A DNA stretch of 33,944 bases from an uncultured Solirubrobacterales bacterium (GTDB lineage Bacteria > Actinomycetota > Thermoleophilia > Solirubrobacterales > Solirubrobacteraceae): assembly GCA_903821395.1 (NCBI GenBank), contig CAIJLJ010000063.1, positions 1 to 33,944 on the forward strand. Direction: 5' to 3'. The position numbers were made by a program, and so were the translations under genes. The notes beneath the pieces are model-generated. The model was not told where the DNA came from, ran no database searches, and worked only from the letters and a program-made list of their open reading frames with translations. This document shows, piece by piece, positions 1 to 33,944 of this stretch (its first letter is position 1; each line of letters begins with the position of its first letter).

Positions 1-165
1 ACCTGACCCGCGCGAACCTGTCCGACGCGGTCCTGACCAGCGTGGACCTCCCCTTCGCGAATCTGTCCTTCGCGAACCTGACCCGCGCGACCCTGTCCGC
101 GAGCGCTGCTGGCGGGATCGCGAACCTGACCCGCGCGAACCTGTCCGACGCGGTCCTGACCAGCG
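1..165. repeat. Exact 42-bp direct repeat within the pentapeptide coding tract
   Basis: Bases 1-42 and 124-165 are identical. The start-to-start distance is 123 bp (41 codons), not a multiple of 15 bp, so the copies are offset by one codon relative to the pentapeptide period. Shorter copies of the same words continue to about 240. Confidence 0.85.
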
Positions 166-317
166 CGAACCTCTCCTTCGCGAATCTGACCTTCGCGAAC
201 CTGACCCGCGCGGTCCTGACCAGCGCGAACCTGCGCAGCGCAGTCTTCACGAATGCGACCGGCTGCTCCACAGTCACGCCCACAGGAATCCTCAACGGCA
301 GACGCTGCGCCAACTAG
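3..317 (+). CDS. Pentapeptide-repeat protein, C-terminal part (5' end outside window)
   Basis: The frame is open from the first bases of the window, so the gene starts upstream; a GTG at 42 is only an internal codon. The translation is a run of A(N/D)L-x-x pentapeptides (for example ANLTR, ANLSD, AVLTS), which in this family stack into a right-handed quadrilateral beta-helix. The register slips once around residues SASAAGGI, where a six-residue step breaks the five-residue period. The last ~20 residues leave the repeat and carry two cysteines (TGC...RRC), which could form a disulfide if the protein is exported. At DNA level the repeats are nearly identical to each other, suggesting recent expansion. 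No function can be assigned; pentapeptide proteins range from gyrase-protecting to structural. The gene sits next to a probable element boundary (485-526). Confidence 0.8.
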   Translation: MTRANLSDAVLTSVDLPFANLSFANLTRATLSASAAGGIANLTRANLSDAVLTSANLSFANLTFANLTRAVLTSANLRSAVFTNATGCSTVTPTGILNGRRCAN

Positions 318-356
318 CACCAACACCGCGGCACCCAACCTAAGCAGCAGCTCGCG

Positions 357-388
357 GATGGAAGCCTGATGGAAGCCTACGAGGCTTC
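357..388. repeat. Tandem 11-bp repeat running into a perfect hairpin
   Basis: GATGGAAGCCT occurs at 357-367 and again at 368-378. The second copy provides the left arm of a perfect 7-bp hairpin: GAAGCCT (372-378), loop ACG, AGGCTTC (382-388). There is no T-tract, so it is a weak terminator candidate for the pentapeptide gene. It could also belong to the end of an integrated element. The rest of the gene-free stretch 318-541 holds only the tRNA fragment listed next. Confidence 0.5.
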
Positions 389-484
389 GAGCGACTCCGA
401 ACGGCTACAAGAGAACGAGTCAAACAACCGTGAATTACGGCGTTTCGCGTAGGAGACTTCAAGCCGCTACTAGCTTGCTCGCGC

Positions 485-526
485 ATGGTAAGGAAGGGGT
501 CACCGGTTCGAGTCCGGTGGAGGGCT
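485..526 (+). other. 3' half of tRNA-Thr(GGT); probable attachment site (attR) of an integrated element
   Basis: Reading as a tRNA: anticodon loop ATGGTAA (485-491, anticodon GGT at 487-489), 3' anticodon stem GGAAG, variable loop GGGTC, T stem ACCGG, T loop TTCGAGT (507-513), T stem CCGGT, 3' acceptor strand GGAGGGC (519-525), discriminator T526, no encoded CCA. The 5' half is absent: the five bases before the loop (CGCGC) cannot pair with GGAAG, and no GCCCTCC acceptor strand or D arm lies upstream. Many tyrosine-recombinase elements integrate in the anticodon loop to 3' end of tRNA genes and leave exactly such a fragment at the far end. By inference the element, including the pentapeptide gene, lies to the left and the intact tRNA-Thr is outside the window. 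Confidence 0.75.
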
Positions 527-541
527 TGGGGAGAGACGACG

Positions 542-769
542 CTACTGCTCGCTGCGGTCCTCGCCGGCCCCTAATAGGTAGAAGAAAAGCAGCAGGTACG
601 CGAGACCCCAGATCGGCGACGCGATGATGAAGTAGACGGCAACGCGCCCGGCTAGCGTGACTGAAAGCAGCCCGATGATCACGCCGAGCAGAAGCACCGC
701 GCCAAAGATAAACGGGGCTGCCACCGCCCAGGTCACCCACGGCCGGTAACCGCGGCGGCGGAAGGTCAT
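542..769 (-). CDS. Small two-TM membrane protein coupled to the sensor kinase
   Basis: A 75-residue protein with a basic N-terminus (FRRRGYRP), two hydrophobic segments at about residues 12-37 and 42-67, and a short charged tail (EDRSEQ). Its ATG overlaps the stop codon of the upstream sensor kinase (ATGA), which points to translational coupling and makes it a real gene rather than a chance frame. It is the last gene of the response regulator-kinase string and ends 15 bp from the tRNA-Thr fragment. No family is recognised. A role as an accessory subunit of the kinase is inference from position only. Confidence 0.7.
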   Translation of the reverse strand: MTFRRRGYRPWVTWAVAAPFIFGAVLLLGVIIGLLSVTLAGRVAVYFIIASPIWGLAYLLLFFYLLGAGEDRSEQ

Positions 770-2175
770 TGGTCGTCGGCGCCGTCGACCGTCACGGTCG
801 GCAGTCGCAACTTGAAGGTTGCCCCGCCGCTGCGCGGCTCCAACAGCAGCTCGCCGTTCATCTGTGCGGCTAGCTCACTGGCGATTGCCAAGCCGAGCCC
901 GAATCCATGCGTTGGCTGGGCCGACTCTCCGCGACTGAAACGCTCAAATATCCGCCGGGCATCAGCGCTCGCCACGCCCGGGCCTTGGTCAGTCACTGAG
1001 ATCACGGCGCGGCCTCCAGCTGTTTCGCTGACAACCTCGACGGACTCAGCGCTGGCACCGTGCGTCAGCGCGTTTTCGATTAGTACGCGGAGCACCTGCG
1101 CAACCGCGCCGGGATCTGCAATCGCCCAGACCGGTTGTTCGGTCGCGCTCGCCACTACCTCGCCGCGGGACGCCGTGCCCTGAGCAAACTCTGCAACTAC
1201 CGAGCGGACAATTTCGTCGATCGGAACGAGTTCGGTCCGCAGCTTTCGGCCTGCATCAAGTTGGCTGAGGTCAAGGAGATCGGAGGTAAGGCTCGAGAGC
1301 CGGTCGGCCTGTTCGGCTGCGCCAGCTGCGTGAGATCTAGCCTTGGCGAGCTCGCCGGCGTTGAGATCCTCGCTGAGCATCTCGAGGATCACCGTCAACG
1401 ATGCCAAGGGCGTCCGCAGTTCGTGCGATGCGGTCGCGACGAAGTCGCGCTGGGCTGAGGTTTGAGCCCTTAAGCGGTTCTGCATTGCCACCATCGAGCG
1501 CGTCAGGTCGCCAACCTCATCGTGCGAGTCATCGGAGACGAGTTCGGCTTGTAGGCCGATCACCCCAGCACGATCGGCCGTGTCGCGCAGCGCTTTGAGA
1601 CGCTGCACCATTCGCCTTGCGATCCATAGACCAAACAGCAGCGCGACGATGAGGCTGATGGCAGCAGCCGTCAGCAGCGACGATCGGATAATCGCCGTCG
1701 CTCTATTAACAAAGGTCAGCGGTTTTGACAGCTCGACCGCGACACGACCTCCTCCTCCGTGCAGGGCGATCACAACTTGGGCTTCGCCGTTGGAGTCAAC
1801 TGAGCTGTGTTGGCTCTTCCCGCTCGCGAGGGCCTTGCGTACTGCGAGCGATGGCTCGAGGCCGCGGCCGTCAGGGTCGGTCGCAGCGAGTAGCTGCCCG
1901 GAGGGACCAAAGATCGCTACGTCGGCTCCGTCTGCGGTGTGGAGCGAATGCGCGATTGACCGCACCGCGCGCGAACCGGGGATGCGCGTCTCTGCGGGCG
2001 TGATCTGCGCGAGCGGCTGCCGCTGCGCGCGGGCGTTGTCGGCCAGAGCGAGGAGCTCTTGGCTGCGAATCTGACTATCGAGGCGCGGGAGAAGTACGGC
2101 GGTGGTGACGGCGAGCGTCACGATCGCGACCAGCAAGAGCGCGCCCGTAATCCTGGCTGTCAGCCCACTAAACAC
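766..2175 (-). CDS. Sensor histidine kinase (HAMP, HisKA, HATPase_c)
   Basis: Membrane-bound sensor of a two-component system, 469 residues. Visible order: TM1 at about 10-30, an extracytoplasmic sensor region, TM2 at about 166-186, HAMP to about 240, HisKA with the H-box SHELRTPL (phosphorylated His251), then an ATPase domain with N-box (Asn368 in ENALTHG), G1 (DQGPG, 396-400) and G2 (GFGLGL, 424-429). All catalytic motifs are intact. The GTG start lies 4 bp after the response regulator stop, and the 3' end overlaps the next small membrane gene. Sensor input is unknown. The upstream genes in the same string are glycosyltransferases, so an envelope signal is a reasonable guess. Confidence 0.95.
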   Translation of the reverse strand: MFSGLTARITGALLLVAIVTLAVTTAVLLPRLDSQIRSQELLALADNARAQRQPLAQITPAETRIPGSRAVRSIAHSLHTADGADVAIFGPSGQLLAATDPDGRGLEPSLAVRKALASGKSQHSSVDSNGEAQVVIALHGGGGRVAVELSKPLTFVNRATAIIRSSLLTAAAISLIVALLFGLWIARRMVQRLKALRDTADRAGVIGLQAELVSDDSHDEVGDLTRSMVAMQNRLRAQTSAQRDFVATASHELRTPLASLTVILEMLSEDLNAGELAKARSHAAGAAEQADRLSSLTSDLLDLSQLDAGRKLRTELVPIDEIVRSVVAEFAQGTASRGEVVASATEQPVWAIADPGAVAQVLRVLIENALTHGASAESVEVVSETAGGRAVISVTDQGPGVASADARRIFERFSRGESAQPTHGFGLGLAIASELAAQMNGELLLEPRSGGATFKLRLPTVTVDGADDQ

Positions 2176-2179
2176 GAGT

Positions 2180-2893
2180 TCAGGGAGCCTGCACGCGGTA
2201 TCCCGTGCGGCGAACTGTCAGGAGGAATTGTGGCTCGGCTGGGTCCTGCTCGATCTTTTCGCGGAGGTGGTGGACGTGTACATCAACCGCGCGAGGGTCG
2301 CGGTATGCGCTGTCGCCCCAGATTGCCCGCAGCAGCTCTTGGCGGTTCATCGCGGTTCCGGGCGATCTCATCAGCGTCGCCAGCAGTTCAAACTCCGAGA
2401 ATGTCACTGCTACCGGAACGCCGCCGACGCGCATCTCGCGCTGCGCGAGGTCGAGCTCGACAGCGCCTAAGGTGATCACGCCGCCTTCCGCGTCGGGCGG
2501 ATTTGAGCGGCGCAGAATCGCTCGGATTCGGCTCATCAGCTCGGCCGGCCGAAACGGCTTCACGATGTAATCGTCGGCGCCAGCCTCAAGCCCGAGCACT
2601 GCATCGGCCTCGCTCTGCCGCGCCGTTAGCATCACAATCGCGATCACGTTGCGCTGGCGCCGCAGCTCGCGGCAGACCTCGTAACCGTCGGGGCTGCCCG
2701 CGCCAAGGCCAACGTCAAGAAGCATCACATCGAATTGCTCGGCGCCGGCCTGCTCGATCGCATCACGGCCGTTCGATACCGCGACGGCACGATGACCGTC
2801 GCGTTCGAACGACTCCCTCAGCGCTTCGCGCAGTTCGGGCTCGTCCTCGCAGATAAGAACGTTGAGCGCTTTGGCTGTCGCCATAAGCGACAC
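2180..2893 (-). CDS. OmpR/PhoB-family response regulator
   Basis: DNA-binding partner of the adjacent kinase, 237 residues. The receiver domain (about 10-125) has the acidic pair E16/D17, phospho-acceptor Asp60, Thr90 and Lys112. The C-terminal winged helix carries the typical ending YRDPRAVDVHVHHLREKIE and RTGYRV. The loop after Asp60 (VGLGAGSPDG) is about two residues longer than usual and lacks the conserved Pro. The 2893 start is GTG; an ATG at 2884 giving 234 residues is equally possible and neither has a strong ribosome binding site. The gene begins 48 bp after the GT39-like gene, so it may be cotranscribed with the glycosyltransferases or have its own promoter. Confidence 0.94.
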   Translation of the reverse strand: MSLMATAKALNVLICEDEPELREALRESFERDGHRAVAVSNGRDAIEQAGAEQFDVMLLDVGLGAGSPDGYEVCRELRRQRNVIAIVMLTARQSEADAVLGLEAGADDYIVKPFRPAELMSRIRAILRRSNPPDAEGGVITLGAVELDLAQREMRVGGVPVAVTFSEFELLATLMRSPGTAMNRQELLRAIWGDSAYRDPRAVDVHVHHLREKIEQDPAEPQFLLTVRRTGYRVQAP

Positions 2894-2941
2894 GCTATCG
2901 CTCGTGGCAGGGAGTTAGCGCCGAGTTGTAGCTAAAGGCAG

Positions 2942-4807
2942 TTACTTGGGGGCATCGGTAAAGCGGAAGATGCCGCCAGCATCGTGCGTCTCGCTGAGGG
3001 CGCGGGTGCCGCTGGCATCCGCGGCGACAACCGGTGTTGAGTGGTCGAGCGCCCACCGGACGACCGGCGTGCACTTCTGTCGCCAGCGAACGCGGCATGT
3101 GCGCTGGTCAAACAGCACGTACTTCACTTCGCCAGCCTTAACTTTTGCTTCGAGCTCCGCCGGCGTTAGCAGCGGCTGTCCGTTGAGGCTCGTCAGGAAC
3201 AGGATTGGCCGCCCGTCACGGGCAATCAGGCTTCCGGTCTTCATCACCGACGGACTGGCTGCTTCGTACTTCGCTGAGCCTTGGTGTGCTCGCAGGTAGG
3301 CGCTGAGGCCTTCGAGGTTGCTTGGCCCCATCACGCCTGGGCGCCCGGAGTTGAATGATGCGTTGGTGACGATCATCACCGAGCCCGCCGAGGGAATCGC
3401 GAGCACCGCGGCCAGCGTGCCGGCGGCGAGCAAGGCAGTTGCGACGTTCTTGTTCTGTGATCCCTTAGCCAGCGGGCTGCCGGGCATCAACAGGGCGCCA
3501 ATCAGCGCCACGATCACCGCTGCACCGCCCGCGATTACGGCCAAGCCGCCGGTCGCGCCGATTGCGTCCGCGATAACGAGGCTAACGGCGCCTGCAGCAA
3601 CTAAGACGAGGCCCACATTCCACCGCGAGCGGGCCAGAATGACCAGCGACGCTAGCCCGACTCCGAGCGACGCCGCTACCGCGGGAGTCATCGCTTCCAG
3701 GTAGCGAGAATGCAGCCGCGTCATCTGGCTGAAGAGGATCAGGCCGACGATCAGCCAAGTAGCGACGGAGGCAACGCTGGCGCGTTCAAAACGCAGCTCC
3801 GGCCCACTACCGCGCCTAAGCCTCGGGAGCGCAAATGCCAAGGCGATCGCACCGATGATCAGTGCCGCAACGAGCGTTGTGCCAATCATGAACGCGTCGG
3901 TACCGTCGTGCGCGATCTTGTCACCGATAGCGCCTGTGGTCGAGGAGAAAAGACGCAGCGGGCCAGATGGATCACGCGACTCAAGCGCGGCGCTCGGATG
4001 AACGGTCAGGCGGCCAAGGCCGTTGTAGTCGAAGAGCGCACTCCAGACACTGCCGTTCGTCGAGCCAAACGCCCACGGGTGGTTTCCGGGAAGGATTGAC
4101 GCCACGACCGGCCAGGCGAGCGCCGCGGCGACAAATGAACCGGCCGTCGTTAGTGCGCGCCACCAGAAGTCGCGCCAAGGCAGCGGGTTTGCGACAGCCG
4201 CGAACACGACGAGGGCTGGCAGCACTGCCAGCGACTCAAACCCTTTGACTTCAAAAGCGAGTCCCAGAGCGACGCCACAGCCGACGAAGAAACGGAACTT
4301 CTGGGTCTGACCGGCGCGAACAACAAACCACAACGACGCGACCATGAAGAACATCATCATCGAGTCCATCGTGTCGCTACGAGCTGTGATTACACAGATC
4401 GGCATCATTGCAAGCACGAGCGCTGATGCCAGTCCCGCGGCGCTGTTGAACATCCGCCGGACAGCATCAAAGAGCAGCGGCACGGCCAGCGTTCCAGCGA
4501 TCGCCTCCGGCAGTCGCAGCGCCGTCGAATTAAATCCAAAGAGTTTCGTGCTCGCTACTTGGAACCAGAGGTCAAGCGGAGCTTTGTCGATCGATAGCTG
4601 GCTCGCGGGCTCATAAGAGCCATAGAAGAAGCCTTTCCAGGACAGTCCCATGCTCCGAACGGCTGCGTCATAAAACGGATTCGGGGGCACGCGCGCGAAA
4701 AGCGCGAAGCGCATCCCAATCGCCAGCGCGGTCACCAGCGCTAGGCCGATCCATGCCAGCTTTTCCGGCCGCGTCGAGCGCGGCAACTCTACTGCCGACG
4801 TTGTCAC
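2942..4807 (-). CDS. GT39/ArnT-like membrane glycosyltransferase (YkcB-like)
   Basis: A 621-residue polytopic membrane protein of the GT-C fold. After TM1, the first outer loop carries NPFYDAAVRSMGLSWKGFF and then SIDKAPLDLWFQ, which match the N-terminal catalytic region of dolichyl/polyprenyl-phosphate-mannose-type transferases of the Bacillus YkcB group. A dozen or so hydrophobic segments follow, then a soluble C-terminal domain from about residue 490 (RPGVMGPSNLEGL ... YVLFDQRTC). Expected reaction: transfer of a sugar from a polyprenyl phosphate carrier to an envelope acceptor outside the membrane. The donor sugar cannot be read from sequence. The GTG start lies 3 bp after the stop of the GT2 gene, the same pairing as ykcC-ykcB in Bacillus. 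Confidence 0.85.
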   Translation of the reverse strand: MTTSAVELPRSTRPEKLAWIGLALVTALAIGMRFALFARVPPNPFYDAAVRSMGLSWKGFFYGSYEPASQLSIDKAPLDLWFQVASTKLFGFNSTALRLPEAIAGTLAVPLLFDAVRRMFNSAAGLASALVLAMMPICVITARSDTMDSMMMFFMVASLWFVVRAGQTQKFRFFVGCGVALGLAFEVKGFESLAVLPALVVFAAVANPLPWRDFWWRALTTAGSFVAAALAWPVVASILPGNHPWAFGSTNGSVWSALFDYNGLGRLTVHPSAALESRDPSGPLRLFSSTTGAIGDKIAHDGTDAFMIGTTLVAALIIGAIALAFALPRLRRGSGPELRFERASVASVATWLIVGLILFSQMTRLHSRYLEAMTPAVAASLGVGLASLVILARSRWNVGLVLVAAGAVSLVIADAIGATGGLAVIAGGAAVIVALIGALLMPGSPLAKGSQNKNVATALLAAGTLAAVLAIPSAGSVMIVTNASFNSGRPGVMGPSNLEGLSAYLRAHQGSAKYEAASPSVMKTGSLIARDGRPILFLTSLNGQPLLTPAELEAKVKAGEVKYVLFDQRTCRVRWRQKCTPVVRWALDHSTPVVAADASGTRALSETHDAGGIFRFTDAPK

Positions 4808-4810
4808 GCC

Positions 4811-5497
4811 CTAGTCCTGTTTCCGCAGCTGTCGCCTGAGCACAAAGAGCTCGCGGAAGGCGCGAAGAATTACCTTCGGGCTAGCGCCGCTGGATTGCCC
4901 GGTAACGCGAGGACGATGGACCACGCCGTGTTCCTCGAGCCGCGCTCCGCCAGCCATGCACTTGACTACAAACTCGGTACTGATCATCGCGCCGGTCGAG
5001 GTGAGCTTGGCGTCCTGAGCGAAACGCGTGCGAACGAGCTTGAACGCGCAGTCAACGTCGCGCACTGGAACGTCGAATGCCTGCCGCACGAGCCAGTTCC
5101 AAGCGGCGGCGTTGAGCCTGCGATGAGGCGGGTCTTGGCGGTCGATCCGCCAGCCCATAACGAGGTCGGCGTCGGTTGTGAGGGGGAGGAAGTCGACTAG
5201 TTCCATCAGGTCAAACTGAAGGTCGGCGTCGGTTAGCAGCAACCAAGGCATCGTCGCGGCATCGACTCCTGAGCGCAGCGCGTCGCCGTAGCCGCGGTTG
5301 CGGGCATGCATCACAAGGCGCACGCGACTGTCGGTTGCTGCGATCTCGGCGGTGATAGATGCTGTCTCGTCGCTGCTGCCGTCGTCTACGACGACAACTT
5401 CGTGTTCGAGAGCGCAGCGCTCGCCGGCGGCCGTCGCCATCGCGATCGACGCCGCGATGTTGCCAGCTTCGTTGAAGCAGGGCAGGACGATCGTCAA
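4811..5497 (-). CDS. GT2 polyprenyl-phosphate glycosyltransferase (DPM1/YkcC-like)
   Basis: Cytoplasmic-face enzyme predicted to load a sugar from a nucleotide donor onto polyprenyl phosphate for the adjacent GT39-like enzyme. The GT-A fold is clear: TIVLPCFNEAGN at the start, VVVDDGSSDET (Asp38/39), DADLQFD (DxD at 90-92) and MGWRIDRQDPPHRR. There is no C-terminal membrane anchor. The TTG at 5497 is the first plausible start, but the frame stays open upstream to a TAA at about 5669-5671. That stretch encodes a Pro/Ala-rich segment with no ATG or GTG, so the start is uncertain and CTG starts upstream cannot be excluded. Confidence 0.88.
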   Translation of the reverse strand: MTIVLPCFNEAGNIAASIAMATAAGERCALEHEVVVVDDGSSDETASITAEIAATDSRVRLVMHARNRGYGDALRSGVDAATMPWLLLTDADLQFDLMELVDFLPLTTDADLVMGWRIDRQDPPHRRLNAAAWNWLVRQAFDVPVRDVDCAFKLVRTRFAQDAKLTSTGAMISTEFVVKCMAGGARLEEHGVVHRPRVTGQSSGASPKVILRAFRELFVLRRQLRKQD

Positions 5498-5820
5498 CCC
5501 TGGCAGCGCTTGCGGAGTGGTGCCCGGCGGCGTTACGTCACCGGGCGCTGCTGCTGCGGGTTCGTTGGTGATGGCGATTGGGCTGGGTGAGTTGGGGGAG
5601 GACAGGCTTGTAATGGTGCCAGCTGATGGTTTCGGTCTCGTTTGACCAGCGTTGGAATTGTGTTAGCCCGATTTGGCCGACTATTCAGCGATAAAATTGG
5701 CCCCAGCTGGATTTACTCTTTAGAGGCGGATTGCATGTTCGAAGTGCCCAGCAGCTACTGCCTGCTCAGTGATACGACGCGAGTAAGACTGACCGCAGCT
5801 GCGGCCGCCAGAAGCGACCG
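5498..5820. promoter_or_regulatory. Divergent intergenic region between the GT2 and GT-C genes
   Basis: A 323-bp stretch without a convincing gene. It must hold the promoters for the minus-strand glycosyltransferase/two-component string and for the plus-strand GT-C gene. The most A+T-rich part (5680-5720) contains a -10-like TAAAAT at 5692-5697 on the plus strand, which would give the GT-C gene a ~120-nt leader. No good -35 is seen. A short plus-strand frame (5642-5824) ends in ATGA over the next start but has no coding character. Confidence 0.4.
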
Positions 5821-7278
5821 ATGAGCGTCGCCGACACATCGCTGGCCGTCCCCGCTGAGGACGGAAGCGCCAAACGCAAGGAGAGCGGTGCGCGCGAGCT
5901 GCTGATGCGACTTGCTGGCGCGGCGGCGCTAATTGGCTCAGTTGCTCTTTCTCTTTGGCTGGTTCTTGCCGCCACGGCGCGGCCATCGCAACTGTCGCCA
6001 CGAGCGATCGACGCCCACTTCGCCCCTTGGATCGTCGGCCCGCTTGGGCACTTGATGAGTGGATTGCACGCCACGCCAGTTGAGCTCCGCAGCGACCGCT
6101 TTCACGTGCTCGTAGGGCTCTTCATCTGTTGGCTCGTTGCCGCTTACTGTGCACGCAGCTTGCCGCTTTGGGCTGTTGGAGCTGCGCTCGGTCTGCTCGG
6201 TTTGATCTTCCTGCTAAGCCCGCCAATGGCGCTGACCGATCTTTTCAACTATCTCCATTACGGCCGCATGGGGGCGCTGCACGGGCTCAACCCTTACCAG
6301 GACCTGCCGTTCACTGCGCGCCATGATCCGTCCTGGCAGCTAACGAATTGGCGCCACCTGCTTAGTCCCTACGGGCCCCTATTTACGCTCGTGACCTACT
6401 TCCTTGCGCTGCTGCCATATCACGCTGCCTACTGGGCTTGGAAGCTGATCGTGATGCTCTCGGCCTTTGGTGTGCTCGCTCTCGTGGCGTGGATTGCCCC
6501 GCACGTTGGCCGCTCGCCGCAGCGCGCGGTCGCATTCGTTGGCCTCAACCCGCTGGTGCTGGTCTTCGGCTTGGGCGGTCAGCACAATGATCCACTGATG
6601 TTGGTGGTCGTGCTCGCGGCCGTCGCCTTGGTGATCCGCGGATCGCAGCCGGCCGCTGATCGGGGATGGAGCATCGGCGCCGGTGCGGCGGCGGTCGCCG
6701 CGGCTGGCGTCAAGCTCTCGGCAATCGCACTCGCGCCGCTGGTAATAGTTGCCACGCCTCGGCGCCGAAGCGCACTAGCTGGCGCCGCCGCAGCAGCCGT
6801 CGTCGTGGCGCTGGTGATACTGATCGCATTTGGCGGCTATCTGCCAAACGCCGTCGCGCAAGACAGGCTGGTTGGCTCGTTTAGCGTGCCGCAGATCCTC
6901 GGCTGGATCGGCGGGCAAGGCGGCGAGACCGAGTTCGTTCACACGCTTGCGAACGTAATTTTCGCGCTCTCGGTAATCGTTGCGACGGTCGTCGTTTGGA
7001 GTCGGCCAGCTTGGTTCATCGGGGCTTGCGGCAGCGTGATGCTGGTCGCGATCCTGACGCTCGGCTGGACGATGCCTTGGTACGTCTGGTGGGTTCTGCC
7101 GTTTGCCGCGCTGGCCCGCACGCGTTGGCTGGCGGGATTCTGCGTTCTGCTGACGATCTGGCTGGCGATTGGGGCTATTCCGGAGGGCGCCAGGGTCACC
7201 AGCGCTGTCGGCTACAAGCCTTGGACCACGCCTGCGGGCAAAGCCCATGTCATCTATACGCGCAGTTTGCTGAGGTAA
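5821..7278 (+). CDS. GT-C membrane glycosyltransferase, polyprenyl-phosphate-mannose type (MptB/GT87-like)
   Basis: A 485-residue protein with about 12 TM segments after a charged ~30-residue cytoplasmic N-terminus. The long first loops contain TDLFNYLHYGRMGALHGLNPY (residues 139-159), then SPYGPLF and NPLVLVFGLGGQHND. These are typical of actinobacterial polyprenol-phosphate-mannose-dependent alpha-mannosyltransferases and the related GT87 group. The Asp140 region is the probable catalytic site. It faces the GT2/GT39-like pair head to head and could draw on the same polyprenyl-phosphate sugar pool. The exact acceptor (lipoglycan, glycoprotein or other polymer) is not determined by the sequence. 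Confidence 0.75.
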   Translation: MSVADTSLAVPAEDGSAKRKESGARELLMRLAGAAALIGSVALSLWLVLAATARPSQLSPRAIDAHFAPWIVGPLGHLMSGLHATPVELRSDRFHVLVGLFICWLVAAYCARSLPLWAVGAALGLLGLIFLLSPPMALTDLFNYLHYGRMGALHGLNPYQDLPFTARHDPSWQLTNWRHLLSPYGPLFTLVTYFLALLPYHAAYWAWKLIVMLSAFGVLALVAWIAPHVGRSPQRAVAFVGLNPLVLVFGLGGQHNDPLMLVVVLAAVALVIRGSQPAADRGWSIGAGAAAVAAAGVKLSAIALAPLVIVATPRRRSALAGAAAAAVVVALVILIAFGGYLPNAVAQDRLVGSFSVPQILGWIGGQGGETEFVHTLANVIFALSVIVATVVVWSRPAWFIGACGSVMLVAILTLGWTMPWYVWWVLPFAALARTRWLAGFCVLLTIWLAIGAIPEGARVTSAVGYKPWTTPAGKAHVIYTRSLLR

Positions 7279-7394
7279 GTCGGAGGCGTCCGGCAGCGCC
7301 GACTGAAGCTTTACCGGCTCTTTGCCAGCCGGCCGATAGCGTCGGCCCGCCCAAGACAAAATCCGGCCAGTTAGCTGGAGCTAGGAGTAATTAG

Positions 7395-7874
7395 ATGAAT
7401 TACCGCAGAATCAGCCTGGCCGCGTTCGCCGCGGTCGCAGTATTGGTCCCCGCCGCGGCGTTGAGCGCCTGTGGCAGCAGTTCCAGCAGCTCGTCCTCGT
7501 CAGCCAGCACCGCTTCGACGGCGACCACAACCACGGCGGCTTCCGGCACAGTTGCAGTTGCGCTGACCGAGTTCAAGATTGCGACCACGCCAAACGCGGC
7601 GCCCGCCGGAACGGTCACCTTCAACGTGACCAACTCGGGCAAGGTCAAGCACCAGTTCACAGTCATCAAGACGACGAAGTCGGCAGCGACTGTTTTGAAT
7701 AATCAGAACCCCAATGACGACATCCCTGGTGCCAAGGGTGAGATCGCATCGCTCGCACCGGGCGCAAACAAGACGCTCGTGATCAAGAACATGGTTGCTG
7801 GCCACTACGCGCTCGTATGCGCACTACCTGGTCACTTCCAGTCCGGGATGTACGAGAACTTCACGGTCAACTAA
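7395..7874 (+). CDS. Cupredoxin-domain lipoprotein
   Basis: An exported 159-residue protein with a lipobox LSAC (lipidated Cys26), a Ser9 run and a Ser/Thr/Ala linker to about residue 50, then a small blue-copper fold. A complete type 1 copper ligand set is present: His86 (VKHQF), Cys142, His147 and Met152 (VCALPGHFQSGM). It is therefore likely a membrane-tethered electron carrier or copper-binding protein on the outer face. AGGAG lies 7 bases before the ATG, fixing the start. It stands alone, followed by a hairpin (7892-7920). No redox partner is nearby, so its partner is unknown. Confidence 0.88.
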   Translation: MNYRRISLAAFAAVAVLVPAAALSACGSSSSSSSSSASTASTATTTTAASGTVAVALTEFKIATTPNAAPAGTVTFNVTNSGKVKHQFTVIKTTKSAATVLNNQNPNDDIPGAKGEIASLAPGANKTLVIKNMVAGHYALVCALPGHFQSGMYENFTVN

Positions 7875-7891
7875 GCGGCAGTAGGTCGGCT

Positions 7892-7920
7892 GCGCCCCCG
7901 GCCGCAAGGTCGTGGGGCGC
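7892..7920 (+). terminator. GC-rich hairpin after the cupredoxin gene
   Basis: GCGCCCC (7892-7898) pairs with GGGGCGC (7914-7920). An inner GGCC/GGTC stem closes a GCAA tetraloop. It lies 18 bp past the stop codon. No T-run follows, as is common in GC-rich actinobacteria. Confidence 0.6.
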
Positions 7921-7969
7921 GTCGCGCTGGCCAAGCAATTCATCCGGCGCGTCTCCGCTGGGCTCCCTG

Positions 7970-7998
7970 TAGCATCTCCTCTAGATGTGAGCTAGATG
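7970..7998 (+). promoter_or_regulatory. -10-like TAGCAT and phased CTAGATG direct repeats
   Basis: CTAGATG occurs at 7981-7987 and 7992-7998, exactly 11 bp apart, the spacing used by tandem OmpR-family sites. A TAGCAT box at 7970-7975 could be the -10 of the downstream phospholipase-D gene. Candidate only. Confidence 0.3.
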
Positions 7999-8051
7999 GT
8001 CGCTCGCACTCGTCCATTGGGCCCAACTAACGTGAATGGAAGCGACCTTCA

Positions 8052-10169
8052 ATGAATCGGAAATCACTTCTCCCGCTAGCTGCCATCGGCGCGCTAGCGC
8101 TTGCGATTGTTCCTGCCGCTGACGGTCGCGGCGCAGCCGCCAGTGCGTCAGGGCTCAAGATCATCTCTGTGACCGTCAGCCCGTCGGCGCGGGTCGTCAC
8201 GGTCAAGCTCGGCTGGGATAAGGCGCTGATCGCGAAAGCGGGCAACTCGGACCGCCTCGCCGTCGCCCTAACTTCGCTTCCAGCGAAAGGCCTCCCGGTC
8301 ACAATCAAGCGTCAAGCAGCTACGAGCGGGCCAACGCTGAGAATCGCTTTAACCGCCGCTCAAGCTCGATCCCTGCGCGCAGCGCGCGGCGTGATCGCCA
8401 CGGCGACGCAAGGCTACGACAGCCCGACCGACAGTGACACCTATTTTGAGCTCAACGGCGTCGCGATTAAGAAGGTGCGCGGTGTTGTACCTGCAGCTGG
8501 GCGGGCCTGCGCGGCGACGCTTGCCGTCGGCTCAAATGCCAGCGGCTGTGACCTGCGCGGAGCCGATCTGCGCAACGCCGATCTGAACCACGTGAACCTT
8601 TCCCGAAGCGACCTGAGCGGAGCGCGACTCGACGGAGCGCGCATGCAAACCGCCGAGATGGGTGGCGCCAAGCTAGTCGGCGCGTCGCTCGCAGGCGTTG
8701 TGTGGTCAGCTACCGAGCAGAGTGCGCTTACGCTTCCCGACAGCGGATCGAACATCGTTGACGCAATAGCTAAGGCCAAGACCCGAATCGACGTGATCAG
8801 CTACACCTTCGGCGGGCCAGACATCGTTGGCCAGGCTTCTAAGCCTGGCGCTTTGATGAAGGCCGTCAGCAGCGGCGTAGACGTGAACATCGTGCTCAAC
8901 GGTGGTTTCAAGCACTGCGCTTCGATGAGTTCCGCCGACCAGACCACGTGCGCGCAGCAATCAGAATTTGACTCGACTTATGCGATCCAGCAGTCGCTGG
9001 CATATGCCCATGCGCATCCAATTCCCGGCGTACAAACGGCAGGCAACTTCACGATCCACTTCGCCTCCCAGAATTATCAAATCACGCACCAGAAGTCGAT
9101 CTTGATCGACATGATCGACAAGGGTGGGGTTCCTTCGATTGGCCCCGATTCGGTGGCGCTGGTATCAACAGGAAATCTGGGGACTTACGGTTGGGCAGCC
9201 CGGTCCAAGCACCCTGATTACCTTGTTAATCCGAGCGCTGGGTGCACGTCGGCTGCAACGGCGTGCGCCGACGACTGGGCGGCACGTGACTTCACGATCA
9301 CGCTCACGGACCCGCAGCTGCTCGGTAGGATCGCTCAAGTCTTCATGTCCGACTACAACTGCGAGACTTGGGGAGCAAGCGCCGTCTACAAGAATCTCAG
9401 TGGCACAACGATGGCTGACACTTGGGCGAACGGAACACTGCTCGGGGATGGGAGCAGCTACCCATCGATCGGTACGTCCGCCTTCTATGGCAACGACGCC
9501 CCAAACCCATTACTGCAGCCGGCGCCGCAAGGAAATTCGCGCGACCGCACGCTCAAGCTGATCGCCAGCGCCAGCAAGACGTTGATCGTCTACAACGAGG
9601 AGATGGCTGATCCGGACGTGATCAACGCGTTGGCCGCGGCGGCTAAGCGCAAGGTCGATGTTCAGGTTGTGATGGCCTCGGAAATCTGCAACAAGTATTC
9701 AACGGTTTCCTGCACCCTGGGGCAGCCAGTGCCAAGTCTGACTTTTGATTATTTGACGAGCAATGGCGTGAAGATCACGCTGCTCAACGCCCATTCTGGT
9801 CTTTACATCCACGCCAAAGCGATAGTTGCCGACGCGACTGACGGCTTCATGGGCTCGGAGAATTTTGGCCTTAGTTCGATGAACTACAACCGTGAGCTGG
9901 GCCTGATGCTGACAAACCGCACCGATACGACGAAGGTCAAGAGCGGGATTCCTAGCATCGAGAGTGTCGATGGAATCGCTCAGATTTTTAGCGCATTCAC
10001 GATCGATTCGAGCCCGGCGGGGGGTGGAATTGCCTACAACCAAGCCAGCGTCTACGCCAAGCCAGTAGCGCCGTCAACTTGGCCGACGCCCTATCCCGCA
10101 CTTGCCACCGACTTCCCGATGCAGTGCGGACCAATTCCTGCCCGCGGGATTCCCGCAACTCCGAACTAA
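8052..10169 (+). CDS. Exported pentapeptide-repeat/phospholipase D-like fusion protein
   Basis: A 705-residue protein with a Sec signal peptide (residues 1-24, cleavage near ADG), a beta-rich N-terminal region to about 150, a short pentapeptide block at 166-215 (CDLRGADLRNADLNHVNLSR...), then two PLD halves. The first has HQKSILID (His346, Lys348, Asp353) followed by GNLG. The second has the full HKD signature HAKAIVAD...GSEN (His587, Lys589, Asp594, Gly601-Asn604). Cysteines are frequent, consistent with export. Enzymes of this superfamily cleave or transfer phosphodiesters (phospholipids, nucleic acids); substrate here is open. No strong ribosome binding site precedes the ATG. Pentapeptide plus PLD is an uncommon combination and echoes the repeat gene at the window start. 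Confidence 0.88.
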   Translation: MNRKSLLPLAAIGALALAIVPAADGRGAAASASGLKIISVTVSPSARVVTVKLGWDKALIAKAGNSDRLAVALTSLPAKGLPVTIKRQAATSGPTLRIALTAAQARSLRAARGVIATATQGYDSPTDSDTYFELNGVAIKKVRGVVPAAGRACAATLAVGSNASGCDLRGADLRNADLNHVNLSRSDLSGARLDGARMQTAEMGGAKLVGASLAGVVWSATEQSALTLPDSGSNIVDAIAKAKTRIDVISYTFGGPDIVGQASKPGALMKAVSSGVDVNIVLNGGFKHCASMSSADQTTCAQQSEFDSTYAIQQSLAYAHAHPIPGVQTAGNFTIHFASQNYQITHQKSILIDMIDKGGVPSIGPDSVALVSTGNLGTYGWAARSKHPDYLVNPSAGCTSAATACADDWAARDFTITLTDPQLLGRIAQVFMSDYNCETWGASAVYKNLSGTTMADTWANGTLLGDGSSYPSIGTSAFYGNDAPNPLLQPAPQGNSRDRTLKLIASASKTLIVYNEEMADPDVINALAAAAKRKVDVQVVMASEICNKYSTVSCTLGQPVPSLTFDYLTSNGVKITLLNAHSGLYIHAKAIVADATDGFMGSENFGLSSMNYNRELGLMLTNRTDTTKVKSGIPSIESVDGIAQIFSAFTIDSSPAGGGIAYNQASVYAKPVAPSTWPTPYPALATDFPMQCGPIPARGIPATPN

Positions 10170-10192
10170 AAAGCCGGCCGCACCCCTGGCCC

Positions 10193-10216
10193 GCGAAGCC
10201 TTGCGGAGCGCTTCGC
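10193..10216 (+). terminator. Hairpin after the phospholipase D-like gene
   Basis: GCGAAGC (10193-10199) pairs perfectly with GCTTCGC (10210-10216) around a 10-nt loop, 24 bp past the stop codon and 54 bp before the antiporter start. No T-run. Confidence 0.5.
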
Positions 10217-10269
10217 ACCGCGCCCCTCGTGCGGATTGCTGATCCGCTCTGTAGGCTCCGCGGCGGCCG

Positions 10270-11535
10270 ATGACATTCATTTCTGCAGCAGCTTCGTCCG
10301 GACTGCACGTCGACGAAGCTTCATTTCTTGTGATCGTGTGCGCGGCCGCGGCGGCAGCGCTGGCGGTCGCGCTAATCGGCGCTCGCATCGCGATCCCGGT
10401 TGTTGTTCTGGAGCTGCTTTTCGGCATTGTGATTGGCCCGCAGGTGCTTGGCTTTGCGGCGCCGGATGCCTTCGTCCAGTTCTTCGCCAACCTCGGCCTG
10501 GGGATGCTCTTCTTCTTCGCTGGCTACGAAATCGACTTCAAGCGGATTCGTGGCAAGTCGCTGCAGCTTGCAATCGCGGGGTGGGCCATTTCGCTGATAC
10601 TGGCTTACAGCATCGGTGGAGTCTTGGCTTGGGCCGGCGTAGTCGTTTCTCTCCTTTACACCGGATCGGCGATGGCTACGACGGCGAGCGGCACGCTGGT
10701 TCCGATCATCACCGACGCTGGGGAGATGCGCACGCGCTTTGGTACCTACCTGCTCGGCGCAGGCGCGATAGGTGAGTTCGGCCCGATCTTGCTGCTCACG
10801 CTCGTATTGACCACTTCAACCGCGAAGAACTTCGAGATCCTCGTCGTATTCGTGGCGCTCGCGGTGCTTGCCGCTTTCGCCTCGGTGCGCACAGCGCCGC
10901 GGCTGTGGGGGGCGTTTGAAAAAACGGTCGAATCGAGCAGCCAGCTCGCCGTCCGCTTTGCCGTCGTGATCATCTTTGTCCTTGTCTTCTTCGCCTCGGG
11001 GCTCGGCCTAGAACTTCTATTGGGTGGTTTCGCAGCCGGGATGATCGTCCGGCTTGCTGCCAGCGGCCGCGAGGTGGCAGTGCTCGAATCGAAGCTGGTG
11101 GGGATCGGCTACGGCTTCTTGATTCCGTTCTTTTTCATCTACAGCGGCATGACGTTCGATCTTGATTCACTGATCGGTAGCACCGAGGGGCTGTTGAAGC
11201 TGCCGCTCTTCGTGGCGCTCTTCCTGATTGTGCGTGGCGTGCCAGCGCTACTGCTCTATCGCGGGGTTCTCCAGCTGCGCGATCGTTTTGCGCTTGCGTT
11301 TTACTCGGCAACCCAGCTTCCGCTCGTCGTTGCGATTACCACCGTCGCCGTCGCCGCAGGAAACATGCTGTCTTCAACCTCCGCCGCCCTCGTAGGTGCG
11401 GCGATCCTCTCGACGCTGATCTTCCCGCTGGTTGCGATGCGGCTGCGCGCGGGCCGCGTCGAGGACGACATCGATGAGGACATCGAGCTCAAGCGCGAGG
11501 TCGAAGGCTTCGATGACGGCCCGATTCCCGCCTAA
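10270..11535 (+). CDS. Cation:proton antiporter, CPA2 (Kef-type) membrane domain
   Basis: A 421-residue Na+/H+ exchanger-type protein with about 12-13 TM segments: IPVVVLELLFGIVIGP near residue 43, FFFAGYEIDF near 82, and AMATTASGTLVPII near 134. At the ion-binding helix it reads GAGAIGEFGPILL, with Glu where many relatives carry Asp. There is no C-terminal TrkA-N/RCK domain, only a short acidic tail (EDDIDEDIELKREVE). Likely role: K+ or Na+/H+ exchange for pH or ion balance; the ion cannot be told from sequence. Its stop codon overlaps that of the convergent MMPL gene. Confidence 0.9.
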   Translation: MTFISAAASSGLHVDEASFLVIVCAAAAAALAVALIGARIAIPVVVLELLFGIVIGPQVLGFAAPDAFVQFFANLGLGMLFFFAGYEIDFKRIRGKSLQLAIAGWAISLILAYSIGGVLAWAGVVVSLLYTGSAMATTASGTLVPIITDAGEMRTRFGTYLLGAGAIGEFGPILLLTLVLTTSTAKNFEILVVFVALAVLAAFASVRTAPRLWGAFEKTVESSSQLAVRFAVVIIFVLVFFASGLGLELLLGGFAAGMIVRLAASGREVAVLESKLVGIGYGFLIPFFFIYSGMTFDLDSLIGSTEGLLKLPLFVALFLIVRGVPALLLYRGVLQLRDRFALAFYSATQLPLVVAITTVAVAAGNMLSSTSAALVGAAILSTLIFPLVAMRLRAGRVEDDIDEDIELKREVEGFDDGPIPA

Positions 11536-13766
11536 CCCTGCGGCGCCGCGGTCTTCTCTTTAGCGTCGAGCTTCTTGAAGAACCCGGTTCCTTCGATGCT
11601 TCCCTTCGGCAGGATCTTCGCGAGCCAGTTCGGGAGCCACCAGTTCCGCTTACCGACGATCACCATCAGCGCGGGAACGAGCACGCAGCGAACGATCGTC
11701 GCGTCAATCGCGACCGCGAAGGCCAACCCAAGTCCGAACTGCTTCGTCGTCGGGTCGGGGTCGGTGACGAATCCGAGAAAGACGCAGACCATGATCAGCG
11801 CGGCCGAAGTGATTACTCGAGCGCTGCGCGATAGTCCCCTGATCACTGCCGTCTCGTTGTCGCCACTCTCTTCGTACTCCTCCTGGATGTGCGTTACTAG
11901 GAAGACCTCATAGTCCATCGAAAGGCCGAACAGGATCGCGAACATCATCAAGGGCACGAACGAGACGATCGGCACCGAGCCGCTAAGCCCAATCAGGCCG
12001 ATTCCCCAGCCCCACTGGAATACGGCGACCAGCATTCCGTATGCCGCGGCGACGCCAAGAAGGTTCATGAAGGCAGCTTGCAGCGGCACGAGAACTGAGC
12101 GGAAGGCGACGAGCAGGAGTAGGAAGCTCAGCGCTACGACGATCAGAATCGAGACTGGCAATTTCTGTTGGATCTCGTCGGCGATGTCGATGAAGGCTGC
12201 GGTCTGCCCGCCGACATAGGCAACTTGGCCTGTTGATGCCAGCTCTTTCGGTGCCAAGACTCGAAGGCGGTCAACCAGCGCTTGTGTGGCATCGGAAGGT
12301 GGCGCCGATTTAGGCACGACGGTTATCACCGCGGCCGACTTGTCGTTGCTGTAGAGCGGAGGGGCTGGCGGCGCGAGCACGTCTGGATCGGCTGCGATTG
12401 CCTGCTCAAGCTGCTTGATCGCTGCCGCGTCGCCAGAATTCCCGTTGAGCTTTACGACGACAAGAATCGGCCCGTTGCTGCCTTGGCCAAAACCGGCCGA
12501 GTTGAGGTCGTATGCGTGGGTCGCTTGGGACTGCTTGGAGCCTGCGGCAGTGTCGATCTGCCCGAAGATCATGTCCTTCGTCGGAATCGCGATCACCAGC
12601 AGAATCACGACTGCCGCCACCAGCGGCGGCCAAGGGTGCCGCGCAATCCCGCGAGCCCACTTAGCCCAAGCGCTGGTGTCGTGGTCAATCGCGCGGGAGG
12701 TCCGTTTGTGCAGGCCGGGGACCCGCAACGCGTCGTAACGCTTGCCGAGCAGGCCGAGCACGGCCGGTAGCAGCGTCAGTGCCGAAAGAATCGCTGTAAT
12801 AACGAATATCGCCGACAGGTATCCAAGCTGGGCGACTATCGGAATCCCGGCGATGGCCAGTGAACAGAGCGCGATGACAACCGTCGTGCCAGCAAAGAGA
12901 ACCGCGGCACCAGAGGTAGCGACCGACCGGCCGATCGACTCGCTGATCTCCATCCCGCCGCTGAGCTGCTCTCGATGCCGCGAGAGAACGAAGAGCGAAT
13001 AGTCGATGCCGACGCCCAGACCGATCATTCCACCGAGCGCGCCAACCGATGACGGCACGCTGCTGACATGTGAGATCAGCGTGATCGCCATCGTTCCGAT
13101 CACGACACCGAAGATCGCCGTGATGATCGGCAGCAGCATCGTCACCACCGAGCCAAATGTCAGCAGCAGCACAATCAGCGCGGCCGCGATGCCAATCCCA
13201 AACGAGAGGTAGGAGGCGTTCGGATCAACGGCGGTGGCTCCGAGGCCCCCGCCGGCGGCGTTCTCGAGCCCTGCTGCGGTTAGTGGCTTCTCGATCCGGT
13301 TGACGATGTTGTTCGCTTCGTCGGCCGTTGGGATCGCAAATTTTGGCGTGAGCGTGACTTGGATCAGGGCCGTCTTCTTGTCGGCACTAAGCAGCGCCCC
13401 AGCCGCCATCGATGTCTTCGAAGGAGGTAGCGGGCTGACGACCGACTCAACCTCGGGGGAGGCTTTCGCAACGGCGACCGCAGACGCGATTGCGGCACTA
13501 TTTTGAGGGCTTGTAAGCAGGCCCTTGTCGGCGGAATGGACGACGATCGGGCTGTTCGGCTTGAGCAGTTCGGGCAGCTTTGCCGTTAGTACATCGGTTG
13601 CGTTTTGGCTTGGCGTGTTGGGCAGCGTTACCGAGTTGGAGGCGATCATCCCGCCGCTGCTCTTGACCCAGCTTGCGAGTGCAACAACGATCACTAGCCA
13701 AACCGCCATCACGATCCAGTGGTGGCGCGCGCAGAACTTTCCGATCCGGTAGAGGGCCGAGGTCAT
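11532..13766 (-). CDS. MMPL-family RND transporter
   Basis: A 744-residue, 12-TM transporter made of two similar halves, each with a large outer loop after its first TM. The proton-relay Asp-Tyr pairs are present in both halves: GVGIDYSLFV (Asp255/Tyr256) and GLSMDYEVFL (Asp618/Tyr619). Actinobacterial members export lipids, lipid-linked glycans or drugs. Start ATG at 13766. A TATAAA box lies five bases upstream of the ATG on the coding strand, so transcription may start at or near the start codon. The 3' end overlaps the antiporter stop within the 4-bp CTAA. No MmpS-like partner is adjacent. Confidence 0.93.
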   Translation of the reverse strand: MTSALYRIGKFCARHHWIVMAVWLVIVVALASWVKSSGGMIASNSVTLPNTPSQNATDVLTAKLPELLKPNSPIVVHSADKGLLTSPQNSAAIASAVAVAKASPEVESVVSPLPPSKTSMAAGALLSADKKTALIQVTLTPKFAIPTADEANNIVNRIEKPLTAAGLENAAGGGLGATAVDPNASYLSFGIGIAAALIVLLLTFGSVVTMLLPIITAIFGVVIGTMAITLISHVSSVPSSVGALGGMIGLGVGIDYSLFVLSRHREQLSGGMEISESIGRSVATSGAAVLFAGTTVVIALCSLAIAGIPIVAQLGYLSAIFVITAILSALTLLPAVLGLLGKRYDALRVPGLHKRTSRAIDHDTSAWAKWARGIARHPWPPLVAAVVILLVIAIPTKDMIFGQIDTAAGSKQSQATHAYDLNSAGFGQGSNGPILVVVKLNGNSGDAAAIKQLEQAIAADPDVLAPPAPPLYSNDKSAAVITVVPKSAPPSDATQALVDRLRVLAPKELASTGQVAYVGGQTAAFIDIADEIQQKLPVSILIVVALSFLLLLVAFRSVLVPLQAAFMNLLGVAAAYGMLVAVFQWGWGIGLIGLSGSVPIVSFVPLMMFAILFGLSMDYEVFLVTHIQEEYEESGDNETAVIRGLSRSARVITSAALIMVCVFLGFVTDPDPTTKQFGLGLAFAVAIDATIVRCVLVPALMVIVGKRNWWLPNWLAKILPKGSIEGTGFFKKLDAKEKTAAPQG

Positions 13767-13844
13767 AACTCTTTATACAGGCCGGTTCCCTGTAACTCGG
13801 CTGCGCTCTGCGTGGGCCACGCGTCTGTTAGGTTGAGCGGCCTT

Positions 13845-14831
13845 ATGAGAGCTATCCAGATAACTGAACTGACCGGTCCGGCAACGGCGCTGAAGCTGGT
13901 TGACATCCCTGAGCCCGATCAAGCTGCCGGGCACCCGATGACCCCTGGCGAAGGCGTGATCGTTGACGTGAGCGCTGCCGGGGTTGCCTTCCCAGAGCTG
14001 CTGCAAACCCGCGGTGAGTACCAGATCAAGCCCGATCTGCCGTTCGTTCCAGGCAGCGAGGTAGCCGGCATCGTCCGCAGCGCCTCAGCTGGGTCGGGCT
14101 TTGAGCCAGGCCAGCGCGTCGCCGCATTCTGCATGCTCGGCGGCTTCGCCGAGGTCGCCGTCGCGCCGGTCCACTTCACCTTCGCCCTTCCAGACGAACT
14201 CGACGATGGGCAGGGCGCCGCGCTTGTTCTCAACTACCACACGGCGCACTTCTCGATGGTCCACCGCGGTGGATTGCGCAGCGGTGAAACGGTGCTAATC
14301 CACGGCGCCGCTGGCGGCGTCGGCACCGCTTCAATCCAGGTCGCTAAGGGACTTGGGGCGAGGACGATTGCGGTCGTCTCAAGCGATCAGAAGGAAGCGG
14401 TAGCGAGGGAAGCTGGCGCTGATGAGGTGGTCCGCTCCGATGGTCCTTGGAAGGACGAGGTGCTAGCGCTCGGCGGCGCCGACATGGTGCTCGATCCGGT
14501 CGGCGGCGACCGCTTCACCGACAGCCTCCGCTCGCTTAACGAGAATGGCCGCCTTGTCGTAGTCGGTTTCACCGGCGGATCAATCCCGGAGGTGAAGGTC
14601 AATCGACTGCTGCTTAACAACACTTCTGTGATCGGCGCTGGCTGGGGAGCATCGGTGCTTGGCAACCCGGCGCTGGTTAAAGCGACCGGAGATGCGATCG
14701 CTGATCTGATCGCCAGCGGTTTCGTCCGGCCGCCTGTTGGCGCGCACTTCGCGCTTGAAGATGCGGCCGACGCGCTGGAGCTAATCGACAGTCGCGGCGC
14801 CACCGGAAAAGTCGTGCTAGACGTAGCCTGA
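13845..14831 (+). CDS. Zinc-independent NADPH:quinone oxidoreductase (MDR family)
   Basis: A 328-residue medium-chain reductase. The GroES-like N-terminal domain carries LPFVPGSEVAG (65-75). The Rossmann domain has the NADPH motif HGAAGGVGTASIQ (153-165). The structural zinc cysteines of alcohol dehydrogenases are absent, which places it with quinone reductase or enoyl-reductase-like enzymes. The ATG at 13845 was chosen because it opens the usual MRAIQIT start; the frame extends upstream to 13719, but that part overlaps the divergent MMPL gene. A TAGGTT box at about 13829-13834 sits 10 bases before the ATG, implying a very short leader. The substrate is unknown. Confidence 0.9.
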   Translation: MRAIQITELTGPATALKLVDIPEPDQAAGHPMTPGEGVIVDVSAAGVAFPELLQTRGEYQIKPDLPFVPGSEVAGIVRSASAGSGFEPGQRVAAFCMLGGFAEVAVAPVHFTFALPDELDDGQGAALVLNYHTAHFSMVHRGGLRSGETVLIHGAAGGVGTASIQVAKGLGARTIAVVSSDQKEAVAREAGADEVVRSDGPWKDEVLALGGADMVLDPVGGDRFTDSLRSLNENGRLVVVGFTGGSIPEVKVNRLLLNNTSVIGAGWGASVLGNPALVKATGDAIADLIASGFVRPPVGAHFALEDAADALELIDSRGATGKVVLDVA

Positions 14832-14865
14832 AGCACCAATCGGCATAGTAGTCGCGGCGATGCCA

Positions 14866-14871
14866 TAGAAT
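14866..14871 (+). promoter_or_regulatory. -10 box TAGAAT of a possible leaderless desaturase mRNA
   Basis: TAGAAT fits the actinobacterial TANNNT consensus and lies 7 bases before the ATG at 14879, the distance expected if transcription starts at the start codon. No Shine-Dalgarno sequence is seen and no -35 is recognisable. Confidence 0.5.
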
Positions 14872-14878
14872 CGACGCG

Positions 14879-15787
14879 ATGCGCAAGGCTGACAAGTACG
14901 CAAACCTAGTCGCCGTCTTTGGACCGGTCATTGTGCTGATCGCGCTAATTCCGGTTGCCGTCAATCATGATCTGCTCGCTTGGAGCGACCTGATCATCTT
15001 CACGATCATGTATCTAGTCTGCGGTCTTGGTATCACGGTCGGCTACCACCGTCTCCTCACGCATCGCTCGTTTGAGACCTACAAGCCGATCGAGTACATG
15101 TTTGCGATCTTCGGCTCGATGGCGATTCAGGGCGGGCCGATGGATTGGGTCGCCGACCATCGCAAGCATCACGCCCATTCGGATGTCGAAGGCGACCCTC
15201 ATAGCCCGCACGTCGGCCACGGTTCCGGAGTACTTGGAGCGGTTCGCGGCCTCTGGCACGCGCACGTCGGTTGGACCTGGCGAGTGCACGGAATGGCGAC
15301 GCACAAGAAGTACGCAATCGATCTCAGCGAAGACCGCGGCATGCGCGTGATTCATTACTCGTTCCCGTTCTTCATCCTTGTCTCCGCCGCGCTCCCGTTT
15401 GGACTTGGCGTTGCGATCACCGGAACGATTTACGGTGGGCTGACCGGCCTGCTCTGGGGCGGGCTGATCCGCGTGCTGCTGCAAAGCCACGTGACCTGGT
15501 CGGTCAACTCGGTCTGTCACTTCTTCGGCAATCGCCGCTTCGACGTTGAGGATCAGTCAACGAACGTTTGGTGGCTGGCGATCCCATCCTTTGGCGAATC
15601 GTGGCACCACAACCACCACGCTTTTCCGCGCTCGGCTAAGCACGGATTGAAGCGCTACGAGATCGACGCATCGGCGATGCTCGTAGGGCTGCTGCGCAGG
15701 CTCCACCTAGCTTGGAACGTCGTCGAGATTGCGCCTGAGCGCCAGGCGCAAAAGCTCTCGACGTCGCAACCTCAGCCAGTTTCCTGA
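14879..15787 (+). CDS. Acyl-CoA/fatty-acid delta-9-type desaturase
   Basis: A membrane di-iron desaturase, 302 residues. All three histidine boxes are intact: HRLLTH (57-62), HRKHH (94-98) and HHNHH (243-247), with four hydrophobic segments between them. Enzymes of this type insert a double bond into acyl-CoA chains using O2 and an electron donor and adjust membrane fluidity. The protein lacks a C-terminal cytochrome b5 domain, so electrons must come from a separate carrier. The start is fixed by the promoter geometry upstream. The gene converges on the SHOCT protein gene with only 23 bp between the stop codons. Confidence 0.93.
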   Translation: MRKADKYANLVAVFGPVIVLIALIPVAVNHDLLAWSDLIIFTIMYLVCGLGITVGYHRLLTHRSFETYKPIEYMFAIFGSMAIQGGPMDWVADHRKHHAHSDVEGDPHSPHVGHGSGVLGAVRGLWHAHVGWTWRVHGMATHKKYAIDLSEDRGMRVIHYSFPFFILVSAALPFGLGVAITGTIYGGLTGLLWGGLIRVLLQSHVTWSVNSVCHFFGNRRFDVEDQSTNVWWLAIPSFGESWHHNHHAFPRSAKHGLKRYEIDASAMLVGLLRRLHLAWNVVEIAPERQAQKLSTSQPQPVS

Positions 15788-15810
15788 GGGCTCTGCCCGA
15801 TGGCTTCTAA

Positions 15811-17313
15811 CTAGGCCTGATCTTCGAGGATCTTAGTCTTCTCGGCCTCGAACTCTTCGTCACTGAGCGCGCCGCCATCTCGCAGTGCAACTAGACGCTC
15901 GAGCTTCGCCATGCGCTGACTTTCGACGTCGCCGGCCGGCATCGTCTTGTCGGTTGCGGTGCGGGCTTTCACGTCCGCCGCGGCCTTCGAAGTCGTCTCC
16001 TTGACGGCCGTGCCAGCGCGGCCGAAAGCGGCACTGACTTTTGCGGCGCCGGCGCGAAGTGAATCGCCACCCGATCCGCCAGCGTTCGGGAAGTCCGCCA
16101 GCGTCTCACGCCTCAGCATGTAAACGCCGAGGAAGACGAGCACCACGAAGAGCAGAATGAACCCGGGGCGACCTGCGGCCGGGATTGGCTCCCAGATCAG
16201 GAACAGCAGAATTAGCAGTCCGATGACGATGTAACTGGCTTCGGGATACGGGTTCAGTACCGGTGCCAGCCAGCCGCGGACCGCTTTCGCCGCCTTCGTG
16301 CGACCACCGAGCAGCCCGGCGATGGTCAGCATCACTCCGACCACTACCGCTTGCGTTGCCAGCTCACCGAGTAGCGAACTTTCGATCGACCACGCGGCCT
16401 TGACCGCTGGCTGAAGTGAAACGTCGGTGACCAGGTTCGATACCACTTGGTCGCCGACCGCGCCCCGCAGAATTACTACCGCGAGACCGGCGATGATCAG
16501 CCCCGCGCCAGCCTCGACCATCGTGTTCGCGCGCCGGCCTGAAGCGAGAGCGACGGCGACAATGAACAGCAGCACAGCGAGAACCGTGAAAATAATCGCC
16601 GATGTCTTCAGCGCCTTGGTGACCTGCTGGATCTGCTGCAGATCCTTCGATTGAACGACGGTTACCTGACCAGCGCCCGGGGGTATTTTGGAGACGATGC
16701 TGCTTGGCAGGCCGACGCTGGCGCCGACCTTCTGAAGGATCGTTCCTAAGTTGACCGTGACGTTGCCATTGGTTGTGCTGACGTAGCTGTTTCCGCCGTC
16801 GATCGCTTGCACGAACTGCTCGTGGGCGAGGCGGTTCGCGTCGGTCCAGATTGCTTGCACTGCTGGCTGCTCAAGCGCCGAATTCGCGGCCTGCGTAATG
16901 AGGTCGCGGGCTCCCGCAGCGGCTACGGGAGCAAGCGGCTGCAGGTCCTTGGGCAACACCGTTTTGATCTCGGCCGGCACGTCGACATTCGTGTAGAGCT
17001 GGTCGACTAGGTAGTTCGCAACTTGGCTGCGGATCGCTGGGTTGGCGATCAACTCTGAACTCGACTTAGTCCATTGGTTGGTGTCGAGCAGCTGCTGGCG
17101 CGTCCAGTTTGCAAACACGGCCAAGATCGTGAAGATCGTTGCGAGGATTACGAGCAGATGGACCGAAATTCGGCGGCCGCGTGACCTCTTCCACGGCGAT
17201 TCTGCGCCTGCCATCACGGCGGTCGGCGCGTCATCGGCAGAGGCCTTGGCTCGCGTGGGCTGTTCGGTTGTCTTATCTTCGGAATCTGGACTCATATCGC
17301 GGTAGCCTCGCAC
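15811..17313 (-). CDS. Multi-TM membrane protein with C-terminal SHOCT domain
   Basis: 500 residues. A charged, disordered cytoplasmic N-terminus (~50 residues) is followed by TM1 (HLLVILATIFTILAVFANW), an outer region of ~170 residues, then five or so TM segments. A linker rich in Ala/Lys/Thr leads to a C-terminal SHOCT motif (KLERLVALRDGGALSDEEFEAEKTKIL), a short helical-pair domain often found at protein ends and thought to mediate assembly. No catalytic motif is visible and the function is unknown. The GTG at 17313 has GGAAGG eight bases or so upstream; an ATG at 17295 (494 residues) is an alternative. It is divergent from the phosphodiesterase gene, sharing a ~30-bp promoter region. Confidence 0.8.
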   Translation of the reverse strand: MRGYRDMSPDSEDKTTEQPTRAKASADDAPTAVMAGAESPWKRSRGRRISVHLLVILATIFTILAVFANWTRQQLLDTNQWTKSSSELIANPAIRSQVANYLVDQLYTNVDVPAEIKTVLPKDLQPLAPVAAAGARDLITQAANSALEQPAVQAIWTDANRLAHEQFVQAIDGGNSYVSTTNGNVTVNLGTILQKVGASVGLPSSIVSKIPPGAGQVTVVQSKDLQQIQQVTKALKTSAIIFTVLAVLLFIVAVALASGRRANTMVEAGAGLIIAGLAVVILRGAVGDQVVSNLVTDVSLQPAVKAAWSIESSLLGELATQAVVVGVMLTIAGLLGGRTKAAKAVRGWLAPVLNPYPEASYIVIGLLILLFLIWEPIPAAGRPGFILLFVVLVFLGVYMLRRETLADFPNAGGSGGDSLRAGAAKVSAAFGRAGTAVKETTSKAAADVKARTATDKTMPAGDVESQRMAKLERLVALRDGGALSDEEFEAEKTKILEDQA

Positions 17314-17344
17314 ATACGCAGCCCTTCCGCTAGCCCCTCTCTTC

Positions 17345-19447
17345 GTGAAACGCTCAACACCCCCTCAACCCCCGTCACGTCGGCGCCTAACAGGCTTCGT
17401 CGTGCGCGTGATCGCGCTTGGCTTAATCCAGGCGCTAACCCTCTGGGGTGCTGCCGCAATTATTCCGGGGATTGACGTTCCGTCGTTCGCTGCTGCGCTA
17501 GTAGTCGTAATTGTCCTAGCCGTCTTTGGTTCGTTGATCTGGCCGCTGATTACAAGACTGCTGCTGCCGCTCACGGTGTTGACCTTCGGACTGCTGGCGC
17601 TCGTGGCAACAACTGCGATGGTCTGGATCTCGCTCAACGTCGTTGACCACAGCCAGCCAACAGTGATGGGCTCGTTCTTTGTGGCTGTTTTGATGACAGT
17701 GGTCAGCACGATTGCCGGCACGCTGCTCGACGTTGACGGCGACGCCTACCACCTCAGCGTCGTGCGGCGGCGGATGCGCAAGTCGCGCCGCAGCAATGAG
17801 ACCGATGTTCCCGGCGTGATCTTCTTTGAGATCGACGGACTCGGTGAGCAGGTGCTGCGCGATGCGATCGAAGCCGACTACGTGCCGACGATCGCCCGTT
17901 GGATTGCCGACGGCAGCCATCGCCTTGTCGGCTGGGAGTGCGACCTGTCGAGTCAAACAGGCGCCAGTCAAGCCGGGCTGCTGCTCGGTAGTAACGAAGA
18001 CATGCCTGCCTTCCGTTGGTATGAGAAGGAGCGCGGGGTGGTGATGGTCTCCAGCAGTGTCAGCGACACGGCCGAGATGGAGCGCCGCCGAAGCACCGGA
18101 AGTGGCCTCCTTGCCGTCGACGGGACGAGCCGCGGCAATTTGCTCTCCGGTGACGCCCCCAGAGCTTCCGCGACGCTGAGCGTCGTTCGTGACAAGGATC
18201 GATCCCATTCGAGCGAGTTTTTTGCATTCTTCTCCGACCCTTCCGGGATGACCCGCACGCTGGTCCTCTCCGCGCACGACATCATCCTCGAGAAGTTCGC
18301 CTACTGGAGTCAGATGCGCTCCGGAGCCGAGCACGTGCACCGCGGCGGCGTCTACCCGCTGCTGCGTGCGGCGATGACGGTCGTGATGCGCGAACTCAAC
18401 ACAGCGACGCTGCTAGCGGACATCGTTGAGGGTGTCCCGGTTTCCTATTCGACCTATGTCGGTTATGACGAGGTTGCGCACCATTCGGGCATCCGCGCTC
18501 CCGACGCACTTGCAGTTCTTCGGCGGCTCGATCGGCAGCTGCTCCGCCTTGAACGCGCGACTGCGCAGGCGCCGCGGCCCTACCACATAGTCGTCCTCTC
18601 GGATCATGGGCAAACCCAGGGAAGGCCGTTTCGTCAGCGCTGCGGCCAAACCCTTGAGGAAGTTATCGAGAATGCCTGTTCCGGCGATCAGGCAGTTAGC
18701 GCACCGCCTGCAGTAGCTGAGTCTTGGGGCGAGGTCGGTGGTTGGCTGACCGAGCTGAGCACCGATGACAGCGCTGGCGGAAGGATGATGGCGCTTGCAA
18801 CGCGCCGCTTGGTTAGTGATGACGGGGTCGTGCTCGGGCCCGGCCGTGAGGCGCACGAGCAGCACAGGGCGGTTTCCGACTCCGACTCCGAAGCTAAAGA
18901 GAGGCCGGAGGTAATCGTTCTCGCGTCCGGGTGCCTAGGGCTTGTCTCATTCCCGCGGATCGCAGGGCGGATGACGCTGGAGCAGATCGAGCTGGAACAC
19001 CCCGGCCTCGTTGCGGCTTTGGCCGCGCATCCTCAGATCGGCTGGGTGATGGTGCGCTCCGAGCACGAAGGGGCCGTGGTCCTAGGTGCCAGCGGGAGCT
19101 ATCGCCTCCGAGATGACAGCGTCACGGGGACCGATCCGATCGCCGACTATGGCGTCAACGCCGCCAGCCACCTTCGACGCCACGACGGCTTCAGCCAGTG
19201 CCCGGACCTGCTGATTGGCGGTGCATACCTGCCGCAGGAGGATGAGATCGTTCCGTTTGAGGAATTCATGGGCTCGCACGGAGGGCTTGGCGGTGCTCAG
19301 ATGCACCCGTTTGCGCTCGTGCCGACCAGCTGGAGCGAGACCGACGCGCCGATTGTCGGCGCCGCGACGATGCATCACGAACTTAAGCGTTGGATGGTTG
19401 AGAGCGGCCTAAGCGTCGCAGGCCCCCAACAATCGCAAAGCGCCTGA
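17345..19447 (+). CDS. Membrane-anchored alkaline-phosphatase-superfamily phosphodiesterase with holin-like TM domain
   Basis: A 700-residue fusion. Residues 15-128 hold four TM segments resembling the superfamily IV four-TM holin-like domain. From about 155 begins an alkaline-phosphatase-superfamily domain: FEIDGLGE (metal Asp164), SQTGASQAG (nucleophile Thr205), YVGYDEVAHHSG (Asp375, His379/380), SDHGQTQG (Asp420, His421) and a late SHGGLGG. These match the two-metal site of type I phosphodiesterase/nucleotide pyrophosphatases. The catalytic part follows TM4 directly, so its side depends on topology, which is not settled here. Substrate unknown. Its stop TGA shares one base with the ATG of the acyltransferase (TGATG), so the two are probably translated together. 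Confidence 0.85.
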   Translation: MKRSTPPQPPSRRRLTGFVVRVIALGLIQALTLWGAAAIIPGIDVPSFAAALVVVIVLAVFGSLIWPLITRLLLPLTVLTFGLLALVATTAMVWISLNVVDHSQPTVMGSFFVAVLMTVVSTIAGTLLDVDGDAYHLSVVRRRMRKSRRSNETDVPGVIFFEIDGLGEQVLRDAIEADYVPTIARWIADGSHRLVGWECDLSSQTGASQAGLLLGSNEDMPAFRWYEKERGVVMVSSSVSDTAEMERRRSTGSGLLAVDGTSRGNLLSGDAPRASATLSVVRDKDRSHSSEFFAFFSDPSGMTRTLVLSAHDIILEKFAYWSQMRSGAEHVHRGGVYPLLRAAMTVVMRELNTATLLADIVEGVPVSYSTYVGYDEVAHHSGIRAPDALAVLRRLDRQLLRLERATAQAPRPYHIVVLSDHGQTQGRPFRQRCGQTLEEVIENACSGDQAVSAPPAVAESWGEVGGWLTELSTDDSAGGRMMALATRRLVSDDGVVLGPGREAHEQHRAVSDSDSEAKERPEVIVLASGCLGLVSFPRIAGRMTLEQIELEHPGLVAALAAHPQIGWVMVRSEHEGAVVLGASGSYRLRDDSVTGTDPIADYGVNAASHLRRHDGFSQCPDLLIGGAYLPQEDEIVPFEEFMGSHGGLGGAQMHPFALVPTSWSETDAPIVGAATMHHELKRWMVESGLSVAGPQQSQSA

Positions 19448-20574
19448 TGCCAAACAGCCCAGCGACGCAGCCTGCGCCACGGAACGCGGCGCTAGACGGT
19501 TTGCGCGCCGTCGCGGCGCTCAGCGTCTTCGGATTCCATGCTTGGCTCTACACGCTCAGCACGCCCCGCGCCTCGTTCGCACCAGTGTCATTCCTCAACG
19601 ATCTCTTCGCTCAGCTGCGGGTTGGGCTGGTGCTTTTCTTTGTTCTGACCGGCTTCTTGCTGTTCCGCGCATGGGTCAGATCGGGCGCGGCGGGCGGACC
19701 CGCGCCAGCCAACGCTACGTACGCCGTCCACCGGATCGGCAGAATCGTCCCCGCTTATTGGTTAGCGATCATCGGCAGCGCGCTGGCCTTGTATCCGCTG
19801 GCTGGCTCGCCCGGAGTTCGCCTTCCTCCGGCTGGGTTGCTGCCGCTCTTCTTCATATTCGCCGAGAATTTCAACCCGCAAACTCTGCTGACGCTAGATC
19901 CGCCAATGTGGACGTTGGCGGTTGAGGCCACCTTCTATTTGGCGCTGCCGGTTCTTGGCTGGCTCGCCCTACGTGCTGGGCGCGGCCGCGGGACGATGAC
20001 ATTGGTGCCTTTGGTTCTGCTTGCCGGCGGGGTGATCTTCAACTACGTGATCTCGTTGCACGGCGGTGGCTCACCGGGCTGGCCGAAGAGTCTGCTCGCA
20101 ATGCTGCCCTACTTTGCGCTGGGAATGCTGGCCGCCGTGATCGTCGAAGGCCGTGGGCTGAGCCGACCTTCGGCGCGGATCTGGGTGGCGGTCGGGGTAC
20201 TGCTTGTGGTGGCCAACGTCGTAGTGCAGATAGAGGCCTTCGACGTGTTGCGTGTGCTGCGCGATCTGTCGGCAGCGGTTGGTTTCGCGATCATCGTCGC
20301 TGTGGCCGCACTTCGCCCGCCCAAGCCGCTTGAGTGGCGACCGCTCGTTTGGATCGGAGGCGTTAGCTACGGCTTGTATCTGTGGCATGTGCCGGTGCTA
20401 CTGGTGCTTCGCGCCGATGGTTTGCTCCCGCTAAACCCGTGGGGCGCAACGCTCGTCGCGCTCCCGCTCTCGCTGCTACTCGGCTGGATGAGCCTGCGGC
20501 TAGTCGAACAGCCAGCGATGGCCTGGAGTCGGCGGACGAAACTCTTCGGAGCAAACGTCAGCCGCAGCGCTTAG
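19447..20574 (+). CDS. Acyltransferase 3 family membrane O-acyltransferase (OafA/YrhL-like)
   Basis: A 375-residue, ~10-TM enzyme that moves acyl groups onto envelope glycans or other exported compounds. Family marks: ALDGLRAVAALSVFGFHAW at 15-33 (catalytic His31), HRIGRIVPAYW, MWTLAVEATFYL and YGLYLWHVPVLL. There is no SGNH esterase domain at the C-terminus. It is coupled to the upstream phosphodiesterase by a 1-bp stop/start overlap, suggesting the two act on related envelope material. Its 3' end overlaps the convergent amidotransferase gene by 17 bp. Confidence 0.92.
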   Translation: MPNSPATQPAPRNAALDGLRAVAALSVFGFHAWLYTLSTPRASFAPVSFLNDLFAQLRVGLVLFFVLTGFLLFRAWVRSGAAGGPAPANATYAVHRIGRIVPAYWLAIIGSALALYPLAGSPGVRLPPAGLLPLFFIFAENFNPQTLLTLDPPMWTLAVEATFYLALPVLGWLALRAGRGRGTMTLVPLVLLAGGVIFNYVISLHGGGSPGWPKSLLAMLPYFALGMLAAVIVEGRGLSRPSARIWVAVGVLLVVANVVVQIEAFDVLRVLRDLSAAVGFAIIVAVAALRPPKPLEWRPLVWIGGVSYGLYLWHVPVLLVLRADGLLPLNPWGATLVALPLSLLLGWMSLRLVEQPAMAWSRRTKLFGANVSRSA

Positions 20575-21253
20575 CGAAGCGGCGGAAGAGCTCACGGCCG
20601 TACTCGTTCCAGGCAGGCAAGTGGTCAGCTAGGCCACCGTCAATCAGCGCCGCGTCTTTCTGCTCTTGGGACGTGCCCTTGTGTAGCGGTTCGAGCCACT
20701 CGTCGAGGATCTGCTGGTCAACCTCGGGGTGGTGCTGGAACGCCCAAGCTTCCCCCAGTCGGAAAGCCTGAACGCATAGGTCGTTGCGCGCGAGGACGGT
20801 TGCATCGGGTGGCGGCTCGCAGGCGTAGCTATGCCAGAGCAGGCCTGTCAGCGTTTGGTCACCGAAGCTTGCAATCGGGTCGTCGAGCGCTTCTGGGAGC
20901 TGCTCAAACTCGATCCAGCCAAGCTCCTTTTCGCTCGCCTTGAAGACAGACCCCCCGCGGAGGTGAGCGATCATTTGTGCGCCGAGGCAGACGCCGAAGA
21001 GTGGCCGCTCCTGCTCGATCCAATCGTTCACGATCTCAAACTCTTGCTCGAGGTAGGGGTAGCGATCGACTTCGTCGATGTTCTCGTCCCCACCGAGAAC
21101 GAGCAGGCCGCTGTAGCTCTCCAGCGGGGACGGCGGTTCAGCGCTGAGCGCCGGGCACCATTCTTCGATTGTCATTGAGTTATCGCGGGCGCCATCGACG
21201 AGCACTCCCGAGGTGCCGCCGTCCGGATGGATGATCGCGAGGATTTCAGCCAT
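20558..21253 (-). CDS. Class I glutamine amidotransferase-like protein
   Basis: 231 residues, GATase1 fold. Nucleophile elbow GVCLGAQ (Cys89) and the His/Glu pair QHHPEVD (His175, Glu177) are complete, so ammonia release from glutamine is plausible. It resembles the stand-alone GMP-synthase-like amidotransferases of actinobacteria, whose partner is usually unknown. Two other features are LVLGGDENIDE (51-61), where the oxyanion Gly lies, and a divergent C-terminal tail. The start overlaps the end of the MFS gene by 8 bp, so the two form an operon and may serve one pathway. Confidence 0.88.
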   Translation of the reverse strand: MAEILAIIHPDGGTSGVLVDGARDNSMTIEEWCPALSAEPPSPLESYSGLLVLGGDENIDEVDRYPYLEQEFEIVNDWIEQERPLFGVCLGAQMIAHLRGGSVFKASEKELGWIEFEQLPEALDDPIASFGDQTLTGLLWHSYACEPPPDATVLARNDLCVQAFRLGEAWAFQHHPEVDQQILDEWLEPLHKGTSQEQKDAALIDGGLADHLPAWNEYGRELFRRFAKRCG

Positions 21254-22544
21254 GCCGCATCCTACGATCTCCGCCCGTCCCTGCGAAGCCGATCAGCGCG
21301 CCACAGGCGCTAATTGCCGCTGCGACCAAGAACGCGTCCGCATAGTTGTTGCCTGCCCCGATCGAGGCGATTAAGCCGGCCAACGGTGCGCCGAGCCCGA
21401 CGCCAACATCGAAGAAGGCGAGGAAGGCGCCGAGCGCAGTCGCGCGCCGGGCCACGTCGGTGTTCTCGATCACGATCACCGCGAGCGATGGGAACACGAG
21501 CGACATTCCGCCGCCGGCGAGAATCGCTCCGGCTAGAACTATTGGCAACGAACCGGCGAGCGCAACGACAGCTATTCCGCTTGCTTGGATCAGCCCCGCA
21601 ACCAAGATCGTTGGCCGCGAGCCGAACCGGTCAGGAACCGATGACAGGAACAGCCGCGTGAGAACGAACGAGGCCGTGAAGGCAGTGAAGGCCGAAGCGC
21701 CATGACCGATTCCTTCGTGGTCAAGTAGCAGAACAACGAACGACATGAAGCTGCCGTAGGCAAGCGAAACCATTGCCAACGAAGCACCCGGACGTAGCGT
21801 TGAGGATGGGACCCAGCGCAACAGCCCGCGTTGGTTGCGGCTTGCAACCACGGCGGCGCTCGGTGCTGCGTTCGCGTGGATCTCGCCGCCGACGAGCTCA
21901 GCTTCGGCTAGCTCTTCCGACGCCGACTGTTTGGTCGCCTGCGCCGCCGGGATGAGACTGGCGATCACGAGCGCGACCAGCGGCGCAGCAACCGCGAACG
22001 CCCAGACCGCGTCATAGCCAGCGGCGCTGAGAATCAGCGAGCCGAGCACGGCGCCGACGGTGATCCCGCCCCAGACCGAGAGCCCGAACAGGCCGACGAC
22101 GCGCGCCCGCCCTTCGACAGGCGCGAGGTCAACGATCCAAGTAATTCCAGCGGTGTAGATCCATCCTTCTCCGATACCCACGAGCAGGCGCGAAATAATC
22201 AGTCCCGGGACTCCGGCGGGCACGAAAAGCAACGCCGCGCCGAAAGCGCTGATCGCGATGCCAGCAATGTGGACAGGCTTGCGCCCTCGCTTATCGGAGA
22301 TTCTGCCACCGATCGGGCGCATCATTATCCCCGTCACCGAGAACGCGCCGATCACTAGCCCGACGGCCACATCGCCGCCGCCGATCGGTCCCTTGACGAA
22401 CAGCGGAAGCACCGGGATCACTGCGCCGATGCCAAGAACGTTGATCAGCGTTGCCGCAAACAGTGCGTAGGCTGCCGCTGAGCCCGCGCGCCGCCGGTCT
22501 TCAGGGGCGCTTGATTCCTGCCCGGCCGAGTCGTAGCTGCCCAT
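21246..22544 (-). CDS. MFS transporter
   Basis: 432 residues, 12 predicted TM segments. The loop 2-3 signature GRISDKRGRKP (80-90) is intact, and TM5 carries a GxxxGPxLG-like stretch (WGGITVGAVLGSLI). The middle loop is long and partly acidic (EELAEAELVGGE). It resembles drug/metabolite:H+ antiporters, but the substrate is unknown. It is upstream of and overlaps the amidotransferase gene. A TAGTCT -10 box on the coding strand (22553-22558) lies 8 bases before the ATG, so the transcript may be nearly leaderless. It is divergent from the rpmG-secE-nusG operon. Confidence 0.9.
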   Translation of the reverse strand: MGSYDSAGQESSAPEDRRRAGSAAAYALFAATLINVLGIGAVIPVLPLFVKGPIGGGDVAVGLVIGAFSVTGIMMRPIGGRISDKRGRKPVHIAGIAISAFGAALLFVPAGVPGLIISRLLVGIGEGWIYTAGITWIVDLAPVEGRARVVGLFGLSVWGGITVGAVLGSLILSAAGYDAVWAFAVAAPLVALVIASLIPAAQATKQSASEELAEAELVGGEIHANAAPSAAVVASRNQRGLLRWVPSSTLRPGASLAMVSLAYGSFMSFVVLLLDHEGIGHGASAFTAFTASFVLTRLFLSSVPDRFGSRPTILVAGLIQASGIAVVALAGSLPIVLAGAILAGGGMSLVFPSLAVIVIENTDVARRATALGAFLAFFDVGVGLGAPLAGLIASIGAGNNYADAFLVAAAISACGALIGFAGTGGDRRMRHG

Positions 22545-22552
22545 TGCGCCTG

Positions 22553-22558
22553 AGACTA
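22553..22558 (-). promoter_or_regulatory. -10 box of the MFS/amidotransferase operon
   Basis: On the minus strand TAGTCT (TANNNT) lies 8 bases before the ATG at 22544. A weak -35 (CTTGGC) lies about 16 bases further upstream. There is no Shine-Dalgarno site in the short leader. Confidence 0.45.
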
Positions 22559-22586
22559 GCGCCGGTCACGGGCCGCCAAGTCGCGC

Positions 22587-22592
22587 TACACT
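22587..22592 (+). promoter_or_regulatory. -10 box TACACT, candidate promoter of the rpmG-secE-nusG operon
   Basis: TACACT fits TANNNT and lies 81 bases before the rpmG ATG. No consensus -35 is seen at the normal distance. The predicted leader starts just ahead of the hairpin at 22608-22634. Confidence 0.45.
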
Positions 22593-22607
22593 GAGTTTTC
22601 GACTCGC

Positions 22608-22634
22608 CTGGGGCGGGTCGTTTTTCTGCCCCAG
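22608..22634 (+). promoter_or_regulatory. Leader hairpin upstream of rpmG
   Basis: CTGGGGC (22608-22614) pairs perfectly with GCCCCAG (22628-22634) around a T-rich 13-nt loop. A TCTTTTG stretch follows within 10 bases. It lies in the predicted 5' leader, so it may be an attenuator or an mRNA-stabilising stem. Confidence 0.45.
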
Positions 22635-22673
22635 ACAGTCTTTTGACGCAACCTCTAACACCGGAGTCAACGC

Positions 22674-22838
22674 ATGGCCCGTGGAGATGTACGCGTCGCG
22701 ATCACCCTCGAGTGCGAGGACTGTAAGCGACGTAATTATCAAACGAACAAAAGCAAGCGAAATACGCCTGACCGCGTAACGCTGCGCAAATACTGTCGCT
22801 GGTGCCGTAGCCACACCAGCCACAAAGAGACTCGTTAG
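22674..22838 (+). CDS. rpmG: 50S ribosomal protein L33
   Basis: A 54-residue gene, below the size most gene-finders consider safe, but unmistakable: [17 protein letters not shown] at the start and [15 protein letters not shown] at the end. The zinc-binding pairs Cys14/Cys17 and Cys41/Cys44 are both present, so this is the zinc-containing (C+) form. GGAG lies about 8 bases before the ATG. It is the first gene of the rpmG-secE-nusG set, with secE starting 13 bp after its stop. The upstream leader holds a 7-bp hairpin. L33 sits near the ribosomal E site. Confidence 0.95.
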
Positions 22839-22851
22839 TGAGCTTCGAGCA

Positions 22852-23433
22852 GTGGCACGTAACCGCAAAAGAGCGAAGCAGCGCAAGGCCAAGCGAGATG
22901 GATCGGCTGGCGGCGAAGGGATCGTCCGCGACGACATTCCAGCCTCGCTCGACCACTCCTCAGCCGACGTTGACGAGTTCGAAGCCAAGCTTGTCGCTGG
23001 AGCTGAAGGCACCCCGGCCGACCCGAAGGTCGACCCAAGTGCCGGTGGAGTCGTCCATCCTGAAGGGCTCAGCGCGGAGGAGTTCGCCGAGCTCGAGGAC
23101 CGGATCGATGATGTCGAGCAGAAGATCGAAAGCGGCGATCAGGAATCAATCAGTGAGGCTGAGGAGTCGCTCGAAGCTGACATCGAAGCTCGCCAGGCCG
23201 CTGCGGGTGTCTCTGCAGCAAGCGCCGATCAGCCTGCCAGAAGGAAGTCGATCTTTGGCCGCTTCTTCGATTTCCTTCGCGCCTCGTGGTCAGAGCTTCA
23301 GCGCGTTCAATGGCCTGATCGTCGTCAAGTCGGACAGGCCACTGCAGTCGTTATTGGCTTCGTTGTTGTCGCCGGCGCCTATCTTGGTCTCGCTGACGCA
23401 GCTGCCCAAAAAATCGTCGACCTAATCATCTGA
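22852..23433 (+). CDS. secE: Preprotein translocase subunit SecE with long acidic N-terminal extension
   Basis: 193 residues, about three times the minimal SecE. The family core is residues 138-193: amphipathic helix FFDFLRASWSELQRVQWPDRRQV, then one TM helix (ATAVVIGFVVVAGAYLGLA). Residues 1-18 are strongly basic (RNRKRAKQRKAKR). Residues 20-130 form an acidic, Ala-rich, probably disordered or helical extension, with a predicted coiled stretch at 73-115 (SAEEFAELEDRIDDVEQKIE). SecE clamps the two halves of SecY. GTG start, 13 bp after rpmG. The single C-terminal TM version is usual outside enterobacteria; the size of the extension is the unusual part. Confidence 0.93.
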   Translation: MARNRKRAKQRKAKRDGSAGGEGIVRDDIPASLDHSSADVDEFEAKLVAGAEGTPADPKVDPSAGGVVHPEGLSAEEFAELEDRIDDVEQKIESGDQESISEAEESLEADIEARQAAAGVSAASADQPARRKSIFGRFFDFLRASWSELQRVQWPDRRQVGQATAVVIGFVVVAGAYLGLADAAAQKIVDLII

Positions 23434-23455
23434 CCTTCAAACCGATCTGGATCCC

Positions 23456-23989
23456 ATGTATCGCTGGTACGTAATCAACACTCGCTCAAATCTTGAAAAG
23501 AAGGTCAAGGGCGATCTCGAACGCCGTCTCGCAGCTCACGATCAGTCGAGCAAGGTCAGGCAGATCGTCATTCCGACAGAGACCAAGGTTGAGATCAAGG
23601 ACGGCGAGAAGGTCTCGAAGGAAGAGCGCACGATGCCGGGCTACGTGTTGATCAACATGGACCTCAACATGGTCACCAACCCTGAACTTTGGGCGGTCGT
23701 CAAGGAGACGCCGAACCTGACCGGCTTCGTTGGCGCATCAACAGATCCAGTCCCGCTGACGCAGCCTGAGGTTGATCGCCTGCTCCACCAGGAGGTCGCT
23801 CAGAAGGTCGCATCGAAGGCGCAGTTCACAATCGGCGAATCGGTCAAGGTTGTTGCCGGTCCGCTCTCAGACTTCTCAGGCGAAATCGCCGAAATCAATC
23901 AGGACGCCGCGAAGCTCAAGGTGCTTGTGTCAATCTTCGGTCGAGAGACCCCGGTCGAGGTTGGCTTCGATCAGGTCAAGAAGATCTGA
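23456..23989 (+). CDS. nusG: Transcription termination/antitermination protein NusG
   Basis: 177 residues. The N-terminal NGN domain (RWYVINTRSNLEKKVKGDLERR ... MPGYVLINMDLN) contacts the RNA polymerase clamp. The KOW domain at 125-177 (GESVKVVAGPLSDFSGEIAEIN) binds Rho or ribosomal protein S10. It lacks the long acidic N-terminal extension found in many high-GC actinobacterial NusG proteins, so its length is close to the E. coli form. It lies 22 bp after secE and 39 bp before rplK, the conserved bacterial order. Confidence 0.96.
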   Translation: MYRWYVINTRSNLEKKVKGDLERRLAAHDQSSKVRQIVIPTETKVEIKDGEKVSKEERTMPGYVLINMDLNMVTNPELWAVVKETPNLTGFVGASTDPVPLTQPEVDRLLHQEVAQKVASKAQFTIGESVKVVAGPLSDFSGEIAEINQDAAKLKVLVSIFGRETPVEVGFDQVKKI

Positions 23990-24028
23990 TCTAGGTAGCC
24001 GCTAAAGATTCGCAGACAGGGATAAACG

Positions 24029-24454
24029 ATGGCCAAAAAAGTACTAACTCAACTCAAGCTCCAAGCCCCCGGCGGTCAGGCCAGTCCTGCGCCACCGGTT
24101 GGCCCTGCTCTGGGTCAGCACGGAATTAACATCATGGAGTTCTGCAAGGCCTTCAACGCCCAGACGCAGGAGAACGCCGGCGTAATCACCCCAGTGGTGA
24201 TCACTGTCTACGAGGATCGCTCATTTACCTTCATCACGAAGACGCCGCCAGCGGCCGTGCTGATCAAGCAGGCGATCAAGCTGAAGAAGGGCTCGGGCGA
24301 ACCGAACCGCGACAAGGTCGGCAAGATCACCCAAGCTCAGCTGCGTCAGATTGCTGAGACCAAGCTCGATGACCTCAGCGCAAACGATGTCGATGCCGCG
24401 ATCAAGATCATTGCCGGCACGGCTCGATCAATGGGCGTAGAGGTGGTCGCATGA
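24029..24454 (+). CDS. rplK: 50S ribosomal protein L11
   Basis: 141 residues, the normal length. The N-terminal domain has the Pro-rich [22 protein letters not shown] segment that contacts the GTPase-associated rRNA and is the thiostrepton region. The C-terminal rRNA-binding domain ends [25 protein letters not shown] serves as the ribosome binding site. The stop codon overlaps the rplA start (ATGA), so L11 and L1 are translationally coupled. Confidence 0.97.
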
Positions 24455-25179
24455 CCAAGCACAGCAAAGGCTTCGACGAAGCACTCGGAGAGGTTGACCG
24501 CGAGCGCGAGTACGAGCCGGCCGAGGCCGTAGCGCTCTGCAAGAAGCTCGCGCGAGCAAAGTTTGACGAGTCAATCGAGCTGCACCTGCGGACCGGCCTT
24601 AACGTCCGCCACGCCGAGGAGCAGCTGCGCGGCACGATCGCGCTGCCGCACGGGCTTGGCAAGGACGTCACGATCATCGTCTTCGCACAGGGCGACAAGG
24701 CCCGCGAAGCTGAAGCCGCCGGAGCCGACGTCGTCGGCGCCGAAGACCTTGCAACGAAGGTCGAAGAGGGCTTCAGCGATTTCGACGTCGCGATCTCAAC
24801 TCCCGATCTGATGCCGGTCGTCGGCAAGCTCGGGCGCGTGCTTGGGCCGTCAGGCAAGATGCCTAACCCGAAGGTCGGCACCGTGACGATGGACATCACG
24901 AAGGCCGTCGAAGAGGCCAAGGCAGGCAAGGTCGAGTACCGCACCGACCGCAGCTCGATCGTTCATCTTGTAATTGGAAAGGCAAGCTTCTCTGAGGAGG
25001 CGCTGCTCGCCAACTACGCAGCTGTCGTCGAGGAGATCATCCGCGCTAAGCCGTCGGCGGCTAAGGGCCGTTACCTGAAGTCGATCACGCTGACTTCGAC
25101 CATGGGCCCTGGCATCAAGGTTGATTCCGACCCATCTTTCACCCGCGATCTTCAGGAGGCAGCGCCGGCCGCGGCCTGA
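24451..25179 (+). CDS. rplA: 50S ribosomal protein L1
   Basis: 242 residues. Signature stretches: [24 protein letters not shown] near the start, the [10 protein letters not shown] loop, and [20 protein letters not shown]1 forms the mobile stalk at the E site and in many bacteria represses its own operon by binding a leader that mimics its rRNA site. No such mimic was identified upstream of rplK here. It overlaps rplK by 4 bp and is followed by the 74-bp rplJ leader. Confidence 0.97.
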
Positions 25180-25206
25180 CATCCTGAATATTCGCGCCAC
25201 CCAAGA

Positions 25207-25250
25207 CCTCCGGCAGGCCGTGACGACGGCCACAAGTCCGGAACAGGAGG
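25207..25250 (+). promoter_or_regulatory. rplJ (L10) leader with two exclusive folds, one hiding the Shine-Dalgarno site
   Basis: The rplA-rplJ gap holds a strong hairpin, GGCCGT (25216-25221)/ACGGCC (25226-25231). Around it, TCCGG (25209-25213) can pair with CCGGA (25238-25242), leaving the ribosome binding site GGAGG (25246-25250) free. Alternatively CCTCC (25207-25211) can pair with that GGAGG and block it. L10 with L7/L12 is known to repress its own translation by binding such a leader in many bacteria. The specific switch is inferred from complementarity only. Confidence 0.6.
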
Positions 25251-25253
25251 CTC

Positions 25254-26012
25254 ATGAACAAAGAACAGAAAATTGAAGCGGTCGCTGAGATCGCAGAGCA
25301 GATCGAGCAGTCACAGGCTGTCTTCGCGATCGACTATCGCGGCATCACCGTGTCCGAGATTGCCTCGATCCGTGCCCAGCTTGGCGCTGCCGATGCCAGC
25401 TTCCGCGTCGTCAAGAACTCGCTGACAGAGCTTGCCGCAGATAAGGCTGGCGCTGAGCATCTAAAGACGCTGCTCGAGGGTCCGACGGCGCTGACGTTTA
25501 TTCGCGGTGACGCGGCCGCGGCAGCGAAGGCGATCTCGACCTTTAACCGCGAAACTGACTTGCTGCCATTTAAGGGCGGCATCATGGATGGCGAGCCGCT
25601 CGAGGTTGAGCAGATCAAGATCATTGCCCGCCTGCCTGCCCGTGAGGTTCTTTACGGTCAGCTAGTTGGCATGGTTGCCTCGCCGGTCGGCGGACTTGTC
25701 CGCGGCCTTGGTGGGCTGATCGGTGGACTCGCGACAGCACTTGGGCAGATTCAGCTCCAGCGCGCCGACGAGCCGCAGCCTGAAGCTGAGGCAGCAGCCG
25801 AGCCGGAGGCTGAAGCAGCTCCGGAGGCTGAAGCAGCTCCAGAGGCCGAAGCCGAAGCAGCACCCGAGACTGAAGCCGAAGCCGAAGAGGCTCCAACGGC
25901 CGAAGCAGAACCAGAGGCCGAAGCAGAGCCTGAAGTAGAGGCTGAAGCAGATACCGAAGAAGCACCAGAAGAAGAAGCATCTTCCGACAACGAGGCGGAC
26001 GCTTCGGCTTAG
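25254..26012 (+). CDS. rplJ: 50S ribosomal protein L10 with ~80-residue acidic C-terminal tail
   Basis: 252 residues against about 165-175 normally. Residues 1-170 are an ordinary L10: rRNA-binding N-terminal domain (FAIDYRGITVSEIASIR, FRVVKNSL) and the C-terminal helix region that docks L7/L12 dimers (LVRGLGGLIGGLATALGQI). From about 171 the protein becomes an almost pure Glu/Ala/Pro repeat (PEAEAAPEAEAA...), ending SSDNEADASA. The tail is encoded by degenerate GAAGC(A/C)GA/GCTCC-type repeats, so slippage probably built it. The strong AGGAGG ribosome binding site may be sequestered by the leader. Whether the tail alters stalk assembly is unknown. Confidence 0.96.
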   Translation: MNKEQKIEAVAEIAEQIEQSQAVFAIDYRGITVSEIASIRAQLGAADASFRVVKNSLTELAADKAGAEHLKTLLEGPTALTFIRGDAAAAAKAISTFNRETDLLPFKGGIMDGEPLEVEQIKIIARLPAREVLYGQLVGMVASPVGGLVRGLGGLIGGLATALGQIQLQRADEPQPEAEAAAEPEAEAAPEAEAAPEAEAEAAPETEAEAEEAPTAEAEPEAEAEPEVEAEADTEEAPEEEASSDNEADASA

Positions 26013-26051
26013 GCCGAGCTCGCCGAAGCGATCCCAGGAGGGAATAAGAAC

Positions 26052-26435
26052 ATGGCAACAACGACAGAAGCATGGATTGAAGAGCTGAAGGGCATTTCGG
26101 TGCTCGAGCTCAATGAGCGCGTTAAGGCGCTCGAAGAGGAGTTCGGCGTTTCGGCGACCGCAGTGGCAGCAGCCGCTCCGGCAGCCGGTGGCGGCGGAGA
26201 CGCTGGCGGCGATGACGACGCCAGCTCAACGGTTGACGTGATTCTCACGGCAGCCGGCGACAAGAAGATCCAGGTCATCAAGGTTGTCCGCGCGGCAACC
26301 GGCCTTGGTCTGAAGGAAGCCAAGGCTGTCGTCGATGAGGCGCCAGGTCCAGTTAAGGAAGGCGTTGAGCGCGAAGAGGCAGACAAGCTCAAGGCTGAGA
26401 TCGAAGAGGCAGGCGGAACGGTTGAACTGAAGTAG
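26052..26435 (+). CDS. rplL: 50S ribosomal protein L7/L12
   Basis: 127 residues. The N-terminal dimerisation helices ([24 protein letters not shown]) are followed by an Ala/Gly/Asp hinge (about 40-58, with GGDDDASS) and the conserved C-terminal factor-binding domain ([27 protein letters not shown]). It recruits translation factors to the ribosome. CAGGAGGG lies about 9 bases before the ATG, a strong site that suits its multi-copy demand. It is followed by a terminator-like hairpin rather than directly by rpoB. Confidence 0.97.
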
Positions 26436-26457
26436 TCGCCTTGCCGTTTGAAGTGTC

Positions 26458-26483
26458 GAAGGGCGTCCTGCGGGGCGCCCTTC
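26458..26483 (+). terminator. Terminator or attenuator after rplL
   Basis: GAAGGGCG (26458-26465) pairs perfectly over 8 bp with CGCCCTTC (26476-26483) around a 10-nt loop, followed by TGCGTTT. It lies 23 bp past the rplL stop. It would separate high-level ribosomal protein expression from the downstream genes. Confidence 0.7.
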
Positions 26484-26526
26484 TGCGTTTCCGGGGCCGT
26501 CCGGCGTGCCTGTTCGACTGTTATCT

Positions 26527-27270
26527 GTGACCCACCGGTTCAACTTGGTCCGGCGCGCCGAGGCAAGCCATTCCTACGGCTTCGTGATGTTCTTCGTCGT
26601 CGGGACGATCGTGCTTGCCGTGGCGATCCCCGAGAGCAGCTCCTGGAGGGCTTCGATCGTCGTCTGCCAGGCCTTGGCAGCCGTCATCGCCTGCTGGACC
26701 TCCGATGCGCCGCAGCGCGTCTTCAGGATCGTCCTTATCTTCTCGGTGCTTGGCGTTCTCGGGGCGATCGGACTCGGTGTCTTCGGTGGCACCAATTCGC
26801 CTGCCGGTCGAGCGATGAACGTGCTGGGCGTCGTTGTCGTCGCCGCGGTGATCATCAGGGGCATCGTTCTCGACATTGAGACTGAGGGAGTCCGAGGGCG
26901 CGCGGTAGCTGGCGCGCTCACCATCTACTTGCTGTTCGGGACGCTCTGCGGTTTCGTTTACGGCCTCGAGGAGTCGATCAGCAACAACCCCGTGCTGCAT
27001 GCGTCAAATTCGACGCTGGAAGCCAACGGGTCAACCTCGGCGAACATGTACTTCTCGTTCGTAACGCTGACGACCGTCGGTTACGGCGACCTGACTCCTG
27101 TCTCCGGAGGCGCCCGCGCGACGGCAATCTTTGAGGCGCTCGTCGGCCAGCTCTATCTGGTCGGCATCGTCGCGACGCTTGGCGGGGCGCTCGGAAAAGG
27201 CAGAGGCGGGCTAAAGAACGAGCTCGCTCCGGAGGCTGCTTCGGCGCCGCCGACAAATTCCGACTCCTAG
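26527..27270 (+). CDS. Six-TM potassium-channel-like protein, copy A
   Basis: 247 residues. Hydrophobic segments at about 19-35, 42-58, 67-87, 96-115, 126-147 and 198-222, with a pore loop bearing the K+ filter TTVGYGD (182-188) between the last two. This is the Ion_trans_2 pore layout. The fourth segment lacks the regular Arg ladder of voltage sensors, so voltage gating is doubtful. The C-terminal tail (about 225-247) is short, with no RCK domain. The GTG at 26527 was chosen over GTG 26506 because it aligns without gaps with the start of copy B. It sits between rplL and rpoB, where no ion channel is expected. By hand count about 173 of 228 residues match copy B. Confidence 0.88.
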   Translation: MTHRFNLVRRAEASHSYGFVMFFVVGTIVLAVAIPESSSWRASIVVCQALAAVIACWTSDAPQRVFRIVLIFSVLGVLGAIGLGVFGGTNSPAGRAMNVLGVVVVAAVIIRGIVLDIETEGVRGRAVAGALTIYLLFGTLCGFVYGLEESISNNPVLHASNSTLEANGSTSANMYFSFVTLTTVGYGDLTPVSGGARATAIFEALVGQLYLVGIVATLGGALGKGRGGLKNELAPEAASAPPTNSDS

Positions 27271-27364
27271 TCCGTTTGGCGCTGACGCCGCGCCAATAGT
27301 CGGACTTCCGGGGCGGCGTCCGTGACCGCCGATGCGCATCGCAGGTGGGGCCTCCTTAGCCTTT

Positions 27365-27373
27365 TGCTACTTT
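27365..27373 (+). promoter_or_regulatory. Extended -10 box TGCTACTTT, copied from rpoB
   Basis: TG-C-TACTTT is an extended -10 element that matches the rpoB copy TGCTATCTT at 28405-28413. Upstream, TGGGGC (27345-27350 region) is also shared with rpoB (TGGGGT). It is the likely promoter for the leader frame and channel B. Confidence 0.55.
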
Positions 27374-27381
27374 CCGATTTC

Positions 27382-27400
27382 GCGCGTGGCAGTCATGCGC
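27382..27400 (+). promoter_or_regulatory. Leader hairpin, copied from rpoB
   Basis: GCGCGTG (27382-27388) pairs with CATGCGC (27394-27400) around GCAGT. Compared with the rpoB copy the right arm has one C-to-T change that keeps pairing as G-U, while the loop has changed freely. Confidence 0.6.
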
Positions 27401-27445
27401 AGATCAAAATTATCCCGTAAGCCTTTGCCCCCTAGGAGTCGCCGC

Positions 27446-27532
27446 TTGTCCTGCGTAGAAGTTCCACGAACGCGCACTTTTTCTGCGCACCTCGAGTACA
27501 GGCTCGGGGTTGCCAACGTGACCCACTCGTGA
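27446..27532 (+). CDS. 28-residue leader frame, truncated copy of the RpoB N-terminus, coupled to channel B
   Basis: AGGAG (27434-27438) precedes a TTG start by the same 7 bases as in rpoB. The product MSCVEVPRTR... aligns without gaps with the RpoB start [10 protein letters not shown]... (shared PRTR, A, LE, V and N at matching positions), then ends at TGA (27530-27532). That stop overlaps the GTG start of channel B (27529) as GTGA. The frame has therefore stayed open since duplication, although it can no longer make polymerase. It may act as a translated leader that delivers ribosomes to the channel start, or simply be a remnant that has not yet decayed. Confidence 0.7.
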   Translation: MSCVEVPRTRTFSAHLEYRLGVANVTHS

Positions 27533-28218
27533 GTCAGATCTCAAACCTCTGGCGGCGCGTGGGGGCAAGCCACTCCTACGGCTTCGTGATGTTCTTCGTC
27601 GTCGCCACGATCGTCTTGGCGGTAGCGATTCCTGACGACAGCAGGTGGCGCGCTTCGATCGTTATCTGCCAAGCGATCTCGGCAGTGGTCGCCTGCTGGA
27701 CCTCAGACGCTCCGAAGCGGCTCTTCCAGCTGGTGCTTACCTTCTCGACGGTATCGATCCTTGCCGCGATCGGGTTTGGCGTGTTTGGTCAAGTTGGTTC
27801 GACTGCGGGTCGGACTGTGAACGTGATCGGCGTGCTGGTCGTCGGCGCGGTGATCGTCAGGGGCATTGTGATTGACATCCAGGCCGAGGGGGTGCGGGGG
27901 CGAGCGGTCGCCGGCGCGCTGACGATCTACCTACTTTTCGGAACCCTCTGCGGGTTCATCTATCGCCTCGAGGAGTCACTCAGCTCGGATCCCGTGCTCC
28001 ACGCTGCAAACCCGTCGATCACTGACGATGGGTCCACCTCAGCAAACATGTATTTCTCGTTCGTCACGCTTACTACGGTCGGCTATGGCGACCTCACCCC
28101 GATCTCAGGTGCGGCACGCGCCACGGCAATTTTTGAGGCGCTCGTTGGCCAGCTCTACCTGGTAGGGATCGTTGCGACGCTTGGTGGGGCGCTTGGAAAA
28201 GGCAAGGGCAAGCTGTAG
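27529..28218 (+). CDS. Six-TM potassium-channel-like protein, copy B
   Basis: 229 residues, gap-free alignment with copy A over residues 1-228. The pore regions are identical: residues 121-140, 171-190 (filter TTVGYGD) and 201-220. Most changes fall in TM3 (71-90) and in the turret (151-168). It ends at GKGKGKL, about 18 residues before copy A, although DNA similarity to copy A's tail continues past the stop to the shared AATTCCGAC. The start is GTG, overlapping the stop of the rpoB-like leader frame. It has no own ribosome binding site of quality, supporting coupling. Two such subunits could form mixed tetramers. Confidence 0.88.
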   Translation: MSQISNLWRRVGASHSYGFVMFFVVATIVLAVAIPDDSRWRASIVICQAISAVVACWTSDAPKRLFQLVLTFSTVSILAAIGFGVFGQVGSTAGRTVNVIGVLVVGAVIVRGIVIDIQAEGVRGRAVAGALTIYLLFGTLCGFIYRLEESLSSDPVLHAANPSITDDGSTSANMYFSFVTLTTVGYGDLTPISGAARATAIFEALVGQLYLVGIVATLGGALGKGKGKL

Positions 28219-28256
28219 AAAAAAAGTTGGCGCTGGAGCCTGCTGTTGCGCCACTG

Positions 28257-28285
28257 TCGAATTCCGACGGGTGATCCGTTAGACT
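28257..28285 (+). promoter_or_regulatory. Candidate upstream rpoB promoter (TCGAAT-17-TAGACT)
   Basis: TCGAAT (28257-28262) and TAGACT (28280-28285) are separated by 17 bp, the standard spacing for the main sigma factor. The left duplication copy lacks the TAGACT box. It would give rpoB a ~190-nt leader. Confidence 0.5.
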
Positions 28286-28404
28286 GCCGAAATCGGTCAA
28301 TAGTCGTAGCCGCCTAAGTGCGGACGCCGCGCCACATACGCGGTCGTCCAGGGCGGGGTCCGTGAGTGCCGATGCGCCCCGTAGGTGGGGTCTGCGTAGC
28401 CTTG

Positions 28405-28413
28405 TGCTATCTT
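28405..28413 (+). promoter_or_regulatory. Extended -10 box TGCTATCTT of rpoB
   Basis: TG-C-TATCTT, conserved in the duplicated copy (TGCTACTTT). Transcription from here would begin near 28420, placing the hairpin at 28422-28440 at the very 5' end of the mRNA and leaving a ~65-nt leader. Confidence 0.55.
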
Positions 28414-28421
28414 CAGAAGTC

Positions 28422-28440
28422 GCGCGTGAAAGTCACGCGC
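28422..28440 (+). promoter_or_regulatory. rpoB leader hairpin
   Basis: Perfect 7-bp stem GCGCGTG (28422-28428)/CACGCGC (28434-28440) with loop AAAGT. Its pairing is kept in the duplicate at 27382-27400. It could protect the 5' end or serve regulation. Confidence 0.6.
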
Positions 28441-28484
28441 ACCTCGTAGTTGCCCGTAAGCCTCTGAAACTCAGGAGTCGCCGC

Positions 28485-31400
28485 TTGTCCCGTGTAGACG
28501 CTCCACGCACGCGCCGTACCTTCGCGCGCCTCGAAAGCACCATCGATGTTCCCAACCTGATCGACATCCAACGCCGCTCATTTGAGCGCCTTGTCGATCC
28601 CGTCAAGGGGGGACTGCGCGAAACAATCGACGACGTCTCGCCGATTGAGGATTACACCGGAAACCTCGCAATTCAATTCGGCGAACTGGCCTTCGAAGAG
28701 CCTGTCGCCACGATCGAAGAGTGCCGCGAGAAGGACATCACTTACGCGCGCCCACTCTCAATCACCGTCGCCTTCATTAACCGCGAGACCGGTGAGATCC
28801 GTGAGCAGCAGGTCTTCATGGGTGACTTCCCATGGATGACCGACCGCGGCACCTTCATCATCAACGGCACCGAGCGTGTCGTTGTGACCCAGCTGGTCCG
28901 CTCGCCGGGCGCTTACGTGATGGAGCCGAAGGACAAGGAGAAGCAGGTCTTCACCGCCAACTTGATGCCGGCCCGCGGCTCATGGCTCGAGCTGGAGATT
29001 GACAAGAAGGGCAAAGTCTTCGTACGCATCGACCGCAAGCGCAAGCTTCCGGTAACGGTGCTTCTGCGCGCACTCGGCTTCACCGATGACGAGCTGCTCG
29101 AGGTTTTTGAGGACTCGCGTTACATCCGCAACACAATTACTGCCGACCCTCCTCACGCGGAGCCGCGCGCGGAAGACTTCTTCAAGCGCGTTGAGGCGCT
29201 ATCGAAGAAGCTCAAGGGCGCGACGCACAAGAACGACGCTGCGCTCGACAAAGAGGCAGTCGCCGAACTCCTCGCTTGGGTCACCGATGACAAGCGTAAG
29301 TGGAAGGAAGCCCAAGATGACGAGGTCACTGAGCTCACGCAGCTCTTGACCGAGGAGCTCGAGCGCTTCGAGATGAACCGCAGCGCAGGGCTGATTGAAC
29401 TTTTCAAGAAGCAGCGTCCGGGCGAGCCGCCGAGCGTTGAAGCAGCCGAGTCGCTGCTCAACCAGATGTTCTTTGACCCCAAGCGCTACGACCTAACTCG
29501 CGTTGGTCGCTACAAGCTGAACGCGCGCCTTGGGACCGGTGTTGATCTCGAGACTCGCACGCTCACGGTTGAAGACATCGTTGCTTTGATCAAGGAACTC
29601 GTGCTGCTGCCGAAGTTGCTTGGGATTCCAGAGGACGACGAGGTCGAGATCAAGGACTTTGCCGCTGAGGCGCAGTCATTGCCGCGTGAGCCGCTGGTAG
29701 ATCATCTCGATGAGTACGAGCATTTTGGAAACCGTCGTCTGCGAACAGTCGGCGAGTTGATTCAAGACGCTTTCCGCGTCGGTCTCTACCGCATGGAGCG
29801 CGTAGTTCGAGAGCGCCTAACGACTGAGGATGAGGACACGATCACGCCGCAGACGATCGTCAACATCCGCCCAGTTGTGGCGGCGCTGAAGGAGTTCTTT
29901 GGCTCCTCGCAGCTGAGCCAGTTCATGGATCAGACGAACTCGCTCTCTGGCCTCACGCATCGCCGCCGCCTGTCGGCGCTTGGTGCCGGCGGCCTGACCC
30001 GCGAGCGCGCACCGATCGAGGTTCGCGACGTACACCCGACCCACTACGGCCGGATGTGCCCGATTGAAACGCCTGAGGGCCCGAACGTCGGCCTAATCGG
30101 TTCGCTTTCGAGCTACGCCAAGATCTCTGACTTTGGCTTCATCACGACTCCTTATCGCGTCGTCAAGGACGGCGTCGTTACCAACGAGGTTGTCGATCTC
30201 GATGCCACGCAGGAAGAGGAGATGCTGGTCGCCCAGGCCAACCATCCAATCGATGAGAAGACCGGCAAGCTGCGCGGCCCTGAAGTTATCTGTCGTACGC
30301 ACGCCGGTCAGTACGTGACCGTTGCGCCGAAGGACGTTGACCTCGTTGACGTCTCGCCTCAGCAGATCTGGTCGGTTGCGACGGCGATGATTCCTTTCCT
30401 CGAGCACGACGACGCCAACCGCGCTCTGATGGGCTCCAACATGCAGCGCCAGGCAGTCCCGCTGCTGGTTGCAGACGCACCGCTCGTAGGTACCGGGATG
30501 GAAGCGCGAGCAGCGCTCGATACCGGCGACGTCCTGCTTGCCGGCATCGACGGCACCGTCACCTTCGTCGACGCTGAACGAATCGTGATTGAGGGCAAGG
30601 AACGCGAAGAGCATCTGCTCAGCAAGTTCCAGCGCTCAAACCAAGGAACGTTGATCCATCAGCGGCCACGCGTGAAGAATGGCGAGAAGGTCAAGGCTGG
30701 CCAGGCGCTTGCCGACGGCGCATCGACCGATCACGGTGAGATGGCTCTTGGTAAGAACCTGATGGTCGCCTTCATGGCTTGGGAGGGCTACAACTTTGAG
30801 GACGCGATCATCCTCAGCAGCCGCCTCGTCAAGGACGACGAGCTGACTTCGATTCATATCGAGGAGTACGAGGTTGATGCCCGCTCAACGAAGCTCGGCG
30901 ACGAGGAGATCACGCGTGACATTCCGAACCGTTCGGAAGAGTCGCTGCGTAACCTCGACGACCGCGGCATCGTCCGCGTTGGTGCCGAGGTCCTTTCCGG
31001 CGACCTGCTTGTAGGAAAGGTGACGCCGAAGGGCGAGACCGAGCTGACGGCGGAGGAGAAGCTGATCCGCGCGATCTTCAAGGAGAAGGCACGCGAGGTT
31101 CGCGACACGTCGCTGAAGGTGCCGCACGGTGAGGGTGGCGTCGTAATTGACGTCCAAACATTCTCGCGCGAGGACGAAGACGAGCTGCAGGCAGGCGTTA
31201 ACGACCTGATTCGCGTCTTCGTTGCCAAGAAGCGCAAAATCTCAGAGGGCGACAAGCTTGCTGGCCGTCACGGCAACAAGGGTGTTATCTCGAAGATCGT
31301 CGACGAGCAGGACATGCCTTTCCTTGAGGACGGCACACCTGTTGACGTCATTCTCAACCCGCTCGGCGTACCGAGCCGAATGAACGTCGGTCAGATCCTT

Positions 31401-32216
31401 GAAACGCACCTCGGCTGGGCCGCGGCGCAAGGCTGGTACGACGACGGCACTCAAGCTTTCAAAGAGTCGCGTGACGACGACAATCGCGTCTACGTATCAA
31501 CGCCAGTCTTCGACGGCGCAACAGTTGAGGACGTTGACACGGCGCTCGTCAAGTGGCAGGACGAGCACAAGGGCCGGATCCAGATGGACATCGACAAGTC
31601 GAAGCCGGTTGGAACCCAGGCTTCGGGCAAGTTCACGCTATTCAATGGTCGCACCGGCGAGCCGTTCGAGCAGCAGGTGACGGTCGGTTACATGTACATC
31701 CTCAAGCTGCTGCACCTTGTTGACGACAAGATCCACGCTCGTTCAACCGGTCCGTACTCGCTTGTTACCCAGCAGCCGCTTGGTGGTAAGGCGCAGTTCG
31801 GTGGCCAGCGCTTCGGCGAGATGGAGGTTTGGGCGCTCGAGGCTTACGGCGCCGCCTACACGCTGCAGGAGATGCTGACCGTCAAGTCCGACGACACCGT
31901 TGGTCGCGTTAAGGCTTATGAAGCGATCGTTAAGGGAGAGAACATCCCTGAGCCTTCGATTCCTGAATCTTTCAAGGTGCTGCTGAAGGAGATGCAGTCA
32001 CTCGGGCTCGACGTCAACGTCGTATCCGATTCGGGCGAACGCGCCGAGATTCCAAGCGAGGAAGATGATCTGCTGCGCGCAGCAGAAGAGCTTGGCATTG
32101 ACCTTTCAGGCGCCCGCGCCGGCGTCGCAGTCGAAGGTGAAGAAGGCGAACTTAAGGAAGAGGGTGGCGACGAAGAGGTTGCCGCCGAAGAGACCGAGGC
32201 AGAGGAACCAGCATGA
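28485..32216 (+). CDS. rpoB: DNA-directed RNA polymerase subunit beta
   Basis: 1243 residues from the TTG at 28485. This start was chosen because AGGAG lies 7 bases upstream and both features are conserved in the duplicated copy; the frame is open to a GTG at 28362, but that part is leader. Hallmarks: [13 protein letters not shown], the rifampicin region (29903-29998), [28 protein letters not shown] and [20 protein letters not shown]. Residues ~224-300 hold a charged helical insertion not present in the mycobacterial or E. coli beta at this point, as far as I recall them. The C-terminus ends in an acidic tail ([18 protein letters not shown]...). The stop overlaps the rpoC ATG (ATGA). Confidence 0.97.
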
Positions 32217-33944
32217 TCGACATCAATAACTTCGACGCGATTGAGATTGGGCTTGCTTCCTCGAAGCAGATCCGTGGATGGAGCTCGGGCGAGGTAACAA
32301 AGCCTGAGACGATCAACTACCGCACGCTCAAGCCAGAAAAAGACGGCCTCTTCTGCGAGCGCATTTTCGGGCCTACCAAGGACTGGGAGTGCTACTGCGG
32401 TAAGTACAAGCGAGTTCGTTACAAGGGAATCGTCTGCGAGCGTTGCGGCGTTGAGGTCACGCGCTCAAAGGTCCGCCGCGAGCGCATGGGTCACATTGAC
32501 CTCGCCTCACCGGTCAGCCACATCTGGTTCTTCAAGGGCGTTCCAAGCCGCATCGGCTACCTGCTCGACATGGCTCCAAAAGAGCTCGAGAAGATTCTCT
32601 ACTTCGCCGCATCGGTCGTTACCTGGGTCGACCAGGAAGCGCGCTGGCGCGACGTTCCTTCGCTCGAGCCTCAGATGCAGTCTGAGATCGACAACCTGAT
32701 CACCGAAGAGAAGGAACACACGACGCATCTGCGCAAGATGCTCGAGGCCCGTGTTCAGTACCTCGAAGACGGTTCGCAGGCTGACTTTGGTGACGAAGAC
32801 TTCGTCTGGGCCGACCGGCTTGACATCAACGTCAAAAAGCTCTCGGCCGATGAGCGCAAGAAGCAGATCGCCGAGCTAACCAAGGCGCTGACCTCAGATA
32901 TTGACGACACCGAGGCTTACTACGACGACCAGCGGATGCGACTTCGCGAAGTTTGGAAGCTTTTCGCAAACAAGGTCGAGCCGTCAGAAGATCCGCCGGC
33001 TGAAGGTGAAGAGTGGCCGCTTAGCTCCTACACCGATCGTGCAGAGGACAAGGACGAGTTCCAGCCGAAGAAGCTGATTGCCGATGAGACTTTCTTCCGT
33101 GAACTGAAGGGTCGCTTCGGTTCTCCGTACGGCTTTGGCGAGTACTTCGGCGGCGGCATGGGCGCAGAGCATGTGCGCGAGCTGCTGCTCTCGAAGGAGG
33201 ACTACAAGCGCGAAGGCCGTGGGCGCAAGGTCGACCCCGACCGCCTCGCCGGCACAGACCTCGCACCGGCTGACATGCCGGGCATCGTGATGGAACATGA
33301 GCGCGTTGACCTCGAGGACGAAGTCAAGAACGGCAAGGGCCAAAAGCAGGCTCGCGCGGTTAAGCGACTGAAGGTTCTTTCGGCCTTCCTCGGCTCTGAC
33401 AACAAGCCAGAGATGATGATTCTCGACGCCGTTCCGGTGATCCCGCCGGAGCTGCGCCCGATGGTCCAGCTCGACGGTGGTCGCTTTGCGACGTCGGACT
33501 TGAACGACCTTTATCGCCGCGTGATTAACCGCAACAACCGCCTCAAGCGCCTGCTCGACCTTGGTGCACCAGAGATCATCGTGAACAACGAGCGCCGGAT
33601 GCTGCAGGAGGCCGTCGACGCACTGTTCGACAACGGCCGCCGTGGCCGCCCGGTCACCGGGCCGGGCAACCGTCCGCTGAAGTCGCTCTCCGACATGCTG
33701 AAGGGCAAGCAGGGTCGCTTCCGTCAGAACCTGCTCGGTAAGCGCGTCGACTACTCAGGCCGTTCGGTGATCGTTTCCGGGCCGTACCTGAAGCTCTACC
33801 AGTGCGGTCTGCCGAAGCTGATGGCGCTCGAACTGTTCAAGCCGTTCATCATGGCCAAGCTCGTCGAGCACAGCAGCGCACAGAACATCAAGGCCGCGAA
33901 GAAGATGGTCGACACGATGGTTCCCGAGGTTTGGGACGTGCTCG
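32213..33944 (+). CDS. rpoC: DNA-directed RNA polymerase subunit beta' (N-terminal part, cut by window end)
   Basis: 577 complete codons are visible and the frame stays open to the last base. The ATG overlaps the rpoB stop. Zinc-finger cysteines ([21 protein letters not shown]) and the clamp sequence [23 protein letters not shown] are present, as is [32 protein letters not shown] leading to the [21 protein letters not shown] switch/lid region. The window ends at EVWDVL, before the catalytic NADFDGD. Between the finger and the clamp helices lies an acidic/charged stretch (about 240-330) with [20 protein letters not shown]. Confidence 0.97.

What the first reader, a model, noticed from the sequence alone, without database searches (positions are those of the whole stretch)
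26527..28218. Two paralogous K+ channel genes inserted between rplL and rpoB
Seen: both have the TTVGYGD filter and six hydrophobic segments, are about 76% identical by hand count, and occupy the rplL-rpoB interval. Established: rplJL-rpoBC is among the most conserved bacterial gene orders and this gap rarely holds other genes. Inference: channel output may be tied to growth or transcription capacity, for example K+ homeostasis scaled with ribosome/RNAP synthesis.
Basis: partly seen in the sequence, partly recalled or inferred. Interest (0 to 1): 0.78.

Follow-up and report, generated by a model that had tools for sequence, protein, structure and literature searches.

The report
K+ channels inserted upstream of rpoB
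Two sister potassium-channel genes really do sit between the ribosomal gene rplL and the RNA-polymerase gene rpoB, but in this bacterial class that spot is a common landing place for unrelated genes, bounded by a terminator-like hairpin on one side and by rpoB's own conserved promoter-like elements and structured leader RNA on the other, so shared control of channel and polymerase is not indicated.

Summary
Observation confirmed. Two 6-TM K+ channel genes (A 26527-27270, B 27529-28218; 76.9% identical over 212 aa) lie between rplL and rpoB. This is not a one-assembly oddity: a single orthologue sits in the same place in 11 other genomes of the genus; one (G016) has a ROK regulator instead. Only the window genome has two. 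B arose by an old tandem duplication that also copied rpoB's 5' region: a decayed rpoB leader and a 28-codon rpoB stub lie between A and B, and the stub's stop overlaps B's start (GTGA). A-B dS is 0.91, dN/dS 0.18, so both look maintained. rplL is followed by a terminator-like hairpin, and rpoB has its own two -10-like elements flanking a covarying leader RNA, present before rpoB in 36/36 genomes of two families and absent from Rfam. The channel is best read as an independently transcribed passenger in an insulated insertion zone; growth-coupling is not supported, save a weak possibility for B. The leader RNA is the more novel by-product.

The parts
26052..26435 (+). rplL, upstream flank
   Evidence: PF00542 and PF16320
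26458..26483 (+). terminator-like hairpin after rplL (GAAGGGCGTCCTGCGGGGCGCCCTTC; weak T tract)
   Evidence: inverted repeat; conserved in the genus with a compensatory A-T to C-G change in L012/L015; strong hairpins at the like place in nearly all class genomes examined
26499..26519 (+). conserved box GTCCG-N10-TCGACT, 7 nt before the channel A start; promoter-like (inference)
   Evidence: aligned in 11 genus members
26527..27270 (+). K+ channel A, 247 aa, 6 TM, TTVGYGD
27271..27445 (+). decayed copy of the rpoB leader: 35 nt with P1 -10 and the invariant 5' block lost; P2-like TACTTT kept at 27368-27373
   Evidence: 20.5 bits with model R1 against 94.6 for the real leader; pairwise alignment; box scan
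27446..27532 (+). rpoB stub: AGGAG, TTG start, 28 codons, TGA overlapping the GTG of channel B
27529..28218 (+). K+ channel B, 229 aa, C-terminal tail lost through an in-frame TAG
28280..28285 (+). P1 -10-like element TAGACT of rpoB
   Evidence: TANNNT at the like place in 30 of 31 leaders; the other is cut by a contig end
28286..28377 (+). structured rpoB leader RNA
   Evidence: covariation; model hit of 94.6 bits; distribution
28403..28413 (+). P2 -10-like element TGTGCTATCTT of rpoB
   Evidence: TANNNT in 31 of 31 leaders, 28 with TGTGC before it
28485..32216 (+). rpoB from its likely TTG start
   Evidence: TIGR02013, 1611 bits; SD and start conserved

Best explanation
A non-voltage-gated 6-TM K+ channel gene settled, near the base of this Solirubrobacteraceae genus, in an insulated insertion zone between a terminator-like hairpin that ends the rplJL unit and the promoter/leader region of rpoBC. 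It most likely runs as its own unit from a promoter next to its start codon. Shown: position, genus-wide occurrence, hairpin, conserved boxes, leader RNA. Inferred: all transcription boundaries. In the window lineage a tandem duplication of [channel + rpoB leader + first ~20 rpoB codons] made a second channel, B. The copied leader then decayed (P1 -10 lost), while a short rpoB stub remains whose stop overlaps B's start, so B is probably translated by coupling, on read-through from A and/or from a weak relic P2. Physiologically the proteins should form tetrameric K+-selective pores that set membrane potential or K+ leak (family knowledge, not tested); no regulatory domain is visible.
For: Pfam, filter and TM segments; orthologues in the same place in 11 other genomes; gap channels form one clade, support 91/97; variable gaps across the class with no channel in 40 outside gaps; rplL hairpins; start-proximal box; rpoB -10-like elements and leader; duplication, relic leader and GTGA overlap; dN/dS 0.18 at dS 0.91.
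Against: The rplL hairpin has a poor T tract, so termination may be partial; the channel box lacks the A expected at position 2 of a -10; no RNA data. The duplication is known from one metagenome-assembled contig. The codon tree does not settle whether A or B is older or whether relatives lost a copy.
Confidence: 0.75

Rival explanations
1. One reading: the channels are co-transcribed with the ribosomal/RNAP genes, so that K+ conductance scales with growth.
For: Same strand and position kept in 12 genomes of the genus; TrkH is absent from most of the genus, so K+ handling there is unusual; partial read-through of the rplL hairpin is possible.
Against: Hairpin after rplL, own start-proximal box, rpoB promoter-like elements downstream of the channel; other genera carry unrelated genes in the same place; G016 of the genus has a ROK regulator there.
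Confidence: 0.12
2. Only B is wired to rpoB control: the duplication placed it behind a working copy of rpoB's P2 and translation start (promoter capture).
For: Relic keeps a TACTTT box at the P2 place, AGGAG, TTG and an open 28-codon stub overlapping B's start.
Against: P1 and the invariant block of the leader are lost; TGTGC is degraded to TTTGC; single genome.
Confidence: 0.15
3. B is a decaying pseudogene, or the pair is an assembly artefact.
For: B lost its C-terminal tail through an in-frame TAG, has no own start-proximal box and a longer branch in the codon tree; one MAG contig.
Against: Open frame, intact filter and six TM segments after dS about 0.9 with dN/dS about 0.18. The copies are 72% identical with a longest exact match of 31 bases, and the relic has private deletions, unlike a chimera of two strains.
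Confidence: 0.08

Closest known systems
Prokaryotic 6-TM K+ channels of Pfam Ion_trans_2 (SthK-type in the PDB; eukaryotic K2P pores score best by sequence)
   Same: TTVGYGD filter, pore helix and six TM segments
   Different: No cyclic-nucleotide or RCK domain; fourth segment with a single Arg, so no voltage sensor by sequence; the PDB matches cover mainly the pore
Two-promoter rpoB-rpoC control region of mycobacteria (PMC6181997)
   Same: Two promoters before rpoB with a conserved stretch between them; Promoter II motif CGCTATNGTT resembles TGTGCTATCTT here
   Different: Here the stretch between the two elements is a covarying structured RNA confined to two families; promoters here are inferred, not measured
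Lacto-rpoB candidate RNA (RF01709, PMC2864571)
   Same: A candidate structured RNA named for rpoB
   Different: Reported in Lactobacillales; no Rfam family matched this leader up to E=1

Membership tests
Ion_trans_2 K+ channel | Pfam PF07885 over its gathering score | tested here: met
   50.1 and 49.5 bits against 22.5
Ion_trans_2 K+ channel | T-V-G-Y-G selectivity filter between two TM helices | tested here: met
   TTVGYGD at residue 182 in both
Ion_trans_2 K+ channel | K+-selective conductance | not testable with these tools
   needs electrophysiology
Voltage-gated (Kv-type) channel | Arg/Lys every third residue in S4 | tested here: not met
   fourth segment VIGVLVVGAVIVRGIVIDI has one Arg; PF00520 below its cut-off; NCBIfam voltage-gated models far below theirs
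Cyclic-nucleotide- or RCK-gated channel | C-terminal CNBD or TrkA_N domain | tested here: not met
   no such Pfam domain in either protein; only a short tail after the last TM segment
Part of the rplJL-rpoBC transcription unit | co-transcription with its neighbours | not testable with these tools
   sequence signals point against it
Lacto-rpoB RNA (for the leader) | match to the Rfam model | tested here: not met
   no Lacto-rpoB match up to E=1 over 22800-29500

The most novel reading that the evidence does not exclude
rpoBC in Solirubrobacteraceae and a sister family is controlled by an undescribed structured leader RNA lying between two rpoB promoters; in the window lineage a partial copy of this control region was captured upstream of a second K+ channel gene, giving it an rpoB-type translation start and possibly P2-driven expression.
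Probability: 0.3. Interest if true: 0.62.

Novelty: new member of a known kind. Interest (0 to 1): 0.42.

Why it matters
It shows that the rplL-rpoB junction, usually cited as near-invariant, is an insulated insertion zone in this class, and suggests why (terminator-like hairpin on one side, promoter-like elements plus leader RNA on the other), so gene neighbourhood there should not be read as shared function. It also gives a clear case of a tandem duplication copying an essential gene's control region to a passenger gene, and a candidate cis-regulatory RNA for RNA polymerase synthesis that can be tested directly.

Tried and rejected
An upstream ORF in the leader (GTG 28362; 32 aa and intact in the relic, similar in several relatives) was considered as a leader peptide and set aside: its GTG is part of the invariant RNA block and its length is not kept outside the closest relatives. 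A TVGFGD motif in one outside gap lay in a subtilase-like protein. The simple sigma-70/terminator scan found nothing useful. TrkH is missing in 15 of 17 genus genomes while TrkA_N proteins are present in all; no link to the channels was shown. Literature searches gave no report of a channel in this gap nor of this leader. The age of the A/B split could not be settled by tree.

Full report
The two ORFs are at the stated coordinates, both match PF07885 well over its cut-off, both have six hydrophobic segments and TTVGYGD at residue 182, and they are 76.9% identical over 212 residues. They are the only PF07885 matches in the genome. rplJ and rplL lie upstream and rpoB downstream. The fourth segment carries a single Arg and no ligand-binding domain is found, so by sequence they are plain, non-voltage-gated channels.

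It is not an oddity of one assembly. Of 17 genomes held for the genus, 12 (the window's included) have the channel next to rplL and/or rpoB, ten of them with both flanks on one contig. The other eleven have one copy. One genome, G016, has a ROK-family regulator upstream of rpoB instead; the remaining four are uninformative or lack the region. The named records behind eight of them are metagenome assemblies labelled Solirubrobacteraceae, Solirubrobacterales or Actinomycetota; two carry the name Bifidobacterium breve, which cannot be right. That they come from lakes and reservoirs is inferred from isolate names. Similar channels, about 30-38% identical, are common in the family but were not found beside rplL or rpoB. 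The gap channels form one clade, support 91/97, which fits one insertion near the base of the genus.

The premise that this interval rarely holds other genes fails in this class. Comparing rplL and rpoB positions in 108 genomes, the distance exceeds 700 bp in 69 and reaches over 20 kb. The contents vary: ORFs that look like glyoxalase-type, methyltransferase-like, PAP2-like and uncharacterised proteins (read by eye, not tested). No K+ filter was found in 40 fetched gaps outside the genus, apart from one chance motif in a subtilase-like protein.

Why the interval tolerates insertions can be read from its edges. After rplL there is a strong hairpin in nearly every class genome examined, of different sequence but similar place; within the genus it is conserved with a compensatory change. 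Its T tract is poor, so it is called terminator-like only. Before rpoB there are two TANNNT elements. The first is present in 30 of 31 leaders (the other is cut by a contig end) and the second in all 31, in 28 of them with TGTGC before it. Between them lies an RNA of about 90 nt with invariant blocks (CNATAGNCGNAGC, GGGGTCCGTGA) and covarying helices: 9 of 18 pairs show two-sided changes, 91.9% of cells pair, and none of 500 shuffles reaches the covariation score; slid controls give 34-49% paired. A covariance model finds it in 36 of 36 genomes of two families, always upstream of rpoB and once per genome (G133, with a second copy of the region, has two), in no other genome of the class draw, and nowhere else in 296 genomes drawn from the phylum. 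One weak match (25 bits) lies before rpoB in a genome of another family of the order (L133). Rfam has no match. Precedents of the kind are the Lacto-rpoB motif (PMC2864571) and the mycobacterial two-promoter rpoBC region with a conserved inter-promoter stretch (PMC6181997).

In the genus the channel has a conserved box, GTCCG-N10-TNGANT, 6-7 nt before its start codon (in L004 if the in-frame upstream GTG is used), even where the proteins are only 33-42% identical. This fits a leaderless promoter but lacks the usual second-position A, so it is inference.

The second channel has a clear origin. Window 26551-27521 and 27553-28560 are 72% identical: the unit [channel + rpoB leader + rpoB 5' end] was duplicated in tandem. 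Between A and B the copied leader has lost 35 nt covering the P1 -10 and the invariant 5' block and scores only 20.5 bits; a P2-like box remains. The rpoB stub keeps AGGAG and TTG, runs 28 codons, and its TGA overlaps B's GTG, a standard arrangement for translational coupling (inference). B has lost the C-terminal tail through an in-frame TAG. A-B dS is 0.91 and dN/dS 0.18: old, and both constrained. An assembly chimera would hardly give a decayed leader with private deletions.

Conclusion: ordinary K+ channels in a place that is unusual for bacteria at large but permissive in this class. The growth-coupling idea is not supported by the anatomy, except that B may have borrowed part of rpoB's expression signals. 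The rpoB leader RNA is the more novel thing in the neighbourhood. All statements on transcription and channel function are inference from sequence.

Noticed in passing
window 28280-28490: Structured, covarying rpoB leader RNA between two conserved -10-like elements, in 36/36 genomes of two families, not in Rfam.
   Followed up: yes
window 28362-28485: A 1-nt deletion fuses an upstream leader frame with rpoB, so automatic calling would give rpoB a false 41-residue N-terminal extension.
   Followed up: yes
L095-L134 (rplL-rpoB gaps of other genera): The gap is a permissive insertion zone across the class; strong hairpins follow rplL almost everywhere.
   Followed up: partly
L100:754-1140: Gap ORF whose C-terminal half resembles the L7/L12 C-terminal domain by eye, right after rplL; not tested.
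   Followed up: no
L071, L076 (CAMCVN010000015.1, CAMDBT010000008.1): Public records titled Bifidobacterium breve that carry this Solirubrobacteraceae locus; the organism name looks wrong.
   Followed up: no
G000 and its genus: TrkH is absent from 15 of 17 genomes while a TrkA_N pair in tandem is common; the K+ uptake system is unclear.
   Followed up: no
G133 C8 and C11: Two copies of the rpoB leader, three rplL and six rpoB matches, suggesting a duplicated region or an assembly duplicate.
   Followed up: no

What the first reader, a model, noticed from the sequence alone, without database searches (positions are those of the whole stretch)
27310..27532. A copy of the rpoB promoter, leader and first 28 codons now sits in front of a channel gene and is coupled to it
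Seen: the segment aligns with the rpoB 5' region with one 1-nt indel. It keeps the extended -10 (TGCTA..TT), hairpin, AGGAG, 7-base spacer and TTG start. The RpoB-like frame then stays open for 28 codons and stops in GTGA, overlapping the channel B start. Inference: channel B has been placed under the same transcriptional and ribosome-delivery signals as RNA polymerase. I know of no described system of this kind.
Basis: partly seen in the sequence, partly recalled or inferred. Interest (0 to 1): 0.85.

Follow-up and report, generated by a model that had tools for sequence, protein, structure and literature searches.

The report
Duplicated channel gene with rpoB leader scar
A potassium-channel gene next to the RNA-polymerase gene rpoB was copied in tandem together with the start of rpoB, so the second channel copy now sits behind a decayed rpoB promoter and start signal; the intact rpoB leader beside it turns out to be a conserved, apparently undescribed structured RNA.

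Summary
In detail: 27311-27521 is 74% identical to the rpoB 5' region (E 2e-32), with AGGAG, 7-nt spacer, TTG and a 28-codon open frame ending in GTGA. Its origin is ordinary. Congeners carry rplL - one channel - rpoB leader - rpoB. This genome alone of 17 held carries a tandem duplication of the unit [channel + rpoB leader + about 24 codons], so the copy is the duplication junction.

"Same signals as RNA polymerase" is only partly right. The native leader has promoter P1, a structured RNA and promoter P2. In the copy the P1 -10 is lost and the RNA is broken (30.7 versus 115.2 bits). The P2 core, 5' hairpin, SD and start are kept. The peptide is not under purifying selection (pN about equal to pS), and its openness means little (68-81% of neutral simulations stay open). 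SD-to-start is far better kept than codons 11-27 (1/19 versus 20/51, P=0.007). So my best reading is that P2 and termination-reinitiation drive channel B; this is inferred, not shown.

By-product, more interesting: the native rpoB leader is a covarying RNA found in 71/71 high-quality genomes of the family, with no Rfam match.

The parts
26527..27270 (+). Channel A: K+ channel (PF07885), the copy in the ancestral position behind rplL
   Evidence: Pfam E 2.7e-13; the single channel of congeners lies here
27276..27373 (+). Degenerate copy of the rpoB leader RNA: weak model match; native P1 -10 TAGACT is TTGGCG here (27276-27281), hairpin H3 with CCACATA loop missing
   Evidence: R1 30.7 bits vs 115.2 for the native element; alignment
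27363..27373 (+). P2-like extended -10, TTTGCTACTTT (native TGTGCTATCTT)
   Evidence: TGTGNTANNNT found in 63 of 69 rpoB leaders; copy keeps TGnTANNNT, lost the upstream G
27382..27400 (+). Hairpin GCGCGTG/CATGCGC near the expected 5' end of the P2 transcript
   Evidence: Sequence; 5' stem strand invariant in congeners
27434..27438 (+). Shine-Dalgarno AGGAG of the leader frame, 7 nt before TTG
   Evidence: SD-start segment 1 change in 19
27446..27532 (+). Leader frame: RpoB-like N-terminus, 28 codons, stop TGA within GTGA
   Evidence: pN 0.32 vs pS 0.28; open in 68-81% of neutral simulations
27518..27526 (+). GTGACCCAC: probable duplication junction (equals start of channel A; rpoB has CTGATCGAC at the same place and frame)
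   Evidence: Sequence comparison; inference
27529..28218 (+). Channel B: second K+ channel copy, intact, purifying selection
   Evidence: 77% aa to A; dN/dS 0.16-0.18; PF07885
28280..28285 (+). Native rpoB promoter P1 -10 TAGACT
   Evidence: TANNNT upstream of the element in 68 of 69 leaders, mostly 7-8 nt before it
28293..28413 (+). Native structured leader RNA of rpoB between P1 and P2
   Evidence: 115.2 bits; covariation; 118 of 146 family genomes, 71 of 71 high-quality
28403..28413 (+). Native rpoB promoter P2 extended -10 TGTGCTATCTT
28485..32216 (+). rpoB, start TTG 28485, SD AGGAG 28473-28477

Best explanation
A tandem duplication of a roughly 1-kb unit, running from the channel start through the rpoB leader to about rpoB codon 24-27, produced rplL - channel A - rpoB-leader copy - channel B - rpoB (shown by comparison). 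The junction probably formed at short imperfect homology between rpoB CTGATCGAC and the channel start GTGACCCAC, in frame with rpoB codon 1 (inferred). The copy then lost P1 and the inter-promoter RNA, while the P2 core, 5' hairpin, SD and TTG were kept (shown as sequence retention). Channel B lacks the short upstream stretch that precedes the single channel of congeners and has no SD of its own. It is therefore most likely transcribed from the P2 remnant, plus read-through from channel A, and translated by ribosomes that start at TTG 27446, finish the meaningless 28-codon frame in GTGA and reinitiate at GTG 27529 (inferred).
For: Congeners G012, G008, G013, G011, G007, G004, G001 have one channel between rplL and rpoB; only the window genome has a second leader copy beside rpoB. 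A and B are 77% identical, which speaks against an assembly duplicate. B is under purifying selection (dN/dS 0.16-0.18). Copy: SD-start 1/19 changed vs codons 11-27 20/51 (Fisher P 0.007); P2 to codon 10 26/114 vs 20/51 (P 0.039). Neutral divergence expected from channel B fourfold sites is 0.35-0.48, matched by codons 11-27 (0.39) but not by P2-codon 10 (0.23) or 28353-28400 (0.19). P1 and RNA loss. No SD before GTG 27529.
Against: Only one genome, so no strain comparison of the copy. The conservation contrast is post hoc, and the neutral estimate has wide intervals (0.23-0.61). The TGTG of P2 is damaged. The part matching 28353-28400 is also slow in the copy without a clear reason. The age of the duplication is unresolved: the AU test does not reject A+B (p 0.28), yet the copy has the other congeners' state at 3 of 3 sites where the window, G008 and G012 share a different one. 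No expression data.
Confidence: 0.6

Rival explanations
1. The copy is a passive duplication scar. Channel B is expressed by read-through from channel A or from an unrelated promoter, and the retained SD and start are leftovers of a not very old event.
For: P1 and the RNA are lost, leader codons evolve without protein constraint, an open frame is expected in 68-81% of neutral cases, and one reading phase in three would stop in GTGA; the arrangement occurs in one genome of 17.
Against: The SD-start segment (1/19) is far less changed than codons 11-27 (20/51), and the P2-codon 10 stretch is below the divergence expected from channel B fourfold sites. Channel B has no SD of its own.
Confidence: 0.3
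2. Channel B and the leader have been placed under full RNA-polymerase control, with the 28-residue peptide itself functional, as the first reader suggested in its strong form.
For: 74% identity and kept P2 core, hairpin, SD, spacer and start.
Against: P1 -10 and the conserved RNA, present in all high-quality family genomes, are broken in the copy. Peptide pN 0.32 vs pS 0.28.
Confidence: 0.05
3. Assembly artefact: two strains joined in one contig.
For: Draft genome in 180 contigs.
Against: The units are 74-77% alike, beyond strain variation, and both flanks are the native rplL and rpoB; such a join would need a chimera inside one contig.
Confidence: 0.05

Closest known systems
Promoter switching by tandem duplication (patAB, Streptococcus pneumoniae M184; PMC4432121)
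   Same: A tandem duplication joins the second copy of a transporter locus to a new upstream transcription unit; raised expression is ascribed to copy 2.
   Different: [quoted passage not shown] here about 1 kb, old (copies 77% alike), the upstream part is the start of rpoB, and expression has not been measured.
Mycobacterial rpoB-rpoC Promoter I / conserved inter-promoter region / Promoter II (PMC6181997)
   Same: Two tandem rpoB promoters around a conserved transcribed stretch; Promoter II motif CGCTATNGTT resembles TGTGCTATCTT.
   Different: The RNA model found no match outside the window's family and its sister family, so the inter-promoter sequences are not detectably related; function here is unmeasured.
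Lacto-rpoB RNA motif (RF01709; listed in PMC2864571)
   Same: A conserved structured RNA associated with rpoB.
   Different: Lactobacillales; Rfam scan of the window gives no match to it.
Translational coupling through overlapping stop-start (general knowledge)
   Same: Leader frame ends in GTGA, which holds the next start; no SD at the second start.
   Different: Here the first cistron is a remnant of another gene's N-terminus with no conserved product.

Membership tests
Tandem duplication with promoter switch | Two diverged copies of one unit in direct repeat, single copy in relatives | tested here: met
Tandem duplication with promoter switch | Second copy joined to a promoter it did not have before | tested here: met
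   Congeners show no rpoB sequence upstream of the channel; channel B has the rpoB leader copy. That the copied promoter is active is not shown.
Tandem duplication with promoter switch | Expression of the second copy depends on the new promoter | not testable with these tools
   Needs reporter or RNA-seq
Translational coupling | Overlapping stop and start, no own SD | tested here: met
   GTGA 27529-27532; no AGGAG-like site within 15 nt
Translational coupling | Second cistron needs translation of the first | not testable with these tools
   Start-codon mutant needed
K+ channel (PF07885 Ion_trans_2) | Family score above cut-off and TVGYGD selectivity filter | tested here: met
   49.5 and 50.1 bits vs cut-off 22.5; TTVGYGDL in both; K2P channels are the best PDB matches
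Lacto-rpoB RNA (RF01709) | Match to the family's covariance model | tested here: not met
   No match at E up to 1
Solirubrobacteraceae-type rpoB leader RNA (model R1, defined here) | Native leader: full-length match and paired helices | tested here: met
   115.2 bits; 97% of cells paired, 71 double-change cells
Solirubrobacteraceae-type rpoB leader RNA (model R1, defined here) | Copy at 27276-27373: hairpin H3 and ATAG motif present in place | tested here: not met
   30.7 bits, H3 skipped and ATAG positions deleted in the alignment

The most novel reading that the evidence does not exclude
The native rpoB leader of the Solirubrobacteraceae (28293-28413) is an undescribed cis-regulatory RNA, transcribed from P1 and lying between P1 and P2, that tunes synthesis of RNA polymerase. 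Channel B has inherited only the P2 and start-site part, freed from that control, so that RNA polymerase subunit and channel output share one promoter but not its regulator.
Probability: 0.4. Interest if true: 0.65.

Novelty: new variant of a known kind. Interest (0 to 1): 0.45.

Why it matters
The duplication is a readable example of how a gene copy gets a new promoter and a borrowed ribosome entry site from the start of an essential neighbour. It also shows which parts of the rpoB control region were lost (P1, RNA) and which stayed (P2, SD, start). The intact leader it derives from matters more: a covarying RNA in front of rpoB, present in every high-quality genome of a bacterial family and without an Rfam match, gives a testable handle on how these actinobacteria set their RNA polymerase level.

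Tried and rejected
Peptide selection: pN and pS are about equal, so a conserved leader peptide is rejected. Open frame as evidence: neutral simulation keeps it open in 68-81%. Sister-species carriers: genus search, genome-contig scan and plasmids gave no second carrier. Dating by tree: channel tree unresolved around B, rpoB tree unresolved. Promoter/terminator consensus scan found nothing. Single-sequence folding of the native leader is not more stable than shuffles (z 0.57), so the structure claim rests on covariation, not energy. Gene conversion between copy and rpoB leader: the copy lacks the window-only change and the three changes shared with G008/G012, so no recent conversion. In some searches the RpoB query was translated one base out of frame; those hits were used only for position, and the frame was corrected. 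In one search the window's own rpoB slice was also one base off; the COPY vs WIN_rpoB line with 6 synonymous and 19 nonsynonymous changes is the valid one. The two model matches in G061 both lie before rpoB reading frames, one of them broken, so they look like two assemblies of one region.

Full report
Observation. The segment 27310-27532 recurs once in the genome, at 28351-28560, in front of rpoB (74%, E 2e-32). SD AGGAG, 7-nt spacer, TTG 27446, a 28-codon frame LSCVEVPRTRTFSAHLEYRLGVANVTHS and its stop within GTGA are as described. rpoB itself starts at TTG 28485.

Origin. The channel genes on either side are paralogues, 77% identical over 212 residues, both PF07885 potassium channels with TTVGYGDL. 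In the congeners where the locus is assembled (G012, G008, G013, G011, G007, G004, G001) there is one channel, directly between rplL and the rpoB leader. More distant members G003 and G009 also have a channel there. Of 17 genomes held for the genus only the window genome has a second leader copy beside rpoB (the second match in G008 is the other side of a contig break). Three of the 17 gave no leader match at all, so their state is unknown. The simplest history is a tandem duplication of [channel + intergenic + rpoB leader + about 24-27 codons]. The copy then is the junction between unit 1 and unit 2: it is the end of unit 1, and channel B is the start of unit 2. The sequence GTGACCCAC at 27518-27526 equals the start of channel A, and rpoB has CTGATCGAC at the same place and in the same frame. 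I infer that the join happened at this short imperfect homology and first gave an in-frame RpoB(1-24)-channel fusion, later split by an 11-nt insertion that created the GTGA overlap.

What the native leader is. Aligning rpoB leaders of the family shows a 121-nt element (28293-28413) with nearly invariant loops (ATAGYCG.AGCC, CCACATA, GGGGTCCGTGA) that ends in TGTGCTANNNT, an extended -10. It lies 174-256 nt upstream of the rpoB start in the loci checked. A TANNNT -10 lies upstream in 68 of 69 leaders, mostly 7-8 nt before the element, so the element would be the very 5' end of the P1 transcript. Helices in columns 1-5/94-98, 18-23/77-82 and 45-49/58-62 covary: 97% of cells form standard pairs against 30-51% when the partner is slid, with 71 double-change cells against 18 in shuffles. 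The model built from it finds 118 of 146 family genomes and 71 of 71 high-quality ones, some of the sister family f2, and none of the other sampled families, classes or the phylum sample. Rfam has no match. The alignment was made by MAFFT without a structure, but the structure was read from the same sequences, so pair counts lean towards it; the slid control and the number of double changes make chance unlikely. Single-sequence folding gives no support.

What the copy kept. The model scores the copy 30.7 bits against 115.2: H3 with its CCACATA loop is gone and the ATAG motif is not in place. P1 TAGACT is TTGGCG. P2 TGTGCTATCTT is TTTGCTACTTT, which keeps TGnTANNNT. The hairpin GCGCGTG/CATGCGC, SD, spacer and TTG stand. 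Substitutions: SD-start 1/19, codons 1-10 5/30, codons 11-27 20/51. SD-start versus codons 11-27 gives P 0.007; P2 to codon 10 versus codons 11-27 P 0.039. Fourfold sites of channel B imply a neutral divergence of 0.35-0.48 for its branch (95% limits 0.23-0.61), which fits codons 11-27 but is above P2-codon 10 (0.23). These contrasts were chosen after seeing the alignment. The peptide has 19 nonsynonymous and 6 synonymous changes, pN 0.32, pS 0.28, hence no sign of protein constraint.

Mechanism. Shown: origin by duplication, loss of P1 and RNA, retention of P2 core and start site, purifying selection on channel B. Inferred: transcription from the P2 remnant, termination-reinitiation at GTGA. 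The native single channel of congeners has GTTGGACT-like sequence 7-9 nt (15 in L054) before its GTG and no SD, which suggests a leaderless transcript; channel B lacks that stretch, since rpoB codons replace it, which makes the borrowed start site the natural candidate. In mycobacteria, removing Promoter I raised rpoB reporter output 1.6-fold (PMC6181997); by analogy a P2-only copy would be freed from control, but this is analogy only.

Comparison. Promoter switching by tandem duplication is known (patAB, PMC4432121). rpoB-associated leader RNAs are a known kind (Lacto-rpoB, RF01709, listed in PMC2864571) and dual rpoB promoters around a conserved transcribed stretch are known in mycobacteria. 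So the given finding is a new variant of a known kind, and the leader RNA is an apparently undescribed member of a known kind. The literature held here is open-access only, so an earlier description elsewhere cannot be excluded. Interest is moderate for the first and higher for the second.

Noticed in passing
28293-28413: Native rpoB leader is a covarying structured RNA between two tandem promoters, in 71 of 71 high-quality genomes of the family, no Rfam match.
   Followed up: yes
26504-26529 and loci L049, L054, L055, L059-L062: The single channel of congeners has GTTGGACT-like sequence 7-9 nt (15 in L054) before its GTG start and no Shine-Dalgarno; looks like a leaderless transcript.
   Followed up: partly
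26463-26486: A G+C-rich hairpin GAAGGGCGTCC/GGGCGCCCTTC shortly after rplL, conserved in the congeners read, terminator-like without a T run.
   Followed up: no
L049 9100-9227 and L050 1-128: In G008 two contigs overlap by exactly 128 bases ending at rpoB codon 27, close to the duplication junction seen in the window; could be strain variation or a duplication in part of the population.
   Followed up: partly
L056, L057: A more distant channel (31-42% identity) sits between rplL and rpoB also in other members of the genus, so the channel-rpoB neighbourhood is old.
   Followed up: partly
G018:C39:26052-26168 and G018:C57:105208-105327: Two rpoB-leader RNA matches in one genome (5% contamination); not checked whether the second lies before rpoB.
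   Followed up: no
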